Part shown: positions 1 to 64,000 of the stretch, in pieces
How positions within the stretch are numbered: the first letter of the stretch is position 1
Layout of the letters: each line of letters begins with the position of its first letter
DNA from: Streptomyces sp. NBC_01244
Lineage (GTDB): Bacteria; Actinomycetota; Actinomycetes; Streptomycetales; Streptomycetaceae
DNA: 64,000 nucleotides
Direction of reading: 5' to 3'
Assembly: GCF_035987325.1 (NCBI RefSeq)
Contig: NZ_CP108488.1
Location: forward strand, 2,790,001 to 2,854,000
Notes under the pieces: model-generated
The model's input: the letters and a program-made list of their open reading frames with translations, nothing else
Databases searched by the model: none
Told to the model about the DNA's origin: nothing
Made by a program: the position numbers and the translations under genes

Positions 1-2040
1 CTTGTTCTTGCGCAGGGCGTAGTTGGTGTGCGAGTTCATGCCCATCGGGCCCGGCCGGTACAGGGCCGAGACGGCGGAGATGTCCTCGAAGTTGTCGGGC
101 TTCATCAGGCGCAGCAGGGAGCGCATGGGCCCGCCGTCGAACTGGAAGACGCCGAGCGTGTCGCCGCGGCCGAGCAGTTCGAAGGTCTTGGGGTCGTCGA
201 GCGGCAGGCCGAGGAGATCGAGGTCGATCCCCTTGTTGGCCTTCACCATCTTGACGGCGTCGTCCATGATCGTGAGGTTGCGCAGGCCCAGGAAGTCCAT
301 CTTGATCAGGCCGAGCGACTCGCACTGGGGGTAGTCCCACTGCGTGATGGTCACGCCGTCCGTGTGCCGGACCCAGACCGGGGCGTGGTCGACGATCGGC
401 TCGCTGGACATGATCACGCCGGCGGCGTGCACGCCCATCTGGCGGACCAGGCCCTCCACACCGCGGGCGGTGTCGATGACCTTCTTCACGTCCGGCTCGT
501 TCTCGTACATCGCCCGGATCTCGCCGGCCTCGCCGTAGCGCGGGTGCGAGGGGTCGGTGATGCCGTTGAGGTCGATGCCCTTGCCGAGGACGTCGGCGGG
601 CATGGCCTTGGTGAGGCGGTCGCCCATGGCGTACGGGTAGCCGAGGACCCGGGCGGAGTCCTTGATGGCGTTCTTCGCCTTGATCTTTCCGTACGTGCCG
701 ATCATGGCGACCTTGTCGTCGCCGTACTTGTCGGTCACGTACCGGATCACTTCGACGCGCCTGCGCTCGTCGAAGTCGATGTCGACATCGGGCATGGAGA
801 CGCGCTCGGGGTTGAGGAAGCGCTCGAAGATCAGGCCGTGGGTGATCGGGTCGAGGTCGGTGATGCCCATGGCGTACGCGACGATCGAGCCGGCGGCGGA
901 GCCACGGCCGGGGCCCACCGCGATGCCCTGGTTCTTGGCCCACATGATGAAGTCGGCGACGACGAGGAAGTAGCCCGGGAACCCCATCTGGATGATGACG
1001 TCCAGCTCGTACTCGGCCTGCTTCTGCCGGTCCTCGGGGACCCCTCCGGGGTAGCGGCGGGCCATGCCGCGCCGCACTTCCTCCTTGAACCAGGTGATCT
1101 CGGTGTAGCCCTCTTCGGGGATCTCGAACTTCGGCATGAGGTTCTTGGCCTCGAACATGCCGGTGGTGTCGATCTGCTCCGCCACCAGGAGGGTGTTGCG
1201 GCACCCCTCCTGCCAGGCGTCCGAGGAGTCGACGGCGTACATCTCCTCCGTGGACTTCAGGTAGTAGCCGGTGCCGTCGAAGCGGAAGCGGTCCGGGTCC
1301 GAGAGGTTCTTGCCGGTCTGGATGCACAGCAGGGCGTCGTGCGCGGCCGACTCGTGCGCGTACGTGTAGTGCGAGTCGTTGGTGACCAGCGGCGGGATGC
1401 CGAGCTTCTTGCCGACCTCCAGCAGCCCGTCGCGGACCCGGCGCTCGATCTCGATGCCGTGGTCCATCAGCTCCAGGAAGTAGCGGTCCTTGCCGAAGAT
1501 GTCCTGGTATTCGGAGGCGGCCTTCAGGGCCTCGTCGAACTGGCCGAGGCGCAGCCTGGTCTGCAGCTCACCCGAGGGGCAGCCGGTGGAGGCGATCAGG
1601 CCTTCGGACCACTGGGAGATGGTCTCCTTGTCCATGCGCGGCCACTTCGTGAGCCAGCCCTCGGCGTACGCGTCGGAGGACAGCCGGAAGAGGTTGTGCA
1701 GCCCGGTGGAGTTCGCCGCCCAGATCGTCTTGTGGGTGTAACCACCGGAACCGGAGACGTCGTCGCGCTTCTGGTGCGGCTGGCCCCACTGGATGCGCCG
1801 CTTGTTGCGCCGGGACTCCGGGGCGACGTACGCCTCGATGCCGATGATCGGCGTCACGCCGGCCTTCTTCGCCGTGTGGAAGAAGTCATAGGCGCCGTGC
1901 AGGTTGCCGTGGTCGGACATGGCGATGTGCGTCATGCCCATCTCGTTGCACGCGTTGAACATGTCCTTCAGCCGCGCGGCACCGTCCAGCAGGGAGTACT
2001 GGGTGTGGACGTGCAGGTGCGTGAACGGCGTCTTGGTCAC
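1..2040 (-). CDS. dnaE: DNA polymerase III alpha subunit (N-terminal part; gene continues beyond the left edge)
   Basis: Catalytic subunit of the replicative DNA polymerase. Only the first 680 codons are present; the family is usually about 1,180 residues. Seen: an N-terminal PHP domain with HLHVHT (residues 8-13) and MSDHG (41-45), then the C-family polymerase palm with PDVDIDFD (D418, D420) and KMDFLGL (D582), matching the three metal-binding aspartates. The GTG start is preceded by GGAGG eight bases upstream and gives the usual [12 protein letters not shown] opening. It is divergent from the DUF2252 gene. Identity is secure; the C-terminal OB and tau-binding regions lie outside the window. 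Confidence 0.97.
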
Positions 2041-2100
2041 GGTGGGGGCCTCCGGGCGGGGAGAGAGGGGGCGGCAGCTATGAATCCTACGTGGCCCGAG

Positions 2101-2130
2101 TGACAGTTCCCGGGCACGGCGGGGTAGCTT
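2101..2130 (+). promoter_or_regulatory. possible promoter for the DUF2252 gene
   Basis: A TGACAG hexamer at 2101-2106 and TAGCTT at 2125-2130 are separated by 18 bases in the 159-bp dnaE/DUF2252 divergent gap. They resemble vegetative -35 and -10 elements, and transcription would start near 2137. Pattern match only. Confidence 0.3.
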
Positions 2131-2199
2131 CATCCGTTGCAGACCCAAGGACCCGTGTCCGATATGCGTTCCACCCCGCACCACCTGGAGGCACCCGCC

Positions 2200-3534
2200 A
2201 TGGCGGTTCCCGAGACGACCGACGAGCAGCGCGCCGAGCAGATACTCGACGTGTTCGACATCGCCTTCGGCGAGCTGATCACCGCCGACCCCGCGGCCTT
2301 CCGCGTCAAGTTCCGCAAGATGGCGGCCTCGGCCTTCGCCTTCTACCGGGGCACCGCCTGCCTCTTCTACGCCGACCTGGAGCGCGAGCGGCACGGCGGC
2401 CCGTACCTGGACGAGCGCACCGGCCGGGTGTGGATCCACGGCGATCTGCACGCCGAGAACTTCGGCACCTACATGAACGCCCAGGGCCGGCTGGTCTTCA
2501 ACGTCAACGACTTCGACGAGGCCTACGTGGGCCCCTTCACCTGGGACCTGAAGCGGTTCTCCGCCTCCGTGGCGCTGCTCGGCTACACCAAGGCGCTCAG
2601 CGACGACCAGATCAGCGAGCTGGTACGGATCTACGCGGCCGCCTACCGGGAGCGCATCCACGCACTGGCCACCGGGGCGAAGACCTGTAATTCGTCGGAG
2701 CTGCCCGCCTTCACCATGGACACCGCCGAGGGCCCGCTGCTGGACGCCCTGCGCCACGCCCGCCGCCGCACGCGTTTCTCGCTCCTCGACTCGATGACCG
2801 AGATCCGCGAGTTCGAGCGCCGCTTCTCCCCCGGCCCCGGGACCATCGAGCTGGACGCGGCCACCCGGTACAAGGTGCTCGCCGCGTTCGACGGGTACCT
2901 GGAGACCCTTCCCGACGAGTCCCTGGTCCGCCCGGACTCCTACCGGGTCAAGGACGTGGTGGGCCGCCGGGGCGTCGGGATCGGCTCGGCGGGCCTGCCC
3001 TCGTACAACATCCTGCTGGAGGGGCACAGCGACGCCCTGGAGAACGACGTCGTGATCTACCTCAAGCAGGCGCAGACCCCGGCCGTGTCCCGGCACGTCA
3101 CCGACCGGTCGGTGCGCGAGTACTTCCTGCACGAGGGGCACCGCACCGTGATCTCCCAGCGGGCCCTGCAGGCGCACGCCGACCCGTGGCTCGGCTGGAC
3201 GGAGCTGGACGGGGCCGGGCAGCTGGTCGCGGAGGTCTCCCCGTACGCGGTGGACCTGGACTGGTCGGACCTGGACGACCCGGAGGAGATCGCGGCGGTG
3301 GTCGCGGACCTCGGCCGGGCCACGGCGACCATGCACGGCGCGGCGGACGAGCAGGAGAGCGGTCACACGCTGGTCCCGTTCTCCACCGAGCGGGCCATCG
3401 ACGCGGCCATCGCCGCCGACGAGGAGGGTTTCGCGGACCTGCTGGTGGACTTCGCGCACGCCTACGGTGCCCGGGCCCGCGCCGACCACCAGATCTTCGT
3501 GGACCTGTTCCGCAACGGCCGGATCCTGGCCTAG
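2200..3534 (+). CDS. DUF2252 family protein
   Basis: Conserved protein of 444 residues in the DUF2252 family, which has a kinase-like (aminoglycoside-phosphotransferase-type) fold and no firmly known substrate. Seen: [11 protein letters not shown] (H80, D82, H84, N87), which resembles the HGDLHxxN catalytic loop of APH-like kinases, followed by [19 protein letters not shown], which resembles the metal-binding segment. I chose the ATG at 2200 because GGAGG lies eight bases upstream; in-frame ATGs at 2137 and 2164 lack such a site. It stands alone between dnaE (divergent) and a small membrane protein downstream. Phosphotransfer activity is inferred from fold resemblance only. Confidence 0.85.
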
Positions 3535-3584
3535 GCAGGGACCTTCGGCCCGTCCTCACAGGGACGCATGGCAGACTCGCGACG

Positions 3585-4274
3585 ATGGACATATCAGGGG
3601 TGGGACTCCGAGGGCTGCGAGCCGCGCTGTTCAGCGCGGTCGTCGTGCTGCTCTCCACGGGCTCGCACGTCCTGCTGTCCCGGGTGCCGCTGCCTCCCGC
3701 CCTGGTGGGAGGGGCCTTCGCCGCGGTGTTCGCGATCGCTTTCGCCCTGGCCGGCCGGGAGCGGGGCCTCGGTCACATCGCCGGGCTGCTCGTCCCCCTG
3801 GAACTGGCCGCCGACACCGTCCTGACCTCCGGCCAGCACCTTTGCTACGGCCCCGCGGGCGGCCCCGTCTCGGGTCCGCTGCGTGCCCTGGGGCTGGCCG
3901 ACTTCTGCGGGGGCGGCCCGGTGGGCGGGGCGCTGGCCGAGGTGGGCGGGCCCGCCGACCCGGGAGCGCTGCTGGCCGCGCCCGGACCGTGGGCGCCCTG
4001 GCTGCTGCTGGGCGCGCACGTTTCGGTCGGACTGCTCGCCTCGCTGTGGCTGCACTGCGGGGAGCGGGCGCTCGGCCGGCTGCTGCGCGCGGCGTCCGCC
4101 TGCGCCTTCCGGCCGCTGCGGATGGCCTCGGCCCGCGCGGCGCGGGCCCTGGCCCCGGTACGGCTCTGGCCCCCGGCGGCGCTGCGGAGCGCGGTGGCCC
4201 GTACCCGCTTCCCCGCGCACTCCGTGGGACGGCGGGGACCTCCTCGCGTACCCGGCGCGTTCGCTCGCGCCTGA
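3585..4274 (+). CDS. hypothetical membrane protein
   Basis: I do not recognise a characterised family. The 229-residue product is Ala/Leu/Gly/Arg-rich. Hydrophobic stretches near residues 8-30, 35-55 and 130-150 suggest three or so membrane segments, with a basic C-terminal tail rich in Arg and Pro. One CYGP and one FCGG cysteine occur in the extracytoplasmic or loop part. It begins 50 bases after the DUF2252 stop and ends 65 bases before the thioredoxin-fold gene, so co-transcription with either is possible. The reading frame is supported by codon bias; function is unknown. Confidence 0.65.
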   Translation: MDISGVGLRGLRAALFSAVVVLLSTGSHVLLSRVPLPPALVGGAFAAVFAIAFALAGRERGLGHIAGLLVPLELAADTVLTSGQHLCYGPAGGPVSGPLRALGLADFCGGGPVGGALAEVGGPADPGALLAAPGPWAPWLLLGAHVSVGLLASLWLHCGERALGRLLRAASACAFRPLRMASARAARALAPVRLWPPAALRSAVARTRFPAHSVGRRGPPRVPGAFARA

Positions 4275-4339
4275 GGTCCGAAGACAGTCCCCCCTGACAG
4301 CCGGCTCCACCGCGGAGCCACACCCCCACGGAGAGAACG

Positions 4340-5137
4340 ATGAGCGCACGCAACAGCCAGGCGAACAAGGCGGCGGCCCGCGAGAAGCTGCGCATCGAGC
4401 GCGAGCAGCAGGCCAAGAAGGCCAAGATCCGCCGGCAGGTGTTCGTGGCGGGCGGCGTCGTGGCCGCCCTCGCCCTGGCCGGCGGCGTCGGTTACGCCGT
4501 CGTCCAGTCCAACAAGCCGGGCGCCTGGGAGAAGGCCGCCGACGCCCCCCTGGTCAAGCCGAAGAACACCTCGGGCGAGAACGGTACGACGGTGGTCGTC
4601 GGCAAGGCCGACGCGAAGAAGACCCTGGAGCTGTACGAGGACGCGCGCTGCCCGGTCTGCGCGAGCTTCGAGCAGGCGGTCGGCCCGCAGGTCAAGAAGG
4701 ACGTCGACGCCGGCAAGTACAAGATCCAGTTCGTCGGCGCCACCTTCCTGGACAACGGCTTCCCCGGCAGCGGCTCGAAGAACGCCCTGAGCGCGCTGGG
4801 CGCGGCCCTCAACGTCAGCCCCGAGGCGTTCCTGGAGTACAAGACGGCCCTCTACTCCGCGGCGAACCACCCGGAGGAGAAGGACGACAAGTTCGCCAAG
4901 GACGACTACCTGCTGTCGGTCGCGGACCAGGTCCCGGCGCTCAAGGGGAACGCCGAGTTCAAGAAGGCGCTCGACGAGGGCACCTACGACCGGTGGGCGC
5001 TGGAGATGTCGAAGACCTTCGACAAGAGCGGTGTGAAGGGCACGCCGACGCTGAAGATGGACGGCAAGAAGATCGACCCGCTGCCGCAGTCGCCCGAGGC
5101 GTTCACGACGGCGATCGACAAGGCCATCGCCGGCTGA
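4340..5137 (+). CDS. membrane-anchored DsbA-family thioredoxin-fold protein
   Basis: Predicted extracytoplasmic thiol-disulfide oxidoreductase of 265 residues. Seen: a basic, Lys/Arg/Gln-rich N-terminus (1-32), one membrane anchor (about 33-55), a linker, then a DsbA/thioredoxin-like domain with the redox motif C104-P-V-C107 and a late GTPT cis-proline loop (VKGTPTLKMDG). This architecture is common among actinobacterial secreted-protein folding factors. The ATG follows GGAGAGAACG closely. It lies just upstream of two exported proteins (PhoD and an M43 protease), but a terminator separates it from phoD. Whether it acts as oxidase or isomerase cannot be told from sequence. Confidence 0.88.
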   Translation: MSARNSQANKAAAREKLRIEREQQAKKAKIRRQVFVAGGVVAALALAGGVGYAVVQSNKPGAWEKAADAPLVKPKNTSGENGTTVVVGKADAKKTLELYEDARCPVCASFEQAVGPQVKKDVDAGKYKIQFVGATFLDNGFPGSGSKNALSALGAALNVSPEAFLEYKTALYSAANHPEEKDDKFAKDDYLLSVADQVPALKGNAEFKKALDEGTYDRWALEMSKTFDKSGVKGTPTLKMDGKKIDPLPQSPEAFTTAIDKAIAG

Positions 5138-5160
5138 TCCCTCCCCTCAGGTCATCCCGG

Positions 5161-5193
5161 CGGACGGGCGAACTCCCAGAGTTCGCCCGTCCG
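5161..5193 (+). terminator. stem-loop terminator after the DsbA-like gene
   Basis: Perfect 14-bp stem (5161-5174 with 5180-5193), loop CCCAG, followed by TTGCTTTC. It sits 24 bases after the stop codon and before phoD. Confidence 0.8.
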
Positions 5194-5232
5194 TTGCTTT
5201 CACGGGGCTGGTCCCCAGCGGATACCCGTCGG

Positions 5233-5238
5233 TAATAT
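5233..5238 (+). promoter_or_regulatory. possible -10 element giving a nearly leaderless phoD mRNA
   Basis: TAATAT occurs at 5233-5238, an unusually AT-rich hexamer here, only eight bases before the GTG start at 5247. No ribosome-binding site is visible between them, so transcription may start at or next to the start codon. No good -35 was seen. Confidence 0.3.
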
Positions 5239-5246
5239 GATCATCC

Positions 5247-6932
5247 GTGACCAGTCAACTCTCCCCTTCCGCCCCGGAATCGGCGCTCGCGCCGACCCCC
5301 CGCCGCCGTACGGTCGTCCTGGCCGCGGCGGCCACGGCGGCACTCGTCCCGATCGCCGCGCTGGGCGCCGAAGCCGCCCACGCCGCCACGGGAACCGCCG
5401 ACGCCGGCCCTTCCTTCCTGCACGGCGTCGCCTCGGGCGACCCGCTCCCCGACGGGGTCCTGCTGTGGACCCGCGTCACCCCGACCGCCGATGCCGTACC
5501 GGGCTCCGGCGCGGGCCCGGCCGTCGCGGTGGGCTGGGAGGTGGCCGAGGACAAGGCCTTCTCCCGGATCGTCGCGAGCGGCACCGTCACCGCGAGCGCG
5601 GCCTCGGACCACACCGTCAAGGCAGACGTACGGGGCCTGCGGCCGCAGACGGCCTACTGGTACCGGTTCACCGCCGGCGCCACCGTCTCCCCGGCCGGGC
5701 GCACCCGTACCGCCCCCGCCACCGCGAGCGCGCCCGCCGGGGTCCGCTTCGGCGTGGTCTCCTGCGCCAACTGGGAGTCCGGCTACTTCTCCGCGTACCG
5801 CCACCTGGCCGCGCGGGCCGATCTGGACGCCGTACTGCACCTGGGCGACTACATCTACGAGTACCAGAGCGGCGGCTACCCCGAGGCGAAGTACGTCGTG
5901 CGCCGGCACGAGCCGCTGCACGAGATCCTCACCCTGGCCGACTACCGCACCCGCCACGGCAGGTACAAGACCGACCCCGATCTGCAGGCCCTGCACCAGG
6001 CCCACCCGGTCATCGCGATCTGGGACGACCACGAGATAGCCAACGACACCTGGTCCGGCGGCGCGGAGAACCACGATCCCGCCACCGAGGGCTCCTTCGC
6101 GGCCCGCGCGGCAGCCGCCCGGCAGGCGTACTTCGAGTGGATGCCGGTCCGCACCTCCACCGAGGGCACCGTCTACCGCCGGCTGCGCTTCGGCACCCTC
6201 GCCGACCTGCACCTGTTGGACCTGCGCACCTTCCGCTCGCAGCAGGCGGGCATCGGCAGCGGCGCGGTGGACGACCCGGAGCGCACCCTCACCGGGCGGG
6301 CCCAGCTGGACTGGCTGAAGGCCGGGCTGGCCGGCTCGCAGGCCACCTGGAAGCTGGTGGGCACCTCGGTGATGATCTCGCCGGTGGCCTTCGGCTCGCT
6401 GCCGGCGCACCTGCTGGGTCCGCTCGCCGAACTGCTCGGCCTGCCCGCGGGCGGCCTCGCGGTCAACGTGGACCAGTGGGACGGGTACACGGACGACCGC
6501 CGCGAGCTGCTGGGTCACCTGACGGATCGTTCCGTGCGCAACACCGTCTTCCTGACCGGTGACATCCACATGGCCTGGGCGAACGACGTGCCGGTGACGG
6601 CCGCCACCTACCCGTGGTCGCGGTCGGCGGGCGTGGAGTTCGTGGTGACGTCGGTGACCTCCGACAACATCGACGACCTGCTGCACGTGCCGGCCGATAC
6701 CGCCTCGCTGGTCGCCGAGACGGCCATCAAGGCCGCCAACCGGCACGTGAAATGGCTGGACATGGACGCCCACGGCTACGGCGTGCTGGACGTGACGGCC
6801 GAGCGTTCCCAGATGGACTACTACGTGATTTCGGACAAGCGGCGCCAGGACGCCACGGCCGCCTGGGCGCGCTCGTACCGCACCCTGAACGGGACCCAGA
6901 AGGTCGAGCGGGCGGATCGGCCCGTGCGCTGA
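5247..6932 (+). CDS. phoD: PhoD-like alkaline phosphatase / phosphodiesterase, Tat-exported
   Basis: Secreted metallophosphoesterase of 561 residues that probably releases phosphate from phosphodiesters such as teichoic acids. Seen: a twin-arginine signal ([12 protein letters not shown], hydrophobic core, AHA cleavage site near residue 45), the N-terminal PhoD beta-domain opening with [20 protein letters not shown], then the metallophosphatase core with [18 protein letters not shown] and LTGDIHMAW. Length and domain order match the PhoD family. PhoD genes in Streptomyces are usually under PhoP control; I did not identify a clear PHO box here. It is isolated by terminators on both sides. Confidence 0.93.
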
Positions 6933-6956
6933 CACTCAGCCAGATTTCCCGTTCGG

Positions 6957-6986
6957 AGGGGCGCTTGGCGTAGACCAGGCGCCCCT
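6957..6986 (+). terminator. stem-loop terminator after phoD
   Basis: 12-bp stem (6957-6968 with 6975-6986, one G-T pair) and a six-base loop, followed by TTGACATC. Confidence 0.75.
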
Positions 6987-7023
6987 TTGACATCAGAAGC
7001 AACAAATCTTTTACGTAGAACAC

Positions 7024-7054
7024 TTGACCTGTTTATGACATGCGCACGTAAGAT
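7024..7054 (+). promoter_or_regulatory. possible promoter of the M43 protease gene
   Basis: TTGACC (7024-7029) and TAAGAT (7049-7054) lie in an AT-rich stretch with a 19-base spacer, about 55 bases before the GTG start. The spacing is slightly long. Confidence 0.4.
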
Positions 7055-7109
7055 TCCCGCCAGCTGAGGAGATCCCTCCCGCTCAACCCCCCACTCGCGA
7101 GGAGCACAC

Positions 7110-8093
7110 GTGCGCGCTCTTGCCCGCATATCCCCCCTTCTTCGCCGCCGCCTGATGGGTGCCGCCGTACTCACCGGCACCCTGGCCTTCACCCCGCTCG
7201 CCGCCCCCACCACGGTCGCCGCCGCCAAGACCGGCGCCGAGGTGTGCGCCGAGGACGCGGGCACCGCGGCGAACGCCCGCGTGGCGCGCCCGAAGGACCA
7301 GCACGCGGCCGAGCCGAACGAGGTCACCGAGACCCAGTCCAAGGCGATGGACGCCGATCTCAAGGCGAAGCTGGACAAGATCTCGAAGGAGCCGCGCAGC
7401 CTGCGCGCCGCCGAGGCGGCCACGAGCATCCCGGTGTACTTCCACGTCATCCACTCCGGCACCACCGGAAAGCTGACGTCCACCGACATCGGCAAGCAGC
7501 TGGCGGTCCTGAACGCGGCCTACGCCGGCCAGGGCTCCGGAAACGTCGACAGCAGCTACCAGTTCACCCTGGCGGGCACCGACTACACGGACAACGCGAG
7601 CTGGTACAACCTGGCTTCCGGCTCCACGGCCGAGAAGAACATGAAGAACACCCTGCGCAAGGGCGGCGCGAACGCCCTCAACTTCTACACCGCCAACCTC
7701 TCCGGCGGGCTGCTGGGCTGGGCCACCTTCCCCAGCTCCTACGCCTCGCAGCCGAAGATGGACGGCGTGGTCGTCCTGGACACCTCGCTGCCGGGCGGCT
7801 CCGCCGCCAACTACAACGAGGGCGACACCGCGACCCACGAGGTCGGCCACTGGATGGGTCTGTACCACACCTTCCAGGGCGGCTGTAACGGCGCCGGCGA
7901 CTCCGTCTCGGACACCCCGGCCGAGAAGAGCGCGGCCTTCGAGTGCCCGACCGGGCGCGACACCTGCGCCAGCAAGGCGGGCGTCGACCCGATCCACAAC
8001 TTCATGGACTACACGTACGACTCCTGCATGTACCAGTTCACCGCGGGCCAGGTGACCCGCATGAAGAGCATGTGGACGGCCTACCGCGCCTGA
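7110..8093 (+). CDS. secreted zinc metalloprotease, M43 (cytophagalysin/pappalysin-like)
   Basis: Exported endopeptidase of 327 residues. Seen: an Arg-rich n-region and hydrophobic signal sequence (about 1-38), a variable pro-region, and the metzincin zinc site [11 protein letters not shown] (H243, E244, H247, H253). A downstream Met-turn region [10 protein letters not shown] and paired cysteines (GGCNG, ECPTG, DTCAS, DSCMY) are typical of M43B proteins. The GTG start is preceded by GAGGAG five bases upstream. It has its own promoter and ends at a bidirectional terminator. The natural substrate is unknown. Confidence 0.92.
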
Positions 8094-8146
8094 CGCTCCG
8101 GCACTGTGCCGATGTGACGGTGTGACGATGTGACGCACTCATGACG

Positions 8147-8172
8147 ATGGGGCCCCGCACGCGGGGCCCCAT
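8147..8172. terminator. bidirectional terminator between convergent genes
   Basis: ATGGGGCCCCGC at 8147-8158 is complementary to 8161-8172, giving an 11-bp stem with a tight CACG loop. It is placed between the M43 protease gene (plus) and the hydrolase gene (minus). Confidence 0.75.
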
Positions 8173-8185
8173 TGCCGTGTCCGGC

Positions 8186-8755
8186 CTACAGACCGTCGAG
8201 GAAGGCGAGGGCGACCGCCCAGGCCTTCTCCGCCGCCTCGGCGTCGTAGTCGTCCAGCCCCGGGTCCGTGAACAGGTGCCCGGCCCCCGGATAGCCGTGG
8301 ACCTCCACGTCCGCCCCGGCCTTGCGCATCCGCAGGTACCAGGCCGTCAGCCAGTCGTGCGGCTCGAAGGGGTCCGGGTCCGCGATGTGCAGCTGCACCG
8401 GCAGCTCGTCGACGTAGACGCCCTCCTCCAGGTCGGCCGTCCCGTGCAGGAGCAGCAGCCCGCGCGCCTTCTCGTCGGCGAGCGCCAGGTGCTGGGCGAT
8501 CGAGCCCCCGAAGGAGAAGCCGGCATAGACCAGGCCCTGGTCGGAGTGGGGGGCCGAGGCCAGTACCGCCCGCTTGAGCAGCTCGTCGCGGCCGATCTCC
8601 TCCTGGTGGGCCATGCCCTCCTCGACGGTCTCGAAGGTGCGCCCCTCGAAGAGGTCCGGCACTTGGACCTGGTGCCCGGCCGCGCGCAGCCGGTCGGCCG
8701 CCTCCCGCACGGCGGGCCGCAGCCCGTAGGTCGAATGGAAAAGCATGATGTTCAT
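8186..8755 (-). CDS. dienelactone hydrolase family protein
   Basis: Alpha/beta-hydrolase of 189 residues. Seen: a nucleophile elbow GFSFGGS (S81), a late acidic segment IADPDPFEPHDW (D126/D128) and PGAGHLF (H160), forming a plausible Ser-Asp-His triad. Classical dienelactone hydrolases use Cys at the nucleophile, so the substrate here may differ. The protein is shorter than typical DLH (about 230 residues). The ATG at 8755 gives MNIMLFHSTYG and leaves only 51 bases to the divergent mechanosensitive channel gene, so both promoters must lie in this small gap. Confidence 0.85.
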   Translation of the reverse strand: MNIMLFHSTYGLRPAVREAADRLRAAGHQVQVPDLFEGRTFETVEEGMAHQEEIGRDELLKRAVLASAPHSDQGLVYAGFSFGGSIAQHLALADEKARGLLLLHGTADLEEGVYVDELPVQLHIADPDPFEPHDWLTAWYLRMRKAGADVEVHGYPGAGHLFTDPGLDDYDAEAAEKAWAVALAFLDGL

Positions 8756-8806
8756 GCCCCCATCGTGCCAGTTTCGAGCGACCCTCCTCCGGTTACGTTG
8801 GCCTGC

Positions 8807-9835
8807 ATGGACACGGACTCCTTCCTGCGCCCGATCGCGGCCGTCGCCGGCACCCTGGCCGTCACCCTGCTCGCGGGCTGGCTGCTGGACCTGCTGCTGC
8901 GCCGGGCCGACGCCCGACACAGCGAGACCCCGCTGTGGGGGCTGCTGCGCCGCTGCCGCCCGCCGTTCCTGGTGGTCCTGGCCGCCTCCCTGCTCCAGGC
9001 CGTGCGCCGGCGCGCGGACGGCCCCGGGCACGTGCTGACCCTGGTGCTGATCGCGGCGGCCGCGTGGCTGCTGATCCGCATCACGACGGCGATCGTGGAC
9101 TCCACGTACGCCCGCTACGCGGCCGACGCCTCCGACCAGGCCAGGGTCCGCCGGGTCCGTACGCAGGTCACGCTGATCCAGCGGGTGGTTACGGCGGTGG
9201 TGATCGTCGTGGCCCTCGGCGCGATGCTCCTGACGTTCCCCGAGATGCGGACGGTGGGCACCTCGATGCTGGCCTCGGCGGGCGTACTCGGCATCGTGGC
9301 GGGCATCGCGGCGCAGGCCGCCCTCGGCAACCTCTTCGCCGGACTCCAGATCGCCTTCGGCGACACCGTCCGGATCGGCGACACGGTGGTGGTGGACAAG
9401 GAGTGGGGCACGGTGGAGGAGATCACCCTCACCTTCCTGACGGTCCGCACCTGGGACGAGCGCCGGATCACGATGCCGGTCTCGTACTTCACGAGCAAGC
9501 CGTACGAGAACTGGTCGCGCGGTGGCGCGCAGATGACGGGCACCGTGTTCTGGCACCTGGACCACAGCGCCCCGGTGGACCTGATGCGCGAGCAACTCCA
9601 GCGGATCCTGCGGGACATCCCGGAATGGGACGGCCGCACCGGCTCCCTGGCGGTCACCGACACCACCCCGCACACCATCCAGATCCGCGCGGTGGTCACG
9701 GCGAAGGACGGCGACGCCGTCTGGACCGTCCGCTGCGCGGTCCGCGAACGCCTCATCACCTGGCTGACGGCCCACCACCCGTACGCCCTGCCGCGCGTCA
9801 TCACGACGGAAGCGGTGCCTCCGCCCGGCCCCTGA
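8807..9835 (+). CDS. MscS-family mechanosensitive ion channel
   Basis: Small-conductance mechanosensitive channel homologue of 342 residues in the cytoplasmic membrane, probably relieving turgor on hypo-osmotic shock. Seen: four hydrophobic segments (about 8-30, 44-62, 70-90 and 122-140), the Gly/Ala-rich pore helix ASAGVLGIVAGIAAQAALGN, then the MscS beta-domain FAGLQIAFGDTVRIGDTVVV. A C-terminal alpha/beta region ends near TEAVPPPGP. No ribosome-binding site is evident at the ATG at 8807, which is nevertheless the natural start before the first membrane helix. It is convergent with the MFS gene, 21 bases apart. Confidence 0.93.
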   Translation: MDTDSFLRPIAAVAGTLAVTLLAGWLLDLLLRRADARHSETPLWGLLRRCRPPFLVVLAASLLQAVRRRADGPGHVLTLVLIAAAAWLLIRITTAIVDSTYARYAADASDQARVRRVRTQVTLIQRVVTAVVIVVALGAMLLTFPEMRTVGTSMLASAGVLGIVAGIAAQAALGNLFAGLQIAFGDTVRIGDTVVVDKEWGTVEEITLTFLTVRTWDERRITMPVSYFTSKPYENWSRGGAQMTGTVFWHLDHSAPVDLMREQLQRILRDIPEWDGRTGSLAVTDTTPHTIQIRAVVTAKDGDAVWTVRCAVRERLITWLTAHHPYALPRVITTEAVPPPGP

Positions 9836-9856
9836 CCTACTCGGCGCAGGCCGAGA

Positions 9857-11383
9857 TCACACCTTGGCGGGGGATCCGGCGGTGTGCTCCTCACCCCGCT
9901 GCTCGTCGCCCCGCTGCTCCTCGCCCCGCTGCTCCGGGGCCCCCTGGACGGGGGGCCGGGTGGCGGCCGGGGGCTTGCCGGGGAGGGCGAGCGAGATGAG
10001 CGCGCCGAGCAGGATGCCCGCGGCGGCGATGTAGACGGCGGTCCGGGTGCCGTCCGCCATGCCGGTCCCGAGCGCGTCCCCGGCGGGACCGTCGATGCCG
10101 GCGTGGGCGATGGCGATCAGGACGGCGAGGCCGACCGCGCCGCCGATCTGCTGGGTGGTGGAGGCCATGCCGGAGGCGATGCCCTGCTCGTGCGGGGCCA
10201 CGCCGGAGGCGGCGGCGATCCACATGCCGGTCCAGGCGATGCCCTGCCCGACGCCCGCGATGACGAGGCCGGGGACGAGGGTCGCGTAGCCGCCGTCGGC
10301 GGAGATCGAGGAGGCGAGGACGGCGGTACCGGTCGCGCCGACGGCGAGGCCGGTGACGAGGGTCGTCCGGGTCGCGGTGCGGGTGGCCATGCGCTCGCCG
10401 GCCTGGGTGCCCGCGGCGATGGAGAGCGAGGGGACCAGGAAGGCCAGGCCGGTCTCCAGGGCGCTGAAGCCGTGCACGCTCTGGAAGAGGACGGTGAGGA
10501 AGTACGGCAGGGCGCTGAAGGTGCCCATGAAGAGGAAGGTGACGGCCATGGCGACCGCGAGGCTGCGGTTGCCGAAGAGCCGCAGCGGCATCAGCGGGTC
10601 CGCGCTCTTCGCCTCGATGAGGGCGAAGAGGGCGAGCAGGGCCACGGCGGCGACGGCGCTGACGATGATCCCGGTGGAGGTCCAGCCGCTGTCGGGGCCC
10701 TGGACCAGCACGTAGACCAGCAGGGTCACACCGAGCGTGGCGGTGACGGCGCCGGGCAGGTCGAAGCTGCGGCGTTCGGTGGCCTTCGTATCGCGCGGCA
10801 TGACGGCGAGGGCGGCGATGAGCACGATGCCGGCCAGCGGGACGTTGACGAAGAAGACCGAGGCCCAGCCGAAGGCGCCGGTGAGGACTCCGCCGAGGAG
10901 CGAGCCGAGGGTGAGCCCGGAGGCGCCGGCGCCGCCCCAGATCGCGAGCGCCTTGTTGCGCTCCTTGCCCTCGGTGAACAGGGTGTTGATCAGTGACAGC
11001 GTGGCCGGGAAGAGCAGCGCACCGCCCAGGCCCTGCACCGCGCGGACCGCGATCATCGTCTCCGGGTTGCCGGCGAAGCCGCCGACCAGTGAGGACACGG
11101 CGTACAGGCCGAGGGCGAGGGCGAACACGGTGCGCTTGCCGAGCAGGTCGGCTGCGCGCCCGCCGAGGAGGAGGAAGCCGCCAAAGACCACCGCGTAGGC
11201 GCTGACCACCCACTGGAGCGACTGGTCGGTGAAGCCCAGCTCCTCGCCGATCTCCGGCAGGGCCACGTAGACGATGTTGAAGTCCAGGGAAATGATCAGC
11301 TGGGCGAAGGCCAGGAGGGCGAGGATCCAGCCGAGGCGGGGAGTCCCCGCGCCTGACGGGGAGGCGGAACGGGTGACGGGCAT
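9857..11383 (-). CDS. MFS drug exporter, DHA2 (14-TMS, EmrB/QacA-like) family
   Basis: Proton-driven multidrug efflux protein of 508 residues with about 14 membrane helices. Seen: an N-terminal helix with SLDFNIVYVALPEIGEELGF (motif D1 region), motif A GGRAADLLGKR in the 2-3 loop, motif B/C-like AVRAVQGLGGALLFPATLSL, and a hydrophilic tail with EQRGEEQRGDEQRGEE repeats. The ATG at 11383 was chosen because GGAAAGG lies upstream and the frame begins MPVTRSASPSGAG. It is divergent from an ArsR-type regulator, which probably controls it. The exported compound cannot be predicted. Confidence 0.92.
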   Translation of the reverse strand: MPVTRSASPSGAGTPRLGWILALLAFAQLIISLDFNIVYVALPEIGEELGFTDQSLQWVVSAYAVVFGGFLLLGGRAADLLGKRTVFALALGLYAVSSLVGGFAGNPETMIAVRAVQGLGGALLFPATLSLINTLFTEGKERNKALAIWGGAGASGLTLGSLLGGVLTGAFGWASVFFVNVPLAGIVLIAALAVMPRDTKATERRSFDLPGAVTATLGVTLLVYVLVQGPDSGWTSTGIIVSAVAAVALLALFALIEAKSADPLMPLRLFGNRSLAVAMAVTFLFMGTFSALPYFLTVLFQSVHGFSALETGLAFLVPSLSIAAGTQAGERMATRTATRTTLVTGLAVGATGTAVLASSISADGGYATLVPGLVIAGVGQGIAWTGMWIAAASGVAPHEQGIASGMASTTQQIGGAVGLAVLIAIAHAGIDGPAGDALGTGMADGTRTAVYIAAAGILLGALISLALPGKPPAATRPPVQGAPEQRGEEQRGDEQRGEEHTAGSPAKV

Positions 11384-11410
11384 GGGAGTGGCGACCTTTC
11401 CGGGACCAGA

Positions 11411-11475
11411 CAGTACGAGAAAGTACGTACAATTACTGTCCACGGATAGTCGTACGATAAGGAGAGGCCTGTCAA
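11411..11475. promoter_or_regulatory. divergent control region with short palindromes (MFS / ArsR)
   Basis: This AT-richer stretch contains AGTACG at 11412 and 11422, the palindrome GTACGTAC at 11423-11430, the palindrome TCGTACGA at 11450-11457 and a minus-strand TTGACA at 11475-11470. It is a plausible operator/promoter zone for the MFS gene and its divergent regulator. No assignment of individual sites is proven. Confidence 0.4.
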
Positions 11476-11515
11476 CCGTTCGACCATCCTTGGACATACG
11501 AGCTACTTTTGAGGC

Positions 11516-11857
11516 ATGACTGTCAATCACCCGGCCAGGGACCAGATCACGCTGGAGAACGTGTTCACGGCCCTGGGCAACCCCATGCGGCTCACCGTGG
11601 TCCGCGCCCTGGCGGCCGGCGGCGAGCACCCGTGCGGGAGCCTGCTCGAAGGCGTCTCCAAATCGACGCTCACCCACCATTGGCGGGTCCTGCGCGAGGG
11701 CGGCATCATCTGGCAGCGCCCGTCCGGCAGAGAACTGCTCCTGTCCCTGCGGCGCGAGGACCTCGACGCGCGCTTCCCCGGACTGCTCGACGCGGTCCTC
11801 GGAGCGATCTCGGCCGACGCACCGCCCCGCGCGGCCGGCGCCCGCCCCACGGGCTGA
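11516..11857 (+). CDS. ArsR/helix-turn-helix transcriptional regulator
   Basis: Small winged-helix regulator of 113 residues. Seen: FTALGNPMRLTVVRAL (helix 1-2), then GSLLEGVSKSTLTHHWRVLREGGII (recognition helix and wing), the classic ArsR layout; the C-terminal tail is Ala/Arg/Pro-rich. It lacks a CxC metal site in the recognition region, so it is probably not a metal sensor. It is transcribed divergently from the MFS exporter with 132 bases between them, a common repressor-pump arrangement. It may be co-transcribed with the PIG-L gene 119 bases downstream. Confidence 0.88.
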   Translation: MTVNHPARDQITLENVFTALGNPMRLTVVRALAAGGEHPCGSLLEGVSKSTLTHHWRVLREGGIIWQRPSGRELLLSLRREDLDARFPGLLDAVLGAISADAPPRAAGARPTG

Positions 11858-11976
11858 TCCCCAAGACCGGGCGGCCGGACCGGGAACACCCGGTACGGCC
11901 GCCACGGTTGCACCGACCGAGGGACCGGCGCCGCACGGGCCCGGACCACCACGTACGTCCGCAGGAGGACCGTTCC

Positions 11977-12810
11977 ATGGCTGACCGGCCGTTGACGCTC
12001 ATGGCAGTGCACGCCCACCCCGACGACGAGGCCACCGGAACGGGAGGGGTCCTCGCGCGGTACGCGGCGGAGGGCATCCGCACGGTTCTCGTGACGTGTA
12101 CCGACGGCCGCTGCGGTGACGGACCGGGAGGCTCCAAGCCGGGCGATCCCGGGCACGATCCGGCGGCCGTCGCCGCCATGCGCCGCCGGGAACTCGACGC
12201 GAGCTGTGGCGTCCTGAAGATCTCCGACCTGGAGACGCTCGACTACGCCGACTCCGGGATGATGGGCTGGCCCAGCAACGACGCCCCCGGTTCCTTCTGG
12301 CAGACCCCCGTGGAGGAAGGCGCCGCCCGGCTCGCGGAACTCATGCGGCAGTACCGGCCCGACGTGGTCGTCACCTATGACGAGAACGGCTTCTACGGCC
12401 ACCCCGACCACATCCAGGCCCACCGGATCACGATGGCGGCGCTGGAGATGACCGAGCTGACGCCGAAGGTGTACTGGACGACGATGCCCCACTCGCTGAT
12501 GCGGCAGTTCGGCGCGATCATGCGGGAGTTCCAGGACGACATGCCGGAGCCGGATCCCGCCGAGGCCGCCGCGCTGGCCGAGATCGGCCTCCCCGACGAC
12601 GAGATCAGCACGTGGGTGGACACCCTCGCGTTCAGCGGTCAGAAGTACGACGCGCTGGCCGCACACGCCAGTCAGGGCGAGGGCATCTTCTTCCTCAAGA
12701 TGGGCAAGGAGAAGTTCGGCGAGCTGATGGGCACGGAGACCTTCGTGCGCGTCAAGGACTCCACGGGCGCGGCCGTACCCGAGAACGACCTCTTCGCCGG
12801 CCTGCGCTGA
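11977..12810 (+). CDS. PIG-L family deacetylase (MshB/Mca-like)
   Basis: Zinc-dependent N-deacetylase or amidase of 277 residues. Seen: the N-terminal metal motif AVHAHPDDEATGTGG, a long loop with TDGRCGDGPGG, and the second metal site NGFYGHPDHIQAH. This layout matches the MshB/Mca subgroup that acts on mycothiol or its conjugates. Core mycothiol genes are usually elsewhere in Streptomyces, so this may be a paralogue with another glucosamine-like substrate. AGGAGG lies eight bases before the ATG. It is downstream of the ArsR gene and convergent with the sensor kinase gene across a tandem repeat. Confidence 0.88.
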   Translation: MADRPLTLMAVHAHPDDEATGTGGVLARYAAEGIRTVLVTCTDGRCGDGPGGSKPGDPGHDPAAVAAMRRRELDASCGVLKISDLETLDYADSGMMGWPSNDAPGSFWQTPVEEGAARLAELMRQYRPDVVVTYDENGFYGHPDHIQAHRITMAALEMTELTPKVYWTTMPHSLMRQFGAIMREFQDDMPEPDPAEAAALAEIGLPDDEISTWVDTLAFSGQKYDALAAHASQGEGIFFLKMGKEKFGELMGTETFVRVKDSTGAAVPENDLFAGLR

Positions 12811-12826
12811 TCCCCCGCCCGGCCGG

Positions 12827-12878
12827 GGTCCGGCAATCCGGTCCGACAATCCGGTCCGGCGACCCGGTCCGGCGACCG
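12827..12878. repeat. tandem repeat, four 13-bp units
   Basis: Units start at 12827, 12840, 12853 and 12866 and follow GGTCCGGCAATCC / GGTCCGACAATCC / GGTCCGGCGACCC / GGTCCGGCGACCG. They fill most of the 81-bp gap between two convergent genes. Confidence 0.9.
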
Positions 12879-12891
12879 GCGTCCCCTGCGA

Positions 12892-14325
12892 TCAGTTCAC
12901 CCGGCCCGGGGCCGCGAACGTCAGCCGGAACATCGCGCCCCCGCCCGGGGCGGCCTCGGCCGCCAGCCGCGCCTCGTGCGCCCGCGCGATCTGCCGGGCC
13001 ATCGCCAGCCCGAGCCCCGACCCGGGCAGCGCCCGCGCCGCCCCCGCCCGGTAGAACCGGTCGAAGACGTACGGCAGATCCGCCTCCGAGATCCCCGGCC
13101 CGTGATCCCGTACGGTCACCTCCGCGCGACCGTCCCCCCGAACCGTCAGCGCCACCTCCACCTCCGCCCCCGGCGGGCTGAACTTCGCCGCGTTGTCCAG
13201 CAGGTTCCCCAGCAACCTGCTGAGCCGCGCCGGTACCCCCGCCACCACCGCCTCCCCCTCCCCACGGGACGGCGACGGCGACGGCGCCCGCACCCGGAAG
13301 GCCACGCCCGGCCAGTGCGCCCGCGCGGCCCCCACGCAGTACTCCACCAGCGGAACCAGCCGCACCTGTTCCACCAGCAGCTGCGGCTCCTCGTCGCGGG
13401 CCAGCTCGATCAGGTCGTTGACCAGCCCCGTCACCTCCCGCAACTGCCGACCGAGCGCCAGCGAGGCCCGCTCCCGCTGCTCGGCCGTCAGCCGGTCCCC
13501 CCGCGCCAGCAGCTCCGCGTTCGTCCGCAGCGCGGTCAGCGGGGTCCGCAGCTCGTGCGAGGCGTCCGCGACGAGCCTGCGCTGCGCGGTGACGGACTGT
13601 TCCAGTTCGCCCAGCATGGTGTTGAAGCTCCCGGCGAGCCGGGTGACCTCGTCCTCGCGGCCGCGGCCCGGAGGCGGCAGTTCGATCCGGTGCCTCGGAT
13701 CCCGGGTGGCGGCGATCCGCTCGGCGGTGGCCGTGAGCCGGGTGACCGGTGCCAGACCCGTCCGCGCGACCCAGTGGCCGAGCAGCGCGGCCAGCAGCAC
13801 CCCGGCGGCGGCGGTGACGGCGAGCCGCCGGGCGGCCCGGTCGATGCCGGTCTCCACCGAGTCGGAGCGTACGGCGACCTGGAGGGCCCGGTCCTTGAGG
13901 AAGTCGGTGGTGAGCATCCGCGCGGGATGCCCCTCGACGACGATGTCCGTGTAGAAGGGGGCCCGCTCCCGCACGGCCACCAGCCGGGTGGCCGAGGCCA
14001 CGGGCATCCGGTACGCGCCCTCCCCGCCCCCCGGGTCCTTCCGCGGGTCGGCCGGGACGATCTGGACGCAGGCGGGCGCGGCCAGGTACCGGCAGTCCCA
14101 GGCCGCGGTCCCGGGCGGGGAGTCGCCGTACTGCTTCGCGGCGAGCCGGGCGGCCTGGTTCAGGCTCAGGTCGAGCTGCTGGTAGAGCGCGGCCCGCCCC
14201 TCCAGGAAGGCGGCGGTGCACACGCCGAGGGCCACGAAGGCCACCGCGGCGGTCACGGCCAGCGCCAGCCGGGTGCGCAGCGGCCGCCTGCGCCGCCACC
14301 GCGCGCCGAGCCCCCGCCGGCTCAC
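12892..14325 (-). CDS. two-component sensor histidine kinase
   Basis: Membrane histidine kinase of 477 residues. Seen: an Arg-rich start, TM1 (about 16-38), an extracytoplasmic sensor region (about 40-155) with a Cys pair (WDCRYLAAPACVQ), TM2 (about 165-185), HAMP, and the HisKA H-box ADASHELRTPL (phospho-His H257). The ATPase domain has N-box NLLDNAAKF, G1 DHGPGI and G2 GSGLGLAMA. The GTG start overlaps the response-regulator stop as GTGA (14322-14325), so the pair is translationally coupled. The signal is unknown; the divergent cell-wall-type genes suggest an envelope cue. Confidence 0.93.
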   Translation of the reverse strand: MSRRGLGARWRRRRPLRTRLALAVTAAVAFVALGVCTAAFLEGRAALYQQLDLSLNQAARLAAKQYGDSPPGTAAWDCRYLAAPACVQIVPADPRKDPGGGEGAYRMPVASATRLVAVRERAPFYTDIVVEGHPARMLTTDFLKDRALQVAVRSDSVETGIDRAARRLAVTAAAGVLLAALLGHWVARTGLAPVTRLTATAERIAATRDPRHRIELPPPGRGREDEVTRLAGSFNTMLGELEQSVTAQRRLVADASHELRTPLTALRTNAELLARGDRLTAEQRERASLALGRQLREVTGLVNDLIELARDEEPQLLVEQVRLVPLVEYCVGAARAHWPGVAFRVRAPSPSPSRGEGEAVVAGVPARLSRLLGNLLDNAAKFSPPGAEVEVALTVRGDGRAEVTVRDHGPGISEADLPYVFDRFYRAGAARALPGSGLGLAMARQIARAHEARLAAEAAPGGGAMFRLTFAAPGRVN

Positions 14326-15005
14326 GCGGCGTCCAGTCGGTAGCCGACCCCGTGCACGGTGTGCACCAGCCGGGGCTCGCCGCCGGCCTCCAGCTTGCGG
14401 CGCAGGTATCCGACGTAGACGGCCAGGGAGTTGGAGTCCGGCCCGAAGTCCCGGCCCCACACCAGTTCCAGGATCAGCTCGCGCGGCAGCACCTGGCCGG
14501 GGTGGCGCAGGAGGAGTTCGAGCAGCGCCGACTCGGTGCGGCTGAACTCCAGCGGCCGCTCGCCGCGCCGCCCGGTGCGGGTGGCGGGGTCGAGGACGAG
14601 GTCCCCGTACGCGAGCACGGGCGCGCCCCCGGCCGGTTCGGGGGCGGCCCGCCGCAGGAGGGCCCGTACCCGGGCCACGAGCTCGTCGAGCGCGAACGGT
14701 TTGACCAGGTAGTCGTCGGCGCCCGCCTCCAGCCCGTCGACGCGGTCGCTCACCGCGTCCAGGGCCGTGAGGACGAGGACGGGCGTACGGTCGCCCACCG
14801 CGCGCAGTTGCCGGCACACGGCGAGCCCGTCCAGCACCGGCATCATCACGTCGAGGACCACCGCGTCCGGCTGCCAGAGCGCCACCTCGGACAGTGCCGC
14901 CAGCCCGTCGGCCGCGCCGCGCACCTCGTACCCCTCGACGGCGAGGCCGTCTTCGACGGCGGCCCGCACCTCGGGCTCGTCGTCCACCACCAGAATCCGC
15001 TGCAT
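14322..15005 (-). CDS. OmpR-family response regulator
   Basis: DNA-binding response regulator of 227 residues. Seen: the receiver domain MQRILVVDDEPEV with phospho-acceptor D52 (LDVMMPVLDG), the conserved Thr/Lys region (VLVLTALD, DYLVKPFALDELVAR), and a C-terminal winged helix (RTESALLELLLRHPG, DSNSLAVYVGYLRRKLE, VHGVGYRLDAA). The ATG at 15005 is preceded by GGGAGG about nine bases upstream; a longer start at 15062 is unlikely. It is transcribed with the kinase and divergently from the MurG-like gene. Direct repeats in the 72-bp divergent gap are candidate binding sites. Confidence 0.94.
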   Translation of the reverse strand: MQRILVVDDEPEVRAAVEDGLAVEGYEVRGAADGLAALSEVALWQPDAVVLDVMMPVLDGLAVCRQLRAVGDRTPVLVLTALDAVSDRVDGLEAGADDYLVKPFALDELVARVRALLRRAAPEPAGGAPVLAYGDLVLDPATRTGRRGERPLEFSRTESALLELLLRHPGQVLPRELILELVWGRDFGPDSNSLAVYVGYLRRKLEAGGEPRLVHTVHGVGYRLDAA

Positions 15006-15032
15006 GCGGCAAAGCCTCCCAAATACTCCGGG

Positions 15033-15055
15033 AGAACCTCTTAGAACCTTCTTAG
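15033..15055. promoter_or_regulatory. direct repeats AGAACCT(T)CTTAG, candidate response-regulator site
   Basis: AGAACCTCTTAG at 15033-15044 is followed by AGAACCTTCTTAG at 15043-15055, with the AGAACCT starts exactly ten bases apart. OmpR/PhoB-type regulators bind tandem direct repeats of one helical turn. The element lies 28 bases from one start codon and 22 from the other, so it could control both directions. Confidence 0.5.
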
Positions 15056-15077
15056 GGCGCACCGGAAGTCTGCGTCC

Positions 15078-16292
15078 ATGACCTCCTCACCCTCACGCTC
15101 CGCCTCGCCCCGGTCCTCGTACCGGCCGCTGTCCGTCGTGATCGGCGCGGGCGGCACCGGCGGCCACATCTATCCCGGCCTCGCCCTGGCGGAGGCGCTG
15201 CGTGCCGCCGTCCCGGACGCCGTGGTCTCGTTCATCGGCACCGAACGCGGTCTGGAGACCGAGCTGATCCCGGCCGCCGGCTACCGCCTGCACACCGTGG
15301 ACATGATCCCCTTCGACCCGGCGCTGGGCGCCAAGCGCTACCTCCTTCCGGCGGCGCTGCTGCGCTCGGCCGGGCAGGCGCGGGCCGTGATCCGGGCGCA
15401 GGGCGCGCAGGTGGCCGTCGGCATGGGCGGCTATCCGAGTGCGCCCGCCGTGCTCGGGGCCCGGCTGGCCGGACTGCCCGCGGTCATCCACGAGTCCAAT
15501 GCGGTACCGGGCCGGGCCAACCAGTTCGCGGCCCGCCTCACCCCGCACATGGCGGTGGCCTTCGACCGCAGCCGGGAGCACCTGGCGGGCGGGGCGCGGG
15601 CACTGACCACCGGAATGCCCATCTCCGCGGCACTGTCGGGCCTCGCCCGACTGTCCCGCCCCGAGCGGGCGGCCTGGCGCGCCGGGGCCCGGCGGGAGCT
15701 GGGGGTGCCGGACGGGCGGCGGCTGGTGGTGTTCAACGGCGGCAGCCTGGGCGCCGTACGCCTGACCGCGGCCGCGGCCGGGCTGGCGGCCGCCTGGCAG
15801 GCCCGTGACGACGTACAGCTGCTGATCAAGACCGGCCCGGCGGCGCTCGCGGACACCGCGGCCGGGCTGTCCGCCTCGGGCGGCCGGCGGATCGCACGGG
15901 CCGTGCCGTACCTGGACCGGATGGACCTGGTCTACGCGGCCGCCGACCTGGTGGTGTGCCGGGCGGGCTCGGCGACGGTGGCGGAGCTCGCGGCGACCGG
16001 GGTCCCCTCGGTGCTGGTCCCCTACCCGTACGCCCCGGGCGACCACCAGACCCACAACGCCCGGGTGCTGTCCGACGCCGGTGCGGGCCTCCTGCTGGCG
16101 GACGCCGAGGCGACGGCCGGCCGCCTCGCGGACCTGCTCGCCCCGCTGCTGGCCGACCCGGCGCGGCTGGCGGCGATGGCCGGCGCGGCCGACCCGGGAC
16201 CGCACGCACGGGCCGCCGAACTGCTGGCCTCGCAGGTCCTGCGGGTCGCCGGCTTCCCCTCCCTCTCCCCCACCCCCCTGGAGCTCGTATGA
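15078..16292 (+). CDS. MurG-like glycosyltransferase (second copy, GT28)
   Basis: GT-B fold transferase of 404 residues related to MurG, which adds GlcNAc from UDP-GlcNAc to lipid I. Seen: the N-terminal acceptor-side loop GAGGTGGHIYPGLALAEAL, GMGGYPSAPAVLGARLAGLP, HESNAVPGRANQ, and the donor-binding part NGGSLGAVRL, CRAGSATVAELAATGVPS and YPYAPGDHQTHNA. All MurG signature blocks look intact. It is distinct from the dcw murG at 33479-34573, whose corresponding block is [13 protein letters not shown]. Its stop overlaps the next ATG as ATGA. It probably glycosylates a lipid-linked envelope precursor; the exact acceptor is unknown. Confidence 0.85.
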   Translation: MTSSPSRSASPRSSYRPLSVVIGAGGTGGHIYPGLALAEALRAAVPDAVVSFIGTERGLETELIPAAGYRLHTVDMIPFDPALGAKRYLLPAALLRSAGQARAVIRAQGAQVAVGMGGYPSAPAVLGARLAGLPAVIHESNAVPGRANQFAARLTPHMAVAFDRSREHLAGGARALTTGMPISAALSGLARLSRPERAAWRAGARRELGVPDGRRLVVFNGGSLGAVRLTAAAAGLAAAWQARDDVQLLIKTGPAALADTAAGLSASGGRRIARAVPYLDRMDLVYAAADLVVCRAGSATVAELAATGVPSVLVPYPYAPGDHQTHNARVLSDAGAGLLLADAEATAGRLADLLAPLLADPARLAAMAGAADPGPHARAAELLASQVLRVAGFPSLSPTPLELV

Positions 16293-17335
16293 CCACGCAC
16301 GCCCCCACGCCCACACTCGCCCTCACCCCGGCGCGCACCCCCGCCGACTGGACCGGCCGTACGGTCCTCGTCACGGGCGCCGAGGGCTTCATCGGCTCCG
16401 CCCTCGTCGACCTGCTGGTCGCGCGGGGCGCGAAGGTGCGCGCCTTCGTGCACTACAAGCCGTACGCGGAGAAGGGCCACCTGGCCCGCTACCTGGCCGA
16501 CCCGGGCGGCCCGGTGGAGATGTGGGCCGGCGACGTCCGCGACGCGGGCCGGGTCAGCGACGCGGTGGCCGGCTGCGACACCGTCTTTCACCTGGCGGCG
16601 CTGATCGGGATCCCGTACAGCTACGCCTCGCCCGGCGCGTACGTCCAGACCAACGTCACCGGGACCGAGAACATGGCCGAGGCCTGCCGCCGCCACGGCG
16701 TGCGCCGCCTCGTCCACACCTCCACCAGCGAGGTCTACGGGACGGCCCTGACGGCCCCGATCTCCGAGAGCCACCCGCTCCAGCCGCAGTCCCCGTACTC
16801 CGCTTCGAAGATCGGCGCCGACATGATGGCGCTCTCCTTCCACCACGCGTTCGAACTGCCGGTGACGGTGGTCCGGCCGTTCAACACCTACGGCCCGCGC
16901 CAGTCGGCCCGCGCGGTCATCCCCACCATCCTGGCCCAGCTCCACTCGGGCGCCCGGGAGGTCCGCCTGGGCTCCCTGACCCCGACCCGGGACTTCACCT
17001 ACGTGACCGACACCGCGGCCGGCTTCCTCGCGGTCGCGGAGTGCGACCGGGCCCTGGGCCAGGTGGTCAACCTCGGCAGCGGCGAGGAGATCTCCATCGG
17101 CGACCTGGCCCGGGCCCTGATCGCGGCGTCCGGCCGGGACGCGGAGGTCGTCGTCGACCCGGCCCGGCTGCGTCCCTCCGGCAGCGAGGTCCAGCGCCTG
17201 CTGTCGGACAACTCCCGGGCCCGCGACTGGGCCGGCTGGAAGCCCGAGGTCTCCCTCCGGGAGGGCCTGACCCGCACCTCGGAGTGGGTGGCCGCCCACC
17301 TCCACCTCTTCGCCCCGGACCGCTACCAGGTGTAG
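16289..17335 (+). CDS. NAD-dependent nucleotide-sugar 4,6-dehydratase/epimerase (LegB/GMD-like extended SDR)
   Basis: Extended short-chain dehydrogenase of 348 residues. Seen: the Rossmann motif TGAEGFIGS (G30, G33, G36), HLAALIGIPYSY, TSTSEVYG (S147-E148, as in GDP-mannose-type 4,6-dehydratases), YSASK (Y170, K174) and RPFNTYGPRQSARAVIP. The block IPYSYxSP...TNVxGTxN and PFNTYGPRQSARAVIP resembles LegB, the NAD-dependent 4,6-dehydratase of legionaminic-acid and bacillosamine-like pathways. It overlaps the MurG-like gene by four bases and probably supplies or alters that enzyme's sugar donor. The sugar substrate (a UDP- or GDP-HexNAc) is inferred. Confidence 0.85.
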   Translation: MTTHAPTPTLALTPARTPADWTGRTVLVTGAEGFIGSALVDLLVARGAKVRAFVHYKPYAEKGHLARYLADPGGPVEMWAGDVRDAGRVSDAVAGCDTVFHLAALIGIPYSYASPGAYVQTNVTGTENMAEACRRHGVRRLVHTSTSEVYGTALTAPISESHPLQPQSPYSASKIGADMMALSFHHAFELPVTVVRPFNTYGPRQSARAVIPTILAQLHSGAREVRLGSLTPTRDFTYVTDTAAGFLAVAECDRALGQVVNLGSGEEISIGDLARALIAASGRDAEVVVDPARLRPSGSEVQRLLSDNSRARDWAGWKPEVSLREGLTRTSEWVAAHLHLFAPDRYQV

Positions 17336-17342
17336 GGCGTTC

Positions 17343-17370
17343 CCTCCCGGGTCAGGCCCGGTCCGGGAGG
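17343..17370. terminator. stem-loop at convergent gene ends
   Basis: CCTCCCGG (17343-17350) pairs with CCGGGAGG (17363-17370) across a 12-base loop that contains the stop codon of the minus-strand gene. It is weak but suitably placed after the dehydratase gene. Confidence 0.4.
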
Positions 17371-17963
17371 ACGGTGCGGGCCCGGTCCCCGGCGCGGGAC
17401 CGGGCCCGGTCGCGGAACCAGACGACCGTTCCCACCAGCACCGCCACCCCCACCCCGTACAGCGGCAGCCACAGGGTCGTCGTGGCCGCCAGGCACTCGG
17501 CGACCGCCGCACGGGCGTGGGTCTCCTGCGCGAACGCCAGGGCCGCGCCGTCACGGCCCGCCAGGTTCCCGAGCGCGGCCCGCGTCTGGAGGGACTCGTA
17601 CCTGCCCAGCAGCCCGCACTCGCCGCGGGTTCCCGGCATCGGGAACAGCCAGGCCCGGCGCTGGAGCAGGGGGGCAAGCGCGATCGCCACGCACAGGCCG
17701 ACGATCAGCGCGTACGCGACCAGGCCGCGCAGGTAGGCCGAGCGGAGGCCGGGCGACCACTGCGCCCTTCGCTGGAAGGCGAGCAGCACGGCGAGGAGCG
17801 TCACCCCGATGAAGGTGGCGAACCACTGCCACGACCCCTGGGCGAGCGCGAAGGTCAGCACTGCGGCGAGCCCGATGCCGATGACACCGGGAGCCGGAAG
17901 GTCACCGCCCGCCGCCGCGGACGCGGGATTCCCCGGGATCGCCCGGGGGCTGGGTTCGCTCAC
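17352..17963 (-). CDS. hypothetical membrane protein
   Basis: No characterised family recognised. The 203-residue product has a Pro/Ser-rich cytoplasmic start, about four hydrophobic segments (28-45, 48-64, 82-104 and 160-180) and a basic C-terminal tail (VWFRDRARSRAGDRAR). Between the third and fourth segments is a soluble part with two cysteines (GECGLLG, AECLA). The GTG at 17963 follows AGGAGAG at good distance. It is convergent with the dehydratase gene and 131 bases upstream of the antiporter stop; it may form its own unit. Confidence 0.7.
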   Translation of the reverse strand: MSEPSPRAIPGNPASAAAGGDLPAPGVIGIGLAAVLTFALAQGSWQWFATFIGVTLLAVLLAFQRRAQWSPGLRSAYLRGLVAYALIVGLCVAIALAPLLQRRAWLFPMPGTRGECGLLGRYESLQTRAALGNLAGRDGAALAFAQETHARAAVAECLAATTTLWLPLYGVGVAVLVGTVVWFRDRARSRAGDRARTVLPDRA

Positions 17964-18094
17964 GGAACTCTCCTGCGAGAGGGAGCCATCAGCATCCCGC
18001 CCGGGGACCGCGCGGCCCCGGGCGCCATGCCGTACGGACCCCGCACCCCGCCCGGATGGCCCGCGCGCAGGGACCGCGCGCCTGCGGACCGCCC

Positions 18095-19693
18095 CTACGG
18101 ACTGCGCAGGCTGCGGACGTCCAGGTGCCGCAGCACCCGGTCGACGATCTCCGGATCGGCGCCCGGCTCGCTGCGCGCGGCCAGCACCTCGTGCCGGGCG
18201 GCGGACATCATCTCCCGCTGGATGCGCTGCACGTCGCGGATCCGCTCCACCCGCTTCGCGTACGCCTCCCGCCGCTCCTCGTCCACCATGTCGGGGCTGA
18301 TCCTGGCGCCCACGTCGTACGCCCTGCGGTAGAGCACCTCCACCAGGTCCTCGGGCAGGTCCTCCACCTCCTCGATCTCCTTCAGCCGCCGCTTCGCGGC
18401 CTTGGCGGCGCGGATCGCCAGCGCACGGGCGACCTCCGCCTCCGCGTCCGGGTCGGCCTCCACGCCGAGCCGGCGGACCAGCCACGGCAGGGTCAGCCCC
18501 TGGACCACCAGGGTGGTCATGATCACGGCGAAGGCGATGAAGACGATCTCCTGCCGGGCCGGGAAGGGCTCCCCCGCGTCCGTCTCGAAGGGAATGGCGA
18601 GCGCCAGCGCCACGGAAGCCACGCCCCGCATCCCCGCCCACCACATGACCACGGACTCCCGCCAGCTCAGCGGAATCTCCTCGTCGTAGTCGCGCCGCGA
18701 GTGGAGCCGTTTCGCGAGCCATCCGGCCGGCAGCAGCCACACCAGCCGTACGCCGATCACCACCGCGACCACGGCCGCCGCCCACCCGGCCATCTCCCAG
18801 GCCCGGCCGCTGGCCGCCCCGAACACGTTGTGCAGCTCCAGCCCGATCAGGCCGAAGGCGACACCGGTGACCAGCATGTCGACGACCTCCCAGAACGTGT
18901 GCCCGGCGAGCCGGCCCAGCACGTCGTCGGCGTCGGTCGCGTACTCGGCGAGGAACAGCGCCGTGGTCAGCACGGCCAGCACGCCGGAGCCCCTGAACTC
19001 CTCCGCCACCACGTACGCCACGAACGGCACGAGCAGCGTCAGCCCGATCTGGAGCGTGGCGTCGCCGAGCCGTCCCATGAGCCGGTTGGCGGCCCAGCCG
19101 AGCCCGAGCCCCACCACGACGGCCACGACGGCCGACAGCACGAACTCGCCGAGCGCCTCGGGCCACGAGAAGGTGCCGCTGACGGCGGCGGCGATGGCCA
19201 CGTGGTAGAGCACGATGGCGGTGACGTCGTTGAAGAGCCCCTCGCCCTCCAGGATCGACACCATGCGCCGGGGCAGCCCGAGCGATCCGGCCACGGCGGT
19301 GGCGGCGACGGGGTCGGGCGGGGCGACGAGCGCGCCGAGCGCGACGGCCGCGGCGATCGAGAGCCCCGGCACCAGGGCGTGCGCGGTGAAGGCGACGACC
19401 ACGGTGGTGACGAAGACGAGGGCGACGGCCAGCAGCAGGATGGGCCGCACATTGGCGGCGAACTGCCGCCACGAGGTCCGCTGCACGGAGGCGTACAGCA
19501 GCGGGGGCAGCACCAGCGGCAGGATGTACTCGGGCGGGATGTCGACATTGGGCACCACGGGCACCAGGGCGAGCACCACCCCGCCGAGCGTCATCAACAC
19601 CGGCGCGGGCAGCCCCAGCCGGTCCCCGAGCGGCACCGTCACCACGGCCCCGAGCAACAACACGAACAACAGCAGGAGCTGATCCACTCCCAC
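18095..19693 (-). CDS. Na+/H+ antiporter (CPA1 family)
   Basis: Monovalent cation/proton antiporter of 532 residues. Seen: about 12 membrane helices, PPLLYASVQRTSWRQF, the ion-binding region ALGALVAPPDPVAATAV, EGEGLFNDVTAIVLYHVA (conserved ND pair) and GMRGVASVALALAIP. It ends in a long charged cytoplasmic tail (about 405-532) rich in Arg and Glu. These are CPA1/NhaP-type signatures. The GTG at 19693 gives VGVDQLLLLF; a second GTG two codons on is equally possible. Likely roles are pH and sodium homeostasis. It is downstream of an intergenic repeat shared with the GNAT gene end. Confidence 0.92.
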   Translation of the reverse strand: MGVDQLLLLFVLLLGAVVTVPLGDRLGLPAPVLMTLGGVVLALVPVVPNVDIPPEYILPLVLPPLLYASVQRTSWRQFAANVRPILLLAVALVFVTTVVVAFTAHALVPGLSIAAAVALGALVAPPDPVAATAVAGSLGLPRRMVSILEGEGLFNDVTAIVLYHVAIAAAVSGTFSWPEALGEFVLSAVVAVVVGLGLGWAANRLMGRLGDATLQIGLTLLVPFVAYVVAEEFRGSGVLAVLTTALFLAEYATDADDVLGRLAGHTFWEVVDMLVTGVAFGLIGLELHNVFGAASGRAWEMAGWAAAVVAVVIGVRLVWLLPAGWLAKRLHSRRDYDEEIPLSWRESVVMWWAGMRGVASVALALAIPFETDAGEPFPARQEIVFIAFAVIMTTLVVQGLTLPWLVRRLGVEADPDAEAEVARALAIRAAKAAKRRLKEIEEVEDLPEDLVEVLYRRAYDVGARISPDMVDEERREAYAKRVERIRDVQRIQREMMSAARHEVLAARSEPGADPEIVDRVLRHLDVRSLRSP

Positions 19694-19752
19694 ACACTGC
19701 CAGTCCGCCGCGCCCGGCGACGCGGACCGGGGCGCGTGTCGGCCTCGACAGG

Positions 19753-19815
19753 ATCCAGCCCCCGCCGGGCCCTATCCAGCCCACGCCGACCGAAATCCAG
19801 CCTCACCGGCGTTTG
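19753..19815. repeat. three 21-bp tandem units with ATCCAGCC
   Basis: ATCCAGCC occurs at 19753, 19774 and 19795, exactly 21 bases apart, with similar GC-rich remainders. The last unit runs into the long interspersed repeat. Confidence 0.7.
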
Positions 19816-19870
19816 AGGCGGGGGGTCCGGGGCGGAGCCCCGGGGAACGGTGGAAGGGCGGGTGGGGGAC
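19795..19870. repeat. interspersed palindromic repeat, copy 1 (half element)
   Basis: Contains CCGGCGTTTGAGGCG, the internal hairpin CCGGGGC-GGA-GCCCCGG (19827-19843), then GGGGAACGGTGGAAGGGCGGGT. The same block recurs at 26882-27046, 43797-44045 and 51476-51626. Here only one arm of the inverted pair is present. Confidence 0.85.
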
Positions 19871-19901
19871 GGCCCCGCAGGGCTGCGCACCCCGACCCGG
19901 A

Positions 19902-20393
19902 CTACGGCAGGGGGCGCCGCATCGACCGGTGCGCAATCCCCGCGTCCTGGAACTCCGGCCCGTAGGCCACGTACCCCAGCCGCTCGTAGAACCCCATCGC
20001 ATGGGTCTGCGCGCCCAAGTCGACGGCCGCAAGGCCCAGCCGAACCGCCTCGGCCTCGATCGCCCGTACCAGCGCGACCCCCACCCCGAGCCCGCGCGCG
20101 GACTTGGTGACGGCCAGCCGTCCGAGCGAGCCGACTTCCGGGGAGCCCGTCTTGCCCAGGGCCCGGGGCCCGTACAACAGCCGGCCGGTGCCCAGCGCGA
20201 CCCCGTCCGGCCCCTCGGCCAGCACGTGCAGCGCGATCTCGTCGTACGCGTCGTACTCGATCGACTCCGGCACCGACTGCTCGACCACGAAGACCTCGGT
20301 CCGCACGGCGAAGCAGGCCTTCAGGTCCGCCTCCGTGACGACGACCCGCACGGCGACACCGCCGGCATCGCCGAAGGCGTCGCCGGCGGTCAC
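19902..20393 (-). CDS. GNAT family N-acetyltransferase
   Basis: Acetyl-CoA-dependent transferase of 163 residues. Seen: an N-terminal strand [25 protein letters not shown], a central [36 protein letters not shown] (the CoA pyrophosphate-binding motif, R-x-x-G-x-G/A) and [19 protein letters not shown]. The GTG start overlaps the stop of the rluD-type gene as GTGA (20390-20393), so the two are coupled. The substrate is unknown; it could be a small molecule or a protein such as a ribosomal component, given the RNA-modification neighbour. Confidence 0.9.
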
Positions 20394-21331
20394 TCGCTCT
20401 CCTTGCGGATCACGTCCAGCGCGTTCTGCAGGTCCGCCGGGTACGTGCTCGCGAACTCGACCCACTGCCCGTCCGACGGGTGCTCGAAGCCGAGCCGCAC
20501 CGCGTGCAGCCACTGCCGCGTGAGCCCGAGGCGCTTCGCGACGGTCGGGTCGGCGCCGTAGGTCAGGTCGCCGACGCAGGGGTGCTTGTGGGCGGCCATG
20601 TGCACGCGGATCTGGTGCGTGCGCCCGGTCTCCAGCTTGATGTCCAGCAGCGAGGCGGCGCGGAAGGCCTCGATCAGGTCGTAGTGGGTGACGGAGGGCT
20701 TGCCCTCCTGGGTCACGGCCCACTTGTAGTCGGCGCTGGGGTGCCGTCCGATCGGCGCGTCGATCGTGCCGCTCATCGGGTCCGGGTGGCCCTGCACCAG
20801 CGCGTGGTAGCGCTTGTCGACGATCCGCTCGCGGAACTGGTTCTTCAGCGAGGTGTACGCGCGCTCCGACTTGGCGACGGCCATCAGGCCGGAGGTGCCG
20901 ACGTCGAGCCGGTGCACGATGCCCTGGCGCTCGGAGGCGCCGGAGGTGGAGATGCGGTAGCCGGCGGCGGCGAGGCCGCCGATGACGGTGGTGCCGGTCC
21001 AGCCGGGGCTGGGGTGCGCGGCGACGCCGACCGGCTTCATGATGACGACGATGTCGTCGTCGTCATGGACGATCTCCATGCCGGGAACGGGCTCGGCGAC
21101 GAGCTCGACCTTCCGCGGCGGCTCGGGCATCTCGACTTCGAGCCAGGCGCCACCGTGCACACGCTCGGACTTCCCGACGACACTGCCGTCGACCAGCACC
21201 TTTCCCGCGGCCGCGAGTTCGGCCGCCTTCGTCCGGGAAAAACCGAACATACGGGCGATCGCGGCGTCGACGCGCTCGCCCTCGAGGCCATCGGGTACGG
21301 GCAGGGTGCGGATCTCGGGAATCGTACTCAC
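20390..21331 (-). CDS. rluD: RluA/RluD-family 23S rRNA pseudouridine synthase
   Basis: RNA pseudouridine synthase of 313 residues that probably modifies 23S rRNA. Seen: an N-terminal S4 RNA-binding domain (about 15-75, [29 protein letters not shown]) and the catalytic domain with [19 protein letters not shown] (catalytic D143), RYHALVQG, and [14 protein letters not shown]. The GTG at 21331 has no strong Shine-Dalgarno sequence; an ATG at 21364 is possible but adds an unconserved leader. It lies 87 bases downstream of lspA, as is common in bacteria, and overlaps the GNAT gene. The specific uridines are inferred from RluD resemblance. Confidence 0.9.
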
Positions 21332-21418
21332 CTGTCGAGTATGCAGGACTCGGCAGAAGACCATTCCCGCGCTCGGCCCGCGATCGGCCCGCGATCGCCC
21401 TGCGGCTCGCTCGCCGGG

Positions 21419-21982
21419 TCAGTCCTTGTGGACGGTGCCGTCCGGGTCCAGGCCCTTGAAGGACAGCAGGACGATCAGGATCCCGCCGCACACGATCGCC
21501 GAGTCCGCGAGGTTGAAGACGGCGAAGTGGGCCGGTGCGATGAAGTCGACGACCGCCCCGCGGAAGACGCCCGGCGAGCGGAAGATCCGGTCGGTCAGAT
21601 TGCCCAGCGCCCCGCCGAGCAGCAGGCCCAGCGCGATCGCCCAGGGCAGGCTGTAGAGCTTCCGCGCCAGCCGCACGATCACCACGATGACGGTGGCGGC
21701 GATGCAGGTGAAGATGATCGTGAAGGCCTCGCCGAAGCCGAAGGCGGCGCCGGGGTTGCGGATGGCGTCGAACTTCAGCAGGTCTCCGATGACCTGGATC
21801 GACGGCTGGTGCTCCAGCTTCGCGACGACCAGCATCTTGCTGCCCAGGTCGACGAGGTAGGCGAGGAGCGCCACGACGAGCAGCGCGACGATCCGCCGCC
21901 GCCCCTTGGGCGGCGCGGATTCGGGCTGGGTGCCGTCTTCCCCGACCTCCGGCGTACCGATGATGCGCTCCGCCTCTGCCAC
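21419..21982 (-). CDS. lspA: lipoprotein signal peptidase (signal peptidase II)
   Basis: Integral membrane aspartyl peptidase of 187 residues that removes signal peptides from prolipoproteins after lipidation. Seen: an N-terminal cytoplasmic extension (1-28), four membrane helices, DLGSK (D45), [20 protein letters not shown] (catalytic D131) and FNLADSAI (catalytic D160). The GTG at 21982 follows GAGGGA. It is upstream of the rluD-type gene in the same direction, the usual lspA-rluD arrangement. The N-terminal extension is longer than in E. coli, as in other actinomycetes. Confidence 0.96.
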
Positions 21983-22148
21983 GTGAGTCCCTCGAACTAG
22001 CTCGAACCAGTTGTTGGACGGCACCGCGCCGACCGACCCGCCAGGTTCATGGACCCTGACGAGACACGAGGGTACGTCAGGGCGCCCTCAGGCCGCCGCC
22101 CCGGCCACACCTCGACCGGAGCCCGCCTGCGCCGGCCCGCGGCCCTCC

Positions 22149-22165
22149 GGCGCCCGCCGGGCGCC
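22149..22165 (-). terminator. small stem-loop after the DksA-like gene
   Basis: GGCGCCC (22149-22155) pairs with GGGCGCC (22159-22165) around a three-base loop, just downstream of the DksA-like stop on the minus strand. Weak evidence. Confidence 0.4.
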
Positions 22166-22190
22166 CTTCCGGGACCCGCTCAGCCCCCAC

Positions 22191-23045
22191 TCAGTGCCGC
22201 CGCTCCTGCTTCTGCTTGCAGTCCACGCACAGCGTGGCCCGGGGGAAGGCCTGCATCCGCGCCTTGCCGATGGGCTGGCCGCAGTTCTCGCAGAGGCCGT
22301 ACGTGCCCGCCTCCAGCCGTTCCAGCGCGCGCTCGGTCTGCTCCAGCATCGAGTTGGCGTTCGCGGCGAGGGCCAGCTCGGACTCCCGGGTGATGTTCTT
22401 GGTCCCGGTGTCGGCCTGGTCGTCGCCCGCGCCGTCGCCGGAGTCCCTCATCAGCCCGGAGATGGCCGCGTCGGAGGCCTGGAGCTCGGCGCGCAACCGC
22501 AGCACCTCGCTCTCCAGCTCGGCCCGCGCCTCGGCGACCTCCGCCGGGGTCCAGGGGTCCTCGCCGGGCCGCACGGCGAGCTCGCCGGGCGCCAGGCCCG
22601 CCGTGCCCCGCGCCTTGGGCAGCCCGCTGGTCGCGGTCGCGGCCGTCTTCCTGGCCGTGCCGGTGCTCTTCTTGGCAACCACTTTCCGGGCTCCCGTCTC
22701 GTGCGCGGCCTGCGCCGCCCCCTCGGCCCCGGCCGTCTTGGCCGTGGCCTTCTTCGCGGCCGTCTTCTTGACGGCCGTCTTCTTGACGGCGGCCGTCTCC
22801 TCGGCGGGCGCCTTCCCGGCTGCCGCCTTCTTCGCGTCGGCGGCCTTCGTCCCGGCCGCCGCCGTCCTGGTGCCGGCCGCCGCCTTCTTCGTGGCCGCCG
22901 CCTTCTTCCCGGCGGCGGTGCCTTCCACCGGTCCGGCCTCCGGATCCGGGGCCGCCACCTCCGTCACCGGATCCTGCGCCGGCTTCTCCGCAGCCTTCCC
23001 GACAGCCTTCTTGGCAGTACTCCCGGCGGTCTTCTTCGCCACCAT
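22191..23045 (-). CDS. DksA/TraR-type zinc-finger protein with a Lys/Ala-rich N-terminal tail
   Basis: Protein of 284 residues. The C-terminal half resembles DksA/TraR proteins that enter the RNA polymerase secondary channel: a helical region ELESEVLRLRAELQASD, an acidic loop, SMLEQTERALERLEAGTYG, and a C4 zinc finger (C252, C255, C273, C276). The N-terminal 130 residues are low-complexity, with KKTAAKKATAK- and AGTKAADAKKAA-like repeats resembling histone-H1 tails that bind nucleic acid. The ATG at 23045 was chosen; a GTG next to it and one upstream start are possible. Divergent from ileS. A transcription-related role is inferred. Confidence 0.88.
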   Translation of the reverse strand: MVAKKTAGSTAKKAVGKAAEKPAQDPVTEVAAPDPEAGPVEGTAAGKKAAATKKAAAGTRTAAAGTKAADAKKAAAGKAPAEETAAVKKTAVKKTAAKKATAKTAGAEGAAQAAHETGARKVVAKKSTGTARKTAATATSGLPKARGTAGLAPGELAVRPGEDPWTPAEVAEARAELESEVLRLRAELQASDAAISGLMRDSGDGAGDDQADTGTKNITRESELALAANANSMLEQTERALERLEAGTYGLCENCGQPIGKARMQAFPRATLCVDCKQKQERRH

Positions 23046-23246
23046 GGCCGCGGCCCCTTCACATACTGTGATCATTGCTCGCGAATCGTGCCGGAACGAT
23101 AAATCGACTCCGGCCCCGCGGCAACGGGGCACGCGTCCATCGAGGTCAACCTGCATCCGTTGTGCCCAGCGCAGAGCCCGGTAATCCGCCCCACCCGCCC
23201 CACCGCACCCCGGAACGGCCCGTCGGCCCATTCGGGTCAATCCGAG

Positions 23247-23306
23247 CCCGGTCCGCGCCCGGGTCCGCGCCCGGGTCCGAGCCCCGGTCCAGACCCCGGT
23301 CCGCGC
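23247..23306. repeat. tandem repeat, five 12-bp units
   Basis: Units begin at 23247, 23259, 23271, 23283 and 23295 and follow CCCGGTCCGCGC with one to three changes each. It lies about 60 bases upstream of the ileS -10 element. Confidence 0.9.
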
Positions 23307-23366
23307 CCCGCCCGGACCCCCGCGCCACGCCCCGTAAACCGGTCTGCCGACGCGCCCCCCGGCCCG

Positions 23367-23372
23367 TACACT
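23367..23372 (+). promoter_or_regulatory. probable -10 element of the ileS leader promoter
   Basis: TACACT is placed so that transcription would begin near 23379-23382, at the 5' end of the T-box leader. The -35 region (about 23344) is not close to consensus. Confidence 0.45.
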
Positions 23373-23379
23373 GGGCCCA

Positions 23380-23680
23380 GCGAGAAGCATGGATGGGGAC
23401 GAGTAGCGTCGGACGCAGCCAGGAGCGACCCGGGGACGGTGAGAGCCCGGGGGCGAGCGCGATGCGAAGGATCACCCCGGAGCCGCCGGAAGAAAGCCCA
23501 CCGGGATACCCGTAGGGCGAGTAGAACCGGCTTCGCACCCCAATGAGGGGGCCGACGGACCACAGGTCCGCAGGCCAAGGAGGGTGGTACCGCGGGAACA
23601 GCTTTTCCCTGATTCGGGGGAGGGCGGCTCTCGTCCCTCCGGACGGAAGTGACACCCCGCCGGAGGAAGAGTTCAGCCTC
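23380..23680 (+). promoter_or_regulatory. T-box riboswitch (translational type) upstream of ileS
   Basis: Leader RNA that should sense uncharged tRNA-Ile. Seen: the conserved T-box AGGGTGGTACCGCGGG at 23581-23596, whose TGGT bulge can pair with the tRNA NCCA end, and a GC-rich upstream stem region with a candidate Ile specifier ATC at 23470-23472. A 7-bp perfect stem CCTCCGG (23636-23642) with CCGGAGG (23660-23666) hides the ileS Shine-Dalgarno sequence. There is no U-run after the last stem, so control is probably at translation initiation, as known for actinobacterial ileS T-boxes. The upstream fold is not modelled. Confidence 0.85.
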
Positions 23681-26600
23681 ATGACCACACCGCCGCAGTA
23701 CCGCCCGGTACCCGCCCAGGTCGACCTGCCTGCCCTCGAGCACGCGGTCCTCGACTTCTGGCGCGAGAGCAAGACCTTCGCCAAGACCCTGGAGCAGTCC
23801 GAGGGCCGCCCCGAGTGGGTCTTCTACGAGGGCCCGCCCACCGCGAACGGCATGCCCGGCGCGCACCACATCGAGGCACGCGTCTTCAAGGACGTCTTCC
23901 CCCGCTTCCGCACCATGCGCGGCTACCACGTGGCCCGCAAGGCCGGCTGGGACTGCCACGGTCTGCCCGTCGAGCTCGCCGTCGAGAAGGAACTGGGCTT
24001 CAACGGCAAGAAGGACATCGAGGCGTACGGCATCGCCGAGTTCAACGCCAAGTGCCGGGAGTCGGTGACCCGCCACACCGACGCGTTCACCGAGCTCACG
24101 AACCGGATGGGCTACTGGGTCGACCTCGACGACGCCTACCGCACCATGGACCCCGAGTACGTCGAGTCCGTGTGGTGGTCGCTGAAGGAGATCTTCAACA
24201 AGGGCCTGCTCACCCAGGACCACCGCGTCGCCCCCTGGTGCCCCCGCTGCGGCACCGGCCTCTCGGACCACGAGCTGGCCCAGGGCTACGAGACGGTCGT
24301 CGACCCCTCGGTCTACGTCCGCTTCCCGCTGACCTCCGGCCCCCTCGCGGGCGAGGCGGCGCTGGTCGTCTGGACGACCACCCCCTGGACCCTGGTCTCC
24401 AACACCGCCGTGGCCGCGCACCCCGACGTCACCTACGTCGTCGCCACCAATGGCGAAGAGAAGCTGGTCGTCGCCCAGCCGCTGCTGGAGAAGTCCCTCG
24501 GCGAGGGCTGGACGGCCACCGGCGAGTCCTTCACGGGCAAGGAGATGGAGCGCTGGACGTACCAGCGCCCCTTCGACCTGGTGGAGTTCCCCGCCCCCGC
24601 CCACTACGTCGTGAACGCCGACTACGTCACGACCGAGGACGGCACGGGTCTGGTCCACCAGTCCCCCGCCTTCGGCGCCGACGACCTCGCGGTCTGCCGC
24701 GCGTACGGCCTGCCCGTCGTGAACCCGGTCCGCCCCGACGGCACCTTCGAGGAGGAGGTCCCGCTGGTCGGCGGGATCTTCTTCAAGAAGGCCGACGAGA
24801 AGCTGACCGCGGACCTCGACGCGCGCGGCCTGCTCTTCAAGCACATCGCCTACGAGCACAGCTACCCGCACTGCTGGCGCTGCCACACCGCCCTGCTCTA
24901 CTACGCGCAGCCGTCCTGGTACGTCCGCACCACCGCCGTCAAGGACGCGATGCTGCGGGAGAACGAGAAGACCAACTGGTTCCCGGACTCCGTCAAGCAG
25001 GGCCGCTTCGGCGACTGGCTGAACAACAACATCGACTGGGCGCTGTCCCGCAACCGCTACTGGGGCACCCCGCTGCCCATCTGGCGCTGCGAGGAGAACC
25101 ACCTCACCTGCGTCGGCTCCCTCAAGGAGCTCGGCGAGCTGACGGGCACGGACCAGTCGAACCTGGACCCGCACCGCCCGTACATCGACGAGGTCACCTT
25201 CCCCTGCACGGCGGAGGGCTGCGAGCTCACCGCGGTCCGCGTGCCGGAGGTCATCGACGCCTGGTACGACTCGGGTTCGATGCCGTTCGCGCAGTGGGGC
25301 TACCCGCACAAGAACAAGGAGATCTTCGAGAAGCGTTATCCGGCGCAGTTCATCTCGGAGGCCATCGACCAGACCCGCGGGTGGTTCTACACCCTGATGG
25401 CGGTCGGCACCCTCGTCTTCGACAAGTCCTCCTACGAGAACGTGGTCTGCCTGGGCCACATCCTCGCCGAGGACGGCCGCAAGATGTCCAAGCACCTGGG
25501 TAACACCCTCGAACCGATCCAGCTGATGGACACGCACGGCGCGGACGCCGTCCGCTGGTTCATGGCGGCCGGCGGCTCCCCGTGGGCGGCGCGCCGCGTC
25601 GGTCACGGCACCATCCAGGAGGTCGTCCGCAAGACGCTCCTCACGTACTGGAACACGGTCGCCTTCCAGGCCCTGTACGCCCGTACGTCGAACTGGGCCC
25701 CGTCGGCCTCCGACCCGGCGCCGGCGGACCGCACGGTCCTCGACCGCTGGCTGCTCTCGGAGCTCCACACCCTCACCACCGAGGTCACGGAGGCGATGGA
25801 GGCCTACGACACCCAGCGCGCCGGCAAGCTCCTCTCCGCCTTCGTGGACGACCTCTCCAACTGGTACGTCCGCCGCTCGCGCCGCCGCTTCTGGCAGGGC
25901 GACGCGGCCGCGCTGCGCACGCTGCACGAGGTCGTGGAGACGGTCACCCGCCTCCTCGCCCCCCTCACCCCCTTCATCACGGAGCGGGTCTGGCAGGACA
26001 TGATCGTCCCGGTCACCCCGGACGCCCCGGAGTCGGTGCACCTGACCACGTGGCCGGTCCCGGACGCCTCGGCGATCGACCCGGAGCTGTCCCGGCAGAT
26101 GCTGCTGGTACGCCGCCTCGTGGAGCTGGGCCGCGCGACGCGGGCCGAGTCGGGCGTGAAGACCCGCCAGCCGCTGTCCCGCGCGCTGGTCGCCGTATCG
26201 GGCTTCGAGACCCTCTCCCCCGAGCTGCACTCCCAGATCACGGAGGAGCTGAACGTCTCCTCACTGGCCTCCCTCTCGGAGGTCGGCGGGTCCCTGGTCG
26301 ACACCACGGCCAAGGCGAACTTCCGTGCGCTCGGCAAGCGCTTCGGCAAGGGCGTGCAGGACGTGGCGAAGGCGGTGGCCGCGGCCGACGCGGCGGCGCT
26401 GTCCCTGGCCCTGCGCTCCGGCTCCGCCGAGATCGAGGTGGACGGCTCGCCCGTCACCCTCACCCCGGAGGAGGTCATCATCACGGAGACCCCGCGCGAG
26501 GGCTGGTCGGTGGCGTCCGACTCCGGCGCGACGGTCGCCCTGGACCTGGAGATCACTCCGGAGCTGCGGCTCGCGGGCCTGGCGCGTGACGCGATCCGCC

Positions 26601-26827
26601 TGATCCAGGAGGCCCGGAAGAACTCCGGCCTCGACGTCGCGGACCGCATCGCCCTGCGCTGGTCCACGTCGGACCCGGAGCTGGTGACGGCCCTGACGGA
26701 CCACGCTTCGCTCATCGCGGACGAGGTCCTGGCCACGGACTACGCCTCCGGCGAGGCGGACCCGTCGTACGGCGACCCGTTCGAGGACGAGCCCCTCGGC
26801 CTCACGTTCCGCCTCCGCAAGGCGTAG
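23681..26827 (+). CDS. ileS: isoleucyl-tRNA synthetase
   Basis: Charges tRNA-Ile; class I synthetase of 1,048 residues. Seen: the N-terminal catalytic block GPPTANGMPGAHHIEARVF, where the HIGH motif reads G60-A61-H62-H63; the editing (CP1) domain with VWTTTPWTLVSNTAV and DGTGLVHQSPAFG; SRNRYWGTPLPIW; the KMSKH loop (K601-H605); and the anticodon-binding and C-terminal helical domains. This is the long, eukaryote-like IleRS2 form. The ATG at 23681 lies downstream of the T-box sequestered GGAGG (14-base spacing, slightly long). Expressed alone, with a terminator directly after. Confidence 0.97.
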   Translation: MTTPPQYRPVPAQVDLPALEHAVLDFWRESKTFAKTLEQSEGRPEWVFYEGPPTANGMPGAHHIEARVFKDVFPRFRTMRGYHVARKAGWDCHGLPVELAVEKELGFNGKKDIEAYGIAEFNAKCRESVTRHTDAFTELTNRMGYWVDLDDAYRTMDPEYVESVWWSLKEIFNKGLLTQDHRVAPWCPRCGTGLSDHELAQGYETVVDPSVYVRFPLTSGPLAGEAALVVWTTTPWTLVSNTAVAAHPDVTYVVATNGEEKLVVAQPLLEKSLGEGWTATGESFTGKEMERWTYQRPFDLVEFPAPAHYVVNADYVTTEDGTGLVHQSPAFGADDLAVCRAYGLPVVNPVRPDGTFEEEVPLVGGIFFKKADEKLTADLDARGLLFKHIAYEHSYPHCWRCHTALLYYAQPSWYVRTTAVKDAMLRENEKTNWFPDSVKQGRFGDWLNNNIDWALSRNRYWGTPLPIWRCEENHLTCVGSLKELGELTGTDQSNLDPHRPYIDEVTFPCTAEGCELTAVRVPEVIDAWYDSGSMPFAQWGYPHKNKEIFEKRYPAQFISEAIDQTRGWFYTLMAVGTLVFDKSSYENVVCLGHILAEDGRKMSKHLGNTLEPIQLMDTHGADAVRWFMAAGGSPWAARRVGHGTIQEVVRKTLLTYWNTVAFQALYARTSNWAPSASDPAPADRTVLDRWLLSELHTLTTEVTEAMEAYDTQRAGKLLSAFVDDLSNWYVRRSRRRFWQGDAAALRTLHEVVETVTRLLAPLTPFITERVWQDMIVPVTPDAPESVHLTTWPVPDASAIDPELSRQMLLVRRLVELGRATRAESGVKTRQPLSRALVAVSGFETLSPELHSQITEELNVSSLASLSEVGGSLVDTTAKANFRALGKRFGKGVQDVAKAVAAADAAALSLALRSGSAEIEVDGSPVTLTPEEVIITETPREGWSVASDSGATVALDLEITPELRLAGLARDAIRLIQEARKNSGLDVADRIALRWSTSDPELVTALTDHASLIADEVLATDYASGEADPSYGDPFEDEPLGLTFRLRKA

Positions 26828-26837
26828 CCCTACGCGG

Positions 26838-26873
26838 CTGTGGCCCGGCCCCCTCACGGGGTCCGGGCCACAG
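26838..26873 (+). terminator. stem-loop terminator after ileS
   Basis: CTGTGGCCCGG (26838-26848) pairs with 26863-26873; after one mismatch four more pairs close a TCAC loop. It is followed by TGTTTCTG and starts ten bases after the ileS stop. Confidence 0.75.
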
Positions 26874-26881
26874 GTGTTTCT

Positions 26882-27046
26882 GTCCCCTACCCGCCCTTCC
26901 ACCGTTCCCCAGGCTCTGCCACGGCCCGGTCCTCAAACGCCGGACGGGCTGGAGATGCCGCTGCGCGGCACACTCCAGCCTCGCCGGCGTTTGAGGCGCG
27001 GGGTCTGGGCAGAGCCTGGGGAACGGGCGAAGGGCGGGTAGGGGAC
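26882..27046. repeat. interspersed palindromic repeat, copy 2 (complete inverted pair)
   Basis: The left arm begins GTCCCCTACCCGCCCTTCC and includes GTTCCCCAGGCTCTGCC and CCTCAAACGCCGG. The right arm is its near-complement, ending AAGGGCGGGTAGGGGAC. The whole forms an imperfect palindrome of about 165 bp that fills the gap between convergent ileS and divIVA. Confidence 0.9.
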
Positions 27047-27166
27047 CTCGCCCCGCGCAGCGGCGCCCGCACCAGCCCGCCCGGGACGGGGTACGCAAAC
27101 GGGCCGGGCCCGGTGCCCCCGAAGGGGAACCGGGCCCGGCCCGACCGTCTGCCGACGGGCTACCGC

Positions 27167-28414
27167 TTAGTTGTCGTCCTCGTCGATCAGGAAGCCCCGC
27201 ATGGGAGACGGCGCCTGCTGCATCGGCTGCGGACCAGCCGGCCGCACCGGAGCCATCGGCTGCGTCATCGCCGGGGACATCTGCTGCTGGCCGCCACCGT
27301 AGGAGGGGGCCATCGGGGACGGACCACCCATCGGCGACGGGCCACCCATCGACGGACCACCCATGGAGTGCATCGCACCGGCCGGAGCCATCGACGGGGT
27401 CGGCGACGGCGGCAGCGCGGGACCGGCGGGGTTCCGCGGCGGAGCCAGCGAGTCGTCGGCCTGCGTCTCCAGCTGGCGCAGCTGCGACTCCAGGTAGGAC
27501 TTCAGACGGGTGCGGTACTCGCGCTCGAAGCCCCGCAGGTCCTCGACCTTGCGCTCCAGCGTGGCGCGGGCGGACTCCAGGGAGCCCATCGCGACGCGGT
27601 GCTTCTCCTGCGCGTCCCGCTCCAGCGCGTCGGCCTTGGCGCGGGCGTCCCGCTCCAGGCCCTCGGCGCGCGACCGGGCCTCGCCGACGATCTTGTTGGC
27701 CTCGGAGCGGGCCTCCGCGATCGCCTGGTCGGCGGTCTGCTGCGCGAGCGACAGGACGCGGGCGGCGCTGTCACCACCGGGACCCTGCTGGGGAAGCTGC
27801 TGCGGCTGCTGGTGCATCTGCTGGCCCATCGGCTGCATCTGCTGCCCCATGGGCTGCATCTGCTGGCCCATCGGCTGGCCCATCTGCTGGCCGAGCGGGT
27901 TCTGGCCACCCATGGACTGCTGCTGCATGGGGTTGCCCATCGGGCCGGGACCCTGCTGGCCCATGCCCTGCTGCCCCATGCCCTGCTGGCCCATCTGCTG
28001 CTGCCCACCCATGGTGTGCTGCTGCATGGGGTTGCCCATCGGGCCGGGACCCTGCTGGCCGTGCTGACCGGGACCGGCCGGAAGCTGGGGCGGGCCACCC
28101 GGAAGCTGCGGCTGACCCATCTGGGGCTGCTGCTGCGGGGGGCCGGATATGGCCGCGGGCACGGGGGCGCCGGGGCCGCGCTGGCCTCCACCGTCCTGGG
28201 GGTCCGGCTTGCGCATGCCCTGCTGCTGGTTCTGAGCGGCAGCACGCGTGGCGGCCGCCAGCTTGGCGCGCAGGTCCTCGTTCTCGCGCAGCAGGCGCGT
28301 CAGTTCGGACTCGACCTCGTCGAGGAAGGCGTCGACCTCGTCCTCGTCATAGCCTTCTCGCAGGCGGACGGTCGTGAACTGCTTGTTCCGCACGTCCTCG
28401 GGAGTCAGCGGCAT
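27167..28414 (-). CDS. divIVA: DivIVA polar growth determinant
   Basis: Coiled-coil protein of 415 residues that marks hyphal tips and directs polar wall growth in Streptomyces. Seen: the N-terminal lipid-binding DivIVA domain (MPLTPEDVRNKQFTTVRLREGYDEDEVDAFLDEVE), a first coiled coil to about residue 60, a long Gln/Gly/Pro/Met-rich linker (about 60-215) with GPMGNPMQQ repeats, and a second coiled coil (about 217-320). It ends in a Pro/Met-rich tail finishing RGFLIDEDDN. The Streptomyces protein is longer than Bacillus DivIVA because of the linker. Downstream of yggT and sepF in the dcw cluster. The linker contains a 44-bp DNA duplication. Confidence 0.97.
   Translation of the reverse strand: MPLTPEDVRNKQFTTVRLREGYDEDEVDAFLDEVESELTRLLRENEDLRAKLAAATRAAAQNQQQGMRKPDPQDGGGQRGPGAPVPAAISGPPQQQPQMGQPQLPGGPPQLPAGPGQHGQQGPGPMGNPMQQHTMGGQQQMGQQGMGQQGMGQQGPGPMGNPMQQQSMGGQNPLGQQMGQPMGQQMQPMGQQMQPMGQQMHQQPQQLPQQGPGGDSAARVLSLAQQTADQAIAEARSEANKIVGEARSRAEGLERDARAKADALERDAQEKHRVAMGSLESARATLERKVEDLRGFEREYRTRLKSYLESQLRQLETQADDSLAPPRNPAGPALPPSPTPSMAPAGAMHSMGGPSMGGPSPMGGPSPMAPSYGGGQQQMSPAMTQPMAPVRPAGPQPMQQAPSPMRGFLIDEDDN
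27918..28060. repeat. 44-bp direct duplication inside divIVA
   Basis: Positions 27918-27961 and 28017-28060 are identical over 44 bases and are 99 bases apart. They encode the repeated GQQGPGPMGNPMQQ segment of the linker. Shorter CTGCTGGCCCATG-like units fill the space between. Confidence 0.9.
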
Positions 28415-28496
28415 GTCTTCTTCACCTCTACGTAGTCGTCGGCAGTCGGCAGGACCGTATCGGGACTGTCCCCGCGCCTGCGGGGGAGCTCATCGT

Positions 28497-28793
28497 TCAC
28501 ACGCTTCTCGCAGCGGTGCTCACGAAACTGATGAGGATGTAAACGATGATCATCAGAACGAAGAAGGACAGGTCGAGTGCCACGCCCCCGAGACGCAACG
28601 GCGGGATGAGCCGCCGAAGGAGCTTGAGCGGTGGATCGGTGACAGTGTAGGTGGCCTCCAGAACGACCACCATCGCCTTGCCGGGTGTCCATGAACGTGC
28701 GAACTGGAACACGTAGTCCATGACCAGTCGGAAGATCAGCACGATGAGGAAGCACATCAGCGCGATGTAAACCACTTGCAGTGCTACGCCCAT
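28497..28793 (-). CDS. yggT: YggT family membrane protein
   Basis: Small integral membrane protein of 98 residues in the YggT/YlmG family, found next to sepF and divIVA in Gram-positive dcw clusters. Seen: two hydrophobic segments (about 4-28 and 70-92) flanking a conserved SWTPG and a TVTDPPLKLLRRLIPPLRLGG motif. Streptomyces ylmG is reported as dispensable for division, and its molecular role is unknown. It lies 60 bases downstream of sepF and 82 bases upstream of divIVA. Confidence 0.93.
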   Translation of the reverse strand: MGVALQVVYIALMCFLIVLIFRLVMDYVFQFARSWTPGKAMVVVLEATYTVTDPPLKLLRRLIPPLRLGGVALDLSFFVLMIIVYILISFVSTAARSV

Positions 28794-28853
28794 CCCGCGC
28801 TTCCCTCTCCCCTGCTTCCGCCCTGTACCCGGTCCCGTATCTGACGGATCGGT

Positions 28854-29474
28854 CTAGCTTTGGTTGAAGAACCCGCCCTCCGCGATGCGGGCCTTGTCCT
28901 CCGCCGTGACATCGACGTTAGCAGGAGACAGCAGGAACACCTTCTGTGTCACGCGTTCAATGCTGCCGTGCAGACCGAAGACGAGACCTGCGGCGAAGTC
29001 GACCAGACGCTTCGCGTCCGTGTCGTCCATCTCCGTGAGATTCATGATCACCGGAGTGCCCTCACGGAAGTGTTCCCCGATGGTACGGGCCTCGTTGTAG
29101 GTCCGGGGGTGCAGCGTCGTGATGCGGTACGGCTCCCGCTCGGAGACGACCTTGGGCATGATCACGGGGGCGTTCTTCTCCAGATTCGAGCGTTCGGGTG
29201 TGATGGACGCCACGGGGGCGATTCGCGCAGGACGTCCATTTTCAACCGGCATTGGGATGGGTTCCCTTGGTGCCGGAGGCTGGGCAACTCGTACCGGTTC
29301 GTCCGATACGGGCGTTTGATGCGAAACGGGTGGCTGTCGGCGGTCCCGCTCGCGCGACCGCTCCGGCTCCGGCTCGGGTTCGAACTCGTCGTCGGGGTCG
29401 TACCCCGGGTTGTCGTACCGGTCGTCCTCCACGAGGCCGAGGTAGACCGCCATCTTGCGCATCGCGCCGGCCAT
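28854..29474 (-). CDS. sepF: SepF cell division protein
   Basis: FtsZ membrane-anchor and ring-alignment protein of 206 residues; essential for sporulation septation in Streptomyces. Seen: an N-terminal amphipathic helix ([13 protein letters not shown]) that would bind membrane, an acidic and Arg-rich linker (about 20-105), and the C-terminal SepF core (about 110-195). The core contains [49 protein letters not shown] and [13 protein letters not shown]. The core binds the FtsZ C-terminal tail. It is followed by yggT and preceded by yggS, 151 bases away, so it may have its own promoter. Confidence 0.96.
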
Positions 29475-29625
29475 TCTCTGAGTCCTCCGCTCTGTGGTGG
29501 ATCGCCCTGTCGCAGGTGTCTCGCCGTGTCACGAATGTCACCAACTGCCCGCGATCCACGTGGCCTGTCCGCTCATCAGCGGAAATGACCATATTTTCTG
29601 CTGTGGTCCGACTTTCTTCGCGACG

Positions 29626-30345
29626 TTACCCGAGCCGGGGTCTCGCGCCGAGTACCGCAGTGCCGACGCGTACATGTGTCGCACCGGCCGCAACGGCCTG
29701 TTCCAGGTCTGCGCTCATCCCGGCCGAGACCATCGTGGCAGCCGGATGGTCCGCGCGCAGGCGGGATGACAATTCCACCAGCCGCTCGAAGGCCGCTTGT
29801 TCGCGTCCCGCGTAGTGCCCGGCCAGCGGAGCGACCGTCATGAGACCGTCGATGCGCAGTCCGGGGGCCGCCGCCACGAGGTCCGCCAACTCGGCGAGCT
29901 GCTCGGGCGCCGCGCCGCCGCGGGCCCCCCGTTCGCCCGACTCGGCGTCGAGGGCGATCTGCACCAGGCAGCCGAGTTCCCGTCCCGCTCCCTCCGCGGC
30001 CGCCGAGAGGGCCGTGACGAGCTTGGGGCGGTCGACGGACTGCACGAGGTGCGCGTATCCCGCCACGGAACGGACTTTGTTCGTCTGCAACTGGCCGACG
30101 AAGTGCCAGGTGAGCGGCAGATCCGCACAGGCCTCGGCCTTGGGGGCCGCATCCTGGTCCCGGTTTTCCGCCACGTGACGGACACCCAGGTCCGCCAGCA
30201 GTCGTACGTCGCTCGCCGGGTAGGTCTTGGTGACCACGATGAGGGTCACCTCTTCCCGCTTGCGCCCGGCGGCCGCGCAGGCGGCCCCGATCCGCTCCTC
30301 CACCCGCGCGAGGTTCTCGGCGAGCTCGGACTTACGATCCGTCAT
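29626..30345 (-). CDS. yggS: YggS-type pyridoxal-phosphate homeostasis protein
   Basis: PLP-binding protein of 239 residues with an alanine-racemase-like barrel but no enzymatic activity in characterised homologues, which buffer PLP. Seen: the PLP lysine in LIVVTKTYP (K40), VRHVAENRDQDA, WHFVGQLQTNKV, LDGLMTV-type DGLMTVAPL, SAGMSADLEQAV and THVRVGTAVLG. These are family signatures. It starts three bases after the pgeF stop, so translation is likely coupled. The Streptomyces locus name is ylmE; reported mutants affect sporulation septa only mildly. Confidence 0.94.
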   Translation of the reverse strand: MTDRKSELAENLARVEERIGAACAAAGRKREEVTLIVVTKTYPASDVRLLADLGVRHVAENRDQDAAPKAEACADLPLTWHFVGQLQTNKVRSVAGYAHLVQSVDRPKLVTALSAAAEGAGRELGCLVQIALDAESGERGARGGAAPEQLAELADLVAAAPGLRIDGLMTVAPLAGHYAGREQAAFERLVELSSRLRADHPAATMVSAGMSADLEQAVAAGATHVRVGTAVLGARPRLG

Positions 30346-30348
30346 TCT

Positions 30349-31095
30349 TCAGTCCAACCAGACATATCCGGCAAGCCGCCCGGTCATCCGGTCGCGGCGG
30401 TACGAGAAGTGGTCCCGCGACTCCAGTGTGCAGACCGGGGACCGGCCGATGTCGGCCACCCCCGCCTCAGCGAGCTGCGCGTGCACCCCGGCGACCACGT
30501 CGACGGCCGGTGTCCCCCAGCTCGTCTCGGCGTACGCGGCCGGCACCACCTCGGCGACCGCCGCCCGCATCCCGGCCGGAACCTCGTAGCAGCGCCCGCA
30601 CACCGCCGGTCCGGTACGGGCCACCATGCGCGCGGGGTCGGCCCCGAGCGAGACCATCGCCTCGACGGCGGCGCCCACGACCCCGGCGACCAGTCCGGGC
30701 CGCCCGGCGTGGGCGGCTCCCGCGATGCCGGCGACGGGGTCGGCCAGCAGGACGGGCGTGCAGTCGGCGGTGAGGACCGCGAGGGCGAGACCCCGACGGG
30801 CGGTCACCACCGCGTCCACCGCCGGACTGCGCCTCATCCCATCGGCCCGGTCCGGGCCCCACGGGCCGTCGACCACCGCCACGTCCCGGCCGTGCACCTG
30901 GTTCATCCAGACCACCCGGTCCGGCGCGATGCCCAGCGCCTTCGCCGCGGCGGCCCGGTTCGCGCGAACGGCGGCCGGGTCGTCTCCGACCGCGCCGCCG
31001 AGATTGAGCTCCTCGTACGGAACGGCGCTCACCCCGCCCCACCGGTCGGTGAAGGCGAAGTGGGCGCCGCTCTCGCTGTACTGCTCCAAGGTCAC
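30349..31095 (-). CDS. pgeF: PgeF/YfiH-type laccase-domain protein (peptidoglycan editing)
   Basis: Multicopper-like protein of 248 residues; E. coli PgeF/YfiH cleaves misincorporated amino acids from UDP-MurNAc precursors. Seen: the conserved metal residues in [19 protein letters not shown] and AAHAGRPGL, plus [11 protein letters not shown]. The GTG start overlaps the ftsZ stop as GTGA (31092-31095), indicating translational coupling to ftsZ. The actinobacterial locus name is ylmD. A role in keeping peptidoglycan precursors correct would fit the neighbouring mur genes; this is inferred from the E. coli homologue. Confidence 0.93.
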
Positions 31096-32291
31096 TTCAA
31101 GAAGTCCGGGACGTCCAGTTCCTCGGCCGGGCTGTCCTGGTACGGCCGGGCCGTCGGGACCTGCGGGGCCGGAGCCTCGGCGACCGGGACCGGCTCGCTG
31201 CGGACCGGCTCCTCGCGCGGGGTGACCGAGCCGAGTCCGCCGAAGGCCGGGCGGGCCGGCTCGGCGGCACGGACCGGAGCCGGGGCCGGCTCCTCGCGCT
31301 TGGTGGAGGCCGCGCCGATGACGTTGTCACGGCGGGCCGGGGGCTGTCCGCCGTCGAACCCGGCCGCGATGACGGTGACCCGTACCTCGTCGCCGAGCGC
31401 GTCGTCGATGACGGCTCCGAAGATGATGTTCGCCTCGGGGTGCGCGGCCTCGCTCACCAGCTGCGCGGCCTCGTTGATCTCGAAGAGACCGAGGTCCGAG
31501 CCACCGGAGATGGAGAGCAGCACGCCGCGGGCGCCGTCGATGGACGCCTCGAGCAGCGGCGAGGAGATCGCCATCTCGGCGGCGGCCACCGCGCGGTCGT
31601 CGCCGCGGGCCGAGCCGATGCCCATCAGGGCGGATCCGGCCTCGGACATCACGGACTTGACGTCCGCGAAGTCGAGGTTGATCAGACCCGGGGTCGTGAT
31701 CAGGTCGGTGATGCCCTGGACGCCGGACAGCAGGACCTGGTCGGCCGACTTGAAGGCGTCGAGGACGCTGACCTGGCGGTCCGAGATGGACAGCAGGCGG
31801 TCGTTGGGGATGACGATGAGGGTGTCGACCTGCTCGCGGAGCTGGGCGATGCCGTCCTCGGCCTGGTTCGCGCGGCGCCGGCCCTCGAAGGTGAACGGCC
31901 GGGTGACCACACCGATCGTCAGGGCGCCCAGCGAGCGCGCGATGTTGGCGACGACGGGTGCGCCGCCCGTTCCGGTGCCGCCGCCTTCACCGGCGGTGAC
32001 GAAGACCATGTCGGCCCCCTTGAGGACCTCCTCGATCTCCTCGCGGTGGTCCTCTGCCGCCTTGCGGCCGACATCCGGGTTGGCGCCGGCGCCAAGGCCC
32101 CGGGTGAGTTCGCGGCCGACGTCGAGCTTGACGTCGGCGTCGCTCATCAACAGCGCCTGGGCGTCTGTGTTGATGGCGATGAACTCGACGCCCTTGAGAC
32201 CGACCTCGATCATTCGGTTGATGGCATTGACACCACCGCCGCCGACACCGATGACCTTGATGACTGCGAGGTAGTTCTGCGGTGCTGCCAC
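31092..32291 (-). CDS. ftsZ: FtsZ cell division GTPase
   Basis: Tubulin homologue of 399 residues that forms cross-wall and sporulation Z-rings. Seen: the GTP-binding domain with [15 protein letters not shown], the tubulin signature GGGTGTG (103-109), [15 protein letters not shown] and the synergy T7 loop [12 protein letters not shown] variable Pro/Ala/Glu-rich linker (about 320-385) leads to the C-terminal tail LDVPDFLK, which binds SepF. The GTG at 32291 gives the standard [14 protein letters not shown] start. Upstream is a 280-bp promoter region; downstream it overlaps pgeF. Confidence 0.98.
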
Positions 32292-32571
32292 GTCGAAGGC
32301 CTCTCGCCTCGAGTTACGTGTCGTTCGCCTCGCGGGCCTGCGGTGCGACGACTGATGCCGAAATTGGGACGGTCCGTACACGCCGACCCGAACCCTAACC
32401 CTGAAGTTTAGGGTTATGAGTGTGTCTGTTCCTTGGACTCTTCCGAACAGGACACTAAGTCGACAAGTAGCGCGTGTTCAACGAACACGCCGAACCTCCC
32501 GTTTTTCTTTTCACCCTATGTGATCACCCGTATCGGTGGCCAACCAGGGTGCGACGCTGTTCGACCGGACG
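32292..32571 (-). promoter_or_regulatory. ftsQ-ftsZ intergenic control region
   Basis: This 280-bp gap is long for the cluster. In Streptomyces it carries several ftsZ promoters, one of them sporulation-specific. Seen: nested palindromes AACCCTAA/TTAGGGTT (32391-32398, 32408-32415) and TAACCCT/AGGGTTA (32396-32402, 32410-32416). A minus-strand GACAC lies at 32426-32422 and a plus-strand GACAC at 32451-32455; GACAC is the WhiA-recognised pentamer, but such short matches can be chance. Individual promoters were not assigned. Confidence 0.65.
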
Positions 32572-33447
32572 TCAACTACCGGACACCGCCGGGGCGGTGG
32601 GGACGCTCACGTCGAATCGGTCAGCCTTGGGCGAGGCCTTCAGGAGCGCCGTCAGCGCGCGACCCTTCGCGTCGCCCTGTTCGCCGCTCCCCCAGACCAC
32701 CGTCCGGCCGCCGGTCAACTCCAGCATCACCGAGTCGTAGGACCGGACCTTGACCTGCACGGTCTCCTTGCGGACGGATTCCGGGAGGACGCCGGCGATG
32801 GCGACGGCCTCGTGCAGCAGCCGTTCCTCGTCGAACCGGCGGCCGCTCGGAGACTGCCGGGCGCTCAGTTCGAGGAGCGGAACACCTGTCGGTGCTTGTC
32901 CGACCGTGTCGAATCGCACACCGGAAGCGTCCACTTCCACGAACTGCGCGTCCTTCCTGATGAGCAGAACGGGCTTGCGTTCCGTCACCTTCAACCCGAT
33001 TCCGTGCGGCCAGGCCCGCACCACATCGACCGAATCGATGCGGGGCAGGCGGCCGCGGATCCGGGCCGCGATCTCGTCGGTGTCCACGGACATCAGGGGT
33101 GCGCCGACGGGAACGGCCGCCGCCGCCAGCACCTGTTCCCGGGTGAGGACCTCGGTGCCGGCGGCGGTGACCTTCTCGACCCGGAGCCAGGAGGACCCGT
33201 AGAGGATCCAGGTGCAGCCGGCGGCCAGCAGCAGCGCGAGGACCAGGCCGGCGACCACGAGGGGTCCCCGGCGCAGTCCTCCCGGGAGCCGCCCGCCGGG
33301 GCGCGGCCCGCGGGGTTTCCCGGGGCCGGACCCCTTGGGCGGCTTCGGCGACTTGGGGGCCTTCGGGGCCCCCGGCCGCCGGAGCGGGCCGGAGCCCTTC
33401 CCGCCGGCTCCGGGGCCGCCACGCTGTGCGGTGCTCGCTCCGGCCAC
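32572..33447 (-). CDS. ftsQ: FtsQ (DivIB) cell division protein
   Basis: Bitopic divisome protein of 291 residues. Seen: a long basic, Gly/Pro/Lys-rich cytoplasmic tail (about 1-65), one membrane segment (PLVVAGLVLALLLAAGCTWIL), a POTRA domain beginning with WLRVEKVTAAGTEVL, and the FtsQ beta-domain with WPHGIGLKVTERKPVLLI. The GTG at 33447 is preceded by AGGAGG seven bases upstream. In Streptomyces FtsQ is needed for efficient septation but not viability. It follows murG by 31 bases; murC, which separates them in mycobacteria, is absent. Confidence 0.95.
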   Translation of the reverse strand: MAGASTAQRGGPGAGGKGSGPLRRPGAPKAPKSPKPPKGSGPGKPRGPRPGGRLPGGLRRGPLVVAGLVLALLLAAGCTWILYGSSWLRVEKVTAAGTEVLTREQVLAAAAVPVGAPLMSVDTDEIAARIRGRLPRIDSVDVVRAWPHGIGLKVTERKPVLLIRKDAQFVEVDASGVRFDTVGQAPTGVPLLELSARQSPSGRRFDEERLLHEAVAIAGVLPESVRKETVQVKVRSYDSVMLELTGGRTVVWGSGEQGDAKGRALTALLKASPKADRFDVSVPTAPAVSGS

Positions 33448-33478
33448 TCCTGTGCCTCCTGCGTCGGTGCTTCCCGCG

Positions 33479-34573
33479 TCAGCGGGCTCTGTTGGCTGCG
33501 ATCGCCTCGTACACCATGCCGACGAGCAGCTCGTCGGCATCCCGCCGGCCGAACTCGGCGGCGGCGCGGGACATCTCGTACAGGCGGTGCGGGTCGGCGA
33601 GGACCGGGAGGACCTGGCTGAGCACCCACTGGGGCGTCAGTTCCGCGTCGTCCACGAGCAGGCCGCCGCCGGCCTTGACCACCGGCTGGGCGTTGAGCCG
33701 CTGTTCGCCGTTGCCGATCGGCAGCGGGACGTAGGCGGCGGGCAGCCCGACGGCGGACAGTTCGGCGACGGTCATCGCGCCCGCGCGGCAGAGCATCATG
33801 TCGGCGGCGGCGTACGCGAGATCCATCCGGTCCACGTACGGTACCGGCACATAAGGCGGCATCCCGGGCATGTTGTCGACACGCGGCAGTTCGTTCTTCG
33901 GGCCGACCGCGTGCAGGATCTGGACCCCGGAGCGCTGGAGGGTCGGCGCGACCTGCTCGATCACCTCATTGAGGCGGCGGGCGCCCTGCGAGCCGCCCGA
34001 GACCAGAAGCGTCGGCAGGTTCGGGTCCAGACCGAAGGCGGCGCGCGCCTCCGGGCGGACCAGTGCCCGGTCGAGGGTGGAGATGGAGCGGCGCAGCGGG
34101 ATGCCCACGTAGCGGGCGCCGCGCAGTTTGCTGTCGGGGGTGGAGACCGCGACGGCGAACGCGTACCGGGAGCCGATCTTGTTGGCCAGTCCGGGCCGCG
34201 CGTTGGCCTCGTGGACGATGATCGGCACCCCGAGGCGCTTGGCCGCGAGGTAGCCGGGCAGGGCCACGTAGCCGCCGAAGCCGACGACGCAGTCGGCCTT
34301 GGTGCGCAGGAGGATCTCCTCCGCGGCCTTGATGGTGCCGCGCAGCCGCCCTGGGACGGTGATCAGCTCGGGCGTGGGCCTACGGGGCAGCGGGACGGCC
34401 GGGATCAGTCCCAGCTCGTAGCCGCGCTCGGGCACCAGGCGGGTTTCGAGTCCGCGTTCAGTGCCGAGGGCGGTGATGCCCACAGAAGGGTCCTGCCTGC
34501 GCAGGGCGTCCGCGAGGGCCAGCGCCGGCTCGATGTGGCCGGCGGTCCCCCCACCGGCGAGTACGACATGCAC
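33479..34573 (-). CDS. murG: MurG, UDP-GlcNAc:lipid I GlcNAc transferase
   Basis: Membrane-associated GT28 transferase of 364 residues that converts lipid I to lipid II. Seen: [68 protein letters not shown], and the donor site [18 protein letters not shown] followed by [17 protein letters not shown]. The GTG at 34573 lies seven bases after the ftsW stop, so it is likely coupled. This is the housekeeping enzyme; a diverged MurG-like copy sits at 15078-16292. Confidence 0.97.
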
Positions 34574-34579
34574 CGAAAT

Positions 34580-35983
34580 TCACCGCTCTCCGGACGGACG
34601 CTTCTTGACGCGCCGTCTCATCGACTTCCATCTCTGCCCGGTCCGCGGCCGGCCGTTCTTGGGCCTCCGCATCGCGAGCGCCGCCCGTGCCGCCGGCTCC
34701 TCACGCGCGAAGGCGATGAGCAGTCCGACCGCGAACATGGTCGGCAGCAAGGCTGACCCACCGTAGGAGAACAGCGGGAGCGGGACCCCGGCGATCGGCA
34801 GCAGACCGAGCACCGCACCGATGTTGATCACGGCTTGCGCCGTGATCCAGGTGGTCACGCCTCCCGCGGCAAACCGTACGAAGGGGTCCTCCGTGCGTCC
34901 GGCCACGCGGATACCCGCATAGCCTAGGGCCGCGAACAGGGCGAGCACCGACAGCGTCCCCGCCAGACCCAGTTCCTCGCCGGTGATGGCGAAGATGAAG
35001 TCGGTGTGGGCTTCCGGTAGTTGCCCCCATTTTTCCACACTGGCACCCAGCCCGGAACCGAACCATCCGCCCGATGCGAGGGCGTAGATTCCGTGGACGG
35101 CCTGCCAGCACAGGTCGTTCTTGCCCGGTTCGGTCGCTCCGATGCAGGCGAGCCGGTCCATGCGGTGCGGGCTGGTCTTGATGAGCAGCAGGACGAGCAC
35201 GCCCGCGACGGCCAGTACCCCCGCGAACATCCTGGTCGGCGCCCCGGCCAGCCACAACAGGCCGAACAGGATGGCTCCGAGGATCATCGCGGTGCCCATG
35301 TCCCCGCCCAGCATGATGAGCCCGAGCAGCAGGAAGGTGACCGGCACCAGCGGCACCAGCAGGTGCTTCCACTGGCTCAGCAGGTCCCTTTCGCCCTTGC
35401 GTGCCAGCAGGTCGGCTCCCCAGAGGATGAGGGCCAGTTTGCCGAACTCACTGGGCTGGAGCATGAACGGACCACCAAGGGAGATCCAATTCTGGTTCCC
35501 GTTGACCGACACTCCTATCCCGGGGACCTGGACCAGGACCATGAGGAAGAGCGTGCCGGTGAGCACCGGATAGGACAGGGCCCGGTGGAGTTTGACGGGC
35601 ATCCGGGAGGCGAGCAGCAGCAGTCCGGTGCCGATCAGGGCGGCCAGGAACTGCTTCTTGAAGAAGTACGCGTCGCCCAGGCCGAGCTGGAGCGCCTTGA
35701 TCATGGAGGCCGAGTAGACCATCACCAGGCCGAGCACGGTGATGAGCAGCGAGCTGCCGAAGATCAGGTAATACGCCGTGAGGGGCCGATCCCAGGCCCG
35801 GCGCAACTGCCGTTGTGTGCGCCGCAGCCGGGCCAGCGGCCCGCCGGCGGCGGGCCGCCCGGGCCGCGCCGCGGGGCGGCCCCTGCCCAGCACCCTGGCG
35901 GTCCTGGGCGCTCTGGCTCTGGCGTCCTTGGGGGCCTTGTCGGCGGACGGCCGTCGCCCCGGCAGCACTTGCTTGGCCGGCAT
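34580..35983 (-). CDS. ftsW: FtsW SEDS-family peptidoglycan polymerase
   Basis: Septal SEDS glycosyltransferase of 467 residues that polymerises lipid II with its partner FtsI. Seen: an Arg/Pro/Ala-rich cytoplasmic N-terminus (about 1-68), ten hydrophobic segments, VMVYSASMIKALQ, NWISLGGPFMLQPSEFGKLALI and a large extracytoplasmic loop. FGSGLGASVEKWGQLPEAHTDFIFAITGEELG and LPLFSYGGSALLPTM follow. It ends with a basic tail. The ATG at 35983 starts MPAKQVLPGRR. It is 95 bases downstream of murD, the largest gap in the mur section other than near ftsI. Confidence 0.97.
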   Translation of the reverse strand: MPAKQVLPGRRPSADKAPKDARARAPRTARVLGRGRPAARPGRPAAGGPLARLRRTQRQLRRAWDRPLTAYYLIFGSSLLITVLGLVMVYSASMIKALQLGLGDAYFFKKQFLAALIGTGLLLLASRMPVKLHRALSYPVLTGTLFLMVLVQVPGIGVSVNGNQNWISLGGPFMLQPSEFGKLALILWGADLLARKGERDLLSQWKHLLVPLVPVTFLLLGLIMLGGDMGTAMILGAILFGLLWLAGAPTRMFAGVLAVAGVLVLLLIKTSPHRMDRLACIGATEPGKNDLCWQAVHGIYALASGGWFGSGLGASVEKWGQLPEAHTDFIFAITGEELGLAGTLSVLALFAALGYAGIRVAGRTEDPFVRFAAGGVTTWITAQAVINIGAVLGLLPIAGVPLPLFSYGGSALLPTMFAVGLLIAFAREEPAARAALAMRRPKNGRPRTGQRWKSMRRRVKKRPSGER

Positions 35984-36078
35984 CTGTGATCTTCCCCTCC
36001 AACTCGTACGAGGCGAGCAGCCGGTCGGCCGGCCGGAGGGAACCCGCCCTGGATCGAGCGGATCCCAGGGGTTCGTTC

Positions 36079-37548
36079 CTAGGCCCGCTCGGCGGCCAGT
36101 TCACGCACCGCGTCGGCGAACGCGTCCCCACGCTTGCTGTAGTTCGCGAACATGTCCATCGAGGCGCAGGCAGGTGCCAGCAGAACCGTGTCGCCGGGCT
36201 CCGCGAGCCCGGCCGCTTCCCGGACCGCCGCGAGCATCGCCCCAGTGTCGGTCCGTGCGAGGTCCACGACCGGGACCTCCGGGGCGTGTCGCGCCAGTGC
36301 CTCGGCGATCAGGGCCCGGTCGGCGCCGATCAGGACGACGCCCCGCAGCCGCTTCGCCGCCTTCTGCACGAGCTCGTCGAAGGTGGCGCCCTTGGCGAGG
36401 CCGCCGGCGATCCAGACGACCGGCTCGAAGGCCGCCAGGGAGGCTTCCGCGGCGTGGGTGTTGGTGGCCTTGGAGTCGTCCACGTACGTGACCCCGCCGA
36501 CCTCGTCGACGTGGCTGACCCGGTGGGCGTCCGGCCGGAAGTCGCGCAGTCCGTCGCGGACGGCGCGCGGCTCCACGCCGAAGGCGCGGGCCAGGGCCGC
36601 CGCGGCGAGGGCGTTGGCGATGTTGTGCGGGGCCGGCGGGTTGACGTCCGCGACCTCGGCGAGTTCCTGGGCGTTCTTCCGGCGGTTCTCCACGAAGGCC
36701 CGGTCGACGAGGATGCCGTCGACGACGCCGAACATGGAGGGGCCGGGGGCGCCGAGGGTGAAGCCGATGGCCCGGCAGCCCTCTTCCACGTCGGCCTCGA
36801 CGACCAGGTCCTCGGTGGCCTTGTCCGACGCGTTGTAGACGCAGGCCACCGTGTTGCCCTCGTAGATCCGGCCCTTGTCGGCGGCGTACGCCTCCATGGA
36901 GCCGTGCCAGTCGAGGTGGTCCGGTGCCAGGTTCAGGACGGCCGCGGAGTGGGGGCGCACCGAGGGCGCCCAGTGCAGCTGGTAGCTGGAGAGCTCGACG
37001 GCGAGTACGTCGTACTGCTCCTCGCCGAGCACCACGTCGATGATCGGGGTGCCGATGTTGCCGACGGCCGCCGTCCGCAGCCCGGCCGCCTTGAGGATGG
37101 AGGCGAGCATCTGGGTGGTGGTGGTCTTGCCGTTGGTTCCGGTGATGGCGAGCCAGGGAGCCGGTTCCCTGCGGGTCTCACCGGACCGGGCGGCGCGCTG
37201 GTCCTCGGCGACCTCGCGCAGCAGCCAGGCGATCTCGACGTCGCCGACGACGTCCACGCCGGCGGCGGCGGCTGCCGCGAACAGCGGGCTGTCGGGCTTC
37301 CAGCCGGGCGAGGTGACCACGAGGTCCGTCCCCTCGGGCAGGGTCTGCGCGTCCGCGAGGCGTACGGAGATGCCCGCCGCCTCCAGCTCCGCGGCCCTCG
37401 CGCGGTGGCCCTCGCTGTCGCCGCCGTCCACGACGGTGACGACCGCGCCCAGCCCGGCCAGGGCGCGCGCGGCGCTGATGCCGCTCACGCCGAGGCCGGC
37501 GACGGTGATGTTCTTGCCGTGCCAGGCGGTCACTTGTCGGCTGCCCAT
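36079..37548 (-). CDS. murD: UDP-MurNAc-L-alanine:D-glutamate ligase
   Basis: Cytoplasmic Mur ligase of about 489 residues adding D-Glu to UDP-MurNAc-L-Ala. Seen: the N-terminal Rossmann domain [21 protein letters not shown], the ATP loop [38 protein letters not shown], and C-terminal [13 protein letters not shown] with [10 protein letters not shown]. Start choice: the ATG at 37548 overlaps mraY by 19 bases. A GTG at 37533 would give the 4-base GTGA overlap used elsewhere in this operon and remove five residues. Neither has a strong Shine-Dalgarno sequence. Confidence 0.96.
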
Positions 37549-38600
37549 CCCGCGTAGAAGACTCCGAGGCCCACGATCACGCACATGCCCTGGATGATCC
37601 AGAACCGGACGACGACCAGGACCTCCGACCACCCCTTGAGTTCGAAGTGGTGCTGGAGCGGTGCCATCCGGAAGACGCGCTTGCCGGTCAGCTTGAAGGA
37701 GCCGACCTGGATGACGACCGACATGGTGATCAGGACGAAGAGGCCGCCGAGGAGGGCCATCAGGAACTCCGTGCGGGAGCAGATCGCGAGGCCGGCGAGC
37801 GCGCCGCCGAGGGCCAGCGAACCGGTGTCACCCATGAAGATCTTGGCGGGCGAGGTGTTCCACCACAGGAAGCCGAAGCAGGCGCCCATCAGGGCGGCGG
37901 CGACGACCGCGAGGTCCAGTGGGTCGCGCACTTCGAAACAGGCGTTCGGGTTGGTCAGGGTCTGCGCGTTGGCGCAGGACTCCTGGTACTGCCAGACGCC
38001 GATGAAGGTGTAGGCGCCGAAGACCATCACGGCGGCGCCGGTGGCCAGGCCGTCGAGACCGTCGGTCAGGTTCACGCCGTTGGACATCGCCAGGATCATG
38101 AACAGCGCCCAGACCACGAACAGCACCGGGCCGATCGACCAGCCGAAGTCCGTGACGAACGACAGCTTGGTGGAGGCCGGGGCGAGGTCGCGCGCGTCCT
38201 TGAACTGCAGGGAGAGCACCGCGAAGGCGATGCCGACGATCAGCTGGCCGGCCATCTTGGCCTTGGCCCGCAGACCGAGCGAACGCTGCTTGACGATCTT
38301 GATGTAGTCGTCGAGGAACCCGACCACGCCCATGCCCGCCATCAGCATGAGCACCAGCACGCCCGAGAAGGTCGGCTGGCTTCCGGTGATCACCTTGGTG
38401 AGGGCGTACGCGATCAGCGTGGCCAGGATGAAGGAGATGCCGCCCATGGTGGGCGTGCCCTTCTTCCCGGCGTGACCGCGCGGCCCGTCGTCCCGGATGA
38501 ACTGGCCGTAGCCCTTGCGGGCCAGCCCCTTGATCAGCAGCGGGGTGCCGATGAGCGTGAGGAAGAGTCCGATGACTCCGGAGAACAGGATCTGCCTCAT
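37530..38600 (-). CDS. mraY: MraY, phospho-MurNAc-pentapeptide translocase
   Basis: Ten-helix membrane enzyme of 356 residues that transfers phospho-MurNAc-pentapeptide to undecaprenyl phosphate, forming lipid I. Seen: [41 protein letters not shown], the catalytic loop [21 protein letters not shown], and [11 protein letters not shown]. These carry the conserved catalytic Asp and His residues. The ATG overlaps the murF stop as ATGA (38597-38600), and its own stop lies within the start region of murD, showing tight coupling. Confidence 0.98.
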
Positions 38601-40015
38601 CGGCCGGCGACCTCGCCGTCGAGCAGGGCCTGGGCCACCCGCTCCAGGCCGGCTGACCTGGAAGCCTTCACCAGCACGACGTCCCCCGGGCGCAGTTCAC
38701 TGCGCAACAGGTCGACCGCCGCCTGTGCGTCGGACACGAGCACCGACTCCTCACCCCACGAACCCTCGTTATATGCGCCCAGTTGCAGCCAGGAGGCTTC
38801 CCTGCCCCCGACCGCGACCAGCTTGCTCACGTTGAGCCGGACGACAAGCCGTCCGACCGCGTCGTGCTCGGCGAGCGCGTCGTCTCCGAGCTCGGCCATC
38901 GGGCCGAGCACCGCCCACGTGCGGCCCCCGTTCGCCTTGCCGGCACCGCCCATCGCGGCGAGTGCGCGCAGTGCGGCCCGCATGGACTCGGGGTTTGCGT
39001 TGTAGGCGTCGTTGACGATCGTCACGCCGTCCGCCCGCTCGGTGACCTCCATCCGCCACCGGGACAGGCTGCCCGCCCCGGAGAGCGCGGTGGCGATCTC
39101 CAGTGCGGACATGCCCAGTACGTGGGCGACGGCGGCCGCGGCGAGCGCGTTCGACACGTGGTGCTCACCGTACAGCCGCAAGGTCACGTCGCTGCACCCG
39201 GTCGGTGTTCGCAATGTGAAGGAAGGCTGTCCCCTGTCCGTCATCCGGACCTCGGTGGCCCTGATGTCGGCGTCCTCGGCCTCGCCGAACAGCACCGTAC
39301 GGGCCTTCGTGCGCCCGGCCATGGCGCGTACCAGCAGGTCATCGGCGTTGAGGACGGCGATGCCGCCCTCCGCCTCGGACGGCAGGGCCTCCACGAGCTC
39401 GCCCTTGGCCTGCGCGATCTGCTCCCGGCCGCCGAACTCTCCGATGTGCGCGGTGCCCACGTTGAGGACCAGGCCGATGCGCGGGGGCGTCAGTCCGGCG
39501 AGGTAGGCGATGTGGCCGATGCCGCGGGCGCCCATCTCCAGGACCAGGTGCTGCGTGTCCTCGGTGACCCGCAGCGTCGTGATCGGTAGGCCGATCTCGT
39601 TGTTGAGGTTCCCCGGGGTCCACACGGTCGGCGCGTGGTGCTGCAGGACCTGGGCGATCAGGTCCTTGGTGGAGGTCTTGCCGGCGGAGCCGGTGAGGGC
39701 CACCACATCGGTGCCCAGACGTTCGACCACGGCACGGGCGAGCGCACCGAGGGCGGCCACCACGTCGGGGACGACGATGGCCGGGACGCCGACGGGCCGG
39801 GTCGCGAGGACCGCCACCGCTCCGGCGGCCAGGGCGCGTTCGGCATAGTCGTGGCCGTCCACCCGCTCCCCGACGAAGGCGGCGAACAGACTGCCGGCCG
39901 CGACCTCGCGGGAGTCGTAGACCACGGGACCGGTGACCATGACGGACGGATCCGGTATGTCGTGGGGCTGCCCGCCGGTGATCTCGGCGATCTCGGCGAG
40001 GGAAAGGGCGATCAC
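38597..40015 (-). CDS. murF: UDP-MurNAc-tripeptide:D-Ala-D-Ala ligase
   Basis: Mur ligase of 472 residues that adds D-Ala-D-Ala to complete the pentapeptide. Seen: an N-terminal domain with [25 protein letters not shown], the ATP loop [13 protein letters not shown] typical of Mur[34 protein letters not shown] and a C-terminal [15 protein letters not shown]. The GTG at 40015 overlaps the murE stop as GTGA (40012-40015). Located in the murE-murF-mraY coupled block. Confidence 0.97.
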
Positions 40016-41712
40016 TGGTTCACCTCGGCCTGTCGGGGACGCTGGCGTGCTTGGGTCTCGATGGCCGCGCGCAGGACCGCGCGGTCGTCGAAGGGGCGTA
40101 CGACGCCCGCGGTGTCCTGGCCCTGCTCGTGGCCCTTGCCGGCCACCAGCACGGTGTCGCCGGCCTCGGCGCGCGCGACGACGGCGGCGATGGCCGCCGC
40201 CCGGTCGGCGTCGACGAGGACGGTGCCCCGCTCGGCGGGCGGCACGGAGACGGCGCCGCGGAACATCGCGGCGAGGATCGCGAGGGGGTCCTCGGAGCGC
40301 GGGTTGTCGGAGGTCAGTACGGCGGTGTCGGCGAACCGGGCGGCCGCGGCGCCCATCGGGGCCCGCTTGGTGGTGTCGCGGTCGCCGCCGCAGCCGATGA
40401 CGACGTGCAGTTTGCCGGTGGTGACCTCGCGCAGGGCCCGCAGGACCGATTCGACGGCGTCCGTCTTGTGCGCGTAGTCCACGACGGCCAGGTACGACTG
40501 CCCCGCGTCGACCCGCTCGAGACGGCCGGGCACCCCGGGGACCGCGGCGACGCCGTCGGCGGCGGTCTGCGGGTCGAGGCCGGCGGCGGCGAGCGTGACG
40601 ACGGCGGCGACGGTGTTGGCCACGTTGAACGGGCCGGGCAGCGGGGCGGTGGCCGTGACCCGCTCGCCCGCCGGACCCACCAGGGTCAGGGTCGAGTCCA
40701 TGTGACGCGAGACCACGTCCTCGGCCCGCCAGTCGGCGGCCGGGTCGCCCGCGGCCGAGAAGGTGACGACCGGGATCGGCGACTCCTTGGCCAGGCGGCG
40801 GCCGTACTCGTCGTCGATGTTGACCACGCCGAGGCGGGCGCGGCGCTCGGTGAAGAGCTGCGCCTTGGCCTGGAAGTAGTCCTCCATGTCGGAGTGGAAC
40901 TCCATGTGCTCCGGGCTCAGGTTGTTGAAGACGGCCACGTCGAAGACGCAGCCGTCGACCCGGCCGAGCACCAGGGCGTGGCTGGAGACCTCCATGGCGA
41001 CCGCCTCGACGCCGCGTTCGCGCATGACCGCGAAGAGCGCCTGCAGGTCGGTGGCCTCGGGCGTGGTGCGCTCGGACTTGATGCGCTCGTCGCCGACGCG
41101 CATCTCGACGGTGCCGATGAGCCCCGTCCTGCGTCCGCCGCCGCGCAGTCCGCCCTCGACGAGGTACGCCGTGGTGGTCTTGCCGGAGGTGCCGGTGATG
41201 CCGATCTGGAGCAGGTCCCGGCCCGGCCGTCCGTAGACCGCCGCGGCCAGTTCTCCCATCCGGCCGCGCGGGTCGACGACGGCGAGGACCGGGAGTCCGG
41301 TGGCCGCGGCGCGCTCCGCGCCCGCCGGGTCGGTCAGCACGGCGGCGGCGCCGAGGGCGGCCGCCTGCGCGGCGAAGTCCGCGCCGTGCAGCTTGGCGCC
41401 CGGCAGGGCCGCGTACAGGTCTCCGGGGCGCACGGCACGGGAGTCGTGCGTGATGCCGGTGATCCGCGTCTGCGCGCCGGGAACTTCCACTCCCAGCAGC
41501 TCCGCCAGCTCGCCGAGGGGGATCGGGCGGACGGACAGGGGACGTGGCGCTCCCGGCGGCGCTGCCGGTGCGTCGTTCTGGGTGGTTCTGGGCTGATCAG
41601 CGTGGGGCACGGCGGTGAGCGTACCGGGCCCGGCGGGCCGCTCGCGAAGCGAGGGCCCGGCCTCGGGGGCGGCGGACGCGTGGTTCCCGGATTCGGGGGT
41701 GATCGTTGTCAC
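40012..41712 (-). CDS. murE: UDP-MurNAc-dipeptide:diaminopimelate ligase
   Basis: Mur ligase of 566 residues adding diaminopimelate. Seen: an Ala/Pro-rich N-terminal extension (about 1-60), THDSRAVRPGDLYAALPG, the ATP loop GITGTSGKTTTAYL, AMEVSSHAL, NLSPEHMEFHSDMEDYFQAK, and VLTSDNPRSEDP, whose DNPR motif marks diaminopimelate-specific MurE (LL-DAP in Streptomyces). The GTG at 41712 gives VTTITPESG and has GAGG upstream. A GTG at 41610 (VPHADQP) would remove the extension and cannot be excluded. It lies 46 bases after ftsI. Confidence 0.96.
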   Translation of the reverse strand: MTTITPESGNHASAAPEAGPSLRERPAGPGTLTAVPHADQPRTTQNDAPAAPPGAPRPLSVRPIPLGELAELLGVEVPGAQTRITGITHDSRAVRPGDLYAALPGAKLHGADFAAQAAALGAAAVLTDPAGAERAAATGLPVLAVVDPRGRMGELAAAVYGRPGRDLLQIGITGTSGKTTTAYLVEGGLRGGGRRTGLIGTVEMRVGDERIKSERTTPEATDLQALFAVMRERGVEAVAMEVSSHALVLGRVDGCVFDVAVFNNLSPEHMEFHSDMEDYFQAKAQLFTERRARLGVVNIDDEYGRRLAKESPIPVVTFSAAGDPAADWRAEDVVSRHMDSTLTLVGPAGERVTATAPLPGPFNVANTVAAVVTLAAAGLDPQTAADGVAAVPGVPGRLERVDAGQSYLAVVDYAHKTDAVESVLRALREVTTGKLHVVIGCGGDRDTTKRAPMGAAAARFADTAVLTSDNPRSEDPLAILAAMFRGAVSVPPAERGTVLVDADRAAAIAAVVARAEAGDTVLVAGKGHEQGQDTAGVVRPFDDRAVLRAAIETQARQRPRQAEVNQ

Positions 41713-41758
41713 TGATGGGGCCTCACGCTTTTCTGGGGCGGGCCGGCCGGGACGGCGG

Positions 41759-43768
41759 TCACCGGCCGGGCTGCGGGCTCGGCTGGGAGCCGGGCTGCGC
41801 GCCGGCTTCGTAGGTGACCGGGAGTCCGGCGGGGGCGGTTCCGGTGGGAGCGACCTGGAGGGTTTTGAGGGCGAACTCCATGACCTTCTTGTAGATGGGC
41901 CCGCAGATCTGGCCACCGAAGTAACTGCCCTTGGTGGGGTTCTGGATGGCGCAGTACACGGTGATGCGGGGGTTGTCCGCGGGTGCGAAGCCCGCGAAGG
42001 AGGCGGTGTAGCCCTTGTAGCGGCCGGTGGCCGGATCCACCCGGTTGGAGGTGCCGGTCTTGCCGCCGACCCGGTAGCCGGGGATCCGGGCCCTGGTGCC
42101 GGTGCCCTCCTGGTCGTCGACCACCGACTCCAGCATTTCCGCGAGGGTCTTGGCGGTCTCCTGGCTGACCACCTGGTTCTTCGCGGGCGCCGGGGCCGGG
42201 GTGAAGCGGCCGTCGGGGCCCCTGGTGCCGCGCACCAGGGTCGGGGCGATGCGGACCCCGCCGTTGGCGATCGTCGAGTACACGGAGGCCGCCTGCATGG
42301 CGTTGAGGGACAGGCCCTGGCCGAAGGGGATCGTGTACTGCTGGGAAGTGGACCACTTCTCGGGCGGGGCGAGGATGCCGCGGGACTCGCCCGGGTAGTT
42401 CAGGCCGGTGGGCCTGCCGATGCCGAACTTGTCCAGGTACGAGAACAGGACCTTGTTGGCCTCGGGCTGTGTCGGGCCGAGCTGGCCGGTGGCCAGGATG
42501 GTGCCGATGTTGGAGGACTTGGCCAGGACCCCGTTGAGGGTCAGGTACCAGGTCGGGTGGTCGATGTCGTCCTTGAAGAGCCGGTCGCCGCGGTGCAGCC
42601 GGTTGGGGACCTCGACGTGGGTGTCGGGCTTGGCCTTCTTCTCCTCCAGGACGGCCGCCATCGACATCACCTTGGCGGTGGAGCCGGGCTCGTACACGTC
42701 CTGGAGCGCGGCGTTGCCCATGGCGGCGGAGCTGGCCTTGGACAGGTCGTTGGGGTCGAAGCCGGGGGCGTTGGCCATGGCGAGGACCTCGCCGGTGCGG
42801 GTGTCCTGGACGATGACGTACCCGCGGTCGGCCTCCGACTTGGCGACCTGCTCGGTGATGGCGCTCTGCGCGGCCCACTGGATGTCGCGGTCGATGGTCA
42901 GCTCGATGTCCTCGCCGGGCACGGCGGGCTTCTCGCTGGAACCGGCGGTCGGCACGCGGCGGCCGCCCGACTGGGCGTACGTGAGCTCGCCGTCCTTGCC
43001 GGACAGCTTCTTGTCGAGGGAGGACTCCAGGCCGCCGCCGCCCTTGCCCTCGGCGTTGACGTAACCCAGTATCCCGGCGGCGAGGTCGCCGTTCGGGTAC
43101 ACGCGCTTGCTGCTGTTCTCGTTGAACACTCCGGCCAGGACGTTGGCGCCGGGCCCGTTGTTGGCCTTGTCGGCGGACGCCTTCTCGGCGAAGACCTTCT
43201 TGAGGCCCTTGATCTGGTTCCAGACCTGGGGGGTCTGGCGGCGCGCGAGGATGACGTAGCGGGTGTTCTTCGTCTTCAGCCGCGCGGTGAGCTCCTTGGC
43301 GTCCTTACCGAGGATCGGCGCCAGGAGGGCGGCCGCCTGCTCGGGGGCGTCGGGGGCCTTGCTCTCCTGCACGGTGAACATGTGCGGGTCGGCCGTGATG
43401 TCGTACGCGTCCACGCTGGTGGCCAGCGCCACGCCCTTGCGGTCGGTGATCTCCCCGCGCTCGGCGGCCAGGGTGTGGCTGGCGAACCGGTTCTCGGAGG
43501 CCTTGGCGGAGTACGCGGACGCGTCGACCGCCTGCACCTGGAGCAGCCGTACGACGAACGCCAGCATCACCAGCGTCAGCCCGACGCTGACCAGCCGCAG
43601 GCGGGGCTTGGGGGCGCCGAGCCGGATCGTGTGCGGCTTCCTCGCGGGGGCGGGGCGGCGGGTGGCGGGCCTGGCGGCCGGCCGCGCGGAAGCCCGCGCC
43701 CGGTCCCCGCCGGGCCGGGGCCGCCCGGGCCCGGGCACCCGCCGCCGCGGCGGCTCCTGAGGGCTCAT
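41759..43768 (-). CDS. ftsI: FtsI (PBP3) division transpeptidase
   Basis: Class B penicillin-binding protein of 669 residues that cross-links septal peptidoglycan with FtsW. Seen: a basic Pro/Arg-rich cytoplasmic tail (about 1-50), one membrane anchor (VSVGLTLVMLAFVVRLLQVQAVD), the PBP dimer domain, and the transpeptidase motifs S363-T-A-K366 (EPGSTAKVM), KSSN and K570-T-G-T (GGKTGTSN). It ends in a Gln/Pro/Ser-rich tail. The ATG at 43768 has no strong Shine-Dalgarno sequence. A 300-bp gap with a long inverted repeat separates it from ftsL, unlike the tight packing downstream. Confidence 0.97.
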   Translation of the reverse strand: MSPQEPPRRRVPGPGRPRPGGDRARASARPAARPATRRPAPARKPHTIRLGAPKPRLRLVSVGLTLVMLAFVVRLLQVQAVDASAYSAKASENRFASHTLAAERGEITDRKGVALATSVDAYDITADPHMFTVQESKAPDAPEQAAALLAPILGKDAKELTARLKTKNTRYVILARRQTPQVWNQIKGLKKVFAEKASADKANNGPGANVLAGVFNENSSKRVYPNGDLAAGILGYVNAEGKGGGGLESSLDKKLSGKDGELTYAQSGGRRVPTAGSSEKPAVPGEDIELTIDRDIQWAAQSAITEQVAKSEADRGYVIVQDTRTGEVLAMANAPGFDPNDLSKASSAAMGNAALQDVYEPGSTAKVMSMAAVLEEKKAKPDTHVEVPNRLHRGDRLFKDDIDHPTWYLTLNGVLAKSSNIGTILATGQLGPTQPEANKVLFSYLDKFGIGRPTGLNYPGESRGILAPPEKWSTSQQYTIPFGQGLSLNAMQAASVYSTIANGGVRIAPTLVRGTRGPDGRFTPAPAPAKNQVVSQETAKTLAEMLESVVDDQEGTGTRARIPGYRVGGKTGTSNRVDPATGRYKGYTASFAGFAPADNPRITVYCAIQNPTKGSYFGGQICGPIYKKVMEFALKTLQVAPTGTAPAGLPVTYEAGAQPGSQPSPQPGR

Positions 43769-43796
43769 GCGGCAGCCCCCCGGAAGTATGCGGAAC

Positions 43797-44045
43797 CCGG
43801 CTGCGCCGGGGCCCCTGGGGCTCCGCCCCAGACCCCGCTCCTCAAACGCCGGAGGGGCTGGATTTGGCCGGCGTCAGCCTGAACGTGCACGTCTGTGAGC
43901 TGAATGGCCCGAAGGGCCATTCCAGCCCCTCCGGCGTTTGAGGAGCGGGGGTCCGGGGGCCGGCCCCCGGCGACGGCGCCGCGCGCGGCAACGGGTCCGG
44001 GGCGGAGCCCCGGGGAACGGTGGAAGGGCGGGTAGGGGACCAGCC
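43797..44045. repeat. interspersed palindromic repeat, copy 3, between ftsL and ftsI
   Basis: Perfect 30-bp inverted arms at 43833-43862 and 43921-43950 (around CTCAAACGCCGG) flank a loop with its own hairpin AATGGCCC-GAA-GGGCCATT (43903-43921) and the palindrome ACGTGCACGT (43883-43892). To the right, a half element ends GGAACGGTGGAAGGGCGGGTAGG. It fills the whole 300-bp gap; I see no gene in it. Confidence 0.92.
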
Positions 44046-44068
44046 CCGCAGGGGTACGCGTCACTACG

Positions 44069-44605
44069 TCACCGTCCAGGGGTCTGGGAAGGCTGCGTGG
44101 CTCCGCCCGACGGGGCGGCGGGGGCGGCGGGGGCCTGCCCCGGGGAGGCTGGGGCGGCGGTGCCCGAGGGGGCAGGGGCCGGAGCGCCGGCCGGGCTCGG
44201 CACCGCCCCGCCGGCGGACGCCGAAACGGGCGACACGGAGACGGCCGGCGGCGACGGGGGCGGGGGCTCGGCGGCCGGCGACGCTGCCCCGGCGACCTTG
44301 CCGTCGGGACCGATGAAGACCGGGCTGCCACCGGGCACCAGACCCAGCTCGTGCGCCCGCCGCTGCAACGCGTCGGGCGCCGAGTAGCCGTCCACGTCCC
44401 GCTGCAGCGCCTGCTCCTCGTCCGTGAGCGTGGTGGTCTCCCGCTTCAGCTTGCTCAGCTGGAAGGAGCCCTCGTTCAGCGCCGAGTTCAGCAGCAGCAG
44501 GCTGATCAGCCCGCCGCCGAGCAGCGCCACGACCAGCAGGACGAACGGGGTCCGTGCCGCCTGTCCGGCGACCGGTCCCCCCAGCACCCGCCCCAGGCGT
44601 TTCAC
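44069..44605 (-). CDS. ftsL: FtsL-like septum formation initiator with a long Pro/Ala tail
   Basis: Bitopic divisome protein of 178 residues. Seen: a short cytoplasmic start ([20 protein letters not shown]), one membrane helix ([23 protein letters not shown]), a leucine-zipper-like coiled coil (about 46-80: [19 protein letters not shown]), and a low-complexity Pro/Ala/Ser/Gly tail of about 85 residues. The tail is longer than typical FtsL. The GTG at 44605 overlaps the rsmH stop as GTGA (44602-44605). Its position between rsmH and ftsI is the strongest evidence, since FtsL sequences diverge strongly. Confidence 0.9.
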
Positions 44606-45561
44606 AGCCGCGCCTCCCGGATGCGCTCCACCCCGCGGCAGCGGGCCGGCGCCGCACGCCGGTTCTCCGCGATCTCCTCCTCCGTCGGCAGTTCCGCGCC
44701 GCGCGTCAGGAGCTTCAGCTTCGGCTGGTACTTCTCCGGTACGACCGGCAGCCCGGGCGGGGCCGTCGAGGTCGCGCCTGCGGCGAAGACCTGCTTGACG
44801 AGGCGGTCCTCCAGGGACTGGTACGAGAGCACCACGATCCGGCCGCCGACCGCGATCCGGTCCACGGCCGCGGGGATGGCCCGCTCCAGTCCGGACAGCT
44901 CGCCGTTGACCTCGATGCGCAGGGCCTGGAAGGTGCGCTTGGCCGGGTTTCCGCCGGTCCTCTTCGCGGCCTGCGGCAGGGAGTCGCGGATCAGTTCGAC
45001 GAGGCGGGCGCTGTTGGTGAAGGGATCCTTGTCCCGTTCGCGCACCACCGCGGACACGATCCGCTTGGCCTGCTTCTCCTCGCCGTACTGGCGCAGGATC
45101 CGGACCAGCTCGCCGGGGGCGTAGGTGTTGAGGACCTCGGCCGCGCTGATGCCCGTCGTCTGGTCCATCCGCATGTCGAGCGGGGCGTCCTGCGCGTAGG
45201 CGAAGCCGCGGTCGGCCTCGTCCAGCTGCATGGAGGAGACGCCGAGGTCGAAGAGGATGCCCTGCACGGTGGGGATGCGCAGGCCGTCCAGTACCTCGGC
45301 GAGGTCGGCGTAGATGGCGTGGACGAGGGTGACCCGGTCGCCGAAGGGCGCGAGGCGCTCCCCGGAGAGGCGCAGGGCTTCCTTGTCGCGGTCCAGGCCG
45401 ATCAGGTGGGCCTCGGGGAACCGGGTGAGCAGGGCCTCGCTGTGGCCGCCGAGGCCGAGGGTGCAGTCGACGACGACGGCCCCGGGCCTCTCCAGTGCCG
45501 GGGCCAACAGGTCCAGGCACCGCTGGAGCATCACCGGGACGTGTCGGGACTCGCTAGTCAA
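44602..45561 (-). CDS. rsmH: 16S rRNA (cytosine-N4) methyltransferase RsmH (MraW)
   Basis: SAM-dependent methyltransferase of 319 residues acting on C1402 of 16S rRNA. Seen: [16 protein letters not shown], the SAM motif [48 protein letters not shown] and [15 protein letters not shown]. The only possible start is TTG at 45561: an in-frame TGA lies three codons upstream and no ATG or GTG precedes the conserved RHVPVM. GAGAGGG is correctly placed before the TTG. It heads the dcw operon and is followed by ftsL with a 4-base overlap. Confidence 0.96.
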
Positions 45562-45872
45562 AGCGCCCTCTCAGATAACGGCGCGGCAGGCATACGCCGC
45601 GCCGCGCACGCGGAGTCTTACCAAAGGGCCGGGCGGCCGGTCAGGGCCGGGCTCCGGCCGGTTCGCGTCACTTTAGTGCAACGGTCGCCGCGGTCAACGA
45701 ACCGCCCCGCGCGCCGTGCGCCCCGCTGCGACCGAAGCGGCGAATGCCGCGAATCACCCGGACGGCTGCGTGCGCCTCACCCCTGTGGGTTAGCTCACAA
45801 CAGGACCGGGTGACCTTCTTTGTCCACCCTCACTCCATGCTCATACGGGCTGTGACCACTAACGTCGTATGC
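45562..45872. other. divergent gap between rsmH and carbonic anhydrase
   Basis: 311 bases with no supportable gene; there is no mraZ, which precedes rsmH in mycobacteria. It must hold the dcw operon promoter (minus) and the carbonic anhydrase promoter (plus). Seen: the short palindrome CACTTTAGTG (45669-45678) and, at 45785-45798, GTGGGTTAGCTCAC, one base off the GTG-N6-GNCAC pattern bound by Streptomyces Crp. Confidence 0.5.
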
Positions 45873-46424
45873 ATGACGACTTCCGTACCCCTGCCCGCCG
45901 CCTCCGCGCCCAAGGCCGCCGAGGCGCCCTCCGTCACCGATCGCCTGGTCGACTCGAACCGCGTCTACGCCGCGAAGTTCGCCGACCCCGGCATGGACGC
46001 CCGCCCGGTCCTCCAGGTGGCCGTCGTGGCCTGTATGGATGCCCGCCTCGACCTGCACGCCGCCCTCGGCCTGGAACTGGGCGACTGCCACACGATCCGC
46101 AACGCCGGCGGGGTGGTCACCGACGACACCATCCGCTCGCTCACCATCAGCCAGCGGGCGCTCGGCACCCGCACGGTGATACTCATCCACCACACCGGAT
46201 GCGGTCTCGAAAGCCTGACCGAGGACTTCCGGCACGAGCTGGAGGACGAGGTCGGCCAGCGCCCCGCCTGGGCCGTCGAGGCCTTCCGCGACGTGGACCA
46301 GGACGTCCGCCAGTCCATGCAGCGGGTCCGTACGAACCCCTTCCTGCCCCACAAGGACGATGTGCGAGGCTTCGTCTTCGACGTGCACACCGGGCTCCTG
46401 CGGGAGATCGATCCCACCTCTTGA
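45873..46424 (+). CDS. beta-class carbonic anhydrase
   Basis: Zinc enzyme of 183 residues interconverting CO2 and bicarbonate. Seen: the zinc/active-site motif VACMDARLD (C54, D56, R58), RNAGGVVTDDTIRSL, and LIHHTGCGL (H107, C110), the standard beta-class Cys-His-Cys ligand set with the Asp-Arg dyad. The ATG at 45873 gives MTTSVPLPAAS; upstream in-frame ATGs lack conservation. It is divergent from the dcw cluster and followed by a small hairpin before the MoxR operon. Confidence 0.93.
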   Translation: MTTSVPLPAASAPKAAEAPSVTDRLVDSNRVYAAKFADPGMDARPVLQVAVVACMDARLDLHAALGLELGDCHTIRNAGGVVTDDTIRSLTISQRALGTRTVILIHHTGCGLESLTEDFRHELEDEVGQRPAWAVEAFRDVDQDVRQSMQRVRTNPFLPHKDDVRGFVFDVHTGLLREIDPTS

Positions 46425-46468
46425 GTGACACCAGGGCCAAGCGCCGTCAAGAATGCGGGGAGACGTCA

Positions 46469-46486
46469 CCCGGAAACACTTCCGGG
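46469..46486 (+). terminator. small stem-loop after carbonic anhydrase
   Basis: CCCGGAA (46469-46475) and TTCCGGG (46480-46486) form a 7-bp stem with an ACAC loop, 45 bases after the stop. It could be a terminator or a regulatory site for the MoxR operon. Confidence 0.45.
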
Positions 46487-46590
46487 CCGGTGTCCGCGTT
46501 GTTGATTGCTCGCGATTTCTGAGGTGTTTCGGGGTGGGCCGGTCATGCGCCATGGTGCGCCGGCCCTGGGAAAGGGTCGAGGAGAACCAG

Positions 46591-47601
46591 GTGACCACGT
46601 ATGACGACCGAGCGAGCCTCGCGGATCTGACCAGCACGGCGCAGCAGGTGCGGGAATCGATCGAAAGCGTGATCGAGGGCAAGCCGGAAGTGGTCCGCCT
46701 CGCGCTGACCGTCCTGCTCGCCGAGGGGCATCTGCTGATCGAGGACGTTCCCGGCGTCGGCAAGACGATGCTGGCCAAGGCCCTCGCCAAGTCCATCGAC
46801 TGCTCGGTCCAGCGGATCCAGTTCACGCCCGACCTGCTGCCCTCGGACATCACCGGCGTCAGCATCTACGACCAGCAGCGCCGGGAGTTCGAGTTCAAGC
46901 CGGGTGCGATCTTCGCGCAGATCGTCATCGGCGACGAGATCAACCGCGCCTCCCCCAAGACCCAGTCCGCGCTGCTGGAGTCGATGGAGGAGCGTCAGGT
47001 CACCATCGACGGCACCACCTACGTGCTGCCGAGCCCCTTCATGGTCGTCGCCACCCAGAACCCGGTGGAGATGGAGGGCACCTATCCCCTCCCCGAGGCC
47101 CAGCGCGACCGCTTCATGGCCCGGGTGTCGGTGGGCTACCCCAGCCCCGAGGCCGAGCTGCGGATGCTCGACGTGCACGGCGGGCTCTCCCCGCTCGACG
47201 ATCTGACGGCCGTCGCGCACGCCCACGACATCGGCAAGCTCATCGAAGCCGTCCGCGAGGTGTACGTGGCCCCGCCCGTGCGGCGCTACGTCGTCGACCT
47301 GGTCTCCGCCACCCGCAGCCACCCGGACCTGCGCCTGGGCGCCTCGCCCCGCGCCACCCTGCACCTGCTGCGGGCCGTGAAGGCCTCCGCCGCCCTGGCC
47401 GGGCGGGACTACGTCCTGCCCGACGACGTCCAGGCCCTGGCCGGACCGGTGCTCGCGCACCGGCTGCTGCCCACCGCGCAGGCCCAGCTGAGCCGGCGCA
47501 CCGCCGAGCAGGTCGTCGCCGACATCCTCCAGCGCACCCCCGTACCGGCCGCGCCCTCGCGCGGCGAGATCCCGCCCGGCGCGGGCATCCGGGGCTTCTG
47601 A
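46591..47601 (+). CDS. MoxR-family AAA+ ATPase
   Basis: AAA+ ATPase of 336 residues, thought to act as a chaperone in assembly of partner complexes. Seen: Walker A EDVPGVGKTMLAKAL, Walker B VIGDEINRASPKTQSALLE, sensor-1 VVATQNPVEMEGTYPLPEAQRDRF, and a C-terminal lid domain with GASPRATLHLLRAVKA. The GTG at 46591 is preceded by GAGGAGAA; an ATG at 46552 would add an unconserved 13-residue leader. It heads an operon with the DUF58 and transglutaminase-like genes, sharing a one-base TGATG overlap with the next gene. MoxR-DUF58-transglutaminase is a known conserved trio without a settled function. Confidence 0.94.
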   Translation: MTTYDDRASLADLTSTAQQVRESIESVIEGKPEVVRLALTVLLAEGHLLIEDVPGVGKTMLAKALAKSIDCSVQRIQFTPDLLPSDITGVSIYDQQRREFEFKPGAIFAQIVIGDEINRASPKTQSALLESMEERQVTIDGTTYVLPSPFMVVATQNPVEMEGTYPLPEAQRDRFMARVSVGYPSPEAELRMLDVHGGLSPLDDLTAVAHAHDIGKLIEAVREVYVAPPVRRYVVDLVSATRSHPDLRLGASPRATLHLLRAVKASAALAGRDYVLPDDVQALAGPVLAHRLLPTAQAQLSRRTAEQVVADILQRTPVPAAPSRGEIPPGAGIRGF

Positions 47602-49019
47602 TGAGCGCCGGCGCCCCGCACGACGCGGGCGGCCGGGGTCCGCAGTCCGCCGGGAGCACGGCCGGGCTGCGCGCGTCGCTGGCCGGGCTGACCACCCGCG
47701 GCCGGTCCTTCCTGGCCGCCGGGATCGCCGCCGGGCTGTGCGCGTACGTCCTCGGACAGTCCGAGCTGCTCCGGGTCGGGATGCTGCTCGCCGTCCTGCC
47801 GCTGCTCTGCGTCCTGGCCCTGCACCGCACCCGCCACCGGGTCTCCGGCACCCGCCGGCTGACCCCGATGCGGGTGCCCGCCGGCTCCGAGGCCCGGGTG
47901 CAGCTGCGGCTCGACAACACCTCCCGGATGCCGACCGGCCTGCTGATGCTCCAGGACCGGGTGCCGTACGTGCTGGGGCCCCGGCCGCGCTTCGTCCTGG
48001 ACCGGGTGGAGCCCGGCGGCCGCCGCGAGGTGTCGTACCGGGTCCGCTCCGATCTGCGCGGCCGCTACCCGCTAGGCCCGCTCCAGCTGCGCCTCACCGA
48101 CCCCTTCGGGCTGGTCGAGCTGACCCGCTCCTTCTCCGCCTACGACACCCTCACCGTCATCCCGCGCACCGAGGCGCTGCCCCAGGTCCGCTTCGCCGGC
48201 GAGTCCTCCGGCTACGGAGACGGCAGCCGCCGCTCGCTGGCCCTGGCGGGCGAGGACGACGTGATCCCGCGCGGCTACCGGCGCGGCGACGACCTGCGCC
48301 GCGTGCACTGGCGCTCCACCGCCCGCTACGGCGAGCTGATGGTGCGCCGCGAGGAGCAGCCGCAGCGCAGCCGGGCCACCGTCCTGCTGGACACCCGGCG
48401 CCTCGCCTACGAGGGCGCCGGCCCCGACTCCGCCTTCGAATGGGCCGTCTCCGCCGCCGCGTCGGCCCTGGTGCACCTGCTGGAGCAGGGCTTCTCGGTG
48501 CGGCTGCTGACCGATACCGGGGACTGCGTGCCCCGCGAGGGCGGCGGCTTCACCTCCGGCGGCCAGGAGTCCGCGGAGGCGGCGGGGCTGCTGATGGACA
48601 CCCTCGCGGTGGTCGGCCACTCCGACGGCGCGGGCCTCTCGCGGGCCTGCGACGCGGTACGGAGCAACGGCGCCGGCAGTGGCCTCGGCGGAGCGGGCGG
48701 GGACGGGCTCCTCATCGCCTTCTTCGGAGACCTGGACGACGTACAGACGGGACTGGCGGCCAAGATGTGCCGCCGCGGCGGAGGCGCCGTGGCCTTCGTA
48801 CTGGATTCCGCGGACTGGTCCGGGCGTCCGCCGGGGCTGGCTTCGGTGATGTCCCAGGGGCTGCCCCCGCTGGAGGAGCGCCTGGCCGGGCTGCGCGACG
48901 CGGGCTGGACGGCGCTGGCCGCCCCGCCCGGGGTGGCCTTCGGGGAGCTGTGGCGGCAGGCGGGCAACGCGCCGATCGGCACGGCGGGCGGTTCGGGTTC
49001 GGCGGGGGGCTGGGGATGA
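47601..49019 (+). CDS. DUF58 family protein
   Basis: Membrane-linked protein of 472 residues. Seen: two hydrophobic segments (about 38-72: RSFLAAGIAAGLCAYVLG and LRVGMLLAVLPLLCVLAL), a beta-rich domain with RVPYVLGPRPRFVLDRVEPGG and YPLGPLQLRLTDPFGL. The DUF58 core has VIPRGYRRGDDLRRVHWRSTARYGELMVRREE, followed by a von-Willebrand-A-like region. DUF58 proteins accompany MoxR ATPases. It overlaps moxR by one base and the transglutaminase gene by four (ATGA at 49016-49019), so all three are translated together. Confidence 0.93.
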   Translation: MSAGAPHDAGGRGPQSAGSTAGLRASLAGLTTRGRSFLAAGIAAGLCAYVLGQSELLRVGMLLAVLPLLCVLALHRTRHRVSGTRRLTPMRVPAGSEARVQLRLDNTSRMPTGLLMLQDRVPYVLGPRPRFVLDRVEPGGRREVSYRVRSDLRGRYPLGPLQLRLTDPFGLVELTRSFSAYDTLTVIPRTEALPQVRFAGESSGYGDGSRRSLALAGEDDVIPRGYRRGDDLRRVHWRSTARYGELMVRREEQPQRSRATVLLDTRRLAYEGAGPDSAFEWAVSAAASALVHLLEQGFSVRLLTDTGDCVPREGGGFTSGGQESAEAAGLLMDTLAVVGHSDGAGLSRACDAVRSNGAGSGLGGAGGDGLLIAFFGDLDDVQTGLAAKMCRRGGGAVAFVLDSADWSGRPPGLASVMSQGLPPLEERLAGLRDAGWTALAAPPGVAFGELWRQAGNAPIGTAGGSGSAGGWG

Positions 49020-51448
49020 GCGGACGGGCGAGACTGACGGTCTTCGCGGCCCTGGCGACGCTGTTCACCGCCTGGTCGCTGAACCCGCTGGTGGAATCGG
49101 GCGGCTGGCTGCCGCAGGCGGCGCTGCTGCTGGCGCTGCAGAGCGCGGTGGGCGCGGGGGCGCGGCGCGTGCCGCTGGCCCGGACGCTGACCGTGGCGGC
49201 GCAGGTCCTCGTATCGCTGCTGGCGCTGATGCTGCTGTTCGGCGGGAAGATGCAGTCCGTCGCCGGCGACGGACTGCTGGACTATCTCGTGACGGACTTC
49301 GGCGCGCTGTTCCGCCAGGGCGTGCAGGACGTGAACGAGTTCTCGATGCCGGCGCCGCTGACGGACGGGATCCGGCTGCTGCTGGTGTCCGGGGTGCTGC
49401 TGATCGGGCTGCTGGTCGACCTGCTGGCGGTGACCGTACGGACGGCCGCCGCGGCCGGGCTGCCGCTCCTCGCGCTGTACTCGGTGGCGGCGGGCCTTTC
49501 GGGCGCGGCCACCGGCTCCGGCGGCGCGTCCTGGTTCTCCTTCCTGCTGGCGGGCACCGGCTACCTCCTGCTCCTGCTGTCCGAGGGCCGCGACCGGCTC
49601 GCGCAGTGGGGGCGGGTCTTCGGCGCGGCTGCGCCCTCACGCGGCAAGGTGGCGGCCGGATACACCGGCGGCGCACAGGCACTCGCCCCGGTGCGCACCG
49701 GGCGGCGGATCGGCGCGGTCGCGCTGGGTCTGGCGCTGGCCGTGCCCGCGGTGCTGCCCTCCCTGGGCACCGGAGTGCTGGGCACGGGCGGCGGCACGGG
49801 CGAGGGCGAGGGCAACGGCCTCGGCCCGTCGATCCAGGCGGTCAACCCGCTGGTCTCCCTGCAGAGCAGCCTGAACACCCAGGACAACCGGGTGGTGCTG
49901 CGCTACCGCACGGACAGCCCGCAGCTCAGCGAGCAGTACCTGCGGATCCTGGCGCTGGACGAGTTCAACGGCATCAAGTGGGAGGCGTCGGGGCGGGCCC
50001 TGACGGACGTCCCGAAGCGGATGCCCAACCCGCCCGGGGTCAGCGACGGCGTGCTGAACGGCGCGACCGAGGTGCAGACCTTCATCTCCTCGGCGCAGAC
50101 GTACGCGCAGCGCTACCTGCCGATGCCGTATCCGGCGACGGGGGTGGACATCGCCGGGAAGTGGCGGTTCGAACCGGCCGGGCGGACGCTCGTCGGGGAC
50201 CAGCTGGGCAAGGACAAGTTCCAGAACGCCCAGGGCGTGCAGTACTCGGTGCGCAGCCTGCTGCTGAACCCGACGGCGGCGCAGCTGCGCAGCGCGCCGG
50301 CCGCGAACCCCGAGATCGCGACCGAGTACACGAAGGTTCCGGACAATCTGCCGGAGGTCGTCGTCCGGACGGCCCGCGAGGTGACCCGCGGCACGAAGGA
50401 CGACTACTCGGCGGCGGTCAAACTCCAGGACTACTTCGCGGTGAGCGGCGGGTTCCGCTACGACACGAAGGTGTCCTCGGGTACGGGTTCGCAGGCCATC
50501 GCCAAGTTCCTCGCCGACAAGGAGGGCTTCTGCGTCCACTTCGCCTTCTCGATGGCCTCGATGGCGCGCACGCTCGGGATCCCGGCGCGGGTCGCGGTCG
50601 GGTTCACCCCTGGGGTGAAGCAGTCCGACGGCGTCGTCAACGTCTCGATGCGGGACGCGCACGCCTGGCCGGAGCTGTACTTCGAGGGCGTGGGCTGGAC
50701 CCGCTTCGAGCCGACGCCCCGGTCGGGCATCACGGTGCCGGACTACAGCCGGCCCGCCACCCCGCAAACCCTGCCGAACGTGCCGACCGCGGCCCCGTCC
50801 GCGAGTGCGGCGCAGCCTTCGGCCGGGCCCTCGACGGCGGACGACTGCCCCGCGGACCAGAAGAAGCTGGGCGAGTGCGGTCCGGCCGCGGCGCAGCGGA
50901 ACACGGGCGCGGGTGGCGACGGCCCCTCGGCGGGCACCGTCCTGGCCTGGACGGCCGCCGGCATCCTGCTGCTCGCCCTGCCGGTCCTCCCGTTCCTGTG
51001 GCGCGGCCGGCTGCGGGCGCGGCGGCTCGGCTCGGGGCAGGTCCTGGCCGCCTGGCGGGAGCTGGGCGACACCGCGTGGGACGTCGGGATCACCCCGGAC
51101 GAGGCGCTGTCCCCCCGGGGGGCGGCGGACCGGGTGGTGTCCCTGGGCCGGCTGGACGCGGAGGCGGCCGATGCCGTACGCCGGGTCGCGGGCGCGGTGG
51201 AGCGGGAACTGTACGCACCGCCGGGCGCGGAGCCCTCGTACGGGGAGCTGGCGCGGGACGTCCTGGCGGCCCGCGCCGGGCTGCTCGCCGGGGTGTCCCG
51301 CCGGTCCCGGCTGCGCGCGCTGTTCCTCCCCCGCTCGGCGGCCCGGGTCGGCTGGGCCGCCTCGGCCCGGTGGGCGGCACTGACCGACCGCGCGGCTTCG
51401 GCCGCGGCCCGGATGCGTACCCAGATCCCGCTGCGCGGCCGCGGCTGA
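49016..51448 (+). CDS. membrane transglutaminase-like protein (TgpA-type, DUF3488)
   Basis: Membrane protein of 810 residues with an extracytoplasmic transglutaminase-like domain. Seen: six or so N-terminal hydrophobic segments (about 5-220), a large outer domain with LRILALDEFNGIKWEASG, and the transglutaminase core KEGFCVHFAFSMASMARTLG (C506), DAHAWPELYFEGVGW (H549) and RFEPTPR. One more membrane helix follows (about 645-665) and then a basic cytoplasmic tail. It could cross-link or cleave envelope proteins; the substrate is unknown. Third gene of the MoxR operon, followed by an interspersed repeat. Confidence 0.93.
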   Translation: MSGRARLTVFAALATLFTAWSLNPLVESGGWLPQAALLLALQSAVGAGARRVPLARTLTVAAQVLVSLLALMLLFGGKMQSVAGDGLLDYLVTDFGALFRQGVQDVNEFSMPAPLTDGIRLLLVSGVLLIGLLVDLLAVTVRTAAAAGLPLLALYSVAAGLSGAATGSGGASWFSFLLAGTGYLLLLLSEGRDRLAQWGRVFGAAAPSRGKVAAGYTGGAQALAPVRTGRRIGAVALGLALAVPAVLPSLGTGVLGTGGGTGEGEGNGLGPSIQAVNPLVSLQSSLNTQDNRVVLRYRTDSPQLSEQYLRILALDEFNGIKWEASGRALTDVPKRMPNPPGVSDGVLNGATEVQTFISSAQTYAQRYLPMPYPATGVDIAGKWRFEPAGRTLVGDQLGKDKFQNAQGVQYSVRSLLLNPTAAQLRSAPAANPEIATEYTKVPDNLPEVVVRTAREVTRGTKDDYSAAVKLQDYFAVSGGFRYDTKVSSGTGSQAIAKFLADKEGFCVHFAFSMASMARTLGIPARVAVGFTPGVKQSDGVVNVSMRDAHAWPELYFEGVGWTRFEPTPRSGITVPDYSRPATPQTLPNVPTAAPSASAAQPSAGPSTADDCPADQKKLGECGPAAAQRNTGAGGDGPSAGTVLAWTAAGILLLALPVLPFLWRGRLRARRLGSGQVLAAWRELGDTAWDVGITPDEALSPRGAADRVVSLGRLDAEAADAVRRVAGAVERELYAPPGAEPSYGELARDVLAARAGLLAGVSRRSRLRALFLPRSAARVGWAASARWAALTDRAASAAARMRTQIPLRGRG

Positions 51449-51475
51449 CGGCGGGCGGGCGGAGCCTGCGGGGCT

Positions 51476-51626
51476 GTCCCCTACCCGCCCTTCCACCGTT
51501 CCCTGGGGCTCCGCCCCAGACCCCGCGCCTCAAACGCCGGCGAGGCTGGATGTATCCAGCCCGTCCGGCGTTTGAGGACCGGGTCCGGGCAGAGCCCGGG
51601 GAACGGGCGAAGGGCGGGTAGGGAAC
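51476..51626. repeat. interspersed palindromic repeat, copy 4 (complete inverted pair)
   Basis: Begins GTCCCCTACCCGCCCTTCC, contains CGCCTCAAACGCCGG and then GTCCGGCGTTTGAGGACC, and ends AAGGGCGGGTAGGGAAC. Same architecture as copy 2, with the arms separated by a short GGATGTATCC-like centre. Confidence 0.9.
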
Positions 51627-51689
51627 TTTGCCCCTCGCAGGGGCACCACCCGCGGCCGGGGCCGGGCTTCGTACGCGGAACGCGAAAAG

Positions 51690-51732
51690 GGCCGGGGCCG
51701 GGGCTCGATCCCCCCGAGCCCCGGCCCCGGCC
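51690..51732. terminator. perfect 18-bp stem-loop terminator
   Basis: 51690-51707 is exactly complementary to 51715-51732 with a seven-base ATCCCCC loop. On the minus strand the stem is followed by CTTTTCGCG, fitting termination of the TetR/ABC operon; it could also stop read-through from the transglutaminase gene. Confidence 0.85.
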
Positions 51733-51983
51733 GTGTTCCCACCCCGTCGGCCGGAGAGACCCGGTCCGCACCTGCCGCCCCGTGTCGGCGGTGCGAGCCG
51801 GGTCCCTGTCCGTCGCCCCCAGTCTGGCGTGCCGACGACCCGCACCCCATCCGCGCAGGTACTCATTTCCGCGTCTAGGTACGGATACTCACCCGCCCCA
51901 CCAGTTCTACGCGGCCCCACCGCCCCCGCGGCACCGCCGATCGGGGGGCACCTGGCACACCGGTCAAGCACAGCGGTCACCCG

Positions 51984-52616
51984 TCAGCGGTTCCCGCTCA
52001 CCCGGCCCCGCAGCAGCAGCGACAGCGCCGAGTGCACGTCGTCCAGCGACCGTTCGCTCTGGAAGGACTGCCAGTCCAGCGCCGCCACCAGCACCATCCC
52101 CACCAGCGCCGCGGCCGTCAGCGGCACGTCGATCTCCGCGCTCAGCTCACCCCGTTCCACGCCTTCGCGGAGCACGGTCTCGACGACGGCGACGGCCTCC
52201 CGCCGGACGACCATCAGCGTGGACTGCCAGGTCCGGTTGGTGCGCCACAGTTCGGCGACGTAGAGCTGGGTGAAGGCGGGGTACCGGTCGATGAAGACCA
52301 GTCCGGCCCGGATCATCTCGTCGAGCGCCTCGACCCGGGTCCCGCCCCTGGCCTCGGTGGATTCCGCCGCCGTCCGCAGGGACTCGGTCAGGAGTCCGAC
52401 GCCGTGCCGCAGCAGCTCCTCGAAGAGGTCGTTCTTGCTGGCGAAGTTGTAGTAGACGGTGCCCTTCGCCACGCCCGCCCGCTCGGCGATCTCGTCCACC
52501 GTGGTCGCGGAGAAACCCTGCTCCGCTATGAGGGTGACGGCCGCTTCGTAGAGCTTCTGCCGTGTGGCCTGGCGGCGGCCGCCGCCCCCGGCCGTACCGG
52601 TGCTGCTGCTTTCCAT
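51984..52616 (-). CDS. TetR family transcriptional regulator
   Basis: Repressor of 210 residues. Seen: the N-terminal helix-turn-helix LYEAAVTLIAEQGFSATTVDEIAERAGVAKGTVYYNFASKNDLFEELL, then an all-helical ligand domain with FIDRYPAFTQLYVAELWRTNRTW. The ATG at 52616 was chosen; a GTG at 52631 (adding MRISA) is possible. It is the last gene of an operon with the permease and ATPase and very probably controls it through the 26-bp palindrome at 55676-55701. The ligand is unknown. Confidence 0.93.
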   Translation of the reverse strand: MESSSTGTAGGGGRRQATRQKLYEAAVTLIAEQGFSATTVDEIAERAGVAKGTVYYNFASKNDLFEELLRHGVGLLTESLRTAAESTEARGGTRVEALDEMIRAGLVFIDRYPAFTQLYVAELWRTNRTWQSTLMVVRREAVAVVETVLREGVERGELSAEIDVPLTAAALVGMVLVAALDWQSFQSERSLDDVHSALSLLLRGRVSGNR

Positions 52617-52652
52617 GGCGCTGATTCTCACAGGTCACCCTGTCCCTTCGGG

Positions 52653-54737
52653 CTACAGGCTCAGTTCGGGGCGCAGCCGGTCCATCGTCCACACCTGCTT
52701 GCCGCGGGCGGCGAGTGCGGTGAGCGCGAGGGCGCCGGCCGTGAAGGCGGTGAGGACGGCGCAGCCCTGCCAGACCGGGGCGAGGTCGCCGCCGGTGATG
52801 AGCCGGCGCAGGCTCTCGACCACGTACGACATGGGCAGGTAGGGGTGGATGGCGTTGAAGAAGCCGGGGCTGGTCTGGACGGGGTAGGTGCCGCCCGCCG
52901 AGGTCAGCTGGAGCATCAGGACGGCCAGCACCAGGATCCGGCCGGCCGCGCCGAACTTGGCGTTGAGCCACTGGACGATCGCGGCGAAGCAGGCGGTGAC
53001 CAGCATCAGGAAGCCGACGGTGAGCGCCGGCCGGGCCATCTGCAGGCCGAGTCCCCAGTGCAGTACGGACATCAGTGCGCCCACCTGCGCGGCGCCGATC
53101 CCGGCCACGGGCAGCCAGCCCGCGAAGGCGATCCGCCAGGGCGAGGCTCCGGCGGCGAGGGCCCGCCGGTTGAGGGGTGCGATCAGCATGTAGGCGACCA
53201 TCGCGCCGACCCAGAGGGAGAGCGGGATGAAGTACGGGGCGAAGCCGGTGCCGTAGTTGGGCGCCTTGTGCAGGGACTGGTTGGCGAGCCGCACCGGGTC
53301 GGCCATGACCTCGGTCCGGGCGTCGCGCTGCTGCTGGTCGTAGGCCGGGATCTTGCCCGCGCCGTCGTGCAGGCCGCCGGCGAGTTCGCCGTTGCCGTCG
53401 ACGAGCTTGACCAGGCCGCCGTCGAGGTCGTGCGCGCCGGCGCCGAGCTTGCCGACGCCCGTGCCGAGTTCGCCGGAGCCCTTGGTGGCGGAGCCGATGC
53501 CGGTGTGCAGCCGGACCATGCCGGCGGAGACCTTGTGGGCGCCGTCGTTGAGGGCGTTCACCCGGGTGACCGCGGCTTCGAGGTCCGCGGAGAGGCCGGG
53601 GGCCTTCGTGGCGAGGAGCCGGGCTTCGCGCTCCAGGTCGGCGAGCTGCTTGTGGAGGGTGGCGAGGTCGCCGTTCGCGTTCTTGACCAGGGTGTCGACG
53701 TCACCGGCGAGTTCGGCGGCTTCGGCTGCGTCGTCCTTGAGCTTCTTCAGCTGCGGGCAGGTTTCGGGGAGCGGCTTGGCGCCGGTGGTGCAGGTCTTCG
53801 CGTAGACCTCGGCGGCGCCGGTGGAGACGCGCTGGGTGACGGTGGCGGCGGCCGGGGCCGCCTTCGCGAAGGCTTCGAGGTGCTTGTTGACGACCTTGGC
53901 GGTGTCGGCGACGAGTTCGGCGCTGGCCGCGAGGCCCTTGGGGTCCTTGAGGAAGGGACGGGCCTTGTCGGCGACGCCGCCGACCTTGTCGGCGAGCGTC
54001 TGGGTGCCGGCCGCGACGTCCTTCGTACCCGTTTCCAGCTGTCCGGCGGCCTCGTTCAGCTTCTTCAGTCCGCCGGTGAGCTCGCCGTTCTTCTCCTTCG
54101 CCGTGTCCAGGCCGTTGGCGAGGTCCTTGGCGCCCTTCTGCGCCTTGCCCGCCCCGTCCGTGAGCTTGTCGGCTCCGTCGGCGGCCTCGGCGGTCTTGTC
54201 GTGGAGGTCGGAGAAGTTCACGAAGATCTTGTCGAGGAAGCCGCGGGAGGCGTTGGTGGACGCCGCCGAGCGGACCTCGGAGAAGACGGTGCGCGAGATC
54301 GAGCCGACGATGTAGTTGTTCGCGTCGTTGGTGCGGACCTGGAGGGCTCCGGTGGCGGGGTCCTCGCCGGAACTGGAGGCGATCTTCGCGCTGAAGTCGG
54401 CGGGCATGGTGAGGGAGAGGTAGTACGTGCCGTTCTCCAGCCCCTCGGCCGCCTCCTCGGCGCTCACCTCGCGCCAGTCGAAGGTCTTGCTGTCGTGCAG
54501 CTTGCGGGTGATCTCGCCGCCGGCGTCGATCTGCTTCCCGTCGACGGTGGCGCCCCGGTCGGAGTTGACGAGGGCGACCGGCACCTTGTCGAGACGGCTG
54601 TAGGGATCCCAGAAGGACCAGAGGTACAGGGCTCCGTAGAGCAGCGGCAGCAGGAGCAGCGCGACGAGGGCGGCCCGGGGCAGCTTCCCCCGCCCGAACC
54701 GCTTCAGCTCAAGCGCGGCCAGCTTCGGCGAGCGCAT
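52653..54737 (-). CDS. YhgE/Pip-like ABC-2 type permease
   Basis: Membrane protein of 694 residues. Seen: one N-terminal helix (LPRAALVALLLLPLLYGALYLWSF) and a large extracytoplasmic domain (about 45-440) with GLENGTYYLSLTMPADFSAKI. Repeated Gly/Ala/Lys/Asp-rich helices (GADKLTDGAGKAQKGAKDLANG, GSGELGTGVGKLGAGAHDL) follow, then five or six C-terminal helices. This is the YhgE/Pip (phage infection protein) architecture, related to MmpL and ESX-linked proteins. The ATG at 54737 overlaps the ATPase gene end by 29 bases. It could be an exporter; substrate unknown. Confidence 0.92.
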   Translation of the reverse strand: MRSPKLAALELKRFGRGKLPRAALVALLLLPLLYGALYLWSFWDPYSRLDKVPVALVNSDRGATVDGKQIDAGGEITRKLHDSKTFDWREVSAEEAAEGLENGTYYLSLTMPADFSAKIASSSGEDPATGALQVRTNDANNYIVGSISRTVFSEVRSAASTNASRGFLDKIFVNFSDLHDKTAEAADGADKLTDGAGKAQKGAKDLANGLDTAKEKNGELTGGLKKLNEAAGQLETGTKDVAAGTQTLADKVGGVADKARPFLKDPKGLAASAELVADTAKVVNKHLEAFAKAAPAAATVTQRVSTGAAEVYAKTCTTGAKPLPETCPQLKKLKDDAAEAAELAGDVDTLVKNANGDLATLHKQLADLEREARLLATKAPGLSADLEAAVTRVNALNDGAHKVSAGMVRLHTGIGSATKGSGELGTGVGKLGAGAHDLDGGLVKLVDGNGELAGGLHDGAGKIPAYDQQQRDARTEVMADPVRLANQSLHKAPNYGTGFAPYFIPLSLWVGAMVAYMLIAPLNRRALAAGASPWRIAFAGWLPVAGIGAAQVGALMSVLHWGLGLQMARPALTVGFLMLVTACFAAIVQWLNAKFGAAGRILVLAVLMLQLTSAGGTYPVQTSPGFFNAIHPYLPMSYVVESLRRLITGGDLAPVWQGCAVLTAFTAGALALTALAARGKQVWTMDRLRPELSL

Positions 54738-55662
54738 CGTCGTCCCCCTTCGTGTCGTGCGAGTCGTGGGCGGCGGCCGTGACGTCGGCGTCGGCATCAG
54801 TGCTGGTGTCGGCGCCGGTGTCAGTGCTCGTGCCGGTGTTGCCGTCGGAGTCGTGCGGGGTGGTGGACTCGGCACCCCAGGTGACCTTGGAGTTCATGGG
54901 CCGGGGCACCACGGCGGATCCCTCGGCCGGGTCGGTGACGGGTTCCGCGGGCGGGTCGGCGGCGGCCTCGGGGCCGGTGCGCAGGACCGTCGCGTCGGAC
55001 GGGGCCTCGCTGCACACCGCGAGGACCGTGGTCCCGCGGGCGGCGAGGGAGCGCAGCAGGTCCCAGGCCTCGGCGCGCTCGGCGCCCGAGAGCTTGAGGT
55101 CCAGGTCGTCCACGGCCAGCAGGCGCGGCGAGCCGAGCAGCGCGATGGCCACCGACAGGCGTACGGATTCCAGCCGTTCCAGGTCCCGTACGGAGGTGCG
55201 CGGACCCTTCGGCAGGGCGGCGACGTCCAGTCCGGCGGCGTCCAGCGCGGCGTCGATCCGGGCCGCGGTGGAGGCGCGGCGCTCCCCGCGCGGGCGGAGC
55301 AGGGCGCGGACGGGGCCGTCGTAGCGGCGCTGGAGGAGTGCTCCCTCGCGCAGCTGCTCGGCGACGGTGAGGGCCTGGTCGAGGTCGTTGACCCCGGGTA
55401 CCGGGCCGAGGGCGGCGATGCGGCGGACCGCGGCCATCTTCTTCGGCAGCCGGTGGCGGCCGATCTCGGCGTGGCCCTCGGTGGGCTTCATCCGGCCGGT
55501 GAGGGCGAGGAGCAGGCAGGTCCGCCCGCTTCCGGAGGGGCCTTCGACCGCGATGAGCGAGCCGGGCGCCGCGTCGATGCCGACGCCCCGGAACACCCAG
55601 CCGCGCGGGCCCTTCACTCCGAAGTCCTCGGCCTTGACGGCCGCGCCGTGCGGGCTGTCCAC
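54709..55662 (-). CDS. ABC-type ATP-binding protein with degenerate motifs
   Basis: Predicted partner ATPase of the YhgE-like permease, 317 residues. Seen: an ABC-like fold with Walker A GPSGSGRT (41-48), where the invariant Lys is R47, and Walker B LLAVDDLD (D185-D186), where the catalytic Glu is Asp. There is no LSGGQ signature; the corresponding region reads VRDLERLESVRLSVAIALL. After about residue 225 comes a Pro-rich then Asp/Thr/Ser-rich acidic tail. ATP hydrolysis may be weak or lost. The GTG at 55662 has GGGGGAGG very close upstream (short spacing). First gene of the TetR-controlled operon. Confidence 0.85.
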   Translation of the reverse strand: MDSPHGAAVKAEDFGVKGPRGWVFRGVGIDAAPGSLIAVEGPSGSGRTCLLLALTGRMKPTEGHAEIGRHRLPKKMAAVRRIAALGPVPGVNDLDQALTVAEQLREGALLQRRYDGPVRALLRPRGERRASTAARIDAALDAAGLDVAALPKGPRTSVRDLERLESVRLSVAIALLGSPRLLAVDDLDLKLSGAERAEAWDLLRSLAARGTTVLAVCSEAPSDATVLRTGPEAAADPPAEPVTDPAEGSAVVPRPMNSKVTWGAESTTPHDSDGNTGTSTDTGADTSTDADADVTAAAHDSHDTKGDDDALAEAGRA

Positions 55663-55675
55663 ACCCTCCCCCTTC

Positions 55676-55701
55676 TTTTGAACTGACCAGTCAGTTCAAA
55701 A
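55676..55701. promoter_or_regulatory. perfect 26-bp palindrome, probable TetR operator
   Basis: Arms TTTTGAACTGAC (55676-55687) and GTCAGTTCAAAA (55690-55701) are exactly complementary around a CA centre. It lies 14 bases upstream of the ATPase start, in the promoter of the operon that ends with the TetR gene. The ACTGAC-CA-GTCAGT core is typical of TetR-family operators. Confidence 0.85.
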
Positions 55702-55893
55702 ACTAGCATCCTCCGCCGCACCCGCTGCGCAGAGGGCGGCAGTTGACCGGCCACGGATCCGGACCTAGGGGCGAAACTGCAGGTCAGCGCGATTGTCAGT
55801 GGGCGCCGTCACGATGGGGACATGCAAGAACGGCTCAAAACGTAGGAGCTACACCAGGCAGCGCTAAGCGCACGCAACGACAGGAGGTTCGTC

Positions 55894-56391
55894 ATGGCCA
55901 CACCGTCCCCGTCCCCTGTCCACCCCGTCCCCCGGAAGTCGGCGGCACCCCCCGCCGCCCTCGACCTGCTCGCCAAGGCCCACGAGGGCCTGGCCGAAGC
56001 CGCCCGGCTGACCCGGCCCAACGAGCGGTACGCCACCGCCCATCTCGCCGCGCTGCGCGCCGCCGCGGCCGTGCTCGCCACGCGCGGGCGGCCCGAGCCG
56101 GTACATCCGCGGCGCAGGCCTCGGATCCGCAGCGCGTGGGAGGTGCTCCCGGAGATAGCGCCCGAACTGACCGAGTGGAGCGCGCTCTTCGCCTCCGGCG
56201 CGGCCCGCCGGGCACGGGCGGAGGCCGGCATAGCGGGAGCGGCCACCGGCCGGGACGCGGACGATCTGGTGCGTGCCGTAGCGATGTTCCTGCGCCTGGT
56301 GGAGCGGATGCTCTCGCTCCGCCCGCCGGCGCCGGCAGGCCCGGCCCAGGGCCTGCCGCCGCCTCGGACGGAGCGTCCGGACGCGGGATGA
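55894..56391 (+). CDS. SAV_6107-type HEPN domain protein
   Basis: Small protein of 165 residues. Seen: four-helix pattern with ALDLLAKAHEGLAEAARLT, then R45-Y-A-T-A-H50, an Rx4H motif as in HEPN ribonucleases, and later helices AWEVLPEIAPELTEWSALFASGAARRARAEAG and DADDLVRAVAMFLRLVERML. The Pro/Ala-rich termini look disordered. The strong Shine-Dalgarno AGGAGG precedes the ATG. HEPN proteins often act as RNases in toxin or stress systems, but no nucleotidyltransferase antitoxin is next to it. It lies beside a methyltransferase gene 70 bases downstream. Confidence 0.85.
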   Translation: MATPSPSPVHPVPRKSAAPPAALDLLAKAHEGLAEAARLTRPNERYATAHLAALRAAAAVLATRGRPEPVHPRRRPRIRSAWEVLPEIAPELTEWSALFASGAARRARAEAGIAGAATGRDADDLVRAVAMFLRLVERMLSLRPPAPAGPAQGLPPPRTERPDAG

Positions 56392-56461
56392 CCTGCCCGG
56401 CAGTCAGAGGCAATAGGGTGGGCAGCGACCGCTCACCCAACGTGCCGAGGAGCCATCAGCC

Positions 56462-57220
56462 GTGTCGGACACTTCCCGCCCCCGCGCCTCCCTCCGCACC
56501 GCCGTGGTGTGGGAGGTCCTCAAGGAGGCGCTCGACCGCCGGGTGAAGGCGACCGGGCGGGACGTGCTGGACGTGCTCGACACGGGTGGTGGTACCGGCA
56601 AGTTCGCCGTGCCCGTGGCCCACCTCGGCCACCGGGTCACCGTGGTCGACCCGAGCCCCAACGCGCTGTTCGGGCTGGAGCGCCGGGTCGCCGAAGCCGG
56701 TGTGGCCGATCTGGTCCGCGGGGTGCAGGGCGACGCCCAGGGTCTGCTCGATGTCGTCGAGCGCGATTCCTACGACGTGGTGATCTGCCACGGCGTGCTG
56801 GAGTACGTGGACGACCCGGCCGAGGGCGTGGCCAACGCGGTGGCCGCCCTGCGGCCCGGCGGCATCCTCAGCCTGCTCGGCGCCGGACTCGGCGGGGCCG
56901 TCCTGGCCCGCGCCCTGGCCGGGCACTTCACGGAGGCCCGTACGGCCCTGACCGACCCGGCCGGCCGCTGGGGCGCGGGCGATCCGGTACCGCGCCGCTT
57001 CACCGCCGAGCAGCTCTCCGCCCTGGTTTCCGAGGCCGGTCTGGCCGTGGGCTCGGTGCACGGGGTCCGGATCTTCGCCGACCTCGTCCCGGGCGTCCTG
57101 GTCGACACCGAGCCGGGCGCCGTCGAGGCCCTGCTGCGCCTGGAAGAGGCCGCCGCCGAGCTCCCCGCGTTCCACGCGGTCGCCACGCAGCTGCACGTCC
57201 TGGGCGAGAAGCCCGCCTGA
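56462..57220 (+). CDS. class I SAM-dependent methyltransferase
   Basis: Methyltransferase of 252 residues. Seen: VLDVLDTGGGTGKFAVPVAHLGHRVTVVDPSP (motif I and the acidic ribose-binding residue), GVQGDAQGLLDVV (motif II) and YDVVICHGVLEYVDDPAEGVANAVAALRPGG (motif III and post-motif). The C-terminal region carries VPRRFTAEQLSALVSEAGLAV. This resembles the CmoA/UbiG-like class; in Streptomyces it sits near the HEPN and DUF3040 genes in the dcw neighbourhood. The GTG start at 56462 follows GCCGAGGAGCCATCA. The substrate (tRNA or small molecule) is unknown. Confidence 0.9.
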   Translation: MSDTSRPRASLRTAVVWEVLKEALDRRVKATGRDVLDVLDTGGGTGKFAVPVAHLGHRVTVVDPSPNALFGLERRVAEAGVADLVRGVQGDAQGLLDVVERDSYDVVICHGVLEYVDDPAEGVANAVAALRPGGILSLLGAGLGGAVLARALAGHFTEARTALTDPAGRWGAGDPVPRRFTAEQLSALVSEAGLAVGSVHGVRIFADLVPGVLVDTEPGAVEALLRLEEAAAELPAFHAVATQLHVLGEKPA

Positions 57221-57279
57221 TCTGCGGATTGACGGGAACGCGGTGCGCCACTCACCCTCCGAACCGGCGTCGTGACCCG

Positions 57280-57400
57280 TATGATCGGGGTCAGCGCCCG
57301 GCATGCCGAGCGGACCTCTGGGGAATAACGCCCTCAGTGGGCCGTTCAAGACGGCGCTGAGCATTCCCCAAGCGGTACTTTTTACGGGCAGTGTTTTTTT
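57280..57400 (+). other. structured element with -10-like box, hairpin and T-runs (possible small RNA or attenuator)
   Basis: A TATGAT hexamer (57280-57285) is followed by a three-layer hairpin: GGGGAAT/ATTCCCC (57320-57326, 57363-57369), CTCAG/CTGAG (57333-57337, 57357-57361) and CCGT/ACGG around TCAAG. Runs of five T (57379-57383) and seven T (57394-57400) follow. It lies in the 284-bp gap before the DUF3040 gene. It could be a short RNA, a terminator for the methyltransferase unit, or a leader attenuator. Confidence 0.4.
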
Positions 57401-57504
57401 AGAACGTGGCGTAGAGGGCGGGTATCACGGGGGCGATTCCCCGCCTATCCTGAAGGGGACCCCTGGTCGCTACCCCCCGCGACCGACGGATGAGGAGGAC
57501 TCCC

Positions 57505-57906
57505 GTGCCGCTCTCGGAGCACGAGCAGCGAATGCTCGAGCAGATGGAGCGAGCGCTGTACGCCGAAGATCCCAAATTCGCTACAGCGCTTGAGGGAAGC
57601 GGACTGCGCACGTACACCCGGCGACGGGTCTACCAGGCAGTCGCAGGCATTGTGGTGGGTATCGCGCTCCTCATGACCGGTGTGATCGTGCCGAACGTAC
57701 TGTGGATCAGCGTGGTGGGATTCCTCGTCATGCTGGGCTGTACGGTGCTCGTGGTCACCGGTTGGCGCAAGGCACCCAAGCCTGGTGAGCAGCCCGCCTC
57801 CGGTAGTGCAGGCGGTTCGCCCCAAGGGCAGAACCGGCAGCGTCGGTCGATGATGACCCGTATCGAGGAACGGTGGCAGCGCCGCCGTGACGAACAGGGG
57901 CAGTAG
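57505..57906 (+). CDS. DUF3040 membrane protein
   Basis: Actinobacterial protein of 133 residues. Seen: the family opening PLSEHEQRMLEQMERALYAEDPKFA, two adjacent membrane helices (about 45-65 and 68-88: AGIVVGIALLMTGVIV and VVGFLVMLGCTVLVVTG), and a basic Gly/Gln/Arg-rich tail. The GTG at 57505 follows GAGGAGGA; an ATG five codons upstream overlaps this site. DUF3040 genes are often near the dcw cluster, but their function is not established. It ends at a strong terminator. Confidence 0.92.
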   Translation: MPLSEHEQRMLEQMERALYAEDPKFATALEGSGLRTYTRRRVYQAVAGIVVGIALLMTGVIVPNVLWISVVGFLVMLGCTVLVVTGWRKAPKPGEQPASGSAGGSPQGQNRQRRSMMTRIEERWQRRRDEQGQ

Positions 57907-57926
57907 GCCCTACGGACAGACTCGGG

Positions 57927-57962
57927 TGAGGGGACGGCCGCCGGAAGGCGGCCGTCCCCTCA
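57927..57962. terminator. perfect 16-bp stem-loop terminator after DUF3040
   Basis: TGAGGGGACGGCCGCC (57927-57942) pairs with 57947-57962 around a GGAA tetraloop. Confidence 0.9.
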
Positions 57963-58028
57963 CTGCTGTGCGTCTGCCCGATTCCGCGATTCCGCGCCGG
58001 ATCCCGGATGCTGGGACATGATGATCAG

Positions 58029-58643
58029 ATGAGTGTGCTCCCCCTGGTCTTCACCAGCGGCTGGGCCAGTGGGATCAACGCCTACGCCGTGGTCCTGCTG
58101 CTCGGCATCTTCGGCAGGACCGGACTGACCGACGAGGTCCCCGCGTCCCTGCAACGTACCGACGTGCTGATCGTGGCGGCAGCCCTCTTCCTCTGTGAGG
58201 CGGTCGCCGACAAGATCCCGTACGTGGACTCCCTCTGGGACACCGTCCACACCGTGATCCGCCCCGTGTCCGGAGCGGTGGTCGGCGCGCTGCTGGCCGG
58301 GCAGAGCGGCTCGCTCTCCGACATCACGGCCGGCGCGGTCGGCGGCTCCACCGCCCTGGCCAGCCATTTCGTCAAGGCCGGCACGCGCATGGCGATCAAC
58401 ACCTCGCCCGAGCCGTTCAGCAACATCGCCATGAGCACCGCCGAGGACCTCGGCGTGGGCGGGATCGTCACCTTCGCGATGTTCAATCCCGAGGCCGCCG
58501 CGATCATCTGCGCCGTCCTGCTGATCATCGGACTCGCCCTGCTGATCTACCTCTGGGCCAAAATCCGCCGCTACCTGCGCCGCCGCGCCCAGCGCCGCGA
58601 GGAGAAGAGACTCGCCGCCGAGGTGGCCCGCGTCGCTCGATAG
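58029..58643 (+). CDS. DUF4126 membrane protein
   Basis: Membrane protein of 204 residues. Seen: about five hydrophobic segments including FTSGWASGINAYAVVLLLGIFG, VIRPVSGAVVGALLAGQ, DITAGAVGGSTALASHFVKAGTR and EAAAIICAVLLIIGLALLIYLWAKI, ending in an Arg/Glu-rich cytoplasmic tail. The ATG at 58029 gives MSVLPLVF; an ATG at 58008 would add seven residues. No function is established for the family. It runs 10 bases ahead of the FAD enzyme gene, so the two are probably co-transcribed. Confidence 0.9.
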   Translation: MSVLPLVFTSGWASGINAYAVVLLLGIFGRTGLTDEVPASLQRTDVLIVAAALFLCEAVADKIPYVDSLWDTVHTVIRPVSGAVVGALLAGQSGSLSDITAGAVGGSTALASHFVKAGTRMAINTSPEPFSNIAMSTAEDLGVGGIVTFAMFNPEAAAIICAVLLIIGLALLIYLWAKIRRYLRRRAQRREEKRLAAEVARVAR

Positions 58644-58653
58644 GCTCAGCGGC

Positions 58654-60057
58654 ATGGCACGAATTGCGGTGATCGGCGCCGGGATGGGCGCGATGGCGAC
58701 GGCGGCACGGCTGGCCGTGGCCGGACATCAGGTGACGGTGTACGAGCGCGGGACGACCTACGGCGGAGCCGTCGGACGGTACGCCCGCGACGGCTTCGTC
58801 TTCGACACCGGCCCCGGGCTGGTGCACCTGCCCGCCGTCTACCGCGATCTCTTCGTCAAGACCGGCAAGCGCCCCCTGGAGGAGTGCGCGGAGCTGGTCC
58901 AGATCGACCCCGCCGTCCGCTACCTCCTCCCGGACGGCCGTACCCTCACCTTCCCCGGCGGCTCGCACGGCGGCGCCGCCGCCGCCGTGGACGCGGCCTT
59001 CGGGCCCGGCTCCGGCGACCGCTGGAGCGCGGTCCTGGGCCGTGCCCGGGACGCCTGGGACGCCACCCGCCGGCCGCTCCTGGAGGAGCCCCTGAAGCAG
59101 GACCGGTCGGCGCTGGGCCGCGATCCGTACCCCGCGCTGCGCGGGAGCGGACTGCTGCGCCGCCGGCCGCCGACCCTGGCCGAGGTCGCCGCCCGCGAGC
59201 TCGGCGGCGGCGGCTTCGACGAGCTGCTCACCTCCCGCGTACGGGCGTACGGGGTCGATCCGGCGACCGCGCCCGCCTCGGCGGCGGTGCTGCCCTACAT
59301 GGAGCAGACCTTCGGCAGCTGGTACGTGCGCGGCGGGATCCGGGAGCTGGCCACCGCCGTGTACGAGCGGTGCCTGGAGCGGAAGGTCGCCTTCGAGTTC
59401 GGCGCCGAGGTGCGGGAGGTCCTGGTGCGCGAGGGCCGGGCGGCCGGGCTGGTGACGGCCGACGGCACCGAGGTCGCGGCCGACCACGTGGTCTGCGCGG
59501 TCGACCCCGGCCGGCTGCGGATCCCGCTCCCCCCGGACCCCGCGTCCGCCCGTACGGCGGAACCCGCCCGCTGGTACACCCTGTTCGCCGCGCTGCGCGG
59601 AGCCCGGGAAGCCGACGCCGCGCACCGCACGCTGCTGGGCCCGGTGACCGTACTGCGCCCCGACGACCCGGCCACCCGGCCGGACGCCGAGCACGAGGCG
59701 GTCACCGTGCACACCGTGCTGACCGGGGCGTCGGCGCCCGCTCCGTCCGTCGAGGAGCTGCTGACGGCGGCCGCGCGGGCCGTCCCCGGGCTGCGGGAGC
59801 GGCTGCTGTGGCACGAGCTGCGCACCCCGGCCGACGTCGAGGCGGCCACGGGTTCGGTGGACGGCCGGGTGCCCGCGCCCGCGCTGGCCGGGGCCGGGGG
59901 CCGGCTGCTGCACCCGGCGAACGCCGCCGCCGTGCCCGGGCTGTACCTGGCCGGCGGCTGGGCGCACCCGGGCGGCGGGCTGGCGCATGCGGGAATGACG
60001 GGGGCCCTGGTGGCCGGGCTGATCGTGGAGGGCGCGGACTTCCGCGGCTCGCGGTAG
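58654..60057 (+). CDS. FAD-dependent oxidoreductase (phytoene-desaturase/amine-oxidase-like)
   Basis: Flavoenzyme of 467 residues. Seen: the N-terminal dinucleotide motif IAVIGAGMGAMATAARLAVAGHQVTVYER, GGAVGRYARDGFVFDTGPGLVHLP, a central substrate domain, YVRGGIRELATAVYERCLER with ADHVVCAVDP, and the C-terminal FAD motif GLYLAGGWAHPGGGLAHAGMTGALVA. It resembles carotenoid desaturase-like NAD(P)/FAD enzymes, but no crt genes are nearby, so the substrate is unclear. Downstream of the DUF4126 gene and convergent with the next gene across a tandem repeat. Confidence 0.9.
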   Translation: MARIAVIGAGMGAMATAARLAVAGHQVTVYERGTTYGGAVGRYARDGFVFDTGPGLVHLPAVYRDLFVKTGKRPLEECAELVQIDPAVRYLLPDGRTLTFPGGSHGGAAAAVDAAFGPGSGDRWSAVLGRARDAWDATRRPLLEEPLKQDRSALGRDPYPALRGSGLLRRRPPTLAEVAARELGGGGFDELLTSRVRAYGVDPATAPASAAVLPYMEQTFGSWYVRGGIRELATAVYERCLERKVAFEFGAEVREVLVREGRAAGLVTADGTEVAADHVVCAVDPGRLRIPLPPDPASARTAEPARWYTLFAALRGAREADAAHRTLLGPVTVLRPDDPATRPDAEHEAVTVHTVLTGASAPAPSVEELLTAAARAVPGLRERLLWHELRTPADVEAATGSVDGRVPAPALAGAGGRLLHPANAAAVPGLYLAGGWAHPGGGLAHAGMTGALVAGLIVEGADFRGSR

Positions 60058-60066
60058 GCAGGATCC

Positions 60067-60120
60067 GGAAGGGACCGACCGGAAAGAACCGACCGGAGGG
60101 GACCAACCGGAAGGGGCGGC
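60067..60120. repeat. tandem repeat, 14-bp units (about four)
   Basis: Units start at 60067, 60081, 60095 and 60109: GGAAGGGACCGACC, GGAAAGAACCGACC, GGAGGGGACCAACC and a partial GGAAGGGGCGGC. They occupy the whole gap between two convergent genes. Confidence 0.9.
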
Positions 60121-61056
60121 CTAGTAGCGGTACTGCTCGTACTCGCCCGTGCCCTGGTACGGATACGGGTAGGGCTGCTGCTGCGGGTCCTCGGCCGGGT
60201 AGGGCTGGTTCACGTCGCGCTGCTGCGGGACCCAGACCCCGCCGGGCGGGGTGTCCATGGAGTACTGCTCCTGCTGCGCGGTCGCGTACGGGTCCGGGGC
60301 GTAGGGGTCCGGGGCGTACGGGTCCGTGGCGTACGAGTCCGGGGCGTAGCCGCCGTACGGGGCCGCGTAGCCGTACGGCTGCTGTGGAGCGACGGCCCCG
60401 CCGGTGCCGATGTACGGGTCCGAGTAGGCGGCGTAGACCTGCTGCTCGCCGGGGGCCTGATAGCCGGTGGTGTAGTCGTAACCGCCCTGGGTCTGCGGGT
60501 CGTAGTACGCCGCGTACTGGTGCGCGTCCTGCTCGGCCGGGATGAACGGGGAGGCGAAGGTGGTGGTCTCGCCGGGCGCCCCGTACGAGGTGGCCGCGTC
60601 GGCCGGCTGCCCGGGGTGGTACTCCTGGACCTGTTCGCGCACGGGCCCCGCGGTGAACAGACCGGGTTCCTCGTCGGAGTCCTCGTCCTCGGCCGCGTCG
60701 GGCCCGTACTCCAGGGCCGTCACCTCCAGGGCCGGCTCCGGACGCGGTCCGCCCCCGGACCGGCGGCGCCTGCTCTGCGGGAGCTCGGGCTCGGGGGCCT
60801 TGCCCCGGCGCAGCGCCCAGCCGGACACGAAGCCCTTGCGGAAGGAGAGGGTCACCAGCGTCTGGCCGATCGCGAACGCGACGGCGCCCGCCCCGATGAC
60901 GAGCACCGAGGGCAGCACGACACCGGCGACCACGCCGACGAACCCGGCGAAGGCGAGCAGGCGCCAGCGCAGCCGGGCCTTGTACTGCATCAGGACCTCG
61001 GCAAGCAGCCACAGCGCGACGAAACCGAACGCGATGTAGAGGACCGTCATTCCCAT
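60121..61056 (-). CDS. membrane protein with a long Tyr/Pro/Gln-rich tail
   Basis: I do not recognise a characterised family. The 311-residue product has three hydrophobic segments at the N-terminus (about 3-22, 32-52 and 55-75), a basic linker (QSRRRRSGGG), an acidic patch (AEDEDSDEEPG), and a disordered Tyr/Pro/Gln/Asp-rich tail to the end. Within the tail, four near-identical 15-bp units (60286-60345) encode DPYAP-like pentapeptides. The ATG at 61056 follows GAGAGGGG; the ATG two codons on is an alternative. It is 50 bases downstream of metF on the same strand, so it may be co-transcribed. Confidence 0.8.
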   Translation of the reverse strand: MGMTVLYIAFGFVALWLLAEVLMQYKARLRWRLLAFAGFVGVVAGVVLPSVLVIGAGAVAFAIGQTLVTLSFRKGFVSGWALRRGKAPEPELPQSRRRRSGGGPRPEPALEVTALEYGPDAAEDEDSDEEPGLFTAGPVREQVQEYHPGQPADAATSYGAPGETTTFASPFIPAEQDAHQYAAYYDPQTQGGYDYTTGYQAPGEQQVYAAYSDPYIGTGGAVAPQQPYGYAAPYGGYAPDSYATDPYAPDPYAPDPYATAQQEQYSMDTPPGGVWVPQQRDVNQPYPAEDPQQQPYPYPYQGTGEYEQYRY

Positions 61057-61106
61057 GCGGGGCCCCTCTCGGTACGGCCGCCCGCGCGGGGAACGGGGCC
61101 GGCCGG

Positions 61107-62021
61107 TCAGGCCCGCTGGTGCAGGCCCAAGTTCTCGTAGATCTCCAGCGTCGCCGTGGAATTGTTCAGCGTGATGAAGTGCAGCCCCGGGACACCCTCG
61201 GACAGCAGCCGCGCGCAGAACTCCGTGGCGAACTCGATGCCAATGGAGCGTACAGCGGCCGCGTCGTCCTTGACCGCGAGCATGCGCTCTTTCACGGCCG
61301 CGGGGAAGATTGCGTTGCTGAGTTGCGGGAGCCGGTCGAGCTGCTTGATGTTCACAACAGGCATGACCTCGGGGATGATCGGGGTGTCGCAGCCCGCCTT
61401 CTCGACGCTGTCGCGCATCCGGAGATAGTGCTCCGGATCGAAGAACATCTGGGTGATCGCATAGTCGGCGCCCGCGCGGCACTTGTCCACGAAGTGCCGG
61501 ATGTCCGTGTCCCAGTCCGTGGAGCGCGGGTGCATCTCGGGGAAGGCTGCGACACCGACGCAGAAGTCGCCGGACTCCTTGACGAGCCGGACCAGGTCGG
61601 CCGCGTAGTGCACGCCCTCGGGGTGCGGCACCCACTCGCCCATGGGGTTGCCCGGCGGGTCTCCGCGCACGACGAGCATGTTGCGGATGCCCGCGTCGGC
61701 GAACTGTCCGATGACGTTGCGCAGCTCGGCGATCGAGTGGTCGACGGCGGTGAGGTGCGCGACCGGGGTCAGGGTGGTGTCCGCGGCGATCTGCTCGGTG
61801 GCCCGGACGGTGCCGCCGCGGGTGGAGCCGCCGGCCCCGTAGGTGACGGAGACGAAGCTCGGGGCCACGGCCTCGACCCGGCGCAGCGCGTTCCAGAGGT
61901 TGCGCTCGCCCTTCTCCGTCTTGGGAGCCCAGAACTCGAAGGAGTACGAGCGCCCGGACGCGATGAGGTCGCGGACCGTGTGTGCACGGTCCGACCAGGT
62001 GGAAGAGGTACCAAGGGCCAT
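61107..62021 (-). CDS. metF: methylenetetrahydrofolate reductase
   Basis: FAD enzyme of 304 residues making 5-methyltetrahydrofolate for methionine synthesis. Seen: [90 protein letters not shown] and [11 protein letters not shown]. These are the characteristic MetF barrel motifs. The ATG at 62021 gives MALGTSSTW. Neighbours are the Tyr/Pro-rich membrane protein downstream and thiE upstream (113 bases). No riboswitch was recognised in front of it. Confidence 0.97.
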
Positions 62022-62134
62022 ACCGGGAGGTTAGACGCGGTCCGGTGTCCATCGAAGCGCTGTCCACGGACTGGACGCGGAAATGAGACGCCTGCGGTGG
62101 CGCGGTGCGGGCGGCCGGGGCCGTCCCGGACCTG

Positions 62135-62785
62135 CTAGCCGAGCCGGGCGCGGACCCGCTTGGCGAGGTCAGCGGCGGCGGCGCCGGGGTCGGAGGCCTC
62201 GGTGAGGGCCCGTACGACCACGACGCGGGAGGCGCCCGCGTCCAGTACTTCGTCCAGATTCCCCGCGTCGATCCCGCCGATGGCGAACCACGGCCGGTCC
62301 TGGACGAGGGAGGCCGCGTGCCGGACGAGGCCGAGGCCGGGGGCGAACCGGCCGGGCTTGGTGGGGGTGGGCCAGCAGGGGCCGGTGCAGAAGTAGTCCA
62401 CGCCGGGCTCGGCGGCGGCCGCGTCGACCTCCGCCTCCGAGTGGCAGGAGCGTCCGATGAGGACCTCCCGGCCCAGGATGGCGCGGGCGGCGGGCACCGG
62501 GATGTCGCCCTGCCCGAGGTGCAGCACGTCCGAGCCGATGGCGTGCGCGACGTCGGCCCGGTCGTTGACGGCGAGCAGCTTGCCGTGGCGGCGGGCCGCT
62601 TCGGCGAAGACCTGGAGGTGCTCCAGCTCCTCGCCCGCCTCCATGCCCTTGTCGCGGAGCTGGACGATGTCCACCCCGCCGGCGAGGACGGCGTCCAGGA
62701 ACTCGGGGAGGTCGCCCTGCCGCTTGCGGGCGTCCGTGCACAGGTAGAGCCGGGCATCGGACAGCTGGGCGGCGATGGCGGACAT
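62135..62785 (-). CDS. thiE: thiamine-phosphate synthase
   Basis: Joins HMP-pyrophosphate and thiazole phosphate to form thiamine monophosphate; TIM barrel of 216 residues. Seen: [83 protein letters not shown], and [28 protein letters not shown]. All are ThiE signatures for pyrophosphate and substrate binding. I saw no TPP riboswitch directly upstream. The neighbouring oxidoreductase is not ThiO by its visible motifs, so thiamine-gene linkage may continue beyond the window. Confidence 0.97.
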
Positions 62786-62819
62786 GGGTACCCCCGGGTG
62801 GTGTGTCGTACGTACGTAA

Positions 62820-62855
62820 GCGGTGTGCGGGCCCCGGCCGGGGCCCGCACACCGC
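62820..62855 (-). terminator. perfect 16-bp stem-loop terminator
   Basis: 62820-62835 is exactly complementary to 62840-62855, loop GGCC. It lies just after the stop of the Rv2175c-type gene (minus strand) and before thiE, so thiE should have its own promoter. Confidence 0.85.
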
Positions 62856-62873
62856 GCGTGAGGCGGAGTCAGG

Positions 62874-63239
62874 TCAGAGGGCGAGCGCCTGAGCGCGGCG
62901 CTTCACCTCCGTACCGCGATTCTCGCTCAGTGCCTGCACGGGGGTGCCGGGCAGGGTCTCGTCGGCGGTGAAGAGCCACTCCAGGATCTCCGCGTCGGTG
63001 AAGCGGTCGTCGCGAAGCACGGTCAGCAGCCCGACCAGGCCCTTGACGATCTTGTCTCCGTCGATGAAGGCCGCGGGGACCTGGAGGGAGCGGTTCTCGC
63101 CGCGGCGCACCGCGAGCAGCTGACCCTCCTTGACCAGCTGGCGAACCTTGGTCACTTCGATGTCGAGCATCTCCGCGATGTCGGGGAGGTACAGCCAGGC
63201 GGGAACAAGGGCATCGATCTTTGCGTCAATCTCGGTCAC
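62874..63239 (-). CDS. Rv2175c-family DNA-binding protein
   Basis: Small DNA-binding protein of 121 residues. Seen: an N-terminal winged-helix/MerR-like region [41 protein letters not shown] and a C-terminal helical part with [36 protein letters not shown]. These match the Mycobacterium Rv2175c family, whose member is a substrate of Ser/Thr kinase PknL. The GTG at 63239 ([13 protein letters not shown]) was chosen; a GTG two codons upstream is possible. Targets are unknown. It is terminated before thiE. Confidence 0.9.
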
Positions 63240-63361
63240 GAGCACAAGCCTGCCATCTCGGACTGGCTGCCGGTACCCGAGCGACCCCGTCCGGGGTCCG
63301 GACGGCACCGGGAGCGGGGCCGAGCCGGGCCTGAACAGGCCCGGAACGAGACCTGACGCGG

Positions 63362-63410
63362 GGCCGGGCGGGGCCGGGGCCCGGGCAGTGGCCCCGGGCG
63401 GGGCCCGGCC
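63362..63410 (-). terminator. GC-rich imperfect hairpin
   Basis: GGCCGGGC (63362-63369) pairs with GCCCGGCC (63403-63410), with further GGGGCC/GGCCCC pairing inside. It is downstream of the oxidoreductase stop on the minus strand and may terminate that gene. Confidence 0.4.
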
Positions 63411-63468
63411 AGGCTCGGAACGGAACCCCCGCGCGGGCGCACCCGTTCCCGGCCCGCGCCCCGCCGGG

Positions 63469-64000
63469 TCAGCGCACCGCCGACTTCAGCGCGACCGCCG
63501 GGTCGGCGACCTTCTCCGGGTCCACGAGGGCGCCCGACTCGATCAGGCGGCGCCCCTGGGCCAGGTCGCGCGGGCGGCCCACCGCCAGCACCGCGGCCAG
63601 CCGGCCTTCCCGCAGCCAGCAGACCGACCAGGTGTCGGACTCCGGGTCGCCGCGCCACAGCGGTGCTTCCGCGCCGGTGTGGTGCCCGGCGTACTGCACG
63701 AAGCGGCCGAACTGCTCCGACCAGAAGTACGGGACCGGGTCGTAGACCTGCTCCCCCGAGCCCCCGGCCAGGATGTCCGCCGCCACCACCCGCGGGCCCT
63801 GGAGCGCGTTGTCCCAGTGGTGCACCAGCAACCGGGATCCGTAACGCGCCGACGGGAAGGAGGCGCAGTCCCCCACGGCGTACACCCCGGGCACCGAGGT
63901 ACGCAGCCACTCGTCGGCGGTGACCGCTCCGTCCGGGCCGAGCTCCACGCCGGACCCGGCCAGCCATCCGGTGGCGGGGCGGGCGCCGATGCCCACCACC
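63469..64000 (-). CDS. FAD/NAD(P)-dependent ferredoxin-reductase-like oxidoreductase (C-terminal part)
   Basis: Only the last 177 codons are in the window; the start lies beyond the right edge. Seen: VVGIGARPATGWLAGSGVEL, the second FAD motif SVPGVYAVGDCASFPS, LLVHHWDNALQGPRVVAADILAG, and a C-terminal domain with VPYFWSEQFGRFVQYAGHH. These match ferredoxin/rubredoxin reductases of the BphA4/rhodocoxin-reductase type with their C-terminal dimerisation domain. The electron acceptor (ferredoxin for a P450 or dioxygenase) cannot be judged here. Confidence 0.9.
   Translation of the reverse strand, partial: VVGIGARPATGWLAGSGVELGPDGAVTADEWLRTSVPGVYAVGDCASFPSARYGSRLLVHHWDNALQGPRVVAADILAGGSGEQVYDPVPYFWSEQFGRFVQYAGHHTGAEAPLWRGDPESDTWSVCWLREGRLAAVLAVGRPRDLAQGRRLIESGALVDPEKVADPAVALKSAVR

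Follow-up and report, generated by a model that had tools for sequence, protein, structure and literature searches.

The window analyzed here, a stretch of 64,000 nucleotides from Streptomyces sp. NBC_01244, contains a module of four genes (Table 1) whose arrangement bears out the description given in an earlier note on this DNA: a coupled regulator/kinase pair is transcribed divergently from a coupled GT28/4,6-dehydratase pair. The kinase and regulator genes overlap by four bases at the kinase start, the GT28 gene overlaps the start of the dehydratase gene by ATGA, and a gap of 72 bases (15006-15077) separates the regulator from the GT28 gene. The direct repeats claimed for this gap are indeed present, and so is a separate housekeeping murG, at about 33.5 kb and surrounded by matches to ftsW, murD, mraY, murE, ftsI, and ftsZ; the MurG-like enzyme of the module is thus additional, as had been stated. 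The two proteins share 40% identity.

Table 1. Features of the four-gene module and position of the housekeeping murG in the window
Feature	Position	Strand	Basis or remark
Sensor histidine kinase gene	12892..14325	-	translation + Pfam
OmpR/PhoB-type response regulator gene	14322..15005	-	translation + Pfam
Probable regulator binding box, direct repeat CTCTTAGAACC/TTCTTAGG	15038..15056	.	~11-base period
Second MurG-like GT28 glycosyltransferase gene	15078..16292	+	Pfam PF03033/PF04101
LegB-like NAD-dependent 4,6-dehydratase (extended SDR) gene	16289..17335	+	TIGR04180, SDR motifs
Housekeeping murG	~33509-34573	-	same window as module

The two-component system and its repeat box

With a receiver and a winged helix in the regulator (Response_reg, Trans_reg_C) and HAMP, HisKA, and HATPase_c domains in the kinase, all above the Pfam cut-offs, the pair is a two-component system of the OmpR/EnvZ class. 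Models for vanR, like the other models listed, scored far below their cut-offs with the regulator. The kinase possesses a C-X7-C motif (CRYLAAPAC) in a region that is probably extracytoplasmic, as judged from its sequence. In a comparison that covered the window, the loci L005-L013 and L016, and L142, such a C-X6/7-C pair was found in 10/10 kinase orthologues (L005-L013 and that of Arthrobacter, L016). The kinase gene appears to be interrupted in L008 and L011.

The repeat CTCTTAGAACC/TTCTTAGG is probably the binding box of the regulator. When up to three mismatches were allowed, the box pattern matched the 10.0-Mb genome once, within the divergent gap, and a control with the reversed pattern gave no match. 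The core motif, which occurs once in the window, was present in nine of the 12 orthologous loci searched; the three without a match were L012, L016, and L139. A regulator orthologue is divergent from the GT28 gene in all 30 Streptomyces genomes that carry the GT28/dehydratase pair. Eight Streptomyces encode a regulator of 73-80% identity but not the pair, so that the two are not strictly tied.

The MurG-like transferase and the LegB-like dehydratase

Both GT28 domains (PF03033/PF04101) of the module transferase exceed the Pfam cut-off, and its three best matches among solved structures are all MurGs. The protein scores 240.2 bits with the MurG model TIGR01133, below the curated cut-off of 250.25; a related GT28 encoded in the dcw cluster of genome G198 passes this cut-off (280.8 bits). 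All 17 LegB-linked GT28s in our tree, the dcw-embedded ones included, form one clade (support 100/99). Like MurG, the module GT28 possesses the GGTGGH motif, the GGS loop, and equivalents of E269, Q289, and N292. The earlier note had made its reading dependent on the donor site of this enzyme, and this expectation held: E269, S192, T266, Q289, and N292 (E. coli MurG numbering) correspond to E303, S223, T300, Q324, and N327 in the window protein. Across the clade, the E, S, Q, and N are found in 17/17 members and the T in 15/17. The contact R164 is replaced by S183 in the window protein (R in 4/17 of the clade and in 51/75 other GT28s), and the contact Q288 by H323, a residue shared with 63/75 of the other GT28s.

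The clade differs from MurG in other positions. The acceptor loop HEQN reads HESN in the window protein and thereby departs from that of MurG. At the Q127 position, 16/17 clade members carry S, versus Q in 62/75 others; at the N128 position, N is kept in 14/17 members versus 75/75 others, and the three dcw members have G, so that their loops read HESG (L014, L122) or HEPG (L015). The Asn after the GGS loop is T in 15/17 members, versus N in 72/75 others. Losses at N128 and at this Asn may signal altered substrates or an altered function. Further features of the clade are P at position 78 in 17/17 members (elsewhere mostly G), K251, and A or G at the L265 position, which is likewise small in many ordinary MurGs and hence says little about donor specificity.

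The dehydratase is, as the earlier note had labeled it, no more than LegB-like. LegB (TIGR04180) is by far its best family, with 437.2 bits compared to 168.9 for the next, and the protein contains the SDR motifs GxxGxxG, TSE, and YxxxK, of which TSE and YxxxK are kept in 38/38 LegB-type sequences. The score nevertheless misses the curated LegB cut-off of 475, as does that of the L014 dehydratase (441.8 bits). The GT28-linked LegBs, together with four lone LegBs, form a clade (99/97) separate from the other actinobacterial LegBs sampled.

Distribution of the module and its relatives in dcw clusters

The module genes are a real conserved unit. Of 150 Streptomyces genomes, 30 carry both the GT28 and the dehydratase gene, always adjacent and on the same strand, and no genome of this set has one without the other; one carrier of the pair is Streptomyces lavendulae CCM 3239 (L005). 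Arthrobacter possesses the same four-gene layout, with identities of 41, 62, 49, and 36% for GT28, LegB, regulator, and kinase, respectively. The earlier note had reasoned that its proposal would fail if the genes did not co-occur elsewhere; the neighborhoods of these genomes do not refute it. By comparison, none of 68 other GT28 loci (L017-L084) had a LegB match in the flanking DNA examined. In a sample of the phylum, 21/396 genomes encode a LegB at E <= 1e-90, and a GT28 gene adjoins it in four of them, three Streptomyces (that of the window included) and G198. Close LegBs are found in 1/24 genomes of the class of G198 (E <= 1e-118), in 5/395 genomes of the class of G151 (E <= 1e-115), where GT28 is adjacent solely in G151 and the other four have no GT28 match within about 1.5 kb on either side, and in 2/245 genomes of the family of the Arthrobacter genome (E <= 1e-112), both with GT28. 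A search of 72,556 plasmid records (E <= 1e-30) for the GT28 returned two distant Listeria matches alone and thus no sign of plasmid-borne spread. In PADLOC, neither GT28 nor LegB matched a known defense system, and regulator and kinase each had a single weak match.

In three actinobacterial genomes, two of which are metagenome-assembled, a trio of GT28, nucleotidyltransferase, and LegB genes is located in the dcw cluster, where the GT28 occupies the place of murG (L014 in G150, L122 in G198, L015 in G151). We found no second full MurG match in G150, G151, or G198. A missing murG can reflect an assembly gap, since G210 lacks any full MurG match although it is 93% complete; of the three genomes, G198 is the one with a stated completeness, 100%. 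The FtsI, MurE, MraY, MurD, FtsW, MurC, MurB, and FtsQ proteins of G198 share 47-80% identity with their counterparts in G154 and G222, genomes of the same family code, and its FtsZ is 83% identical to that of G154. Its GT28, in contrast, has 38-40% identity to the MurGs of G154 and G222 versus 50-51% to the GT28s of the G151 and L014 trios, and its nucleotidyltransferase and LegB have no match within the G154 and G222 stretches. A grouping that unites the GT28 of G198 with the MurGs of G154 and G222, which was picked after inspection of the tree and corresponds to the taxonomic expectation, was rejected by the AU test (p = 0.006). These comparisons indicate that GT28, nucleotidyltransferase, and LegB entered the G198 dcw cluster together as a foreign cassette; in the G198 lineage at least, the usual murG has apparently given way to this cassette. 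Because the clade occupies the murG place in dcw clusters of other actinobacteria, a MurG-type activity is strongly suggested; its members probably do the job of MurG, that is, make lipid II.

The dcw LegB gene is preceded by one for a CBS-domain nucleotidyltransferase whose best solved-structure match is a mannose-1-phosphate guanyltransferase. Together with the A or G at the L265 position, this match would even be compatible with a GDP-linked donor for the dcw enzymes. LegB of C. jejuni, the 4,6-dehydratase of legionaminic acid synthesis, acts on GDP-GlcNAc (PMC7439481), and a cluster for legionaminic acid includes the nucleotidyltransferase gene ptmE (PMC4481668), a neighborhood that the dcw-type LegB resembles. 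Among the ORFs around L014-L016 and L122, we recognized by eye no other nonulosonic acid genes. Unlike LegB, the module dehydratase has a MurG-like transferase as its partner, in 30/30 of the pair-carrying Streptomyces.

A possible switchable lipid II synthase

We tentatively favor, at close to even chances, the interpretation that the module encodes an alternative lipid II synthase, inducible and supplied by its partner enzyme with a modified HexNAc donor. The two-component system would sense an extracytoplasmic signal, and the regulator, bound to the repeat box between the divergent genes, would switch on the two-gene operon. The LegB-like dehydratase would produce a 4-keto-6-deoxy-HexNAc nucleotide sugar, and the GT28, acting as a second MurG that attaches the second sugar to lipid I, would take this product either directly or after a further step, yielding lipid II whose second sugar is altered. 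The earlier note had proposed a modified sugar on lipid I/II under envelope stress, perhaps with an effect on antibiotic binding. The conserved unit, the presence of the clade in the murG place, and the restriction of the box to the divergent gap lend partial support to this proposal; the use of the dehydratase product by the GT28, the identity of the final sugar, and the signal are inferred, and envelope stress as that signal and an effect on antibiotic binding are conjectural. A sugar left in the 4-keto form could not be polymerized via O4, and the absence from the cassette of genes for a C4 reductase or aminotransferase counts against our interpretation. The same holds for the failure of both the GT28 and the dehydratase of the module to reach the curated MurG and LegB cut-offs, for the losses at near-invariant positions, for the regulators found without the pair, and for the four genomes with a lone LegB in the class of G151.

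The unchanged Q289 and N292 equivalents in 17/17 clade members fit ordinary UDP-GlcNAc too, and the GT28 could be a back-up MurG that makes ordinary lipid II from this donor when the main MurG is inhibited or limiting, with the dehydratase serving another co-regulated envelope glycan. We consider this somewhat unlikely. The principal donor-site residues of MurG are present, and the status of the clade as sole MurG in G198, G150, and G151 requires nothing beyond normal MurG activity. There is also a parallel in the van clusters: murG-like genes, of unknown role, are described as often co-located with actinobacterial vanHAX clusters (vanO type; PMC8698665). Like these clusters (vanRS plus vanHAX), the module would place an alternative route to lipid II beside a two-component system; unlike them, it has an enzyme of sugar metabolism as the partner, in place of a peptide ligase. 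The family matches shown for the four module proteins include no vanH, vanA-type ligase, or vanX, and no vanHAX-type genes were recognized by eye among the neighboring ORFs. A mere back-up role leaves unexplained that, among the GT28 loci examined, this clade alone is linked to one LegB clade, that the linkage spans Streptomycetaceae, Arthrobacter, and three dcw loci, and that LegB and the nucleotidyltransferase came with the GT28 into the G198 dcw cluster.

It is improbable that the GT28 of Streptomyces and Arthrobacter has left peptidoglycan synthesis and uses the dehydratase-derived sugar to glycosylate another lipid-linked precursor, such as a wall-polymer primer or a glycolipid. The S for Q in the HEQN loop (16/17), the P78 (17/17), the T in place of a near-invariant Asn at position 230 (15/17), and the long branch of the Arthrobacter pair would all suit such a departure. 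The loop is altered, however, in the dcw members as well, and because these are apparently sole MurGs, its change is compatible with MurG function. Moreover, the scanned flank genes of L010 are not glycan genes (a CoA mutase, a thioredoxin/TPR protein, DUF6230, a TetR regulator, and one without a Pfam match). Moenomycin biosynthesis provides another likeness: its genes moeGT5 and moeE5 encode a MurG-like transferase and an extended SDR, the latter (MoeE5) acting on a UDP-uronic acid. MoeE5 (6kv9) was among the SDR matches in the solved-structure search. Membership of the pair in a natural-product pathway is nonetheless very improbable: unlike these genes of secondary metabolism, the module showed no such cluster around it, its flanks differ between the groups window/L005/L006, L007/L009/L010/L011/L013, L012, and L016, and its relatives lie in the dcw clusters of three genomes.

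Among the open-licence PMC papers listed in our searches, none links MurG with LegB or describes such a second Streptomyces MurG. The inducible remodeling of lipid II known from van clusters alters the stem peptide, and the MurNAc-GlcNAc backbone of peptidoglycan is, to our knowledge, regarded as near universal. That the pair has apparently displaced murG in one or more other bacteria is a hint of a so far undescribed alteration of the wall's sugar backbone. That bacterial peptidoglycan with a non-GlcNAc second sugar exists, switchable in Streptomyces and Arthrobacter and as standing chemistry in G198-like lineages, is a rather doubtful proposition at present. If it is true, lipid II of Streptomyces and Arthrobacter would, on signal, carry a 6-deoxy HexNAc (4-keto, 4-reduced, or 4-amino), and the altered wall chemistry would be permanent in G198-type bacteria, in which the GT28-nucleotidyltransferase-LegB cassette appears to have taken the place of murG. 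A sugar left in the 4-keto form would instead cap the chains and act as a regulated terminator. Even with an ordinary sugar, the GT28 offers a natural MurG replacement for enzyme study. The regulated second-MurG/dehydratase cassette makes a swap of the bacterial backbone sugar directly testable, and such a swap, if true, would bear on how lysozyme-like enzymes, phages, and lipid II-binding antibiotics recognize their target.

Conservation of the four-gene module and its regulator

The second GT28 gene of the window is joined to the SDR gene by an ATGA overlap and lies about 18 kb from the housekeeping murG, which is found among the dcw genes; the two GT28 proteins are 40% identical. When the SDR was searched against curated models, the runner-up family after LegB scored 168.9 bits. 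The nearest relatives of both the GT28 and the LegB-like protein are Streptomyces records.

Coordinates of the module genes and of related features at other loci
Feature	Location	Strand	Remarks
Sensor kinase and OmpR-type regulator	12892-15005	-	4-base overlap between them
Divergent gap			72 bases, between regulator and GT28
MurG-like GT28	15078-16292	+	MurG model 240.2 bits, below cut-off (250.25)
Extended SDR, LegB-like dehydratase	16289-17335	+	LegB model 437.2 bits, below cut-off (475)
GT28-nucleotidyltransferase-LegB trio in dcw cluster	L122:7128-10268 (G198)
GT28-nucleotidyltransferase-LegB trio in dcw cluster	L014:7989-11140
GT28-nucleotidyltransferase-LegB trio in dcw cluster	L015:1513-4755
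GH101 facing regulator orthologue	L152:5821-9648		Pfam
GH101 counterpart facing regulator orthologue	L151:5395-9321		BLAST clustering with L152 gene
ArsC-family gene facing regulator orthologue	L145:5118-5498
Third MurG-like gene of Kitasatospora G153	L141:9152-10366

Among 150 Streptomyces genomes, 30 carry the second GT28 at identities of at least 66% (the remaining listed matches reach at most 41%) and 30 carry the dehydratase (E <= 1e-120); these two sets of genomes are identical. The two genes are located on the same strand of the same contig in all 30, the spacing of their matches running from a 25-base overlap to a 118-base gap, and a regulator match is divergent from them in every case, at a distance of 40-161 bases in 29 genomes and of 1.2 kb in one. 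The arrangement of GT28, dehydratase and regulator is a unit. Since a regulator that is 73-80% identical is present without the pair in eight further Streptomyces genomes, the pair accompanies the regulator, not vice versa. We extracted about 10 kb surrounding each of these eight regulators and called the genes; facing genes are described for three, a GH101 endo-alpha-N-acetylgalactosaminidase region in two genomes and an ArsC-family gene in one. At L151, a repeat box similar to that of the module is found upstream of the gene facing the regulator.

The four-gene module is complete at all nine loci L005-L013 (seven Streptomyces, 'Actinobacteria bacterium OV450' and one Kitasatospora), set in at least three different flanking contexts. 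The same layout is found in Arthrobacter sp. GMC3 (identities: GT28 41%, LegB 62%, regulator 49%, kinase 36%) and in G1028, a genome of the same family. The GT28, LegB and regulator of 'Actinobacteria bacterium OV450' (L006) are 88-91% identical to those of the window and the flanks are common to both; this strain is therefore very likely a Streptomyces. The putative regulator box CTCTTAGAACNTTCTTAGG has a single genome-wide match (up to 3 mismatches), in the divergent gap, and the reversed-pattern control gave no match in the whole genome at the same tolerance. Its core is present at 9 of the 12 orthologous loci searched. A C-X6/7-C motif occurs in the probable sensor region of the kinase in 10 of 10 orthologues compared; the kinases of L008 and L011 appear interrupted.

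Phylogeny of the LegB-linked GT28s

In a tree of 93 GT28s, the 17 LegB-linked enzymes form one clade (support 100/99); it groups with actinobacterial MurGs but is separate from the housekeeping enzymes of Streptomyces, Kitasatospora, Arthrobacter, Micromonosporaceae and Glycomyces, which make up a group of their own; the three GT28s from dcw clusters are not firmly a separate group (77/50). The 68 other GT28 loci (L017-L084) gave no LegB match (E <= 1e-8) within flanks of differing length. After removal of one duplicate row, the LegB tree places the 17 GT28-linked LegBs and four lone LegBs from the class of G151, a MAG titled Acidimicrobiales, in one clade (99/97), with the other 17 actinobacterial LegB rows outside it.

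The lone LegBs (L134, L135, L136, which is the same stretch as L104, and L137) are close to the module's clade, have no GT28 match alongside, and in three of four cases lie within about 1.5 kb of a nucleotidyltransferase-like match. Streptomyces also possesses a distinct second LegB type (L115, L116, L118, L120, L121) with such a match alongside in five of five, perhaps belonging to another surface-sugar cluster. The third MurG-like gene of Kitasatospora G153 is divergent and sits on a long branch of the GT28 tree; no LegB match was found in the 4 kb of L090, and no van-type gene was recognised by eye among the ORFs of L141.

A cassette in the dcw cluster and probable replacement of murG

A MAG titled Frankiaceae (L014, from G150) has the gene order ftsI-murE-murF-mraY-murD-ftsW-GT28-nucleotidyltransferase-LegB-murC-ftsQ-ftsZ, and G198, from a different class of the same phylum, the order ftsI-murE-mraY-murD-ftsW-GT28-nucleotidyltransferase-LegB-murC-murB-ftsQ-ftsZ. 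In the MAG titled Acidimicrobiales (L015, from G151), ftsW and murC flank the trio, which runs in the opposite orientation to both. Curated models confirm murE, mraY, murD, ftsW, murC and ftsZ in both L014 and G198, murF in L014, murB in G198, and ftsW, murD and murC in L015; penicillin-binding protein models match the ftsI-type gene of G198 below cut-off, and ftsQ of both and ftsI of L014 were labeled by eye. A MurG model search yielded one match each in G150 and G151, and in G198 (rated 100% complete) a single full match and a fragment of 30 bits. A caution for these counts comes from G210, for which the search gave no full match at a rated completeness of 93%.

As genomes with the same family code, G154 and G222 served as references for G198. 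Its FtsI, MurE, MraY, MurD, FtsW, MurC, MurB and FtsQ are 47-80% identical to their proteins, and its FtsZ is 83% identical to that of G154 (the short G222 contig gave no FtsZ match). Its GT28 shares just 38-40% identity with their MurGs; the values are higher for the second GT28 of the window (47%) and for the GT28s of the G151 and L014 trios (50-51%). In G154 and G222, MurG is directly between FtsW and MurC, and neither nucleotidyltransferase nor LegB had a match in the compared stretches. Constraining the G198 GT28 with these two MurGs was rejected (AU p = 0.006; 25 sequences; group named only after the first tree was inspected). The simplest reading of these sequence comparisons is that a foreign three-gene cassette has displaced the native murG in an essential operon of G198, which would then represent a natural complementation experiment.

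Candidate substrates and relation to known systems

Using E. coli MurG numbering (PMC10966019), we set the 17 members of the clade against 75 GT28s from outside it, one long-branched row having been removed. Equivalents of E269, S192, Q289 and N292 are retained in 17 of 17 and T266 in 15. The R164 position holds R in 4 of 17 (S183 in the window) versus 51 of 75 others, and 15 of 17 have T in place of the Asn that follows the GGS loop. Sixteen of the 17 have S instead of Q in the HEQN loop, a segment assigned to the lipid I acceptor (PMC8256705). Position N128 of this loop is G in all three dcw GT28s versus N in 75 of 75 others. All 17 share P78, K251 and a small residue, A or G, at the L265 position. 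These residues fit a MurG-type enzyme with changed substrate loops and are no proof of a new donor.

We favor a switchable alternative lipid II synthase with a modified HexNAc donor: the dehydratase would generate a 4-keto-6-deoxy-HexNAc nucleotide, and the GT28 would place the derived sugar on lipid I, perhaps after its reduction or amination by an enzyme encoded outside the cassette. For the Campylobacter jejuni LegB, the substrate is given as GDP-GlcNAc (PMC7439481). In the dcw-type cassette, LegB is preceded by a CBS-domain nucleotidyltransferase, which among solved structures best matches the beta subunit of a mannose-1-phosphate guanyltransferase. The window cassette is devoid of such a gene, and matches elsewhere in its genome cover the catalytic domain only (29-33% identity). 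Peptidoglycan extends via O4 of the sugar that the GT28 would add, so a 4-keto sugar could only cap the chain; the largest gap in the altered-sugar mechanism is the lack of an enzyme for C4 processing. The strongest alternative, a back-up MurG using ordinary UDP-GlcNAc, requires no C4-processing step.

The nearest concept to the proposed sugar-modifying synthase is the van clusters, which likewise pair an alternative route to lipid II with a two-component system; the presence of MurG-like genes in them has been reported, with a role described as unknown (PMC8698665). Within the open-licence literature, no paper was found that contains MurG and LegB together as whole words, and nothing matching the module was among the papers listed by further searches. 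The sugar swap, if true, would constitute a new kind of system.
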